Shown: one piece after another, positions 1-47,639 of the stretch | Layout: every line of letters starts with the position of its first letter | How positions within the stretch are numbered: position 1 is the stretch's first letter | From: Rhodobacteraceae bacterium CG17_big_fil_post_rev_8_21_14_2_50_65_11 | GTDB lineage: Bacteria > Pseudomonadota > Alphaproteobacteria > Rhodobacterales > Rhodobacteraceae | Direction: 5' to 3' | DNA: 47,639 nucleotides | NCBI GenBank assembly: GCA_002783145.1 | Contig: PFEX01000137.1 | Location: forward strand, 1-47,639 | Program-made: the position numbers and the translations under genes | Notes under the pieces: generated by a model | Database searches by the model: none | Seen by the model: the letters and a program-made list of their open reading frames with translations, nothing else | What the model was told of the DNA's origin: nothing

Positions 1-139
1 ATCCTCACACCATTGGCCTGACGGCCAATGCGCCTTGGAACGTGCCTGCTAAACGAGAGCCACACGCTCCAAGGCGCGCGCCCCAAACTGGCCGACTTTT
101 GCTCCGCCACAGTGGCAGGTCTTTACTCCGCCGTTGACA
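1..139. mobile_element. Terminal portion of a probable IS21-family (IstA/IstB-type) insertion sequence, truncated by the window edge
   Basis: Reverse complement of 83-139 reads TGTCAACGGCGGAGTAAAGACCTGCCACTGTGGCGGAGCAAAAGTCGGCCAGTTTGGGG. It has a 5'-TG terminus and two approximately 22-bp direct repeats (111-132 and 87-108, 24-bp spacing) of GGCGGAG(T/C)AAA..., the multiple-terminal-repeat layout of IS21-family ends. No transposase ORF is visible in the window. Confidence 0.6.
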
Positions 140-155
140 GCCGGCACGCAGCGCG

Positions 156-1706
156 TCACGGCCCGTAGGTCGTGCAGGTCAGGTTGCGCGACATCAGCCG
201 GGCACAGGCGCGTTCGGCTTCTGGAAAGCTCATCCCGGCGAATTGTGCCTCATACCCGCCGGTGCGTTGCACGACATTGCGCAACGCCTCGTCGAACGTG
301 CCAAGCTCGGCCAGCGCGGTGCGCAACAACAACTGCTCGGCGGCGAACCGCGATGGGTAGCGGCCGAGCGACACGCCGTAGAGACGGTTGCCGGTGGAGG
401 ATGCGCGGGTCACGATTTCCTGTTCCGGTGGTGCCGGGTCGGGGTCGATCACCGCAAGCTCTATCTCCATTGAATCGTAGGCCACGATTGCCGGGCGGGG
501 GATCGGCGTCATTGCCGGTTCGGAGGCGAGCGCGGTGATGGTTTCCGTCGGTTGCTGCGCGTCGGGTGCCTGCACTGTTTGCGTCGTCCCCGATGTCGCC
601 CCGACACCACCCGCTACCGGATCAAGCGGTGTTGACGTTGGCACTGCCTCGGCGAGTGTGGCGTCTGGCGGCTGCGGGTTCGCGGGCGGTGTAGCCAGCG
701 CGGTGCCAACCGCCTCCTCCACGGCGGCCAGCAATTCGGGCGCGACGTCCGGCATTTCCGCAGGCTCGTCCATGGGGCGGGGGAGCGGCCGCAGGCTGTG
801 CGTCACCAGCCCGGTGGCGCGATAGTCCCGGCCAACGCGCTCGGCATCGGGGTAGTGGGGCAATTCGGGCCGCCTGACGGTGGCATGCCGGGGCGCGCGG
901 GCAAAGCCCATGTCGAGGAGTTCCATGATGCGCGCGTTGCGGCTTGCGGCGGAGCGACCACCGAACACTGTCGCGATAATCCGCACGCCATCCCGTTCCG
1001 CCGAGGAGACGAGGTTGAAGCCCGCCGCGCGGGTATAGCCGGTCTTGATCCCGTCGGCGCCCTCGTACGCGTTCAGGAAACGCCGGTTCACGTTGTAAAC
1101 CGTTGCAATGCCCGCATCTGCCGACCGGCGCGAGAAAAGGTTGTAGTACTGGGGGTAGTCGTAGAATATCCGTCGCCCCATCGTCGTCATGTCGCGGGCG
1201 GTGGACAGGTGACCCTCTTCGGTCAGGCCGTTGGCGTTGCGAAAGGTGGTGCGGGTCATGCCGAGCGCTTCTGCCGTTCGGTTCATACGCTGGGCGAAGG
1301 CGGCCTCGGACCCGGAGATGGCCTCGCCGATCGCTGTTGCCGCATCATTGGCAGACCGTACGGCGGCGGCCCGCAGCAGGTAGTGCAAACGGATCGTGGT
1401 TCCCGCCTGAAGCCCGAGACGCGACGGTGGCTCCGCTGCTGCATTGCGCGAAATGCGCACCGGTGTATCAAGGGTGATCTCGCCCAGCCGCACCGCCTCG
1501 AACGCGATGTAGAGCGTCATCATCTTGGTCAGCGAAGCCGGATGCAGGCGCGTGTCGGCATTGCGCGAATGCAGCACTTCGCCGGTACGCGCGTCGATCA
1601 CCATGGCGGCGTAAGGCGCGGCGCGCGCCGGACCGGTGGTGGAAAGGGCAATGCCAAACAGCATCGCAAGGCCCATAAGGACTGGAACGAACGTTCTTCG
1701 GGTCAC
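156..1706 (-). CDS. D-alanyl-D-alanine carboxypeptidase (serine-type, peptidase S11) with C-terminal SPOR-like domain
   Basis: Signal peptide; SLTKMMTLY (SxxK), SAND (SxN) and KTGYTRAAG (KTG) motifs; C-terminal SPOR-like segment. Confidence 0.93.
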   Translation of the reverse strand: MTRRTFVPVLMGLAMLFGIALSTTGPARAAPYAAMVIDARTGEVLHSRNADTRLHPASLTKMMTLYIAFEAVRLGEITLDTPVRISRNAAAEPPSRLGLQAGTTIRLHYLLRAAAVRSANDAATAIGEAISGSEAAFAQRMNRTAEALGMTRTTFRNANGLTEEGHLSTARDMTTMGRRIFYDYPQYYNLFSRRSADAGIATVYNVNRRFLNAYEGADGIKTGYTRAAGFNLVSSAERDGVRIIATVFGGRSAASRNARIMELLDMGFARAPRHATVRRPELPHYPDAERVGRDYRATGLVTHSLRPLPRPMDEPAEMPDVAPELLAAVEEAVGTALATPPANPQPPDATLAEAVPTSTPLDPVAGGVGATSGTTQTVQAPDAQQPTETITALASEPAMTPIPRPAIVAYDSMEIELAVIDPDPAPPEQEIVTRASSTGNRLYGVSLGRYPSRFAAEQLLLRTALAELGTFDEALRNVVQRTGGYEAQFAGMSFPEAERACARLMSRNLTCTTYGP

Positions 1707-1911
1707 GAAACTGCCCTATCTGCCTCTGGTGCCGTCTGTTGCGGCTTTCCTCGGAGATTAGGGGATTCTTCGACTGAAATCTATCGTTAACGTTATATTT
1801 GATTGAGACCATTTTGGGGCATCGCAGATATGGATTGCCGCGACCATCGGACCGCAATATCTGCGGTTTGCCCACTGGACCCATCGGGGCCGATTGGGCA
1901 GAGTCCGACGA

Positions 1912-1947
1912 AGTTTGACAAGCAGTTTGACAAGCAGTTCGACAAGG
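1912..1947 (+). repeat. 12-bp tandem repeat, 3 copies (AGTTTGACAAGC, AGTTTGACAAGC, AGTTCGACAAGG)
   Basis: Read directly. The last copy runs into the AAGGAG Shine-Dalgarno of hemF. Confidence 0.9.
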
Positions 1948-1956
1948 AGACTCGCG

Positions 1957-2847
1957 ATGAACGATCCGTTCGACGCCCGAAAGGCGCGCGCCTCGGCCTG
2001 GTTTCGGGATCTGCGCGATCAGATCATCAACGCCTTCGAGGCGCTGGAGGAGAGCCAGATCTCTGGGCCATTCGCGGACCGGCCCGCAGGCCGGTTCGAG
2101 GTGATGCAGACCAGCCGCGCCTCCGACGATGGGACGGATGCGGGCGGCGGGTTGATGAGCGTGATGCGCGGCGGTCGGGTGTTCGAGAAGGTGGGCGTCA
2201 ACGTCTCCACCGTCTACGGGCAGTTGGGGGAGGCGGCGCAGAAGGCGATGGCTGCGCGCGGCGTGCCGGGCATGGCCGACGATCCGCGTTTCTGGGCGTC
2301 GGGTATTTCACTGGTGGCGCATATGCAGAACCCGCATTGCCCGGCGGTTCACATGAACACCCGCCTGTTCTGGACGCCGAATGCCTGGTGGTTCGGGGGC
2401 GGTTCCGACCTTAACCCATGCATCGAGTATGACGCGGATACAGAGCATTTCCATGCCGTGCAGAAAGCCTACCTGGCACCGCATGGCGCGGGGCTTCATG
2501 CCGAGTTGAAGGCCTGGGCCGACGAGTATTTCTACATCCCGCACCGGCAGCGGGCGCGCGGGGTGGGCGGTATCTTCATGGACGACCGCAACAGCGGCGA
2601 CTGGGAGGCGGATTTCGCCCTGACGCAGGATATCGGGCGCGCTTTCCTGCCCGCCTTCCTGCCGATCACCGAGACACGGCGTAGCATACCATGGACCGAG
2701 GCCGACAAGGATGCGCAGCTGGTGCACCGGGGGCTCTATGCCGAATACAACCTCGTCTATGACCGGGGCACCAAGTTCGGGCTGGCCACCGGGCATGACG
2801 CGAACGCGGTGCTTATGAGCTTGCCGCCGATGGCGAAATGGCTGTGA
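1957..2847 (+). CDS. hemF: Oxygen-dependent coproporphyrinogen III oxidase
   Basis: MNDPFDARKARASAWFRDLRDQI...; HMNTRLFW, WWFGGGSDLNP and GGIFMDD family motifs. ATG at 1957 is preceded by AAGGAG. Confidence 0.96.
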   Translation: MNDPFDARKARASAWFRDLRDQIINAFEALEESQISGPFADRPAGRFEVMQTSRASDDGTDAGGGLMSVMRGGRVFEKVGVNVSTVYGQLGEAAQKAMAARGVPGMADDPRFWASGISLVAHMQNPHCPAVHMNTRLFWTPNAWWFGGGSDLNPCIEYDADTEHFHAVQKAYLAPHGAGLHAELKAWADEYFYIPHRQRARGVGGIFMDDRNSGDWEADFALTQDIGRAFLPAFLPITETRRSIPWTEADKDAQLVHRGLYAEYNLVYDRGTKFGLATGHDANAVLMSLPPMAKWL

Positions 2848-3000
2848 GGGTGGCCTCTTCGCGGTGCTCATCGGCCGGCGGGACGGTGCGTTCCCGGCGA
2901 ACGCCGCGACGTGTGTCGGGACGTGTCTGGGGCGCTGTCCCCGTCGCCTGAGGCGCTCCCGCGAGGTGTTCGGACCAGGATGAAAGGGCAGCGGGGCGTG

Positions 3001-3933
3001 TCAGTAGCCTGCGTCGCGATCGACAAGGTGCAGCATCGGCTGTCCTGCCTCGCAGCGGCGGATGTTTTCCGCGATGACCAGGGATGCGGTGTCCGGGCGC
3101 GTTTCCGACGCGATGTGCGGCGTCACGGTGACGCCGGGGTGGGTCCAGAACGGGTGATCTGCGGGCAGCGGTTCGACGCGGAACACGTCGAGCGTGGCGT
3201 GTGCGACCTGGCCGCGATCGAGAGCCGCCAGCAGGGCGTCGTCGTCGATAAGCGGGCCGCGCCCCGGATTGATGACGACCGCGCCCTTGGGCAGCCGCGC
3301 CAGCGTTTCGCTGTTCAGGATGTTTTGCGTCGCTTGCGTGTCGGGCAACAAAAGCACCACGATCTGAGCCTGTTGCAGACAGGTGGCAAGCCCATCGGCG
3401 CCGCTGTGGCAGGTGACGCCGGGCAGGGTCCTTGGGCTGCGGCTCCAGCCTGATACGCGAAAACCGAGCGCTGACAGCGCCTCGGCGCAAGCGGTTCCCA
3501 GTTCCCCCAGACCAAGGATCGCGATGCTGCGATCGCGTGCCAGCGGCGGCACCCGTGGCGCCCAGACACCCGGCGTGCCCATGATATCGGCGTCCATCCC
3601 GAGGTGATGGCGCAGCACATGGCCCACCACCCATTCGCGCATGCCCGCGCGCAGGCCGCTATCGACCATGCGTGCAAGCGGCACGGTTATGGTGGTATTG
3701 CCGACGATGGTTTCGACGCCGGCCCAAAGGCTCAACACCGCCTTCAGGTTCGGGAAGACCGAGAAATCGGTCAGTCCGCCATTGGGGGCGTAAACGATGT
3801 AATCGACCTCTGCCCGGGGCGCCTCGGTCACCACGCGGAACGGGCCGATCCGCGCATGGTCGAGCGCGCCGTTGAGCGGGTCTTCGTATTGGTTCCAGCG
3901 GTCGGGGCGGGCGGAGAATAGGATGGTCAGCAT
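3001..3933 (-). CDS. ghrA: Glyoxylate/hydroxypyruvate reductase A (D-2-hydroxyacid dehydrogenase family)
   Basis: Rossmann motif GLGELG; INPGRGPLIDDDALLAALD; HIASETRPDT. Confidence 0.88.
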   Translation of the reverse strand: MLTILFSARPDRWNQYEDPLNGALDHARIGPFRVVTEAPRAEVDYIVYAPNGGLTDFSVFPNLKAVLSLWAGVETIVGNTTITVPLARMVDSGLRAGMREWVVGHVLRHHLGMDADIMGTPGVWAPRVPPLARDRSIAILGLGELGTACAEALSALGFRVSGWSRSPRTLPGVTCHSGADGLATCLQQAQIVVLLLPDTQATQNILNSETLARLPKGAVVINPGRGPLIDDDALLAALDRGQVAHATLDVFRVEPLPADHPFWTHPGVTVTPHIASETRPDTASLVIAENIRRCEAGQPMLHLVDRDAGY

Positions 3934-3943
3934 CTGGGCGCCT

Positions 3944-5083
3944 TTATCTGGGGCGGTGGATATGGGCCGACTGCACCAGTCCGAAGGCCGCCATCAGCAC
4001 CAGCATGGCCGATCCCCCGTAGCTGACCAGCGGCAGCGGCACACCGACGACGGGCGCGAGGCCCATCACCATTGCCATGTTGATCGCGAAGTAGAGAAAG
4101 AAGGTCATTGCGACGCCAAGCGACACCAGAGAGGCGAAGCGATCCTTGGTCTTGACAGCCGTGACGATGCAAAACAGCAGGATCAACAGGTAGAGCACCA
4201 GTAGTGACATGCCACCCACGAAGCCGAATTCCTCGGCCAGCGTGGTGAAGATGAAATCGGTGTGCTTTTCCGGCAGGAAGTTGAGGCTTGACTGCGTGCC
4301 CTGCATGAACCCGCGCCCTGTCCAGCCGCCCGACCCAAGCGCGATCTGGCTTTGCGTGATGTGATAGCCTGCCCCAAGTGGGTCCGAGGCGGGATCGAGA
4401 AACGTGTCGATGCGGCGATACTGGTAGTCCTGCAACAGCTGCCATTCGGTCCCGCGCGAGGCGATGACCGCCGTGACAAGGCCGACCGCCGCCCCGATCA
4501 CCGCGGCGAAATAAGCCCAGTGGACGCCGGCAAGAAACAGCATTGCAGCCCCACCGATCAGCAGCAGAACCGCGGTACCGAGGTCAGGCTGGATGAAGGT
4601 CAGGACGGTTGGAACGAGGATCAGCGCCACCGGGATCGCCACGAAAGCCGGGTGTGAGACCTTTCGGATATCGAGCCAGTCGTAATAGGCAGCGAGGACC
4701 ATCACCAGCGTGACCTTGGTCAGTTCGGACGGTTGCAGCCGCATGAACCCGAGGTCGATCCAGCGCTGCGCGCCCATGCCGACCGACCCGAAGAACTCCA
4801 CCAGCAGCAGCAGAAGAAGCGAAACGCCATAGGCCACGACAGACAGGTTGCGCCAGAACCAGATCGGGACGAATGCAACGATCAGCATCACGACGAGGCC
4901 AAGCACGAACCGCTGCATCTGCAACGACGCCCATGGCTGCATTGATCCACCGGCAACGGAATAGAGCATCAGGAAACCGATGGAGGCGACCGCGCCGATC
5001 AGAAGGATCAGGGCCCAGTTCAGGTGTAGAACCTTGCGCAGGCCGGTGGGCGTCGCCTTGTGGGTATATTCCAGAAAGCTCAT
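3944..5083 (-). CDS. rodA: Rod shape-determining protein RodA (SEDS glycosyltransferase)
   Basis: SEDS motifs (FIQPDLGTA, LPEKHTDFIFTTLAEEFGFVG, PLPLVSYGGSAM); start overlaps the mrdA stop. Confidence 0.96.
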   Translation of the reverse strand: MSFLEYTHKATPTGLRKVLHLNWALILLIGAVASIGFLMLYSVAGGSMQPWASLQMQRFVLGLVVMLIVAFVPIWFWRNLSVVAYGVSLLLLLLVEFFGSVGMGAQRWIDLGFMRLQPSELTKVTLVMVLAAYYDWLDIRKVSHPAFVAIPVALILVPTVLTFIQPDLGTAVLLLIGGAAMLFLAGVHWAYFAAVIGAAVGLVTAVIASRGTEWQLLQDYQYRRIDTFLDPASDPLGAGYHITQSQIALGSGGWTGRGFMQGTQSSLNFLPEKHTDFIFTTLAEEFGFVGGMSLLVLYLLILLFCIVTAVKTKDRFASLVSLGVAMTFFLYFAINMAMVMGLAPVVGVPLPLVSYGGSAMLVLMAAFGLVQSAHIHRPR

Positions 5084-7026
5084 GCCCGCGTGCGTCCGGC
5101 TTCAGTTGGCGGGTCGAGCGGCAAAAGCTGCATCTCGTCATGCATAGCTTCGATATCGCGGCGTTGGCTGACCGGGTAGGCGGAGGATGGTGGCACCGTG
5201 CCATGCATCGCGCGCAACAGAAGATCGCGGGCGATCGGGGCGGCCACGGTGGACCCGCCGCCGCCATGTTCCACCACGACGCTGACCGCGTAGCGCGGCG
5301 CGTCGGCCGGGGCGTAGCCGACGAACAGCGCATGGTCGCGTCGCTCCCAGGGCAGATCCTCGTTGCGGGTGACACCGGTCGCGCGCTCTGCGGCGGTGAT
5401 GTTGCGCACCTGGCTTGTGCCGGTCTTGCCGGCGATCTGGAATCCCTCATCGACAACCCGCGACCGGAAGGCGGTGCCGCGCCGGAAATTGCTGACGTTC
5501 CACATCCCCTCGCGTACCACCGCAAGATGGGCGGGGTCGATCCCGAGATCCTCGGTCTGGTCCCGCCGTTGGTCGATTCCGTTGAGGGTGCGCACCAGTT
5601 GCGGCCGGATCGCGCGGCCGGTGGCAAGGCGGCTGGTCATCACCGCCAGTTGCAACGGAGAGTTCAGGACGAAGCCCTGCCCGATGGCGGCGTTGAGCGT
5701 ATCGCCCACGACCCATTCCGAGCCGCGATTGGCGCGTTTCCAGTCCCGGTCGGGCACCAGGCCACTGGCGACGCCTGACAGGGGCACATCATACCGTTCA
5801 CCGAGTCCGAGCCGGCGGGCCATGGCGGAGATCGCATCAATGCCCACGCGCTGCGCAAGTTCGTAATAATAGACGTCGCAGGATTGGGTGAGGCCGTCGA
5901 CCATGTTCATGCGTCCGTGACCCCCCCGCCGCCAGCAGTGGAACCGGCGGGTGCCAAGCTCGATAAACCCGTTGCAGGTGATGGTTTCATCGGGCTCGAT
6001 CATCCCGGCCTCAAGCCCCGCAAGTGCCGTGATCATCTTGAAGGTCGATCCTGGCGGGTAAAGCCCCTGCACGGTCTTGCTGGCCAGCGGGCGGTACGGG
6101 TCATTCGTCAGGTTGCCGTATTCCGCCGTCGAGATGCCGCGCACGAACAGGTTGGGGTCGTAGGACGGTGCCGAGGCCAGCGCCACGATGTCGCCGCTCT
6201 CGACTTCCATCACCACGGCCGAAGCGCTTTCGCCCGAAAGCCGCGCCTGAGCGTAGTTCTGCAAGCCGGTATCGACGGTCAGTTGCAGATCCTTGCCGGG
6301 GGTCGGCGGGATGCGATCCAGTTCGCGCATCACCCGACCGGTGGCGTTCACCTCCACCCGGCGGCTGCCGGTTTCGCCGCGCAAATCCTGTTCCATGCGC
6401 GATTCGACGGCGTAGCGGCCAACCTGGAAATCGGGAATCTGAAGCACCGGATCGGTATCGCCGGTCGATTCGAGGTAGAAATCCGACACTGGCCCGACAT
6501 AGCCGACCACATGCGCAAAATCGGCACCGAAGGGGTAGATTCGGCTTAGCCCGACCTCGGGCGTTATGCCGGGCAGGGCCGGGGCGTTCACGGCGACCGA
6601 GGAAAACTCCTCCCAACTCAGCCGGTCGGCGATGGTGATCGGAACGAAGGGCGCGCGGGCCATCATTTCGTCGCGCGCGCGGGCCAGATCCTGCATGTCG
6701 ATATTGACGATCCGCGACAGCCGATCCAGCACCGCGTCCACGTCGCCCGCGTTCTCGCGCACCATGACGACGGTGTAATTCTGTTCGTTACTGGCCAGAA
6801 GCCGCCCCTGCCGGTCATAGATCAGCCCGCGGGCGGGTGGCAGAAGCTGGATGTTGATGCGGTTTTCCTCGGCCAGCAGTCGGAAATCGCTGGCCCGTTC
6901 GACCTGAAGATAGCGCATGCGGGCCGCCAGGAGTCCGCCGGTGGCCAGCATCAATCCGCCCACCACCATCGACCGGCGTGTAATGGCGCGGGCGCTGTGC
7001 TCGGTTTCCTTCTGCGTTCGTTTCAT
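5080..7026 (-). CDS. mrdA: Penicillin-binding protein 2
   Basis: PBP2 domains; YPPGSTFKMITALA (SxxK), SCD (SxN) and KTGTSQ motifs; adjacent to rodA. Confidence 0.96.
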   Translation of the reverse strand: MKRTQKETEHSARAITRRSMVVGGLMLATGGLLAARMRYLQVERASDFRLLAEENRINIQLLPPARGLIYDRQGRLLASNEQNYTVVMVRENAGDVDAVLDRLSRIVNIDMQDLARARDEMMARAPFVPITIADRLSWEEFSSVAVNAPALPGITPEVGLSRIYPFGADFAHVVGYVGPVSDFYLESTGDTDPVLQIPDFQVGRYAVESRMEQDLRGETGSRRVEVNATGRVMRELDRIPPTPGKDLQLTVDTGLQNYAQARLSGESASAVVMEVESGDIVALASAPSYDPNLFVRGISTAEYGNLTNDPYRPLASKTVQGLYPPGSTFKMITALAGLEAGMIEPDETITCNGFIELGTRRFHCWRRGGHGRMNMVDGLTQSCDVYYYELAQRVGIDAISAMARRLGLGERYDVPLSGVASGLVPDRDWKRANRGSEWVVGDTLNAAIGQGFVLNSPLQLAVMTSRLATGRAIRPQLVRTLNGIDQRRDQTEDLGIDPAHLAVVREGMWNVSNFRRGTAFRSRVVDEGFQIAGKTGTSQVRNITAAERATGVTRNEDLPWERRDHALFVGYAPADAPRYAVSVVVEHGGGGSTVAAPIARDLLLRAMHGTVPPSSAYPVSQRRDIEAMHDEMQLLPLDPPTEAGRTRA

Positions 7027-7604
7027 GATTTGCCCGGCTCCCTCTCCATGACGGGCAGTCTATCCAGCCCCAGAAGATATTTCGAGACGAGGACGACGAA
7101 CGGGTAAAGAACGATCGTCGCAAGTCCTTCCATCAGCGCCAGCCCAAGGCTTGGCTGGTCGGTGACGAGGATCCACAGGATCACCCGCTGGCCCAGCACC
7201 ATCGCAAGGATCGCTCCGGCAACCAGGCCCCATTCGAACAGAAACGGCGCCTCGGCGATGCCGGCGCGCCGGTTGCGCAAAAACTCCATCACCAGAACCG
7301 CAAGCGCCGTCCACAGGCCGGGCGGGCGTTGCAGCAGGACATCGCCGATCAGGAACAGGAACAGGACCGCCGCAAGCGGCACCGTCGCCGGCTGGCGCAG
7401 GACCCACGCCAGCGTCACGGCGAGGATGAAATCGGGGCCGGGCAGAGCGGGGATGCCGGTTTGCAGCGGCAGGATGCGGTAGAGGATGACCGCAAGCCCG
7501 AACAGCAGGTAAATCGCCCGGAAGCCCCAGATCCTGCGTGCCCGACGCTCAGCCATCGGCGGCCTCATCACCGGCGGTCGATTCGGCGGTGTCGTCCGGG
7601 TCAT
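7023..7604 (-). CDS. mreD: Rod shape-determining protein MreD
   Basis: Hydrophobic approximately 190 aa protein between mreC and mrdA; GIPALPGPDFILAVTLAWVLRQP. Confidence 0.85.
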   Translation of the reverse strand: MTRTTPPNRPPVMRPPMAERRARRIWGFRAIYLLFGLAVILYRILPLQTGIPALPGPDFILAVTLAWVLRQPATVPLAAVLFLFLIGDVLLQRPPGLWTALAVLVMEFLRNRRAGIAEAPFLFEWGLVAGAILAMVLGQRVILWILVTDQPSLGLALMEGLATIVLYPFVVLVSKYLLGLDRLPVMEREPGKS

Positions 7605-8493
7605 CCGGCGCCGACGTCGTGTCGGACGGAAGCGGCCATGGTGGGCCGATCAGACCGCCCGGATCGGCCAGCGAGGTGCCCGGATGGCTCCGCATCACGC
7701 GCAGGAAATTGAGGCGCGACATGTCCGCAGAGGGCCGCGCGCGCAATCGCCCCTCACGGTCGACGACGACATGGCCGACCAGAAGGCCCGGCGGAAACAC
7801 CCCGCCATCGCCAGAGGTCACGATCCTGTCACCGGGCGAGATGTCTTCGGCGGCTTCCACGAATTCCAGCACCGGCAACGCGGTATTGTCGCCCATCAGC
7901 AACGCTTGCTGGCTCGATGGCATCACGGTGACGGGGATACGGTGCGCCGCGTCGATCAACAGGATCACGCGGGATGTGTTTTCGCCTACGCCGGAAATCC
8001 GCCCCACCACGCCAAGCCCGTCCATCGTCGCCCAGCCGTCGATGATCCCGTCGCGCGCGCCGACGTTGATCAGGACGGACCGACGGAACGGGCTGCCACT
8101 GTCTGCCAGCACCAGTCCGGTGACATGGGTCAGGTCCGGGTCAAGCTGCACCCGGTTGAGATCCAGCAGCCGCGCGTTTTCCTGTTCCAGTTGCAGCGCC
8201 GCCTCGCGCCAGGCGCGCATCTGCTGCAATTCGCGGCGCAATTCCTCGTTCTGCTGGTAGAGCCGCGTGTAGGACTGGAAATCGTCCACCATCCTGCCAA
8301 GCGCCGTAACCGGCGCCATGGCCCATTCCAGGTTCGGCACGATCCGATCGGTGATGTTGCTGCGCAGGCGTTCGACGCGCGGGTTGTCGATGCGCCAGAC
8401 AAGAACCAGAACAACAAGGCACAGCACGACCACCGCCACAAGCAGACGCCGGACGGGACGGGCATGGCTGCTATCGGTCCGCTCCCTTGCCAT
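7549..8493 (-). CDS. mreC: Rod shape-determining protein MreC
   Basis: N-terminal TM, coiled coil and MreC beta domain (VTSGDGGVFPPGLLVGHV); directly downstream of mreB. Confidence 0.94.
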   Translation of the reverse strand: MARERTDSSHARPVRRLLVAVVVLCLVVLVLVWRIDNPRVERLRSNITDRIVPNLEWAMAPVTALGRMVDDFQSYTRLYQQNEELRRELQQMRAWREAALQLEQENARLLDLNRVQLDPDLTHVTGLVLADSGSPFRRSVLINVGARDGIIDGWATMDGLGVVGRISGVGENTSRVILLIDAAHRIPVTVMPSSQQALLMGDNTALPVLEFVEAAEDISPGDRIVTSGDGGVFPPGLLVGHVVVDREGRLRARPSADMSRLNFLRVMRSHPGTSLADPGGLIGPPWPLPSDTTSAPDDPDDTAESTAGDEAADG

Positions 8494-8528
8494 TCGGTCC
8501 TTTCAGGGGCGCCCCTGACGGGCGCCGA

Positions 8529-9707
<1,179 letters not shown>

Positions 9708-9790
9708 TCAGCGCCTTTCCGCTTGTCGCAAGCGCGCGGAAATGTGGCGCGACCATCAACGAATGGCCCAACCGTCGTGCGATTTCGTCC

Positions 9791-10849
9791 ATGATGATCG
9801 GCAATGGTGGCGCATCGCCGTCCCGGGGCGCTCCGACCGGCAAACCGACCCGAAGGAAGATCAGACCCGTGCACATCGCGCAGGCATCAGAGCCGATACC
9901 CGGCGCCGCATCCCGCCATGGCGGGATCGACGCAGCGCGGTTGCTGTTCGCCTGTCTCGTGGTGCTGGCCCATTGCGCGACCTTCCTTGCCATAAGCCCG
10001 GCGGTGCATTTCTACGTCAACAACGGCTTCGGCAGGGTGATCGTGCCGTTCTTCCTGCTGACCACGGGCTATTTCTTTGACCGGCAACTGGCCAGGGGGC
10101 TGGACCGCTGGCTGTGGCGTGTGGGGCGGGTCTATATCGGCTGGACCGTCGTCTTCCTGCCCTTCATCCTGTTCTACCAGGAGGTGACGCCTTTCCGGCT
10201 CGCCCTGACCTTGGGCTTCGGCTTTTTCCACCTGTGGTATCTGCCGGCGCTGATCGGCGGAATGGTCCTGTTGCATGCGGCGCGCAGGCTGCCGGATGCG
10301 GAGCTGCTGGCCTTGTCCGTTGGCCTGCTCGTCACCGGTGCCGCCGTTCAATACGCGGAAAACGCGCTGCTCGATTATGCCACCATGTCCAACCACTATG
10401 ACCTTTTGGTCGTGACCCGGAATTTCCTGTTCTACGGCTTTCCGTTCCTCGCGCTCGGGGCGTTGATCGGGCGCGGTGCGATCCTGTCGCGGACCTCGCC
10501 GCGCGGGCGCGCAGCGCTGGTGATCGTCGCGCTGTGCCTGATGGCGGCGGAGACCACCCTGCAATACCAGTCCTTTTCGCCGGAGGGGTTCTATGACCTG
10601 ACGCTGTCGGGCTTCATCCTGACGCCGGTCGTGTTCGTCTTCGTCCGCGATCTGCCGGTTTCCGCCTTGTGGGTCGATCCGCGCAAGCTGTCGATGGTGA
10701 TCTACCTCAGTCACCCGCTTTACCTGCTGCCGCTGCGGCTGTGGACGTCACTGGGACCGCTCGGTCTGACACTCGTCACGTTTGCGCTGACCCTCGCCTT
10801 CGCCCCGCTCTGGATGCGGGTGGGGCAAAGGCTGCGCATCCTGCCCTGA
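9791..10849 (+). CDS. Acyltransferase family 3 membrane protein
   Basis: GGIDAARLLFACLVVLAHC near the N-terminus; about 10 hydrophobic segments; LSMVIYLSHPLYL at the C-terminus. Confidence 0.8.
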   Translation: MMIGNGGASPSRGAPTGKPTRRKIRPVHIAQASEPIPGAASRHGGIDAARLLFACLVVLAHCATFLAISPAVHFYVNNGFGRVIVPFFLLTTGYFFDRQLARGLDRWLWRVGRVYIGWTVVFLPFILFYQEVTPFRLALTLGFGFFHLWYLPALIGGMVLLHAARRLPDAELLALSVGLLVTGAAVQYAENALLDYATMSNHYDLLVVTRNFLFYGFPFLALGALIGRGAILSRTSPRGRAALVIVALCLMAAETTLQYQSFSPEGFYDLTLSGFILTPVVFVFVRDLPVSALWVDPRKLSMVIYLSHPLYLLPLRLWTSLGPLGLTLVTFALTLAFAPLWMRVGQRLRILP

Positions 10850-10884
10850 CCGGCCGGCGCACGGCCGGCCGGTCAGGGCAGGAT
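10838..10884. terminator. Perfect 19-bp inverted repeat, 9-nt loop, between convergent acyltransferase and leuA; putative bidirectional terminator
   Basis: ATCCTGCCCTGACCGGCCG (10838-10856) / CGGCCGGTCAGGGCAGGAT (10866-10884). The left arm contains the last codons and stop of the acyltransferase. Confidence 0.6.
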
Positions 10885-10900
10885 CGGGGTCAGATGCGGA

Positions 10901-12472
10901 TCAGCTCATATCCTTGTAGGACACTTCCGGCATGTCGCCGCCGGAGCCGAGCTTTTCGTGCCGCACGATCAGCCGGTTGAGCGCGTTGACATAGGCCTTG
11001 ACGCTGGCGACCACGGTGTCGGTATCGGCGGACTGGCCGGTGGTGATCTTGCCGTCCTCCTCGATGCGGACGGTCACCGTGGCTTGTGCATCCATGCCCT
11101 CGGTCACCGCGCTGACCTGGTAGAGTTGCAGCACCGCGTCGTTGGGGTAAAGCGCCTTCACGGCGTTGAAGGCGGCATCGACAGGCCCGTCGCCCTGCGC
11201 CGTGGCCTGCTTGTCGGCGTCGCCCACGCGCAGCATGATATCGGCCGATTGCGGCGCCTCGGTGCCGCAGATCACGCGCAGGAATTTCAGTTCCAGGTGA
11301 TCCTCGGTGCCGGCGGCGGCGGCATCCGTCACCAGCGCGATCAGGTCGTCGTCGAACACCTCCTTCTTGCGGTCGGCAAGCGCCTTGAACCGCACGAAGA
11401 GATCATTGAGCTGGTTGTCGATCATGTCGAAGCCGAGATCCTTCAGCTTCGCGCGCAACGCCGCGCGGCCTGAATGCTTGCCGAGTGGCAGCGAGGTTCC
11501 GGCCAGCCCGATATCCTCGGGGCGCATGATCTCGAACGTATCCGACGATTTCAGCATACCGTCCTGATGGATGCCGGATTCGTGGGCAAAGGCGTTCTTG
11601 CCGACGATGGCCTTGTTGGGCTGTACCACGAAGCCCGAGACTGTGCTGACCCGGCGCGAGATATGCATGATCCTGGTGCTGTCGATACCGGTCGTCCACG
11701 GCATGATGTCGTTGCGCGTCTTCAGCGCCATGACGACCTCTTCCAGCGCGGTGTTGCCGGCACGTTCGCCGAGACCGTTCACGGTGCATTCGATCTGCCG
11801 CGCGCCGCCGGCGACGGCCGCCAGCGCGTTCGCCGTCGCCATGCCAAGGTCATTGTGGCAGTGGGTGGCAAAGATCACGTCCTCGCCGCCGTCGCATTCC
11901 GCGATCAGGCGCCGGATCAGGTCGGCGGATTCCACGGGCGCAGTGTAACCTACGGTATCGGGGATGTTGATCGTGGTGGCACCGGCCTTGATGGCAATCT
12001 CGACCGTGCGCTTGAGGAAATCCCACTCCGTCCGCGTCGCGTCCATCGGCGACCATTGAACGTCGTCGCAGAGGTTGCGCGCGTGGGTCACGGTTTCATG
12101 AATGCGCTCGGCCATCTCGTCCATAGTCAGGTTCGGGATCGCGCGGTGCTGCGGCGAGGTGCCGATGAAGGTGTGGATGCGCGGGGAGTTGGCGTGCTTC
12201 ACCGCCTCCCAGCAGCGGTCGATATCCTTGGGGCGGGCGCGGGCGAGGCCGCAGATCGTGGCCGACTTGGCCAGCTTGGCGATCTCGGCCACGGCGTTGA
12301 AATCGCCTTCCGAGGCGATGGGAAAGCCGGCTTCGATGATGTCGACGCCCATCTCGTCAAGCAGGCTGGCAATCTCCAGCTTCTCGGAATGGCTCATCGT
12401 TGCGCCGGGGCTTTGTTCGCCGTCGCGCAAGGTCGTGTCGAAGATCAACACGCGGTCTTGGTCGGTGGTCAT
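10901..12472 (-). CDS. leuA: 2-isopropylmalate synthase
   Basis: VLIFDTTLRDGEQSPGATM; HCHNDLGMATANALAA; NGLGERAGN. Start taken at MTTDQDRV. Confidence 0.96.
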   Translation of the reverse strand: MTTDQDRVLIFDTTLRDGEQSPGATMSHSEKLEIASLLDEMGVDIIEAGFPIASEGDFNAVAEIAKLAKSATICGLARARPKDIDRCWEAVKHANSPRIHTFIGTSPQHRAIPNLTMDEMAERIHETVTHARNLCDDVQWSPMDATRTEWDFLKRTVEIAIKAGATTINIPDTVGYTAPVESADLIRRLIAECDGGEDVIFATHCHNDLGMATANALAAVAGGARQIECTVNGLGERAGNTALEEVVMALKTRNDIMPWTTGIDSTRIMHISRRVSTVSGFVVQPNKAIVGKNAFAHESGIHQDGMLKSSDTFEIMRPEDIGLAGTSLPLGKHSGRAALRAKLKDLGFDMIDNQLNDLFVRFKALADRKKEVFDDDLIALVTDAAAAGTEDHLELKFLRVICGTEAPQSADIMLRVGDADKQATAQGDGPVDAAFNAVKALYPNDAVLQLYQVSAVTEGMDAQATVTVRIEEDGKITTGQSADTDTVVASVKAYVNALNRLIVRHEKLGSGGDMPEVSYKDMS

Positions 12473-12532
12473 GGGGTCTGTCCTTGGTCTTAGCCTGATG
12501 GTCTGTGTGGCGATCTCGGCGCTGGTTCCCCC

Positions 12533-12562
12533 CTGAGCGGTCGCGCCGAAAGGCACGCTCAG
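12533..12562 (-). promoter_or_regulatory. Hairpin overlapping the stop codon of the leader ORF upstream of leuA (candidate attenuator element)
   Basis: Minus strand CTGAGCG-T-GCC-TTTC-GGC-GCGAC-CGCTCAG; the outer 7-bp arms are perfectly complementary. Confidence 0.5.
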
Positions 12563-12645
12563 AGGCGGCTAAGGAGAAGAGGCGCGCACAGGGCTAGACC
12601 GCCCTTGCGGGTGGTCAGGATCGGGATATGGCCGTGCGTCGTCAT
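12559..12645 (-). CDS. Putative leucine-rich leader peptide for leuA (MTTHGHIPILTTRKGGLALCAPLLLSRL)
   Basis: 28-codon ORF upstream of leuA on the same strand, absent from the ORF track. 7 of 28 residues are Leu, including LLL, and one uses CTA. Confidence 0.6.
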   Translation of the reverse strand: MTTHGHIPILTTRKGGLALCAPLLLSRL

Positions 12646-12747
12646 GGCGGGGACTATGTCGCGCGTTCGGCGCGTTGAAAACCCCTTTTTTCGTGATTGC
12701 CCCGGTCGGGCTTTGACCAGAGCGCTGGCTGGGCTAGGTCATCGGCC

Positions 12748-13416
12748 ATGACCGAAGACAGAACACTCATCATTGGCGCCTCGGGCGGCATCGGGTCGGC
12801 CTTGACCGACGAATTGCGGGCGCGGGGCGAGGTCGTGGGCCTGTCGCGCAGCGCCGACGGGCTGGACCTGACCGACGAGGCCAGTATCGAGCGGGTGCTT
12901 GGCGCGTTGGAGAGCACGTTCGACCGCATCATCGTCACCACGGGGGGCTTGCAGATCGGCGAGGCCGGGCCGGAAAAGACCATCCGGGCGCTCGATCCGG
13001 CCAACATGGCGGCGCAGTTCGCCTTGAACGCCATCGGCCCGGCGCTGGTGCTGAAACACGCGCTGCCGCTGGTCCCGCGCGACCGGCGCAGCGTCGTGGC
13101 GGTGTTGTCGGCGCGGGTGGGCTCCATCGGTGACAACCATATCGGCGGCTGGATCAGCTACCGCGCGGCCAAGGCGGCGGTGAACCAGATCTTGCGCACC
13201 TCGTCCATCGAATACGGGCGGCTGCGCAAACAGGCGATCCTCGTTTCGCTGCACCCCGGCACCGTGCAGACCGACCTGACCGGCCCCTATCTCGGCCGAA
13301 ACAAATCGGTAACGCCGCAGGAGGCTGCAAGAAACCTTGTCCGGGTGATCGACGGACTGACGCCAGAGGATACGGGGCAGTTCTTCGACTGGGCCGGCAA
13401 GCCGGTGCCGTGGTGA
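12748..13416 (+). CDS. SDR family NAD(P)-dependent oxidoreductase
   Basis: LIIGASGGIGSAL nucleotide-binding motif; SYRAAKAAVNQ (YxxxK). Confidence 0.9.
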   Translation: MTEDRTLIIGASGGIGSALTDELRARGEVVGLSRSADGLDLTDEASIERVLGALESTFDRIIVTTGGLQIGEAGPEKTIRALDPANMAAQFALNAIGPALVLKHALPLVPRDRRSVVAVLSARVGSIGDNHIGGWISYRAAKAAVNQILRTSSIEYGRLRKQAILVSLHPGTVQTDLTGPYLGRNKSVTPQEAARNLVRVIDGLTPEDTGQFFDWAGKPVPW

Positions 13417-14942
13417 CCCCGCGCCTCGTTCTGGTGCTGGGCGACCAGGTCTCGGACAATGTCGCGGCGCTGAAAGCCGCCGACAAGGCGCGCGACGTAG
13501 TGGTGATGGCCGAGGTTGCGGCGGAAACCGATTACGTCCCGCATCATCCCAAGAAGATTGCGCTTCTCTTCGCCGCGATGCGAAAGTTCGCCGCCCATCT
13601 GGAAGGGAAAGGCTGGCGCGTGGCCTATACGCGGCTCGACGACCCGGACAATGCGGGCTCGATCGAGGCCGAGTTGCTGCGCCGCGCGCAGGAGTTCGGC
13701 GCGACGCAGGTACTGGCGACGGAACCGGGCGAATGGCGCCTGATCGCGGCGCTGCGCGATCATCCGCTGACGGTGCACCTGCTGGAGGATGACCGGTTCC
13801 TCTGTTCCCACGCCGCCTTCGAGGGCTGGGCCGAGGGGCGCAAGGCGCTGCGGATGGAGTATTTCTACCGCGAGATGCGGCGCAAGACCGGCGTTCTGAT
13901 GGACGGTGGCAACCCCGAAGGCGGCAAGTGGAATTTCGACCACGACAATCGCAAGGGGCCGCCGAAAGGTCTGGCCGGTCCGCCGCCGCCCCGGTTCGAC
14001 CCGGACGCGGTGACGGAGGAGGTTCTGACCCTCGTCGAGGCGCGCTTCGGCCACCATTTCGGCGCTCTGCGCCCGTTCTGGTTCGCCACCGACCCCGATC
14101 AGGCGGGGGCGGCGCTCGATCATTTCATCGCCCATGCGCTGCCAAATTTCGGCGACTATCAGGATGCGATGGTGTGTGGACAGGATTTCCTCTTTCACGC
14201 GGTGCTTTCGGCCTACATCAACGCCGGGCTGCTCGACCCGCTGGAGGCCTGCCGCCGGGCGGAGGCGGCCTATCGCGCCGGTACCGCGCCGCTCAACGCG
14301 GTCGAGGGGTTCGTCCGACAGATCATCGGCTGGCGCGAATTTGTGCGCGGGGTCTATTTCCACGAAGGGCCGGGCTATGCGCAGCGCAATACGCTTGGTC
14401 ACGACCGCAAGCTGCCGCCGGTCTACTGGGGCGGCGAGACGAAGATGCGCTGCATGTCCGAGGCCGTCGGCGTCACCCGGCGTGAGGCCTACGCGCACCA
14501 TATCCAGCGGCTGATGGTGACCGGCAATTTCGCGCTGCTGGCCGGGGTCGATCCGGGCGCGGTGCACGAATGGTACCTGTCGGTCTATGCCGATGCCTAT
14601 GAATGGGTGGAGGCGCCCAACACGGTGGGGATGAGCCAGTTCGCCGATGGCGGGGTGGTCGGGTCCAAACCCTATGTCTCATCGGGCAATTACCTTGCGA
14701 AGATGTCGGATTACTGCAAGACCTGCGCTTACGGCGTGAAGGTAAAGACCGGGCCGGATGCCTGCCCGTTCAACCTGCTTTACTGGGATTTTCTGACCCG
14801 CCACCGCGACCGCTTCGCGCAGAACCCGCGCATGGCGCAGATCTACCGGACATGGGACAGGATGGACGCGGCCAAGCGCGACACGATCCTGTCGGAGGCG
14901 TCGACCTTCCTTGACCGGCTGGACGCCGGCGCGCCGGTCTGA
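13410..14942 (+). CDS. Cryptochrome/photolyase family protein of the FeS-containing (prokaryotic 6-4 photolyase-like) class
   Basis: LVLVLGDQVSDN...; GWREFVRGVYF; C-terminal YCKTCAYGVKVKTGPDACPFN Cys cluster plus an upstream VCGQDF Cys, consistent with a 4Fe-4S site. Confidence 0.9.
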   Translation: MVTPRLVLVLGDQVSDNVAALKAADKARDVVVMAEVAAETDYVPHHPKKIALLFAAMRKFAAHLEGKGWRVAYTRLDDPDNAGSIEAELLRRAQEFGATQVLATEPGEWRLIAALRDHPLTVHLLEDDRFLCSHAAFEGWAEGRKALRMEYFYREMRRKTGVLMDGGNPEGGKWNFDHDNRKGPPKGLAGPPPPRFDPDAVTEEVLTLVEARFGHHFGALRPFWFATDPDQAGAALDHFIAHALPNFGDYQDAMVCGQDFLFHAVLSAYINAGLLDPLEACRRAEAAYRAGTAPLNAVEGFVRQIIGWREFVRGVYFHEGPGYAQRNTLGHDRKLPPVYWGGETKMRCMSEAVGVTRREAYAHHIQRLMVTGNFALLAGVDPGAVHEWYLSVYADAYEWVEAPNTVGMSQFADGGVVGSKPYVSSGNYLAKMSDYCKTCAYGVKVKTGPDACPFNLLYWDFLTRHRDRFAQNPRMAQIYRTWDRMDAAKRDTILSEASTFLDRLDAGAPV

Positions 14943-16502
14943 TCACTCTCCGTTCTCGGCGGGGGCGTCCGGTGCGCCGGGCGTGTCCTCAGCCGGGACT
15001 TCTATCGCCTCGTCTTGCGCCGGTTCCCCGCTCGAGGTGGTCACCAACTGCCCCTCTTCCCACTGGCCCTGCACGATGCGCGCCTCGCGGTCCTCGGTTT
15101 CGGCGTAGGTCATGGTGCCTGCGCCCTGGCGGCTGCCGTTGACGAAGTCGCCCTGGTAGACATCGCCGTTGGCATAGGTCGCCCGGCCTTCGCCGTTGAT
15201 CTCGCCGTCTTCCCATTGCCCGGTATAGGTGAACCCGTCGGGCATGGTCAGCGTGCCGGTGCCCTCGCGCTGGCCCTCGACGAAGCCGCCCTCGTACGTC
15301 GTCCCATCGGCATAGGTTGCGATGCCCTGTCCATGGCGCAGACCGTCCTGCCAAGCGCCCTCGTAGCGGTAGCCATCTGTGAAGGTCATCACGCCCTGAC
15401 CGTGCTGGCGGGCGTTCTGGAACTGGCCCTCGTAGACCAGCCCGTTGGCATAGCGCGCGACACCGAAGCCCTGAATCACGCCCTCGACCCATTCGCCTTC
15501 ATAGGTCGATCCGTCCTCGTAGGTGATCGTGCCGCGGCCATGCGCAAGGTCGTTGCGGAACGTGCCCTCGTAGACCGATCCGTCGGGGTAGCTGACCCGG
15601 CCTTCGCCCTCGATCTCGCCGTCGATCCACTGACCGGTATAGACATAGCCATCGGCGCCGCGAAACTCGCCCTGTCCGTGGCGGCGGTCATTCTGGAACT
15701 GGCCTTCGTAGCGATCGCCATTGGCGTAGCGCACGATGCCGGTACCGTGGCGTTCGCCATTCACCAACTGGCCTTCGTAGACATCGCCGTTCGGCTGGGT
15801 CAGCGTGCCGGTGCCGTTGATCTCTCCGCCCTGCCACTGACCGTCATAGATGACACCGTCGGGCAGTTCCAACCGGCCCTGTCCCTGCCGCTCGCCATTC
15901 TCGAACTGGCCCACGTAGACCGCGCCATCGGGATAGGTGATCCGGCCCTGCCCATGTTTCAGCCCGTTTACCCACCGGCCTTCGTAGCGGTAGCCGTTGG
16001 GGCTGTCCATTGTGCCGGTTCCGTGGTGCAGCGCGTTGCGGAACCCGCCCTCGTAGCGCACCCCGTTGGCATAAAGCGCGATGCCCCGGCCATTGATGCG
16101 CCCTTCGGACCATTCGCCTTCATAGGTTGATCCATCGGCGAAGGTGATGGTGCCGAAGCCCTCGGGACGGCCTTCCGCGAAGCTGCCCTCGTAGACCGAG
16201 CCATCGGGAAAGACTGCGCGCCCCTGTCCAAGGATTTCGCCCTCGACCCATTCGCCGGTGTATTCGTAACCATTCGGCAGCCGGTAGGTGCCGGTGCCGT
16301 GCTGAACCCCGTTCCGGAAGGTGCCCTCATAGATCCCGCCGCCTTCATACTGGTGGATCTCGATCTCACCCTCGTCCTGCGCCCATGACGCAAGCGGCAG
16401 CATGACGGCCATGCCGGCCGCCACCAATATCCGAAGAAGCCTGCCCCGACCTGTCTGGCTCACCTGTCTGCTCCCTCGCAAGGTTTCCGTTACCCATCGC
16501 AA
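14943..16502 (-). CDS. Secreted/periplasmic MORN-repeat protein (18 tandem 23-aa repeats)
   Basis: Signal-peptide-like N-terminus (LLRILVAAGMAVMLPLASWAQ) followed by 18 consecutive YxGxW/F-type MORN repeats and an acidic/Pro-rich tail. Confidence 0.92.
   Translation of the reverse strand: MRWVTETLRGSRQVSQTGRGRLLRILVAAGMAVMLPLASWAQDEGEIEIHQYEGGGIYEGTFRNGVQHGTGTYRLPNGYEYTGEWVEGEILGQGRAVFPDGSVYEGSFAEGRPEGFGTITFADGSTYEGEWSEGRINGRGIALYANGVRYEGGFRNALHHGTGTMDSPNGYRYEGRWVNGLKHGQGRITYPDGAVYVGQFENGERQGQGRLELPDGVIYDGQWQGGEINGTGTLTQPNGDVYEGQLVNGERHGTGIVRYANGDRYEGQFQNDRRHGQGEFRGADGYVYTGQWIDGEIEGEGRVSYPDGSVYEGTFRNDLAHGRGTITYEDGSTYEGEWVEGVIQGFGVARYANGLVYEGQFQNARQHGQGVMTFTDGYRYEGAWQDGLRHGQGIATYADGTTYEGGFVEGQREGTGTLTMPDGFTYTGQWEDGEINGEGRATYANGDVYQGDFVNGSRQGAGTMTYAETEDREARIVQGQWEEGQLVTTSSGEPAQDEAIEVPAEDTPGAPDAPAENGE
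15093..16334 (-). repeat. 18 x 69-bp coding tandem repeat (MORN units), arranged as two 9-unit blocks
   Basis: Unit boundaries called from the protein: aa 57-470, exactly 23 aa per unit. Confidence 0.9.
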
Positions 16503-16608
16503 ACCTAGTGGAGAGGGCGGGACCTCGCAATGTCTTTTGCCTGCGGGTGCTTGGCGGCGGGCGGCGATCTGCTAAAACGCACCCCGAAGCACCCCGGTGA
16601 GAGGCCCC

Positions 16609-18267
16609 ATGTCCGACAGATTCCGCGTCACGCTCGCACAACTCAACGCCACCGTTGGCGCGCTTGAGGCCAATGCCGCCAAGGCCCGCGACGCGTGGCA
16701 GGCGGCGAAGACCGCCGGCGCCGACCTTGTTGCCTTCCCGGAAATGTTCATCACCGGCTACCAGTTGCAGGATCTGGTGCGCAAACCGGCCTTCGCCGCC
16801 GACGTGTCCCGGGTGCTCGACCGGCTGGCCGAAGATTGCGCCGATGGCCCCGCCATTGCGATCGGGGGGCCATGGCAAGGCCCCGACAAGCCCTTCAACG
16901 CCTATTTCATCCTGGAGGGCGGCACCGTGCGGGCGCAGGTGCTGAAACACCACCTGCCAAATTACAACGTCTTCGACGAGAAACGCTATTACCACGCGGG
17001 CGGGATGCAGGGGCCGGTGCAGATCGGCCCGGTGCGCATCGGTTTTCCGATCTGCGAGGATTGCTGGTTCGAGGATGTCTGCGAGACGCTGGCCGAGACC
17101 GGCGCCGAGATTCTGCTTGTGCCCAACGGCTCGCCCTATCATCGGGGCAAGATGAACATCCGGCAGGCGATGACGGTGGCCCGCGTCGTCGAAACCGGGC
17201 TGCCGCTGGCCTATCTCAACCTGACAGGCGCGCAGGATGATCAGGTTTTCGACGGCGCCAGCTTCGTGCTGAACCCCGGCGGTGGTTTGGCGGTGCAGAT
17301 GCCGTTCATGGACGAAGCGCTGACCCATGTCGATTTCACCCGCACCGCCGACGGCTGGCGCGCCGAGGACGGCGAGAAGGCGTATCTGCCGGGTGAATGG
17401 GAGGCGGATTACCGCTGCATGGTCGAATCCGTGCGCGATTACCTGCGCAAGACCGGGTTTCGGAAGGTAGTGCTCGGCCTGTCGGGCGGGATCGACTCCG
17501 CCATCGTGGCGGTGATCGCCGCCGATGCGCTTGGGCCGGACAATGTCCGCTGCGTGATGCTGCCGTCGGAATACACCTCGCAAGGCTCGCTCGACGATGC
17601 GGCGGAGGTGGCGGGCGCGCTTGGCGCGCGGCTCGATACCGTGCCGATCGACGCCCCGCGCGCCGGGGTGAGCGCGGTGCTGGCCGATCTTTTCGCGGGA
17701 ACCGAGCCGGGCATCGCCGAGGAAAACATCCAGAGCCGCCTGCGCGGGCTGATCCTGATGGCGCTGTCCAACAAGTTCGGCGAAATGCTGCTGACGACCG
17801 GCAACAAGTCCGAGGTCGCCGTCGGCTACGCGACGATCTACGGCGACATGGCGGGCGGCTACAACCCGATCAAGGACCTCTACAAGACCCGCGTTTTCGA
17901 GACCTGCCGCTGGCGCAACGCCAATCACCGCTCGTGGATGCTGGCCCCGGCGGGCGAGGTCATCCCGCCCCGCGTCATCGACAAGCCGCCCACGGCCGAG
18001 TTGCGCGCGGACCAGAAGGACGCCGACAGCCTGCCGCCCTACGAGGTGCTGGACGTGATCCTGGAGATGCTGATCGACAAGGAAGCCTCGGTCGCCGACG
18101 TGGTGGCCATGGGCTATGAGCGCGAGACGGTGAAACAGGTGGAACACCTGCTCTACCTCTCGGAATACAAGCGCTTCCAGTCCGCGCCCGGCGCCCGGCT
18201 TACCGAACGGGCCTTCTGGCTCGACCGGCGTTACCCGATCGTCAACCGCTGGCGCGATCCGGGGTAG
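16609..18267 (+). CDS. nadE: Glutamine-dependent NAD+ synthetase
   Basis: N-terminal nitrilase-type glutaminase (AFPEMFITGYQL, PICEDCWF) and C-terminal NAD synthetase (LGLSGGIDSAIVAVIAADALG, TTGNKSEVAVGYATIYGDMAGGYNPIKD). Confidence 0.96.
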   Translation: MSDRFRVTLAQLNATVGALEANAAKARDAWQAAKTAGADLVAFPEMFITGYQLQDLVRKPAFAADVSRVLDRLAEDCADGPAIAIGGPWQGPDKPFNAYFILEGGTVRAQVLKHHLPNYNVFDEKRYYHAGGMQGPVQIGPVRIGFPICEDCWFEDVCETLAETGAEILLVPNGSPYHRGKMNIRQAMTVARVVETGLPLAYLNLTGAQDDQVFDGASFVLNPGGGLAVQMPFMDEALTHVDFTRTADGWRAEDGEKAYLPGEWEADYRCMVESVRDYLRKTGFRKVVLGLSGGIDSAIVAVIAADALGPDNVRCVMLPSEYTSQGSLDDAAEVAGALGARLDTVPIDAPRAGVSAVLADLFAGTEPGIAEENIQSRLRGLILMALSNKFGEMLLTTGNKSEVAVGYATIYGDMAGGYNPIKDLYKTRVFETCRWRNANHRSWMLAPAGEVIPPRVIDKPPTAELRADQKDADSLPPYEVLDVILEMLIDKEASVADVVAMGYERETVKQVEHLLYLSEYKRFQSAPGARLTERAFWLDRRYPIVNRWRDPG

Positions 18268-18321
18268 GGGCCGCTCTTCCGCGCCCCGGGGCGCGTCATC
18301 GCAACGGACGGCGCGGCGGCG

Positions 18322-18768
18322 CTATCCGTCGATGATGTTGCGCGGGCCGGCCCCACGGTTCCGCACGGCGTCGTCGGGGTTGTAGAGCGCGCAGCTTTTC
18401 AACGACAGGCAGCCGCAACCGATGCAGCCGTCCAGCTTGTTGCGGGTGCGCTCAAGCCGGTCGATCCGCGCATCCAGAACTGCCCTGAACCGTCGGCTGA
18501 TCCGTTCCCAGTCGGCCCTGGTCGGCGTGCGGCCCTCGGGCAGCTTTCGCATTTCCGCGCGGATCTCCGACAGGGAGAACCCCAGTTCCTGCGCGATCTT
18601 CACGAAACTGATGCGCCGGATGTCGGAGCGCCGGAACTGCCGCTGCCCGGCTTCGGTGCGGATCGGGTGCACCAACCCCTCGGCCTCGTAGTAGCGGATC
18701 GCGCTGACCGCGACGCCCGTACGCTTCGCGATCTTTCCGATCGGCAGCATGTCACCGGGGCGGCGCAT
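18322..18768 (-). CDS. soxR: Redox-sensitive MerR-family transcriptional activator SoxR
   Basis: LPIGKIAKRTGVAVSAIRYYEAEGLVHP MerR HTH and the CIGCGCLSLKSC [2Fe-2S] cysteine motif. Start set at MRRPGDMLPIGK so that the operator-like dyad is upstream. Confidence 0.94.
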   Translation of the reverse strand: MRRPGDMLPIGKIAKRTGVAVSAIRYYEAEGLVHPIRTEAGQRQFRRSDIRRISFVKIAQELGFSLSEIRAEMRKLPEGRTPTRADWERISRRFRAVLDARIDRLERTRNKLDGCIGCGCLSLKSCALYNPDDAVRNRGAGPRNIIDG

Positions 18769-18783
18769 GAAGAAACCTCTTGA

Positions 18784-18801
18784 GCTAAAGTGAACTTGAG
18801 C
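18784..18801. promoter_or_regulatory. SoxR-box-like operator
   Basis: GCTAAAGTGAACTTGAGC, an imperfect 18-bp dyad (14/18 symmetric) close to the enteric SoxR box CCTCAAGTTAACTTGAGG. It lies between TTGAGC (18780-18785) and TTAGAC (18804-18809) with long MerR-type spacing. Confidence 0.65.
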
Positions 18802-18847
18802 AATTAGACCATGGGTCATCGCGCCGAATCAAGCAAGGGAGTTTTCG

Positions 18848-19228
18848 ATGAGCGCCGGATTTCTGGAACACGTGAACATGACCGTCAGCGATCCCGACGA
18901 AATGGCGGGCCTTCTGGTCGACCTCTTTGGCTGGCACATCCGCTGGCAGGGCGAAGGCAAGGGCGGCGGCCGGTCGATCCACGTGGGCAACGACACCTCC
19001 TACGTGGTGGCCTATTCGCAGGGCGGGCAGATGAAGGCGTCCGACAGCTACCGCACGCCGGGCGGGCTGAACCATATCGGCGTGGTGGTGGAGGATCTCG
19101 ACGCGGTGGAGGCGAAGGTGAAGGCCGCGGGCTACACGCCGGTCAGCCATGCCGACTATGAGCCGGGGCGGCGGTTCTATTTCGATGGCCCCGACGATAT
19201 CGAGATCGAGGTGGTCAGCTACGCCTGA
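18848..19228 (+). CDS. VOC (glyoxalase/bleomycin-resistance-like) family protein
   Basis: FLEHVNMTVSDPDEMAGLLVDLFGW...; LNHIGVVVEDLDAVEAKVKAAGY; divergent from soxR. Confidence 0.88.
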   Translation: MSAGFLEHVNMTVSDPDEMAGLLVDLFGWHIRWQGEGKGGGRSIHVGNDTSYVVAYSQGGQMKASDSYRTPGGLNHIGVVVEDLDAVEAKVKAAGYTPVSHADYEPGRRFYFDGPDDIEIEVVSYA

Positions 19229-19282
19229 CCCTTCGGTGGCGGGCCGCCCGGTGCTATTCTCCCGCGAACGGAGGCCCGCCCC

Positions 19283-19721
19283 GTGTCCAACGCCCCGAAC
19301 AAGACGCAGATCACCGCGACCGACCCCGCCGATTTCATCGCGGCCGTCGAGCACCCCACCCGCCGCGCCGATGCCGAGGCGCTGGACCAGCTGTTTCGAA
19401 AGGTCACCGGGTTCCTTCCGGCCGCGCATGTGGGGGCCGACCATCATCGGTTGCGGGCAATATCGCTACCGCTATGACAGCGGGCGCGAGGGCGATTTCC
19501 TTGCCACGGGGTTCAGCCCGCGCAAGGCGAACCTGTCGATCTACATCCTGCCGGGCTACGGCGATTTCGGAGCGATCCTTGATCGGCTGGGCAAGCACAG
19601 GACGGGCAAGTCCTGCCTCTATATCAACAAGCTCGCCGACATCGACACCGATGTGCTGGCGGAACTGATCCGGGCCGGGCTGGACGATCCGGGCCGACGG
19701 TGGACGATCACCCCGACCTGA
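19283..19721 (+). pseudogene. DUF1801-type protein gene disrupted by a single frameshift (or assembly error)
   Basis: N-terminal half in one frame (MSNAPNKTQITATDPADFIAAVEHPTRRADAEALDQLFRKVTGF). C-terminal half in the next frame (MWGPTIIGCGQYRYRYDSGREGDFLATGFSPRKANLSIYILPGYGDFGAILDRLGKHRTGKSCLYINKLADID...). The frame changes around 19411-19425. Confidence 0.8.
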
Positions 19722-19727
19722 GCGGCC

Positions 19728-20135
19728 TTATTCCCACCACGGGTCGATCTCGGCGATATCGTCATCGGACCAGCCGAAATGATGGGCCAGTTCATGCACC
19801 AGCACGTGGCCGATCAGGTCGCCAAGCGGGATGTCACCGCGATCCGCCCATTCATCCAGGATCGGGCGGCGAAAGAGCCAGATCGCATCCGGCCCCAAGG
19901 GCTGATCAAGCACCGATTTCTCGGTCAGGGGGATGCCGTCGTAGAGCCCGGTCAATTCGAACGGGGTCTCGATCTCCATCTCGCGCAGCACCACATCGCT
20001 GGCGAAATCCTCGACCCGCAGCGCCACCTGCATGGCGGCCGCGCGATAGGGGTCGGGCAGGGCCAGCAGCGCCTGCTCCGCGAGGCGCTCGAACTCGGCA
20101 AGGTCGGGGGGAATGAAGAGGGCCCAGTCGGTCAT
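19728..20135 (-). CDS. Metallopeptidase family protein (zincin-like, HExxH)
   Basis: LIGHVLVHELAHHFGWSDDDI. Confidence 0.88.
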   Translation of the reverse strand: MTDWALFIPPDLAEFERLAEQALLALPDPYRAAAMQVALRVEDFASDVVLREMEIETPFELTGLYDGIPLTEKSVLDQPLGPDAIWLFRRPILDEWADRGDIPLGDLIGHVLVHELAHHFGWSDDDIAEIDPWWE

Positions 20136-20175
20136 GGCCCCCTTCTTGCGCTACACGGCGCGCCTTTGGAAGGGG

Positions 20176-21090
20176 TCAGGACATGAACTGGCCCTGTTCC
20201 GGCACCCAGGCAAAACCGTCGCCCTGGCTGTCGACGAAGCCGAGCGCCGGGAACGGCATGTGATAGCCGATTGCCGGGATGCGCTCTGCCGCGACCATGC
20301 CCAGAACGCGACGGCGGCTTTCGGCGGCCATCGCCTTGTCGGTATCGAAGAGCACCTCCCAGTCGGGGTGGGCCAGCGACCAGACCGGGTGGTTGGCCAG
20401 ATCCGCCATCAGCATCAGCCGCGCGCCCTCGCTTTCAAGGTGAAAGCCCAGATGCCCCGGCGTGTGGCCGTAGGCGGCGACCGAGGTGATGCCGCTTGCC
20501 ACGTCCTGATCCGGTTCGAGGAAGGTCATGTTGTCGGCCAGCGGGCGCACCCGTGCTTCGAACCCGCCATTGCCGGTTGCGGCCCAATGGTCGAACTCCA
20601 CCCGGCCGGCAACGTAGCGCGCATTGGGGAAGGTCACGCCCGCATCACCGGACAACCCGCCGATGTGGTCGGGATGCATATGCGTCAGCACCACGGTATC
20701 GACCTGATCGGGGCTGTAACCCGCCCCGGCCAGTGCGCCGGTGATGCCGGCAGGGTCGAGGCCGGTGTCGAACAGGATCAGCGCCGCCCCGGTGTTGACC
20801 ACGACGGGGGTGAAGAAGAACTGCGACACCTCGGTCGAGAGGTGGGCTGCGGCGCTGACCTCGGCGAATTCCTCGGCGCTGATGTTCATGCCGAAGATGC
20901 CTTGCGGATTGTCGCGCGGGGTGGTGCCGGCCAGAAGGATCGTCACCTCGAACGCGCCAAGACGAAATCGGCGATGCCGCGCGAAGGATGCGCCCATGGC
21001 GGGCGCCTCGGCCCGCGCGAAGCTCGCTGCGGAGGCCAGGAAGGGCGTCGCAAGCGAAAGTTTCATGAGGGTGCGTCGGTCGAGTGTCAT
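20176..21090 (-). CDS. MBL-fold metallo-hydrolase with Tat-type signal
   Basis: MTLDRRTLMKLSLATPFLASAASFARA leader; VVLTHMHPDHIGGL (HxHxDH); YGHTPGHLGFHL. Confidence 0.9.
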   Translation of the reverse strand: MTLDRRTLMKLSLATPFLASAASFARAEAPAMGASFARHRRFRLGAFEVTILLAGTTPRDNPQGIFGMNISAEEFAEVSAAAHLSTEVSQFFFTPVVVNTGAALILFDTGLDPAGITGALAGAGYSPDQVDTVVLTHMHPDHIGGLSGDAGVTFPNARYVAGRVEFDHWAATGNGGFEARVRPLADNMTFLEPDQDVASGITSVAAYGHTPGHLGFHLESEGARLMLMADLANHPVWSLAHPDWEVLFDTDKAMAAESRRRVLGMVAAERIPAIGYHMPFPALGFVDSQGDGFAWVPEQGQFMS

Positions 21091-21259
21091 CGGAATCTCC
21101 CTGTCCGGTCTGGTTGTGCCTGCTGACAGGTTAGCGCATCGCGGCGCCGTCGCGGCGTGGTTGACGGGATCGTGATCCGCCCGCTGTCGGCGCCGCCCCA
21201 TGGACAAACCGGCGCGCCTGTGAAACAGCATCGCCCGCACATGAAGGAGGCCGCGCCCC

Positions 21260-22582
21260 ATGACCGTCACCCGTTTCGCCCCGTCGCCCACCGGGTATCT
21301 GCATGTCGGGAACCTGCGCACCGCGCTGTTCAACTTCCTCATCGCCCGCAAGGCCGGGGGCAGCTTCATCCTGCGCCTCGACGACACCGACCCGGAGCGG
21401 TCGAAGCGCGAATATGCCGACCAGATCCAGCGCGATCTGGAATGGCTGGGCCTGACTTGGGACCGGATCGAGCGCCAGTCGGAGCGGCTTGACCGCTACG
21501 CCGCCGCCGCCGATGCGCTACGTGACCAGGGCCGGTTCTACGAGGCGTGGGAGACGCCAACGGAGCTTGATCTCAAGCGCAAGAAACAGATGAACATGGG
21601 CCAGCCGCCGGTCTATGACCGCGCCGCGCTGCACCTTTCGGATGACGAGAAAGCCGCGATGCGGGCCGAGCGCGGGCAGGGAGTCTGGCGCTTCAGGCTG
21701 GATCATGAGCGGATCGAGTGGCGGGATGGCATTCTCGGGCCGCTGTCGATCGACGCGGCCAGCGTGTCGGACCCGGTGCTGATCCGGCAGGACGGGCAGG
21801 TGCTTTACACGCTGGCCTCGGTCGTGGATGACACCGAGATGGGTGTCACACACGTGGTGCGCGGATCCGACCACGTGACCAATACCGCGACGCAGATCCA
21901 GATCATGCAGGCGCTTGGCCACGTGGCCCCGACCTTCGCGCATCATTCGCTGCTGACCGGCCCGCAGGGCGAGGCGCTGTCGAAACGGCTGGGCACGCTG
22001 GCGTTGAAGGATCTGCGTGAAAACGGGGTGGAGCCGATGGCGCTGCTGTCGCACATGGCGCGGATCGGGTCCTCGCAACCGGTGGAGCTGTGCGACACCC
22101 TCGACGATCTGGCCTCGGGCTTCGATCTGGATCATTTCGGCGCGGCGCCGACAAAGTTCGACGTGGATGACCTCTATCCCCTGACCGCGCGCTACCTGCA
22201 TGGCCAGCCGCTCTCGGCTGTGGCGGAGGATATCGCGGCGCTCGGTGTGCCGGATGATCTGGTAGAACCCTTCTGGACCGTCGCGCGCGACAACATCACC
22301 ACGCGGCACGACCTTGCCGGCTGGTGGCACCTGTTCCGCGACGGGGCCGAGCCGTTGGTGGCCGAGGAGGACCGCGATTTCGTGGCCGAAGCCTTCGCGC
22401 TGCTGCCCGACCCGCCTTATGGACCGGCCGCGTGGAAAGACTGGACCGGCGCGGTGAAAGAGGCGACCGGGCGCAAGGGAAAGGCGCTCTTCATGCCGCT
22501 TCGCAAGGCCGTCACCGGGCTGGAACGCGGGCCGGAAATGGCCGAGGTGATGCAGCTATTGCAGAAAAAGCCGACGCTCTGA
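21260..22582 (+). CDS. gltX: Glutamate--tRNA ligase (short 440-aa paralogue type)
   Basis: TRFAPSPTGYLHVGNLRTALFNFL; GEALSKRLGTLALKDLRENG in the KMSKS-loop region. Confidence 0.94.
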   Translation: MTVTRFAPSPTGYLHVGNLRTALFNFLIARKAGGSFILRLDDTDPERSKREYADQIQRDLEWLGLTWDRIERQSERLDRYAAAADALRDQGRFYEAWETPTELDLKRKKQMNMGQPPVYDRAALHLSDDEKAAMRAERGQGVWRFRLDHERIEWRDGILGPLSIDAASVSDPVLIRQDGQVLYTLASVVDDTEMGVTHVVRGSDHVTNTATQIQIMQALGHVAPTFAHHSLLTGPQGEALSKRLGTLALKDLRENGVEPMALLSHMARIGSSQPVELCDTLDDLASGFDLDHFGAAPTKFDVDDLYPLTARYLHGQPLSAVAEDIAALGVPDDLVEPFWTVARDNITTRHDLAGWWHLFRDGAEPLVAEEDRDFVAEAFALLPDPPYGPAAWKDWTGAVKEATGRKGKALFMPLRKAVTGLERGPEMAEVMQLLQKKPTL

Positions 22583-22678
22583 CCCTGCCACGGGTGCAAC
22601 CCGACTGTGCGCCGATGGGGGTAGCCTTGCATCGGCGGTGCGCCACATAAAGGCGTCAGTCGGGAGGAGAAGGCAATC

Positions 22679-24070
22679 GTGGCGCAAGAACAGGCGAAAT
22701 TCCTCAGCGGCAATCTTTTCGGCCACATCACGGTGATGTCGCTGACCGCCTCGCTTGGGCTGATGGCGGTGTTTCTGGTCGATTTCGTCGACATGGTCTT
22801 CATCTCGATGCTGGGCAAGGCGGAACTGGCCGCGGCGGTGGGCTATGCCGGGGCGATCCTGTTCTTCACCTCGTCTTTCGGGATCGGCATGTCGATCGCG
22901 GCGGGGGCGCTTGTCGCGCGCTCGCTCGGTGCCGGGCGGCCGGATGAGGCGCGGATGCGGGCCACCACCGCGCTGGTCTATGGCTTCGGGTTCGGGGTGG
23001 TTTTCGCCGCAATCGTCTGGGCCAACCTCCACGGTCTGACCGGGCTTGTCGGGGCCAGCGGAGAGACGCAGGATCTTGCCGTGGGGTTCCTCAGGATCGT
23101 GATCCCGAGCGTGCCGCTTTTGTTGGTGGGCATGGTCGGCAGCGCCATCCTGCGCGCCCATGGCGCGGCGCGGCGGGCAATGTGGGTGACGATCACCGGC
23201 GGTATCGTGAACGCGGTGCTGGACCCGATCCTGATCTTCGGGCTTGACCTCGAACTGACCGGGGCAGCGCTGGCCAGCGTTGCCGCGCGGGTGGCGATCG
23301 CCGTTGCCGCGATCCTTCCGATCCTGCGCCACCACGGCGGCTTCGCGCGCCCTAGCATGGCAGATTTCGCCGAGGATTTCAGCCCCATATTCGCCCTCGC
23401 CGCGCCCGCGATCCTGACCCAGCTGGCGACGCCTGTGGGGCAGGCCTACGTGACGCGGGCGATGGCGGAGTTCGGGGAGGAGGCGGTGGCCGGCATGGCC
23501 ATCATCTCGCGCCTGACGCCGGTGGCTTTCGGGACGATCTTCGCGCTGTCGGGCGCGGTCGGGCCCATTATCGGGCAGAATTACGGGGCCGGGAACTTCG
23601 CCCGGGTGCGACGCGCCTATCTCGACGCGCTGGTGTTCACCGCGCTTGTGGTCGGGGTCGTGGCGCTGATCCTTTACGGGTTGCGAGGGCCGATCGCGGC
23701 GCTGTTCCAGGTCGAGGGCATATCGCGCGAGTTGCTTTACCTGTTCTGCGGCCCGCTGGCTCTGGCGTGGTTCTTCAACGGGATGATCTTTGTTTCCAAC
23801 GCCGGGTTCAACAATCTGGGACACCCGTTGCAATCCACCTGGATCAACTGGGGCCGGCACACGGCGGGCACGATTCCCTTCGTCATCCTGTTCGCCGGGT
23901 GGTTCGGCGCGGCGGGGGTTCTCATTGGGCAGGCGGTTGGCGGGGTGCTGTTCGGGCTGCTGTCAGCATGGCTGGCGATGCGGGTCATCGCGCGCAAGGA
24001 AACCCCGCTGGTGCGGGTGCCGTTCCAGCGCCAGGCGCGGCTGATGCAACTGTTCTTCAACCGCCGTTGA
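22679..24070 (+). CDS. MATE family efflux transporter
   Basis: 12 predicted TM segments; VDFVDMVFISMLGKAELAAAVGYAG; SGAVGPIIGQNYGAGNFARVRRAY. Confidence 0.93.
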   Translation: MAQEQAKFLSGNLFGHITVMSLTASLGLMAVFLVDFVDMVFISMLGKAELAAAVGYAGAILFFTSSFGIGMSIAAGALVARSLGAGRPDEARMRATTALVYGFGFGVVFAAIVWANLHGLTGLVGASGETQDLAVGFLRIVIPSVPLLLVGMVGSAILRAHGAARRAMWVTITGGIVNAVLDPILIFGLDLELTGAALASVAARVAIAVAAILPILRHHGGFARPSMADFAEDFSPIFALAAPAILTQLATPVGQAYVTRAMAEFGEEAVAGMAIISRLTPVAFGTIFALSGAVGPIIGQNYGAGNFARVRRAYLDALVFTALVVGVVALILYGLRGPIAALFQVEGISRELLYLFCGPLALAWFFNGMIFVSNAGFNNLGHPLQSTWINWGRHTAGTIPFVILFAGWFGAAGVLIGQAVGGVLFGLLSAWLAMRVIARKETPLVRVPFQRQARLMQLFFNRR

Positions 24071-24389
24071 GGGGTGGACAGGGGGCTGGGCGACCGGTGC
24101 GCCCTGTCTGCAAGATCCGTGCGATGACGTCACCGGCGGCGATGCCGCGGCGCGCCCCGGGCCATGGATACCCGTTCGGGCGATCGGGACGCCGCCGGTT
24201 GGTCTGACCGGATCGCAGCGGTCCGACGGTCCCCGGAAAACAACACACTTGATGCGTGTGCATAAACGCGCCATCCTGAGCCGGTGTGGCAGGTCACGTC
24301 GGGAGTACCGGATCGGGAGAGAACCTGCGGCGCGCCGTCGACATTCATCATCAGCCAGAGCATGCGACCGCGTGCATGAGGTATCGAGC

Positions 24390-24869
24390 ATGAGCAAAGC
24401 GATCCCTGCACTGAATGCCCGAACCCTGGGGACGATGTTCGTCGCCGGGTTCTTCGCAACCGTCGCCTTCGACCTCTGGGGGCAGCTGATAAGCCCCGGA
24501 CTGGGGTTCGCCAACCTGTCGCCACATGGGCTTGCCAGAAGTCTGCTGGGCACTCTCGGGCTGCCTGCCGGTGATTTTGCGGGGTATTTCGTTCACTTTT
24601 ATCTTGTCGGGTTGATTGGCTACCCCTTGGGCTGGCTGTTCATTTTCCGGCCGCTCTGGGCCATGATCGACAGGCGCGACATGGGGTGGGTGATTGCCTC
24701 CGTGATCTACGGGCTCGGCCTATGGGTCTTTGCGATCGGTGGAATCACGGCGATTGCCGGGCTCCCGTTCTTCCTGAACTTCTCTGGGATCACCTGGGTC
24801 GCGCTGGTGGGGCATGTTCTTTACGGCGTGGTGGTGGCGGGGGTCAGTCGGGCAATCGACAAAAGCTGA
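24390..24869 (+). CDS. Small integral membrane protein of unknown function
   Basis: About 4 hydrophobic segments; MSKAIPALNARTLGTMFVAGFFATVAFDLWGQ... Confidence 0.65.
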   Translation: MSKAIPALNARTLGTMFVAGFFATVAFDLWGQLISPGLGFANLSPHGLARSLLGTLGLPAGDFAGYFVHFYLVGLIGYPLGWLFIFRPLWAMIDRRDMGWVIASVIYGLGLWVFAIGGITAIAGLPFFLNFSGITWVALVGHVLYGVVVAGVSRAIDKS

Positions 24870-24998
24870 CCCAGGTGCGCCGCCCGGCGCCACGACAGGC
24901 GGACCGAGAACCAGCGGATGCGACAACCGCGGCCGCCGGGCCGGGGCTGTGCGGTCTCGTCGCGCGGGGCGCGCCGATCAGGGCGGCGGCCCGTCTTA

Positions 24999-25080
24999 CC
25001 CCCCGCTGAAGCGGGGGCCGCGTCGCGCCGCTTGGGGGTCTCCCCCAAACCCCGGAGGTATTTGGGCCAAGGTGAAAAGG
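24999..25080. repeat. Intergenic double-hairpin element ending in CCCCGGAGGTATTTGGGCCAAGGTGAAAA
   Basis: CCCCCGC-TGAA-GCGGGGG (25000-25017) and TTGGGGG-TCT-CCCCCAA (25032-25048), followed by a GGAGGTATTTGGGCCAA tail. This resembles repeats recurrent in Rhodobacteraceae intergenic regions. Confidence 0.5.
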
Positions 25081-25501
25081 GCCGTTCAGGGATCTGGCGC
25101 GCGGCCTTCGGGGTCTGTTTGCCCCCGGTGCCGCGCCGCCGCAAAGATGACGGCAAAGGTCGAGATCACGCCATCGAAGCTGTCGCCGGGGGCGCGGCCA
25201 CAGCGCCTGAACCGTGTGCGATATCGTGTCGGACAGGCCGAAGAGATCCCGTCATGGCCGGCGTCCGGTGCGCCCCACATCCGGGCTTCGGGGTTCAAGG
25301 TGTCGATGGTCATGGCGGTCTGTCCCGAACTCGATCCGGTCCTGCTGATCCGGAGGCAACGCTGGAGACACTGATCCGGATCTATCGCGGCGGCTGCGCT
25401 GCTGGTTCAACCCCGGCGGCGGGGCGACGGCGCCCGTGGCCGAGGCCGGACCCGCCGGTTGACCTGAACCGCCATGGCCGTCCGCGCGATGGCCGGTGGG
25501 C

Positions 25502-25530
25502 TTGCAAAGACGCCAACCCCGGTCTATACG
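25502..25530 (+). promoter_or_regulatory. Candidate sigma70-type promoter for rplO
   Basis: TTGCAA (25502-25507), 17-bp spacer, TATACG (25525-25530), followed by hairpin CCCGGCC-TGG-GGCCGGG (25541-25557). Confidence 0.5.
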
Positions 25531-25629
25531 CCGCCGATGGCCCGGCCTGGGGCCGGGACTTGCAACCAAGAAATGCCGTGTTTGGCCCCGTGATCGCTTC
25601 GGGGTCAGTTCCGGCGAAGGAGAAGCGAC

Positions 25630-26103
25630 ATGAAACTCAACGAACTGCGCGACAATCCGGGCGCGACGAAAAAGGCCAAGCGCATCGGCCGGGGCCCCGG
25701 TTCGGGCAAGGGCAAGACCGCCGGGCGCGGCATCAAGGGCCAGAATTCCCGGTCGGGCGTCGCCCATAACGGATTCGAAGGCGGCCAGATGCCGCTTTAC
25801 ATGCGGCTGCCCAAGCGCGGCTTTACCAAGCCGAACCGCAAGCAATTCGCGGTGGTCAACCTTGGCCTGATCCAGAAATTCGTGGACGAGGGCAAGTTGG
25901 ACGCCGGATCGACGATCACCGAGGATGCTCTGGTTGCCTCGGGCCTCGTGCGGCGCAAGCTTGACGGTGTTCGGGTGCTGGCCAAGGGCGAGGCTTCGAC
26001 CAAGCTGATGCTGGAGGTGACCGGCGCGTCGAAATCGGCCATCGAGGCCGTCGAGAAAGCCGGTGGCAGCCTGAAAACGGCGCAAGCGGCTGCGGCTGAA
26101 TAA
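25630..26103 (+). CDS. rplO: 50S ribosomal protein L15
   Basis: [43 protein letters not shown]. Confidence 0.98.
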
Positions 26104-26230
26104 CGCCGCTGCGGGGCTTCGGCCCGATCGGTGCTTGTGAGCGGTTGCCCAACCGCTTACATCGAAGCGAAGTTCCTCCCGCGCCGCGAGATCGAACCCG
26201 GTTTCGCGGTGCCGTCATGAAAGAGACGTT

Positions 26231-27594
<1,364 letters not shown>

Positions 27595-27598
<4 letters not shown>

Positions 27599-28176
27599 AC
27601 ATCATTCTTCTGGGACCACCGGGGGCCGGCAAGGGCACCCAGGCAAGCCGCCTTGTCGAGACCCGCGACATGATCCAGCTATCGACCGGCGACATGCTTC
27701 GCGCGGCCAAGGACAGCGGCACCGAGATGGGCAAGATCGTCGCCGACGTCATGGCGCGTGGGGATCTTGTCACCGACGAGATAGTGATCGGCCTGATCCG
27801 CGAAAAGCTCGATGGTGATACGAAGGGCGGCTTCATCTTTGACGGCTTCCCGCGCACGCTTGCGCAAGCTGATGCGTTGGACGCGTTGCTGGCCGAGAAG
27901 GGCGAGCGGCTCGATGCGGTGATCGAGATGCAGGTGAACGACGAGACGCTCGTTCAGCGTATCCTGGGTCGTGCCGAGGAAGCCCGCGCTGCCGGGCAGG
28001 CTGTGCGGGCCGACGACAACGAGGACAGCATCCGCACGCGGCTTTTGGCCTATTACAAGCAGACTGCGCCGCTGATCGGGTATTACCACGCCAAAGGCGC
28101 CTTGTCGGTGGTTGACGGGCTGGGCGAGATCGACGAGGTCGCGGCGGCGATCCAGAAAGTTCTTGACAAGGCCTGA
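27595..28176 (+). CDS. adk: Adenylate kinase
   Basis: [37 protein letters not shown]. Confidence 0.97.
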
Positions 28177-28184
28177 ATGCGGCC

Positions 28185-28213
28185 TTGACCCCGGACGCCA
28201 AAGCGCCTATCCG
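28185..28213 (+). promoter_or_regulatory. Candidate promoter upstream of rpsM
   Basis: TTGACC (28185-28190), 17-bp spacer, TATCCG (28208-28213). Confidence 0.4.
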
Positions 28214-28365
28214 CAGGTTTCCCATCCGGGAATCGCGAGACAAGCGGGATACGATCCCGCCCCCATCGCAGAATTAGCTCGCTGGCCCGCAGGCTGACCG
28301 CCTCGGGCTTTCGGTTGTGAAAAAAGGTTCTGGGGCTACGGAACCGCAACGAAAAGGAAGACTAC

Positions 28366-28734
28366 GTGGCACGTATTGCTGGCGTGAACATCCCCACTGC
28401 CAAGCGCGTCCCGATCGCGCTGACCTATATCACGGGCATCGGCCCGTCCTCGGCGCGTAGCATCTGTGACGCCGCCAACATCGATTATTCCCGTCGCGTG
28501 AACGAACTGTCTGATGCAGAGGTTCTGGCGATCCGTGAACATATCGACGCAAACTTCACCGTCGAGGGCGACCTGCGCCGTGAAAGGCAGATGAACATCA
28601 AGCGCCTGATGGACCTTGGCTGCTATCGCGGCCTGCGCCATCGCCGCAACCTGCCGGTGCGCGGACAGCGCACCCACACCAACGCACGCACGCGCAAGGG
28701 CCCCGCGAAGGCCATTGCCGGCAAGAAGAAATAA
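28366..28734 (+). CDS. rpsM: 30S ribosomal protein S13
   Basis: [25 protein letters not shown]...; [25 protein letters not shown]. Confidence 0.98.
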
Positions 28735-28749
28735 GGGAGGGCAGAGACC

Positions 28750-29139
28750 ATGGCACGCGATCGTCGTCCCGCAAAGCGCAAGGCATCGAAGAACATCGCC
28801 GCAGGTGTGGCGCATGTGGATTCATCCTTCAACAACACCAAGATTTTGATTTCCGACGTGCAGGGCAATGCGATCGCATGGTCGTCTGCCGGCACGATGG
28901 GCTTCAAGGGCAGCCGCAAATCCACCCCCTATGCCGCGCAGATGGCGGCAGAAGATGCCGGCCGCAAGGCACAGGAACACGGCATGAAAACGCTGGAAGT
29001 GGAAGTGCAAGGCCCCGGTTCCGGCCGTGAAAGCGCGCTGCGCGCCCTCGCGGCCGTCGGGTTCCAGATCAGTGCGATCCGGGACGTGACACCGATGGCC
29101 CATAACGGATGCCGCCCGCCGAAGCGCCGCCGCGTCTGA
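28750..29139 (+). CDS. rpsK: 30S ribosomal protein S11
   Basis: [42 protein letters not shown]. Confidence 0.98.
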
Positions 29140-29150
29140 TCTTGCGAATT

Positions 29151-29189
29151 CCCCTGCGGGCCGTGTGCATCCCACGCGGCCCGCAGGGG
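29151..29189. promoter_or_regulatory. Strong 13-bp stem-loop in the rpsK-rpoA intergenic region
   Basis: CCCCTGCGGGCCG (29151-29163) / CGGCCCGCAGGGG (29177-29189), perfect complement. Confidence 0.6.
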
Positions 29190-29254
29190 TGTCATTATGA
29201 TCCTCGAGCGTTCCGGGCATCGGATCTGCCTGCGAACAGGAATGGAGGCGACAC

Positions 29255-30271
29255 ATGATCCATAAGAATTGGCAAGAGCTGATCAAGCCCACGCAACTGG
29301 TGGTTATTCCAGGCAACGACCCTGCGCGCCAGGCCACGGTCGTGGCCGAACCGCTGGAGCGGGGTTTTGGCCTGACGCTGGGCAACGCGCTGCGGCGTGT
29401 GCTGATGGCGTCGCTTCAGGGTGCGGCCATCACCAGCGTGCAGATCGACAACGTGCTGCACGAATTCTCCTCGATCGCCGGTGTGCGCGAGGACGTGACC
29501 GATGTGGTCCTGAACCTCAAGGGTGTTGCGTTGCGCATGGATGTTGACGGACCCAAGCGGATCTCCGTTTCCGCCAAGGGGCCCAAGGTTGTCACCGCCG
29601 GCGACATTTCGGAAAGCGCCGGCATCCAGGTGCTGAACCGCGACCACGTGATCTGCCACCTCGACGAGGGTGCCGACCTGTTCATGGAGTTCACCGTGAA
29701 CACCGGCAAGGGCTATGTCTCGGCCGAGAAGAACCGGCCCGAGGATGCGCCGATCGGTCTGATCTCGATCGACGCGATCTATTCGCCGGTCAAGAAGGTC
29801 AGTTACGACGTTCAGCCGACCCGTGAAGGTCAGGTTCTGGATTACGACAAGCTGACGCTGAAGCTGGAAACCGACGGTTCGGTGACCCCCGAGGATGCCG
29901 TCGCCTATGCCGCGCGAATCCTTCAGGATCAGCTGTCGATTTTCGTCAACTTCGACGAGCCCGAAGCCGCTGGCCGTCAGGACGACGACGACGATCTGGA
30001 GTTCAACCCGCTTCTGCTGAAGAAGGTGGACGAGCTGGAACTGTCGGTGCGCTCGGCCAACTGCCTGAAGAACGACAACATCGTCTATATCGGCGACCTG
30101 ATCCAGAAGACCGAGGCGGAGATGCTGCGCACCCCGAATTTCGGCCGCAAGTCGCTCAACGAGATCAAGGAAGTGCTGTCCGGTATGGGGCTGCACCTTG
30201 GCATGGACATCATCGACTGGCCCCCCGACAATATCGAGGATCTGGCGAAGAAGTTCGAAGACAACTTTTAG
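29255..30271 (+). CDS. rpoA: DNA-directed RNA polymerase subunit alpha
   Basis: [30 protein letters not shown]-terminal helix-hairpin domain [12 protein letters not shown]. Confidence 0.98.
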
Positions 30272-30325
30272 GGTGCGTGGCAAGCACGCACCCTACAGGC
30301 CGTAGGGTGCGTGATTTCACGCACC
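30269..30325. repeat. Tandem REP-like hairpins, TAGGGTGCGTG...CACGCACC(CTA), two copies
   Basis: TAGGGTGCGTG-GCAAG-CACGCACCCTA (30269-30295) and GGTGCGTGA-TT-TCACGCACC (30306-30325). The second is also preceded by TAG. Confidence 0.8.
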
Positions 30326-30407
30326 GCCCCTGGGCAATCCCGCCCCAACAAGGAGGGACCGGCACGCACCGGCCCCGGACAAAGCACAAAGTCAGGAGAC
30401 CCAAACC

Positions 30408-30827
30408 ATGCGTCACGCACGAGGCTACCGCCGTCTGAACCGGACCCACGAACACCGCAAGGCACTGTTCGCGAACATGTCCGGCTCGCTCATCGAACAC
30501 GAACAGATCAAGACCACGCTGCCCAAGGCCAAGGAATTGCGCCGGGTCGTGGAAAAGCTGGTCACGCTGGCCAAGCGTGGCGATCTGCATGCGCGCCGTC
30601 AGGCGGCCGCGCAACTCAAGCAGGAGGCGCATGTCGCCAAGCTGTTCGATATTCTTGGCCCCCGCTACGCCGAACGCCAGGGCGGCTATGTCCGTGTCCT
30701 GCGCGCCGGCTTCCGATACGGTGACATGGCACCGATGGCGATCATCGAATTTGTCGAGCGCGACGTCGACGCCAAGGGCGCCGCCGACCGCGCCCGACTG
30801 GAAGCTGAAGACGCCGCTGCGGAATAA
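30408..30827 (+). CDS. rplQ: 50S ribosomal protein L17
   Basis: [45 protein letters not shown]. Confidence 0.98.
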
Positions 30828-30860
30828 ATCGTCCCTCCGCAGCGTTTCGGAAAAACGAAG

Positions 30861-30885
30861 CCCCGCCGAATTCGGCGGGGTTTTT
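30861..30885. terminator. Rho-independent terminator, apparently bidirectional, after rplQ
   Basis: CCCCGCCGAATTCGGCGGGG (30861-30880) followed by TTTTT, with AAAAACGAAG on the other side. Confidence 0.88.
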
Positions 30886-30913
30886 CATTTTACGCCTGTA
30901 TTGGAAAGGTTTG

Positions 30914-31111
30914 TTAACCAAATTGACGTATCGGAGCTGCGTGATCCTGTTCGATCTGCAAAAGCAGGGTGTCCATATCCTCTTCGGTCAGCGACGATTG
31001 TCCGAGGAATTCCAACACGTCACGACGAAGATCCGCAGGAAGTTTCATTATTCTCAGGAAAATGTCTGAGTTAAGGTTTTCTGACATTGGACATGATGTA
31101 GCGTTAGGCAT
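30914..31111 (-). CDS. Putative small protein divergent from luxR (58-65 aa; alternative start at 31087, MSENLNSDIFLRIMKLPADLRRDVLEFLGQSSLTEEDMDTLLLQIEQDHAAPIRQFG)
   Basis: Intact ORF filling the luxR-terminator gap and ending just before the bidirectional terminator. LPADLRRDVLEFL resembles short DUF2281-like segments. No clear Shine-Dalgarno. Confidence 0.45.
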   Translation of the reverse strand: MPNATSCPMSENLNSDIFLRIMKLPADLRRDVLEFLGQSSLTEEDMDTLLLQIEQDHAAPIRQFG

Positions 31112-31114
31112 TAT
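31087..31114 (+). promoter_or_regulatory. Candidate luxR promoter
   Basis: TTGGAC (31087-31092), 16-bp spacer, CATTAT (31109-31114). Confidence 0.35.
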
Positions 31115-31144
31115 GACACTTTACGGAGCCACGGAATTCGGGCA

Positions 31145-31164
31145 ACCTGTCTAAATAGACATGA
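31145..31164. promoter_or_regulatory. lux-box-like dyad overlapping the luxR start codon
   Basis: ACCTGTCTAAATAGACATGA, with core TGTCT-AAAT-AGACA a perfect inverted repeat; ATG of luxR at 31161. Confidence 0.5.
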
Positions 31165-31772
31165 CCAATAGTAGAGTACTCATATCCTTGCTGGATCAGC
31201 TTAATGCCCATGCCCCTGTGGGCTACACGGTGGGCCTGCACATTCGTTTTGCCTCGCCCCTTGTGTTGAAAAGTTCCTATCCCGCTGCGTGGCAGCAGGA
31301 ATATCAGGACAATGCCTATGCCCTGCGCGACCCCCTGGTGTTCTGGGGTATCGGCGTCAGCGGCCAGACAAGGTGGAGCGAAATTCGCCTGCCGGACCCG
31401 TTCAGCGTCATGCAAAAGGCCAAGAAACATGGCCTTCACTATGGCTGCGTGGTGTCCTGCGGGCAGATCACGTCACGATCCATAATCGGATGTGCGCGAA
31501 GTGACCGTGAGTTCACGGATGACGAGATCGATGCGATCGCAGTTATCGCCCGTGCCCTGCACGAGGCCGCTGCGCCCCCGGCTGATCTGACCAAGGCGCA
31601 GATCAAAGCGCTGCGCCTGATCGCCGATGGAGACAGACATACCGCAGCGGCTGCCAAGCTGGGTATTTCCGAGAGCGCGCTGAAGGCGCGCCTGTCGTCC
31701 GCCCGCGTTCGCCTGGGTGCGCGAACCACGGCCGAGGCCCTCAAGAAAGCGCGGGAATTCCGATTATTATGA
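31161..31772 (+). CDS. luxR: LuxR-family autoinducer-binding transcriptional regulator
   Basis: Autoinducer-binding-type N-terminus (YQDNAYALRDPLVFWGIGVSGQTRWSEIRLPDP) and C-terminal LuxR HTH (LTKAQIKALRLIADGDRHTAAAAKLGISESALKARLSSARVRLGARTTAEAL). Confidence 0.9.
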   Translation: MTNSRVLISLLDQLNAHAPVGYTVGLHIRFASPLVLKSSYPAAWQQEYQDNAYALRDPLVFWGIGVSGQTRWSEIRLPDPFSVMQKAKKHGLHYGCVVSCGQITSRSIIGCARSDREFTDDEIDAIAVIARALHEAAAPPADLTKAQIKALRLIADGDRHTAAAAKLGISESALKARLSSARVRLGARTTAEALKKAREFRLL

Positions 31773-31832
31773 CAGCACACGCAGTTGCCTCGCGGTCACG
31801 GGTTTACCAACCGCCAACCAGGAGGCACCTCA

Positions 31833-32420
31833 ATGCAAGTCACGACCCTGTCTTTCGAGAACATGCACAACTTTGGTGAGCTGTTCGCAAACATGTTGCG
31901 CGCACGGCACCAGACCTTCATCGTCCAGAACCGCTGGGATCTGCCAGAAGCCAACGGGATGGAGTTCGACCAGTACGACACGCCGGCCAGCCGGTGGGTC
32001 ACGGTGCACGAGGACGGCCATGTGCTGGCCGGCGTGCGGCTGACGCCGACTACCCATCGCTGCGGAATCTACACCTACATGATCCGCGATGCGCAGCGTG
32101 ACCTGCTCGACAGCATTCCGCCTGACCTCTTGGACCGCAAGGCACCGGTGGCAAGCCATATCTGGGAATCGAGCCGGGTTTTCGTTGGCCGTGAGGTTCC
32201 CGCGAAGCTGCGCTTCAAGGTGCAGTTGCAACTGATCTCGGAAATGGTGAAATCCGCCCGCGATCTGGGCGCGACCGAGCTGATTGGCATCATCCCCGCA
32301 AACTCGCCGCGCCTTGCGCGCCGGGTGGGGCTGGATTGCCGACCAGCAGGCCGGATCCTCGATTTCGACGGCGAACAAAGCGTCTGCGTCACCATCAGCA
32401 TGGCCACGAAGATGCACTGA
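31833..32420 (+). CDS. luxI: Acyl-homoserine-lactone synthase (LuxI family)
   Basis: MLRARHQTFIVQNRWDLP...EFDQYDTPASRWV...GVRLTPTTHRCG...WESSRVFV; RBS AGGAGG; immediately 3' of luxR. Confidence 0.92.
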   Translation: MQVTTLSFENMHNFGELFANMLRARHQTFIVQNRWDLPEANGMEFDQYDTPASRWVTVHEDGHVLAGVRLTPTTHRCGIYTYMIRDAQRDLLDSIPPDLLDRKAPVASHIWESSRVFVGREVPAKLRFKVQLQLISEMVKSARDLGATELIGIIPANSPRLARRVGLDCRPAGRILDFDGEQSVCVTISMATKMH

Positions 32421-32479
32421 GCGGGGGGCGCGTGCCGCAATGGCTTTCCCCTTCCCGCAAGCAGACATAAGGTGCGGGC

Positions 32480-33796
32480 ATGGCCGATCTGTTCGACTCT
32501 GCCCCGCCCGCCGACACCACCGCAGCCGGTTCACGACCACTGGCGGACCGGCTGCGCCCCCGTGCTCTGGCGCAGGTGATCGGGCAGGCCCATTTGCTTG
32601 GCGCCGATGGCAGTCTGCGGGTGATGCTCGATGCCGGATCGCTGGGGTCGCTGGTGTTCTGGGGGCCGCCGGGCGTTGGCAAGACCACCATCGCGCGGCT
32701 CTTGGCGCAGGAAACCGACCTGACTTTCGTGCAGATCAGCGCCATTTTCACCGGCGTGCCGGAACTGCGAAAGGTGTTCGAGGCGGCAAAGATGCGCCGC
32801 GCCAATGGCGCCGGGACCTTGCTGTTCGTCGATGAGATCCACCGCTTCAACAAGGCGCAGCAGGACGGGTTCCTGCCGCATATGGAGGATGGGACCATCC
32901 TTCTGGTCGGCGCGACCACCGAAAACCCCTCATTCGAGTTGAACGCGGCGCTTCTCAGCCGGGCGCAGGTTCTGGTGCTGGAGCGATTGAGCGAGGACGA
33001 CCTCGACCTCTTGATCGCGCGCGCCGAGGCGGAGCTTGGCCGGGCGCTGCCGCTGACCGACGCGGCACGGGCATCCTTGCGCGAAATGGCCGATGGCGAC
33101 GGGCGCGCGATGCTGAACCTCGTCGAACAGGTGACGGCATGGACGCCGGAGGCGCCGCTCGACCCGAAGGCGCTGGGCCAGCGGTTGAGCCGCCGGGCGG
33201 CGCAATACGACAAGTCGGGCGACGCCCATTACAACCTCATTTCGGCGCTGCACAAATCGGTGCGCGGGTCGGACCCGGACGCGGCGCTTTACTGGTTCGC
33301 GCGGATGCTGGAAGGCGGCGAGGATCCCCGCTTCCTCGCCCGGCGAATCACGCGCATGGCCGTCGAGGATATTGGCCTTGCCGACCCGCAGGCGCAGGCG
33401 CTGTGCGTCGATGCGTGGCAGACCTATGAACGGCTGGGCAGCCCGGAAGGCGAACTGGCACTGGCGCAGGCGGTGATCTACCTCGCGCTCGCGCCGAAAT
33501 CGAACGCCGGGTATGTCGCCTACAAGGCGGCGCGCAAGGTGGCGGCGAAAACCGGGTCGGAACCGCCGCCCAAGCACATCCTGAACGCGCCGACGGGGGT
33601 GATGAAGGATCAGGGCTATGGCGCGGGCTATGCCTATGACCACGATGCAGAGGACGGGTTTTCGGGGCAGGACTACTTTCCAGAGGGCATGGCGCGCGCG
33701 GCGTTCTACCAGCCGGTCGAGCGTGGCTTCGAACGCGATCTGCGCAAGCGTATGGCGTATTTCGCAAAGCTGCGCGACAAGCGGCAGGGCGGTTGA
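32480..33796 (+). CDS. rarA: Replication-associated recombination protein A (AAA+ ATPase, RarA/MgsA)
   Basis: LRPRALAQVIGQAHLLG; FWGPPGVGKTTIARLLA; LLFVDEIHRFNKAQQDGFLPHMEDG. Confidence 0.96.
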   Translation: MADLFDSAPPADTTAAGSRPLADRLRPRALAQVIGQAHLLGADGSLRVMLDAGSLGSLVFWGPPGVGKTTIARLLAQETDLTFVQISAIFTGVPELRKVFEAAKMRRANGAGTLLFVDEIHRFNKAQQDGFLPHMEDGTILLVGATTENPSFELNAALLSRAQVLVLERLSEDDLDLLIARAEAELGRALPLTDAARASLREMADGDGRAMLNLVEQVTAWTPEAPLDPKALGQRLSRRAAQYDKSGDAHYNLISALHKSVRGSDPDAALYWFARMLEGGEDPRFLARRITRMAVEDIGLADPQAQALCVDAWQTYERLGSPEGELALAQAVIYLALAPKSNAGYVAYKAARKVAAKTGSEPPPKHILNAPTGVMKDQGYGAGYAYDHDAEDGFSGQDYFPEGMARAAFYQPVERGFERDLRKRMAYFAKLRDKRQGG

Positions 33797-33827
33797 CAAC
33801 ACAAGCGAGAGGCCACAAACCCCGGCC

Positions 33828-34208
33828 ATGTTTGCAACGCTTCTTCAGGTCGCCCTTGGCGGCGCCATCGGGTCCGTCGCCCGTTACCTCGTCGGGGTCG
33901 GCATTGTCCGGCTGGTCGGGCACGGGGTCTTTCCGCTTGGCGTGATCACGGTCAACATCGTCGGGTCTTGCCTGATCGGCGCCTTTGTCGTTATCGCCGC
34001 GAGTCGCGGGCTGACCCACCTGTCGCCCTTCGTTGTCGTCGGCCTGCTTGGCGGGTTCACCACCTTTTCTGCCTTTTCGCTGGAGGCGGTGACGCTGTGG
34101 GAGCGTGGCGAGTCGAGCGCGGCGGTGTTCTATGTCGTGGCCTCCGTCACCTGTTCGATCTTCGGGCTGCTTCTGGGTATGTGGCTGGCGCGGGGGGTGG
34201 TCGCATGA
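33828..34208 (+). CDS. crcB: Fluoride efflux transporter CrcB (Fluc)
   Basis: GGAIGSVARYLV; VNIVGSCLIGAF; GLLGGFTTFSAFSLE. Confidence 0.96.
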   Translation: MFATLLQVALGGAIGSVARYLVGVGIVRLVGHGVFPLGVITVNIVGSCLIGAFVVIAASRGLTHLSPFVVVGLLGGFTTFSAFSLEAVTLWERGESSAAVFYVVASVTCSIFGLLLGMWLARGVVA

Positions 34209-35254
34209 GCCGGGTCCAGACCGTCACCGTGGGCGCGGGCGAGGGCGACCAGCGGCTTGATCGCTGGTTTCGCCGCCGCTTTCCGTATGTGTCGCAGGGG
34301 CGGATCGAAAAGATGTGCCGCAAGGGCGAGATCCGGGTTGATGGCGGCCGGGTGAAACCGGCGACGCGGCTGGGTGAGGGGCAGAACGTGCGTATTCCAG
34401 CGCTGCCCGACCAGGCCGCGCCGCAGCCCTTCGTGGCGCGCGAAGCGGTGTCTGAGGCCGATGCGCGGATGATCCGGGCGGCAGTCGTCTACCGCGACGA
34501 TCACATCATCGCGCTGAACAAGCCGCCGGGCCTGCCGTCGCAGGGGGGCAGCAAGCAGACCCGGCATGTGGACGGGCTGGCCGAGGCGCTGACTTTCGGG
34601 ATGGAGGACAAGCCACGGCTGGTGCACCGGCTGGACAAGGACACCTCCGGCCTTCTGCTGTTGGCGCGCACGCGGGGTGCGGCGGCGAAGATGACGCAGG
34701 CCTTCCGCGCCCGCGATACGCGCAAGATCTACTGGGCCGCCGTTGCCGGCACGCCCCTGCCGCGCCTCGGCACGATCCGCTTCGGCCTTGTCAAGGCGTC
34801 GGGCCATGGTGCGGGTGGCGAGGGCGAAAAGATGCTCTGCCTGCATCCGCGCGAGGTCGATAGCACCGAGGGCGCGAAACGGGCAACCACCGATTACGCG
34901 GTTCTGTCGGCGCTTGGCGGGCGGGTCTCATGGGTGGCGATGGTGCCTGTGACCGGCCGCACCCATCAGCTGCGCGCGCACATGGCGGAGCTTGGCCATC
35001 CGATCATCGGCGATGGCAAATACGGCGGGTCGGGGCAGGAAAACCTCGGCGATGGCTGGGGCGCGCAGCTGGGAGGCGAGATCAGCCGCAAGCTTCACCT
35101 GCATGCAAGGCATCTGAGCTTTACCCATCCGGTTACCGGTGCGCGCGTTACTCTGACCGCGCCGCTGCCCGAGCATATGCAAAGGACGTGGGATACGCTG
35201 GGCTGGGATGCCCGCGACGTGCCAGCCGATCCGTTCGAGGAGATGGAGCCATGA
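34205..35254 (+). CDS. RluA-family pseudouridine synthase
   Basis: S4 domain RLDRWFRRRFP; PRLVHRLDKDTSGLLLLART; GRTHQLRAHMAELGHPIIGDGKYGG. Confidence 0.94.
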   Translation: MSRVQTVTVGAGEGDQRLDRWFRRRFPYVSQGRIEKMCRKGEIRVDGGRVKPATRLGEGQNVRIPALPDQAAPQPFVAREAVSEADARMIRAAVVYRDDHIIALNKPPGLPSQGGSKQTRHVDGLAEALTFGMEDKPRLVHRLDKDTSGLLLLARTRGAAAKMTQAFRARDTRKIYWAAVAGTPLPRLGTIRFGLVKASGHGAGGEGEKMLCLHPREVDSTEGAKRATTDYAVLSALGGRVSWVAMVPVTGRTHQLRAHMAELGHPIIGDGKYGGSGQENLGDGWGAQLGGEISRKLHLHARHLSFTHPVTGARVTLTAPLPEHMQRTWDTLGWDARDVPADPFEEMEP

Positions 35255-35934
35255 GCGCACCGCTGCGGCTGGTTATTTTCGACGTTGACGGCACGCTGGT
35301 GGACAGCCAGGCACATATCGTGGCGTCGATGGCGGCCGCTTTCGGGCGCGTCGGCCTGCCGGCGCCGGGGCGGGAGGAAACCCTGTCCATCGTCGGGCTG
35401 TCGCTGCCTGTCGCCATTGCCCGGCTGGTGCCGGATCTCGATGCTGTCACGCAAGACCGGATCGTCGAAGGCTACAGGGACGCCTTCGCGCGGCTGCGGC
35501 AGCAAGACGGAGCGGCGTTGTCGCCGCTCTACCCCGGTGCGCGCGAGGTGCTGGACTGGCTGGCCGGGCAGGAGGATGTGCTGCTGGGGATCGCCACGGG
35601 GAAATACCGTCGGGGGATGATGCACCTGATGGGGTTGCACGGGCTTGGGCGCGTCTTCCACACGGTGCAGGTGGCCGACGACCATCCGTCGAAGCCGCAC
35701 CCGTCGATGATCAAAGCCTGCCTGTCGGAAACCGGCGTCGATAGTGAACATGCGGTGATTCTCGGCGATACGGTGTTCGACATGGAAATGGGGCGAAACG
35801 CGGGCATCCGGGCGCTTGGCGTCGATTGGGGCTACCACCCGTGCGAAGACCTCGTTGCCGCCGGCGCGGCGGGTATTCTGGACAGCTTTGCCGAGCTCGA
35901 AGGCGCGTTGCGAAGGATCTGGTCGGAGACATGA
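35251..35934 (+). CDS. HAD-superfamily hydrolase (phosphoglycolate phosphatase-like)
   Basis: LVIFDVDGTLVDSQ; ILGDTVFDMEMGRNAGIRALGVDWGYH. Confidence 0.92.
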   Translation: MSAPLRLVIFDVDGTLVDSQAHIVASMAAAFGRVGLPAPGREETLSIVGLSLPVAIARLVPDLDAVTQDRIVEGYRDAFARLRQQDGAALSPLYPGAREVLDWLAGQEDVLLGIATGKYRRGMMHLMGLHGLGRVFHTVQVADDHPSKPHPSMIKACLSETGVDSEHAVILGDTVFDMEMGRNAGIRALGVDWGYHPCEDLVAAGAAGILDSFAELEGALRRIWSET

Positions 35935-36644
35935 GCGAGTGGAAAGCCAGACGGTTCTGGACGCAGGCGGATGTGGACGAGACCGGGGGCGCGTTCCGTG
36001 TTCTGCTGGACGGGCGCCCGGTGCGCACCCCGCTGAAGGCGCCGCTGGCCTTGCCGACGCCAGAGATGGCCGAGGCTGTGGCCCGCGAATGGGACGCGCA
36101 GGATGACGAGATCGCCCCCAACTCGATGCCCGTTACACGCGCGGCCAATGCCGCGATCGACAAGGTGACGGTGCAGCATGATTCAATTTCGACGATGCTG
36201 GCGGGATATGCGGAAACAGATCTTCTGTGCCACCGCGCCGAGGCGCCCGATGCGCTGCGTGACCAGCAAAACAAGGCTTGGGATCCGGTCCTGGACTGGG
36301 CGGCCGCGCGGTTCAACGCGCCTTTGACCGTCGTTTCCGGGGTGTTGCCCGCAGCGCAGCCCGAAGCCAGCCTGTCGCATCTTTCGCAAGCCGTTCATTC
36401 ATACGCACCGTTTTCGCTGACTGCGCTGCATGACCTTGTGACGTTGTCGGGGTCGCTTGTCCTTGGGCTGTCGGTGGCAGAGGGCAAAACCCATCCCGAA
36501 ACCGCGTGGGAGTTGAGCCGCATCGACGAAAACTGGCAGATCGCGCAGTGGGGCTCGGATGAAGAAGCCGAGGAAATGACCGCCCGTAAACGCGCCGATT
36601 TCCTTCACGCCGTGCGGTTTCTGGGCTTGGCGCGCGGGGCGTAG
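35931..36644 (+). CDS. ATP12-family F1-ATPase assembly chaperone
   Basis: RFWTQADVDETGGAFRVLLDGRPVRTPLKAPLALPT; DLLCHRAEAPDALRDQQNKAWDPVLDW. Confidence 0.93.
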   Translation: MSEWKARRFWTQADVDETGGAFRVLLDGRPVRTPLKAPLALPTPEMAEAVAREWDAQDDEIAPNSMPVTRAANAAIDKVTVQHDSISTMLAGYAETDLLCHRAEAPDALRDQQNKAWDPVLDWAAARFNAPLTVVSGVLPAAQPEASLSHLSQAVHSYAPFSLTALHDLVTLSGSLVLGLSVAEGKTHPETAWELSRIDENWQIAQWGSDEEAEEMTARKRADFLHAVRFLGLARGA

Positions 36645-36880
36645 ATTGCCAGTCGCCCGTCTCGTATCGCTTTGCGCAAGTTTTGTGCGCCAAGGCCAAA
36701 TTGCCCTTTCGTAAAGCCTATTATGGGCTGATTGCCCGAACACCACACTTGACCTCTTGCCTCAGATTTGCCCTTTTATGCGGCAGGTTCGGTCGCCGTC
36801 GGCGCCCGATCCAGATAAATCACAGGTCTCAACGACCGAACAAGCCGCCCGCAAGGGCGGCCCACCAGGAAGAGGTAAAC

Positions 36881-37897
36881 ATGAAAAAATCCGTTTTTCT
36901 CGGCACGATTGCCGTGGCCGGTCTGGCCGCAGGTTTCGTTTCCGCGCAGACGCTGGATGAAGTCCGGGCGCGTGGCGAACTGAACTGTGGCGTGACCACC
37001 GGCCTCGTCGGCTTCGCGGCCCCCGATGCAAATGGGCAATGGGACGGCTTTGATGTCGGCGTCTGCCGCGCGGTTGCAGCCGCTGTTCTGGGCGATCCTA
37101 CTGCCGTCAGCTTCGTTCCCACCACCGGCCAGACCCGCTTTACCGCGCTCGCCTCAGGCGAGATCGACCTGCTGGCCCGCAACACCACCTGGACCTTCAG
37201 CCGTGACGTTGACCTGCGATTCGAATTCGTGGGCGTCAACTACTACGATGGTCAGGGCTTCATGGTGCCGCGCGAACTTGGCGTGTCTTCGGCCATGGAA
37301 CTCGACGGCGCGACCGTCTGCATCCAGACCGGCACCACGACCGAACTGAACCTTGCGGACTTCTTCGCCTCCAACAACATGGCGTATGAACCGGTTCCGA
37401 TCGAAACCAACGCCGAAGCGCAGCAGCAATATCTTGCCGGTGCTTGCGACGTCTACACGACCGACGCCTCCGGCCTTGCCGCGACCCGCGCCACATTCGA
37501 GGATCCGTCGGCCCACGTGGTTCTGCCGGAAATCATCTCGAAAGAGCCGCTTGGCCCGCTCGTGCGTCATGGTGATAACGAATGGGGCGACATCGCGCGC
37601 TGGACGCTCAACGCGTTGATCGCTGCGGAAGAGCTTGGCATCACCTCGGACAACGTTGCCGAGTTGGCGCAAGGCACAAGCAATCCGGAAATCAACCGCA
37701 TGCTCGGGTCAGAGGGTGACCTTGGCGCGATGCTGGGGCTTGCGAGCGATTGGGCGGTAAACGCCATTTCCGCTGGTGGCAACTATGGCGAATTGTTCGA
37801 GGCCCATATCGGCGAGGACACCGCTATCGGCCTTGCGCGCGGTCTGAACGCCCAGTGGACCGATGGTGGCCTGCTCTACTCACCGCCGTTCCGGTAA
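36881..37897 (+). CDS. aapJ: General L-amino acid ABC transporter, substrate-binding protein
   Basis: Signal peptide; LNCGVTTGLVGFAAPDANGQWDGFDVGVCRAVAAAVLGD; GPLVRHGDNEWGDIARWTLNAL. Confidence 0.94.
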   Translation: MKKSVFLGTIAVAGLAAGFVSAQTLDEVRARGELNCGVTTGLVGFAAPDANGQWDGFDVGVCRAVAAAVLGDPTAVSFVPTTGQTRFTALASGEIDLLARNTTWTFSRDVDLRFEFVGVNYYDGQGFMVPRELGVSSAMELDGATVCIQTGTTTELNLADFFASNNMAYEPVPIETNAEAQQQYLAGACDVYTTDASGLAATRATFEDPSAHVVLPEIISKEPLGPLVRHGDNEWGDIARWTLNALIAAEELGITSDNVAELAQGTSNPEINRMLGSEGDLGAMLGLASDWAVNAISAGGNYGELFEAHIGEDTAIGLARGLNAQWTDGGLLYSPPFR

Positions 37898-37912
37898 GGA
37901 CAGCAGACGGAC

Positions 37913-37940
37913 AAGGGCGCGGCACTGCTGCGCCCTTTTT
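37913..37940 (+). terminator. Intra-operon terminator-like hairpin between aapJ and aapQ
   Basis: AAGGGCGC (37913-37920) ... GCGCCCTT (37930-37937) followed by a T-run. Confidence 0.75.
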
Positions 37941-38046
37941 CCAAGTGCGCCCATCATGTGACTGACCGTACGACCGGAGCACCCGACAGTCGGGTGAACG
38001 GGGGGTCGTGGGTCGCTCCTCCAGCGACAATCGGGGTTGCTTTCCA

Positions 38047-39336
38047 ATGACAAGTATTACCGAACCGCCAGCCGAGTCCTTCCGGCTCAGCCAATTGATT
38101 TACGACACCCGATATCGGTCCATGACCATTCAGGTCGTCGCTTTCGCCCTGATCCTCTTCGCGATCTACTGGCTTGGACGCAATATCGTTGCCAACCTCG
38201 AAGATCTCGGGAAAGATTTCGATTTCGGCTTCCTGACCTCGCGTGCCGGTTACGACATCAACCAGCGCCTGATCGAATACAGCAACGAATCCACCCATGG
38301 CCGCGCCGCCCTGGTCGGCATCCTGAACACCTTGCTTGTCGCCGTGCTCGGCTGTGCGCTGGCCACGGTGCTGGGGGTGATCGCCGGTGTGCTGCGGCTG
38401 TCCAGGAACTGGATCGTGGCGCGGCTGATGACCGTCTACGTCGAAGGGTTCCGCAACATCCCACTGCTGCTGTGGATCATCCTGATCTTCGCAGTGATGA
38501 CAGAGGCGACGCCGCGGCCAGCCGATTTCCGCGGTGACGAACCGGCCGCTTCGATGATTGTAGGTGACAGCATCGCGGTGACGAACCGGGGGATCTATAT
38601 CCCGAACGTGCTGTTCACCCGCTCGCTTGGCGGCAACGAGGTATTGCCGGCTGCCGATGGCGGTGCAGCGGCGGTGAGTCCTGCCGCATCCAGCCTGGAC
38701 TGGCTGCTGTTTATCGCGGTCGTGGTGGCCGGCTTCTTCGGTGCGCGGGCGATCGGTCGTTGGGCCACCGCCACGCAAGAGGCGACGGGCATCAGACCAC
38801 CGGGCACCTTCTGGATGCGGGTGGCTGTCATCATCCTGCCGGCGGCTATCGTGCTGGTGGCGCTTGGTGCGACGCTCGATCTACCGCACCTGCGTGGGTT
38901 CAACTTCACTGGCGGCATCCATCTGCGCAATTCGCTGATCGCGCTTTGGTTGGCGCTGTCGCTTTACACAGGGGCCTTCATCGCCGAAATCGTGCGCGCC
39001 GGCATCCTGTCGGTCAGCAATGGCCAGACCGAAGCCGCCTTTGCGCTTGGCATGCGTCCAAACTGGACGATGAACCTTGTGATCCTGCCTCAGGCGATGC
39101 GGGTGATTATCCCGCCGCTGATCTCGCACTACCTGAACCTGACCAAGAACAGTTCGCTCGCCATTGCCGTGGGCTACATGGATGTGCGGTCCACCCTTGG
39201 CGGCATCACGATCAACCAGACGGGACGAGAGCTGGAAGGTATGCTTCTGCTCGGGTTGTTCTACCTCGTGACCTCTTTGATCATCTCGGGTGTGATGAAC
39301 ATGTACAACAATTCCGTCAAGTTGAAGGAGCGGTGA
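38047..39336 (+). CDS. aapQ: General L-amino acid ABC transporter permease
   Basis: LSRNWIVARLMTVYVEGFRNIPLLLWIILIF; ILPQAMRVIIPPLISHYLNLTKNSSLAIAVGYMD. Confidence 0.94.
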   Translation: MTSITEPPAESFRLSQLIYDTRYRSMTIQVVAFALILFAIYWLGRNIVANLEDLGKDFDFGFLTSRAGYDINQRLIEYSNESTHGRAALVGILNTLLVAVLGCALATVLGVIAGVLRLSRNWIVARLMTVYVEGFRNIPLLLWIILIFAVMTEATPRPADFRGDEPAASMIVGDSIAVTNRGIYIPNVLFTRSLGGNEVLPAADGGAAAVSPAASSLDWLLFIAVVVAGFFGARAIGRWATATQEATGIRPPGTFWMRVAVIILPAAIVLVALGATLDLPHLRGFNFTGGIHLRNSLIALWLALSLYTGAFIAEIVRAGILSVSNGQTEAAFALGMRPNWTMNLVILPQAMRVIIPPLISHYLNLTKNSSLAIAVGYMDVRSTLGGITINQTGRELEGMLLLGLFYLVTSLIISGVMNMYNNSVKLKER

Positions 39337-39337
39337 G

Positions 39338-40651
39338 ATGAGCGACACACATGCACAATCCGTTCAGTTCGTCCGCGATACGATGATCCCCGAACAGGAT
39401 GCTCCGATCACCGAGAAAGGCGCGGTGAAGTGGGTGCGGGAAAACCTGTTCTCTTCATGGCTCAACGCGATCCTGACAATCGTGTCCATCCTCGTCGTCT
39501 ACTGGGTGCTGGCGCATATCCTGCCCTGGATGCTTGGCGGCATATGGGTTGCCGAGTCTCTTACGCAATGCCGCGAGATCCGGGACGCCAGCGGCATCGG
39601 ATACGACGTCGCGTGCTGGGCGGTGATCAGCGATCGCTGGCACCAGTTGCTGTTCGGCTTCTACCCGTCAGGACTTTACTGGCGGCCGATCCTGACGCTG
39701 ATCGTCTTCGGCGCGGCCATCGCGCCGATCCTGTTCAGCGGCGTGTCGCGCAAGATGCTGCTGTTCAGCATTGCGGCGCCCTTTCTTGCCTACTGGCTGC
39801 TGTGGGGCGGGTCCATCTGGGGGCCGGTCGCGGCGGCGCTTGGCTTTGTCATCGGCTGGGCGATCATGACCTACGGGGAAGGCGTGCTCGGCGCGCTTGC
39901 GTCCATCATAGCGGCCTTGGTGGTGCCGATCCTCTACTGGTTGTTTGTCGCTGGGGCGCTCGCCGGAGTCTTGCAAGACTTTCTGCCCATCGGGATCGAG
40001 AATATCCGATCTGACCAGTTCGGCGGCTTCATGCTGGCGCTTATCATCGGGGTTTCGGGCATCGTTCTGTCGCTGCCTTTGGGCATCCTGCTGGCGCTTG
40101 GCCGGCAGTCGGACCTGTTCATCATCAACAAGTGTTCGGTCATCTTCATCGAGGTGATCCGCGGTGTGCCATTGATCGTGTGGTTGTTCACGGCATCGCT
40201 GCTTCTGAACTACTTCCTGCCGCCGGAGGTCAGTTTCGACCTGATGTTGCGGGTGATCATCATGGTGACGCTCTTTGCCTCGGCCTATATCGCCGAGGTG
40301 GTGCGGGGGGGGCTCGCGGCGTTGCCGCGCGGGCAGTATGAGGGCGCTGACAGCCTCGGGCTCGACTACTGGCAATCCATGCGTCTGATCATCCTGCCGC
40401 AGGCGCTGAAGATCTCCATCCCCGGAATCGTTTCGACCTTTATCGGTCTGTTCAAGGACACCACGCTGGTGGTCTTCATCGGCCTTCTGGATCCCATCGG
40501 CCTGTCCAACGCGATCCGCGCGGATTCCGATTGGAACGGCATCTACTGGGAACTGTTTATCTTCATCGGCCTGTGCTTCTTCATCTTCTGTTTTTCAATG
40601 TCGCGATATTCCCAGTGGTTGGAGCGTAAGCTTACCACCGGGCATCACTGA
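39338..40651 (+). CDS. aapM: General L-amino acid ABC transporter permease
   Basis: EVIRGVPLIVWLFTASLLLNYFLPP; ILPQALKISIPGIVSTFIGLFKDTTLV. Confidence 0.94.
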   Translation: MSDTHAQSVQFVRDTMIPEQDAPITEKGAVKWVRENLFSSWLNAILTIVSILVVYWVLAHILPWMLGGIWVAESLTQCREIRDASGIGYDVACWAVISDRWHQLLFGFYPSGLYWRPILTLIVFGAAIAPILFSGVSRKMLLFSIAAPFLAYWLLWGGSIWGPVAAALGFVIGWAIMTYGEGVLGALASIIAALVVPILYWLFVAGALAGVLQDFLPIGIENIRSDQFGGFMLALIIGVSGIVLSLPLGILLALGRQSDLFIINKCSVIFIEVIRGVPLIVWLFTASLLLNYFLPPEVSFDLMLRVIIMVTLFASAYIAEVVRGGLAALPRGQYEGADSLGLDYWQSMRLIILPQALKISIPGIVSTFIGLFKDTTLVVFIGLLDPIGLSNAIRADSDWNGIYWELFIFIGLCFFIFCFSMSRYSQWLERKLTTGHH

Positions 40652-40663
40652 GGAGATATCCCA

Positions 40664-41464
40664 ATGACCGACGCTCAAACAAACCCCAAAACCCGCGAGA
40701 TCGACCGCTCTCAGATGGCCGTTTCGGACGAAGTGGCCATCGACATCAGCGGCATGAACAAGTGGTACGGGACGTTCCACGTGCTGCGCGACATCGACCT
40801 GACGGTGAATCGCGGCGAACGGATCGTGATCTGTGGCCCGTCGGGGTCCGGTAAATCGACCCTGATACGCTGCATCAATGCGCTGGAGGAACACCAGCAG
40901 GGCCGAATCGTCGTGGACGGAACCGAACTGTCGAACGACGTGAAGAACATCGACAAGATCCGCTCCGAGGTTGGCATGTGCTTTCAGCATTTCAACCTGT
41001 TCCCGCATCTGACGATCCTGGAAAACTGCACGCTGGCCCCGATCTGGGTGCGCAAGACGCCCAAGAAGGAAGCCGAGGAAACGGCGATGCATTTCCTCAA
41101 CAAGGTCAAGATCCCCGAACAGGCCGACAAGTATCCCGGCCAGTTGTCGGGCGGTCAGCAACAGCGCGTGGCAATTGCCCGCAGCCTGTGCATGCGCCCG
41201 CGTATCATGCTGTTCGACGAACCGACCTCGGCGCTCGATCCCGAGATGATCAAGGAAGTGCTCGACACCATGATCGAACTGGCCGAGGAAGGCATGACCA
41301 TGCTATGCGTAACCCACGAAATGGGCTTCGCGCGGCAGGTCGCCAACCGGGTGATCTTCATGGACGATGGCCAGATCGTGGAACAGAACGAGCCGGAGGC
41401 GTTTTTCACCAACCCGCAATCGGACCGGACCAAGCTGTTCCTGAGCCAGATCCTCGGCCACTGA
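40664..41464 (+). CDS. aapP: General L-amino acid ABC transporter ATP-binding protein
   Basis: [57 protein letters not shown]. Confidence 0.96.
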
Positions 41465-41485
41465 TCCCTTCGAACCTATTGAAAC

Positions 41486-41510
41486 GGGCTCCCGTTCGGG
41501 GGCCCTCTTT
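41486..41510. terminator. Hairpin between convergent aapP and sixA
   Basis: GGGCTCCCGTTCGGGGGCCC followed by TCTTTC. Confidence 0.6.
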
Positions 41511-42014
41511 CTATGGCAGGTCGTGCGGGGTGACGAAGCCAAGCACCCGGCCTGCGTCCCAGTCGAGCGCGCGCCAGTCATCGCCGTCAAAAGCCAGCAC
41601 CAGCGTCGCGCAGGTGGGAAAATCGGCGAAGCGCGGGTGATCGGGGGCTTGGCCTGCAAGGCGGTGCGCGGCCTCTGCCATGCCGGGGTTGTGTCCAATG
41701 AGCATGTGGGTCGCCCCGCGCCCGGTGCCGGCATGGGCCATCAGTGCATCGGGTGTTGCGTGGTAAAGCCGCCGGTCCATCTGCACATCCGGCGACGCGC
41801 CGAGGCGGGTGGCGATGCCGTTCCACGTTTCCTGCGCGCGGCGTGCGGTGGAGACGGTGACGCTGTCCGGCACGAAGCCATTGTCCCCCAGCCACGCGCC
41901 AATCCGCGGCGCGTCCCGCCGGCCTCGCTTGTTCAACCGGCGGTCGTGGTCGTCCAGCATCGGGTCGCCCCAATCGGATTTCGCGTGGCGGGTGAGAATC
42001 AGGCGCAATGTCAT
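41511..42014 (-). CDS. sixA: Histidine phosphatase family protein (SixA-like)
   Basis: MTLRLILTRHAKSDWGDPMLDDHDRRLNKRGRRDAPRIGAWL; LIGHNPGMAEAAHRL. Confidence 0.9.
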   Translation of the reverse strand: MTLRLILTRHAKSDWGDPMLDDHDRRLNKRGRRDAPRIGAWLGDNGFVPDSVTVSTARRAQETWNGIATRLGASPDVQMDRRLYHATPDALMAHAGTGRGATHMLIGHNPGMAEAAHRLAGQAPDHPRFADFPTCATLVLAFDGDDWRALDWDAGRVLGFVTPHDLP

Positions 42015-42658
42015 CTGTGGAAATACCTCATGTAATGGGCCGATTGCGCCGAGTCTCGGCCGAAGCGTTGGCTGACAGGGCAGGCGCGGCGGACAAGGCA
42101 ACCGCTGCTCAGGCAGTCCGCGCCCTCGGCCGTGTCAAGGAAGGCATGGCAGGCGGGCACGTCATAGGGCTGCGGCCCGAGCGCGCCGACCGGGCAGGCG
42201 GTAAGGCAAGGTCGCGCGCAGGCCTCGCAAGGGCTGGCATCGGGTGCCGGGGGCAGGTCCAGAAAATCGGGCAACCAGATCGCGCCGCGCAACGAGATCA
42301 TCAGCCCCGCCGTGTCGTGCACCAGCATTCCCACGGGCGAGGGCCAGGCCCGCCCCGTGCGCGTCGCCCAGCGGATGAACGGGGCGTAGGGTGGGCCGCC
42401 GAAGGGGAAATGCGCAGCACCGCCAAACATCTCGGCAAGCGCACCGATCACGCGGGTTGACCACGTATCAACCGGATTGGGGCCGGTGAAGTCCGGTGTG
42501 CCGCGCAGATGGTGCCAGAATCCGGGTTCCAGCGGCGACAGCAGGATCATCGTGCCGGGGTCACAGCCATCCCCGGTCCCGGCATGGAAGGCGCCGAAGA
42601 TATCGAGGTGATGCCCTGCCGCCCGGTCGCGGATCGTGTCGAGGGTCGCGCGCGGCAC
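42011..42658 (-). CDS. Ferredoxin-like 4Fe-4S protein
   Basis: CEACARPCLTACPVGAL plus a C-terminal CLSSGCLVRRACPVS cluster. Confidence 0.78.
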   Translation of the reverse strand: MPRATLDTIRDRAAGHHLDIFGAFHAGTGDGCDPGTMILLSPLEPGFWHHLRGTPDFTGPNPVDTWSTRVIGALAEMFGGAAHFPFGGPPYAPFIRWATRTGRAWPSPVGMLVHDTAGLMISLRGAIWLPDFLDLPPAPDASPCEACARPCLTACPVGALGPQPYDVPACHAFLDTAEGADCLSSGCLVRRACPVSQRFGRDSAQSAHYMRYFHR

Positions 42659-42661
42659 CGC

Positions 42662-43528
42662 TCAGGCCCGGATCATGCTGCCGGCACCATGATCGGTGAA
42701 CAGTTCCAGAAGAACGGCATTCGTGACCCGCCCGTCAACGATGGTGCAGGCGCGCACCCCGCCGCGCACGGCCCTTAGCGCGGTCTCCGTCTTGGGGATC
42801 ATGCCGCCCGCAATCACCCCGTCGCGTGTCATCCCCTCGACCTCGGTGGCGGTCAACTCTGTGACCACCTCGCCGCCCGCGTTCTTGACGCCGGCGACAT
42901 CGGTCAGCAGCAACAGCCGGTCGGCCTTCAGCGCGGCGGCGATGGCGCCTGCCGCCGTATCGCCGTTCACGTTGAACGTTTCACCGTCACGACCGGCGCC
43001 CAACGGGGCGATGACGGGGATGATATTGGCGGCAAAGAGTTCCCTCAGAACCTGTGGATCGACCTCCACCGGGTCGCCCACGAAGCCAAGCTTCGGATCG
43101 GCGGGGTCGCAGACCATCAGGTTGGCATCCTTTCCCGACAGGCCGACGGCGCGCCCGCCTTGAGCGTTGATCGCCTGAACGATACGCTTGTTGACCATGC
43201 CGGAGAGGACCATCTCAACAACGTCCACAGTGGCGGCGTCGGTCACGCGCTTGCCATCCACGAACTCCGACCGGACGCCAAGCCGGGCCAGCATCTCGTT
43301 GATCATCGGCCCGCCGCCATGCACGATCACCGGGTTCGCGCCGACCTGCTGGACCAGCACGACATCGCGGGCGAAACTGGCCATCGCCTCGGCGTCGCCC
43401 ATGGCGTGGCCGCCGAATTTGATCACCACGATCGCGTCCGTGTAACGCTGCATGTAGGGCAGCGCCTCGGACAGCGTGCGGGCGGTGGCGGCGTAATCGC
43501 GGGAGGTCATCGGTGTCTGTTTCTTCAT
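42662..43528 (-). CDS. argB: Acetylglutamate kinase
   Basis: [47 protein letters not shown]. Confidence 0.97.
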
Positions 43529-43585
43529 CGCTGGGGCCCTTTGATCACGCCTTGTTAGCGCCGTGGGGTGGCGCGCTCAAGGTCC

Positions 43586-44254
43586 TCAGGCGATAGCGGC
43601 GATGATGGCGCGCAAAGTGGCTAGGCCGGTACCCTTTTCGGAGGAGGTCACCACAAGCTCCGGGTAGGCGGCGGGGTGCTTGGCCAATGCGCCGCGCACC
43701 TGCGCGATCACCGTTTCGAGCTCGCTTTTCCGGACCTTGTCGGCCTTTGTCATGACCACCTGGAACGGGACGGCGGATGTGTCGAGCAGGGACAGGATAT
43801 CCTCATCGACCTGCTTGATGCCATGGCGGCTGTCGATCAGGACGAAGGCACGGCGCAGGTTGGCGCGGCCGGACAGGTACGCCTTGAGCAGCCGCTGCCA
43901 TTTCTCGACCACCTTCACCGGCGCGTTGGCGAAGCCATAGCCGGGCAGGTCCACAAGGTAATGGCTGTCGGCGATGGTGAAGAAATTGATTTCCTGCGTC
44001 CGCCCCGGCGTGTTCGAGGCGCGGGCAAGCGCCTTGCGCCCAGCGACTGCGTTGATCAGCGTCGATTTTCCGACGTTCGACCGACCGGCAAAGCAAACCT
44101 CGATCCGGTCGCCCGGCGGCATGCCGTCCATGGCGACGACACCTTTCAGGAACTCCGACCCGGCTGCGAATAGCAATCTGCCGGTCTCTGCTGCCGCTGC
44201 CTCCGGTTTCGGGGCGAGGGGAAAGCGCATCTCCATCTCAGTGCCCCCCGGCAT
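43586..44254 (-). CDS. engB: Ribosome biogenesis GTP-binding protein YihA/YsxC/EngB
   Basis: VCFAGRSNVGKSTLINAVAGRKALARASNTPGRTQEINFF; VDLPGYGFANAP. Confidence 0.96.
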   Translation of the reverse strand: MPGGTEMEMRFPLAPKPEAAAAETGRLLFAAGSEFLKGVVAMDGMPPGDRIEVCFAGRSNVGKSTLINAVAGRKALARASNTPGRTQEINFFTIADSHYLVDLPGYGFANAPVKVVEKWQRLLKAYLSGRANLRRAFVLIDSRHGIKQVDEDILSLLDTSAVPFQVVMTKADKVRKSELETVIAQVRGALAKHPAAYPELVVTSSEKGTGLATLRAIIAAIA

Positions 44255-44284
44255 CCGGTTTCAGCGCGCCAGTCGGGGCGGGCA

Positions 44285-46123
44285 TCACTCGTCCTTCTTC
44301 TTCTTGCGGAAGCTGGACAGGATATTGCCGAACACGTCGGGCCTGAACCCCTGGCTGCGCATGATGATATATTGCTGTGTGAAAGTGATGGTGTTGTTGG
44401 TGATCCAGTAGACCAGAAGGCCGCTGGCAAACCTTCCAAGCATGAACATGAACACCCACGGCATCCACGCGAAGATCATCTGTTGTGTCGGGTCGCTGGG
44501 CGCCGGGTTCAGCTTCTGCTGAAGAAACATCGAAATGCCGAGAAGGATCGGCAGAACCCCGATGAAGATCAGCGCCATGATGCTGCCGGGGACGGGCGCA
44601 TCCCACGGGAACAGGCCAAAGAGGTTGTAGATCGAGCTGGTATCGGGCGCCGACAGGTCGTTCAGCCAACCGAAGAACGGCGCATGGCGCAGTTCCAGCG
44701 TGACGAAGATCACCTTGTAGAGCGAGAAGAAGATCGGGATCTGCAACAGGATCGGCAGGCAGCCCGAGGCCGGGTTCACCTTGTTTTTCTTGTAAAGGTC
44801 CATCATCCCCTTTTGCAGGGCTTCCTTGTCGTCGCCGGCGCGTTCCTTGAGCTTCTCCATCTCTGGCTGAAGCTCTTTCATCTTGGCCATCGACACGTAG
44901 GACCGGTAGGCCAGCGGGAACAGGATCGCCTTGATCAGCAGGGTCAGTAGGATGATCGACAGCCCCATATTGCCGATCAGTGAATGAAGGTTGTGCAGCA
45001 GCCAGAAAATCGGCTTGGTCAGGAAAAAGAACCAGCCCCAGTCGATCGAATCGAGAAAGCCAGCGACGCCGTCTTCGTTTTCGTAGCGCCGGATGGTTTC
45101 CCATTCCTTGGCACCGGCGAAGAGGCGGGTGGTGGTCTCGAAGGTGTCACCGGGTGCGACGCTGACCGCGGGCATCCGGGCCTCGGTCTGGAAAATCTCT
45201 GATCCTTCGACATAGCGCGACACGGCGGTGAAGGGTTGACCGGATCCGGGCACCAGCGTCGTCATCCAGTATTTGTCGGTGAACCCGATCCAGCCTGACT
45301 CCGTGACCTCGGTGATTTCTGCCTGCGCGCCCTCGCGCTGGACGAAATCCATGTCGGTCATGTCGTCGTAGGCGACCTCGTTCAGCGTGCCGTCGGAATT
45401 CTGGACAACGCCCTCGTGCAGGATGAAGAAGTTTTGCAGGTCCGCGGGCATCCCGTGGCGGGCGACGATCCCGTAGGGGGCCAGCCGCGCGGTGTCGGTG
45501 CCGGTGTTCTCCACCGACTGGGTGACGCTGAACATATAGTCCTCGTCGACCGAGATCGTGCGGCGGAACACGAGACCGACACCATTGTCCCAGACCAGAG
45601 TGACCGGGCTGTCGACGGTGAGAACTGCGCCGCTTTCGACCTGCCATTCGGTGTTGGCACCGGGCACGTTGTCGAACCCCAGTGCCCCGCCGGGTGTCCA
45701 GCCATAGAGCGCATAGTAAGCCCCCGACGCGCCCACGGGCGATAGCAGACGTACGTTGTCGGAGGCTGGATCAAGCGCCTCGGTGTAGTTGCGCAACGAC
45801 AGGTCATCGAGGCGCCCGCCGGTCAGCGCGATGGAGCCCATCAGCGACGGGGTGTCGATCTGGATGCGGGGAGCATCCGCCAGGGCTTCCGGCGCGTCGT
45901 CCGTGGCGGTGGGTGTTGTGCCTGTGTCGGCGATCTGGGCGCTTGGTGGCGCAAGGGCGACCTCGGCCCCGGTTTCGTCCACGACCGAAACGACATCGGA
46001 GTCGATGGCGTCGGGATCGCTTGGCGGGGTGTCCGGCGGAAACATGACCGACCAGATAAGGATGACACCCAGCGAGAGCGCCATGGCAAGGATTAGGTTC
46101 TTGGTCTGATTCTGATCGTCCAT
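44285..46123 (-). CDS. yidC: Membrane protein insertase YidC
   Basis: MDDQNQTKNLILAMALSLGVILIW; MKELQPEMEKLKERAGDDKEALQKGMMDLYKKNKVNPASGCLPILLQIPIFFSLY. Confidence 0.96.
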   Translation of the reverse strand: MDDQNQTKNLILAMALSLGVILIWSVMFPPDTPPSDPDAIDSDVVSVVDETGAEVALAPPSAQIADTGTTPTATDDAPEALADAPRIQIDTPSLMGSIALTGGRLDDLSLRNYTEALDPASDNVRLLSPVGASGAYYALYGWTPGGALGFDNVPGANTEWQVESGAVLTVDSPVTLVWDNGVGLVFRRTISVDEDYMFSVTQSVENTGTDTARLAPYGIVARHGMPADLQNFFILHEGVVQNSDGTLNEVAYDDMTDMDFVQREGAQAEITEVTESGWIGFTDKYWMTTLVPGSGQPFTAVSRYVEGSEIFQTEARMPAVSVAPGDTFETTTRLFAGAKEWETIRRYENEDGVAGFLDSIDWGWFFFLTKPIFWLLHNLHSLIGNMGLSIILLTLLIKAILFPLAYRSYVSMAKMKELQPEMEKLKERAGDDKEALQKGMMDLYKKNKVNPASGCLPILLQIPIFFSLYKVIFVTLELRHAPFFGWLNDLSAPDTSSIYNLFGLFPWDAPVPGSIMALIFIGVLPILLGISMFLQQKLNPAPSDPTQQMIFAWMPWVFMFMLGRFASGLLVYWITNNTITFTQQYIIMRSQGFRPDVFGNILSSFRKKKKDE

Positions 46124-46242
46124 ACCCGCGCATCCAGCCTTGGTTGAAGTCACGGAGGTTCAACAGATTGAGGCTGCAAAGGTCAAGCGCTTTTCCCTTA
46201 TTGCCGGGTTGCCGCGCGGTTTGGCCCCGGTCACCGGGTGGT

Positions 46243-47639
46243 TCAGCCTGCGCGACGCCCGATTCGCGGAGGTGATCCAAGTGCGGCGCGATAGGTCGCG
46301 ATCCAGCTTGCGGTGTCTTCGAACGGCATCGGACGCGCGATCATGTAGCCCTGAAGGTGGTCGCAGCCCAGTTGCGCCAGAACGCTGTGTTCGTCCTTCG
46401 TCTCGACGCCCTCGGCCACGGTGGTGACGTTCAACCGTTCGGCGAGCGCGAGAATGCCGGCGACAACGGCCCGCTGCGTCGAGTCCCGGTCAAGCCGGGT
46501 GACGAAGCTGCGGTCGATCTTGATGCGCTGCACATGGAAGCGCCGGATATTCGCGATCGAGGATTGGCCGGTGCCGAAATCGTCGAGATCGAGGTTGAAG
46601 CCGTGCGCGCCAAGCTCGTCGATATTGCGCAGAATGATGTCATCCTCGGACTGTGCGGCGACGGTTTCGAGGATTTCCACCGTGAGGCGGTTCGGGCGCA
46701 GGTTGTGGCGGTCGACCTCCCATTTCACGCGGTCGGCCAGTGTCGGGTCGCGCAGTTCCTCGGCCGAGAAATTGACCGAGACGGAGGGCACGCGCAGACC
46801 GGTCTTGTCCCATGCCGTCAGGGCCTGAAGCGAACGGGTCAGCATCGTCTCGCCAAGACGCCCCATGCAGCCCGCGTCGGATATCGCGGGCAGGAAATCA
46901 GGCGGCACCAGCACGCCGGCCTCGGGGTGGTGCCATCGTGCCAGGGCTTCGAAGCCGGTGATCGCGCCGGTATCGGCGCTGACCTGTGGCTGGAACCACG
47001 GCCGGATGGCGTTTCTTGCAAGCGCGTCTTCGACCTGTTCGGCAAGATCGTGGCGCAGGCGCGACCGGGCCTTGATCTTGTCGGAATAGCCGCGCACCCC
47101 GCCCGGGGCGTGGCGTCGCGCCTCGACCATTGCGGTCAGGGCAGCATCGAGCAGGCATTGCGCGTCGCCGTGATCGGCCTGTGCGGGGGTCACGAACCCG
47201 ACAGACACGCTGGGGTGCGCTGCGGCCCCGGCAACGGCGATCGGTTCGCAAAGTGCGCCCTGTAGACGGCTGATCAGTGACAGGATGATATCGAGCTTGG
47301 CCAGCGGGATCGGATTGAGGGCAACGGCAAAGCGCCCTTCGCCGATCGCGGCCACGAGATCCCCACGGCGCAGCGACGTTTGCAGCCGATCCGCCGAGCG
47401 GGCGAGGATTCGGTCGCTTGCTTCTGCGCCCCATCTGGCGGCGTAATCGGGAAAGTCGTCAATCTCCACGACCATGCAGGCGGTGGTGGTGCCGCTGGAC
47501 ACGGTTTCGTCAAGGATCGCGTCCAGTTCGACAAGGAAGCTTTCGCGCATCGGCAACCCGGTGCGCCCGTCTGCCGGCCTGTCACGAAAGCGCCTCGTAG
47601 GCTGCGGCCGCATCGCTTGCAGCGCCAGAAGACCAGGCA
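46243..47639 (-). CDS. GGDEF(degenerate)-EAL domain protein, predicted c-di-GMP phosphodiesterase (5' end outside the window)
   Basis: GEGRF in place of GGDEF; GFEALARWHHP, VNFSAEEL, EILE, LDDFGTGQSS, KIDRSFV and VAEGVET EAL motifs. The frame stays open to the window edge. Confidence 0.92.
   Translation of the reverse strand, partial: PGLLALQAMRPQPTRRFRDRPADGRTGLPMRESFLVELDAILDETVSSGTTTACMVVEIDDFPDYAARWGAEASDRILARSADRLQTSLRRGDLVAAIGEGRFAVALNPIPLAKLDIILSLISRLQGALCEPIAVAGAAAHPSVSVGFVTPAQADHGDAQCLLDAALTAMVEARRHAPGGVRGYSDKIKARSRLRHDLAEQVEDALARNAIRPWFQPQVSADTGAITGFEALARWHHPEAGVLVPPDFLPAISDAGCMGRLGETMLTRSLQALTAWDKTGLRVPSVSVNFSAEELRDPTLADRVKWEVDRHNLRPNRLTVEILETVAAQSEDDIILRNIDELGAHGFNLDLDDFGTGQSSIANIRRFHVQRIKIDRSFVTRLDRDSTQRAVVAGILALAERLNVTTVAEGVETKDEHSVLAQLGCDHLQGYMIARPMPFEDTASWIATYRAALGSPPRIGRRAG

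Follow-up and report, generated by a model that had tools for sequence, protein, structure and literature searches.

The closest described counterpart of the element reported here is the LEU element of Actinobacteria (Seliverstov et al. 2005, PMC1262725). In this leader of leuA a run of Leu codons is accompanied by a pseudoknot, and the Leu codons form a base stem with the Shine-Dalgarno sequence. Its mechanism has been an open question since 2005, with the authors leaning toward a protein restricted to Actinobacteria. As cited in PMC1262725, the effects of Leu-codon mutations in leuA of S. coelicolor were not those of classical attenuation. The leuA leader of S. lividans (MRFGLLLLSCRGEGL) was described as leaderless and without terminator (PMC8079986). 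In the literature searched (largely without subscription papers), reports of LEU elements concern Actinobacteria only, and an earlier alphaproteobacterial description may exist.

The locus studied here lies in a window of 47,639 nt, i.e. the whole stretch of DNA that was analysed, from Rhodobacteraceae bacterium CG17_big_fil_post_rev_8_21_14_2_50_65_11 (contig PFEX01000137.1). It resembles the enterobacterial leu attenuator (leuL; Rfam Leu_leader, RF00512) in that leuA is preceded by a short leader peptide containing Leu codons. However, the intrinsic terminator or U-tract of that system is absent here and, unlike there, the Leu codons themselves form a long-range stem. A search of the window against Rfam including Leu_leader gave no match even at E = 1, and at the gathering and E-value thresholds nothing was found in the actinobacterial or alphaproteobacterial loci either. 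A preliminary description of the locus had drawn on attenuation by a Leu-codon leader as in enterobacteria; the Leu-codon leader upstream of leuA is indeed present, but the closest model is the actinobacterial LEU element. From the same order, the uORFC-8-2 motif upstream of cysS in Rhodobacterales is also a ribosome-mediated leader with amino-acid codons, but it senses cysteine and has an intrinsic terminator at its end (Brewer et al. 2021, PMC8632094). That paper makes no mention of leuA.

Leader, stem, pseudoknot and base stem upstream of leuA

The features of the locus are listed in the table. A 28-codon, Leu-rich ORF upstream of leuA had been noticed before and was found as described, with four of its seven Leu within the last six codons. 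The single CTA codon which had also been pointed out exists (position 17), but it is located outside the conserved run, and many relatives lack it. Leaders of the family end in a Leu run, mostly as LLLLSRL followed by the stop codon, and in the leaders of 30 relatives Leu accounts for 54% of the last ten residues vs 9% of the rest of the peptide. The stop codon follows the Leu run by 9 nt in all 52 family leaders measured. Within the run, CUU makes up 57% of the Leu codons compared to 18% in the genes of the window, and CUG 11% compared to 52%. This preference of CUU over CUG is what one would expect of a strand bound to match the Shine-Dalgarno region.

Features of the leuA leader region (positions in the window)
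Feature	Position	Strand	Remarks or basis
Probable leader promoter (TTTTCA 12681-12676, 17 nt spacer, CATAGT 12658-12653)	12653-12681	minus	positional conservation
Leader ORF MTTHGHIPILTTRKGGLALCAPLLLSRL, followed by stop	12559-12645	minus	28 codons, unannotated; ending kept in relatives
Leu run CTT CTC CTT of the leader	12579-12571	minus	
Base stem, 5' strand CUUAGCC	12567-12573	minus	final Leu codon of the run together with the Ser codon and base 1 of the Arg codon
Stem 1, 5' arm CCUCUGAGCG	12556-12565	minus	holds the leader stop codon; begins 5 nt past the end of the Leu run
Pseudoknot, 5' strand CGGCGC (hairpin loop)	12543-12548	minus	swap test; alternative partner is the upstream GUGCC
Stem 1, 3' arm CGCUCAGGGG	12530-12539	minus	
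Pseudoknot, 3' strand GCGCCG	12517-12522	minus	swap test
Base stem, 3' strand GGCUAAG	12489-12495	minus	4-10 nt upstream of the leuA Shine-Dalgarno sequence
leuA Shine-Dalgarno sequence AAGGA	12481-12485	minus	sequence
leuA, 2-isopropylmalate synthase, TIGR00973 (leuA_bact)	10901-12472	minus	putative controlled gene; ATG at 12472

Of the 57 distinct family loci, 49 have a -10-like hexamer that ends 7-8 nt 5' of the start codon of the leader. Because of this position the leader is probably leaderless: transcription is expected to start at the leader ATG or directly beside it, and translation would begin right at the 5' end, as in the trpL leader of S. meliloti according to PMC10117765. A strict consensus promoter scan reported no promoter upstream of the leader, so that the leaderless reading is based on the conserved spacing only. 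For leuA itself, a start at GTG 12556 (551-aa ORF) was put aside, since relatives align from the ATG at 12472 and since the distance between leader stop and leuA varies among them with no common frame. A sequence scan for a terminator-like site or a U-tract between leader and leuA found none, which fits the earlier suggestion that the output does not depend on an intrinsic terminator.

The hairpin CTGAGCG/CGCTCAG over the leader stop (12533-12562) had been recognized correctly; it extends to the 10 bp of stem 1 (12565-12556 with 12539-12530), and the inner GCC-TTTC-GGC pairing is possible as well. Stem 1 is nearly invariant in the family, with about 98.7-98.8% of cells paired. Across 39 elements of many alphaproteobacterial families it covaries: seven of the ten pairs have changes on both sides, and none of 500 shuffles scored as high. 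The preliminary description missed the -10-like box, the pseudoknot of the loop and the pairing of the Leu codons beside the leuA Shine-Dalgarno sequence.

Both long-range pairings were examined by a swap test, in which pairing partners were exchanged between the 57 distinct family loci in 5000 permutations and own energies were compared to swapped ones. The swaps are uncorrected for relatedness, a bias shared by the control segment pairs. The pseudoknot gave -16.6 kcal/mol for own vs -15.0 kcal/mol for swapped partners (z = -6.0, 0/5000) and the base stem -11.8 vs -10.0 kcal/mol (z = -7.1, 0/5000), whereas five control segment pairs had z values between -1.8 and +1.2. Variants of the pseudoknot are GGGUGC/GCACCC (loci L028 and L029) and UGGCGCG/CGCGCCA (L019 and L022). 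The 3' partner of the base stem adjoins the Shine-Dalgarno sequence in the genus of the window and includes it in others, e.g. loci L007, L009, L023 and L055. In the window, 3 more base pairs are predicted between the Shine-Dalgarno sequence and the upstream CTT Leu codon. The loop segment GUGCC (12552-12556) is almost invariant in the family, though mostly unpaired in the pseudoknot form. It could pair with GGCGC as an alternative hairpin, a pairing for which covariation offers no measure because GUGCC hardly varies.

Folding of the leader as a single sequence was no better than that of shuffles (z = -0.57). Chance is rejected because of conservation and the swap tests, not because of folding energy; the leader and its overlapping hairpin are real and far from chance. 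It had been proposed that the position of the ribosome decides whether the hairpin forms. The overlap with the stop codon stands, but the hairpin is probably not the switch by itself, because the Leu codons are a strand of a long-range stem and the loop takes part in a pseudoknot.

Distribution of the element

Of the 61 genomes taken as relatives for a blastn search with the 251 nt upstream of leuA, 30 had a match; the conserved core is at about 12517-12579. With a covariance model of this core (R1), a single copy each was detected in 385 of the 398 genomes of the family, which is Rhodobacterales-like; 13 family genomes have no R1 match, e.g. G028, G073 and G186. An automatic parser was applied to 64 family loci, of which 61 (57 distinct) passed and three failed the strict patterns. 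In all 61 parsed loci (57 distinct) the element is located directly upstream of leuA. The nearest named match is a plasmid copy of Phaeobacter inhibens, also upstream of leuA. On this 18-kb plasmid (NZ_CP081282.1, L162, 3501-5199), a complete leuA is directly preceded by the element, whose leader is unannotated. Conserved Leu codons and a covarying stem had been named as what to look for in relatives, and both are kept, with stem 1 covarying across Alphaproteobacteria. Judged from the sequences, the region is a real, unannotated and widely conserved putative control element, missing from Rfam.

In other alphaproteobacterial families, a short ORF with a Leu run was found in 33 of 60 leuA upstream regions, compared to 7 in antisense and 6.8 in shuffles, and R1 matches the majority of these 60 regions at E 0.1 or better. 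A broader model (R2) had a match in 73 of 241 genomes of the class. Outside the family, 50 of 51 R2 matches checked are directly upstream of leuA, and the remaining one is in a genome with the leuA position unlisted; 16 of the 50 are in genomes unused for the model, and 86 genomes have this leuA type. A phylum-wide search placed 58 of 59 matches in Alphaproteobacteria. The one match outside the class was weak and short and was taken as chance. By sequence comparison, the arrangement thus appears conserved in almost all Rhodobacteraceae-like genomes and common in other Alphaproteobacteria.

For 30 elements of other alphaproteobacterial families, the swap test supported the base stem (7/5000), whereas the pseudoknot was not significant (498/5000). 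A coupled change of the base stem pairs CUUCGA with UCGAAGGA. Many leaders outside the family (loci L076, L105, L112, L120, L130 and others) have Leu-Arg-Leu (CUU CGA CUU) in place of the straight Leu run, matching UCGAAGGA downstream. Upstream of the yeast-type leuA of other Alphaproteobacteria, Leu-run ORFs occur in 11 of 30 loci, several of them about 300 nt upstream. Examples are the short ORFs of L136, L147, L149 and L151, such as MMKIDRLSGLLLRLTSPVL followed by a stop codon, 120-330 nt upstream of the gene. Such ORFs are possibly separate attenuators.

Proposed mechanism and alternatives

The region is probably a leucine-responsive, ribosome-operated leader of leuA which works like the actinobacterial LEU element. 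The transcript would begin with the leader ATG or immediately beside it, and ribosomes would translate the leader. The Leu run CUU CUC CUU ends 5 nt before the 10-bp stem with the stop codon, and the pseudoknot between loop and GCGCC would fold the RNA in such a way that the Leu codons are turned toward the leuA start region. With plentiful Leu-tRNA, the ribosome would finish and leave the leader, CUUAGCC would pair with GGCUAAG and initiation at leuA would fall. When Leu-tRNA is short, the ribosome would sit on the Leu codons, the base stem would be blocked and leuA would be translated. In the proposed mechanism the codons play a double role as sensor and blocking strand, of which the locus would be a clear example. 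Comparison of the sequences shows the leader, stem 1, the pseudoknot and the base stem as well as how far they are conserved; we infer the leaderless start, the sensing of leucine and an output at the level of translation, not of the elongation of transcripts. The earlier reading of Leu-leader control at leuA is supported at this level.

Conservation, covariation and the swap tests are the strongest points of the proposal; its weakest point is that the function is deduced from anatomy. Masking of the Leu run eased opening of the Shine-Dalgarno sequence in 38 of 54 leaders (p = 0.0003, folding without pseudoknots). The effect had the expected direction but was modest, with an opening cost falling from 2.7 to 1.7 kcal/mol and the probability of being unpaired rising from 0.52 to 0.68, again without pseudoknots. 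This modest gain, the position of the partner beside rather than on the Shine-Dalgarno sequence in the genus of the window, the mutation data from S. coelicolor and the pseudoknot result outside the family count against the ribosome-operated model. The conserved unpaired GUGCC is left unexplained by it.

The same leader, Leu run and stop-overlapping stem would also serve a ribosome-mediated leucine attenuation with transcriptional output, in which folding of the leader makes RNA polymerase pause or gives Rho access to the RNA, such that few transcripts reach leuA in plentiful leucine. Rho-dependent attenuation without a U-tract has precedent in other leaders. It has been suggested for cys operons (PMC1262725). 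However, the lack of a terminator-like site and a conserved long-range stem which ends at the leuA start region, and which termination further upstream would not need, make this output unlikely.

A protein-binding site formed by the pseudoknot was the actinobacterial proposal of 2005; in this reading the Leu run would be secondary. That unpaired loop bases are strongly conserved in the family agrees with it, as do the S. coelicolor mutations and the helicase proposed by the authors for Actinobacteria (PMC1262725). Yet the proposed protein was described as confined to Actinobacteria (PMC1262725), while the element occurs in Alphaproteobacteria; the idea is weakened because the same layout is found there on a different leuA type. 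Since Leu run, 5-nt distance to the stem and stop frame are all kept, too, a protein-bound pseudoknot seems quite improbable as the main principle. Conservation for another cause, e.g. a site in the DNA or the stability of the mRNA in general, combined with a Leu-rich frame arising by chance, would fit the high nucleotide identity within the family. It is nevertheless hardly credible in view of the covarying pairs, the persistence of frame and Leu run in distant families and the position of nearly all checked R2 matches upstream of leuA. The ribosome-operated leader with translational output is the preferred reading.

Comparison with the actinobacterial LEU element

The LEU element was described from another phylum, and its stem sequences differ from those of the present element. 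The controlled LeuA is of type TIGR00973 here and of type TIGR00970/PRK03739 in Actinobacteria. The stop codon is located inside the 5' arm, 9 nt past the run, in the present element, whereas it is beyond the 5' arm, mostly at 18 nt, in Actinobacteria. The element is short, and convergence would be easy, because Leu codons such as CUCCUUA resemble the 16S anti-Shine-Dalgarno sequence and could have arisen twice; given this and the different LeuA types, the resemblance to the LEU element may reflect convergence as well as homology. We tentatively suggest, with rather more doubt than confidence, that LEU elements are one class of RNA switches common to Alphaproteobacteria and Actinobacteria, which would control two types of isopropylmalate synthase and in which the regulatory Leu codons would be the anti-Shine-Dalgarno strand, such that a stalled ribosome directly frees the next start. 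Alphaproteobacteria offer easily manipulated hosts for testing control of the LEU type.

A short ORF with a Leu run was found upstream of leuA in 77 of 80 actinobacterial loci, and swap tests in Actinobacteria support both pairings (3/5000 and 1/5000). When a model of 33 actinobacterial elements (R3) was applied to 52 alphaproteobacterial loci, its top matches all fell on the element and in register, with E values of 0.0002-0.06 under a rough calibration. The reverse search was weaker, as the alphaproteobacterial model reached E 0.0015-0.003 for Micromonospora only. Both elements have a leader ORF with a Leu run upstream of leuA, and the run is separated from the stem by 5 nt here and in most actinobacterial LEU elements. 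In the Rhodobacteraceae-like family as in Actinobacteria, a pseudoknot follows right after the Leu run, inside the base stem, and the base stem joins the Leu codons to the leuA start region; an intrinsic terminator is absent from both. By analogy, the present element, which has these structural features of a LEU element, most likely works like one.
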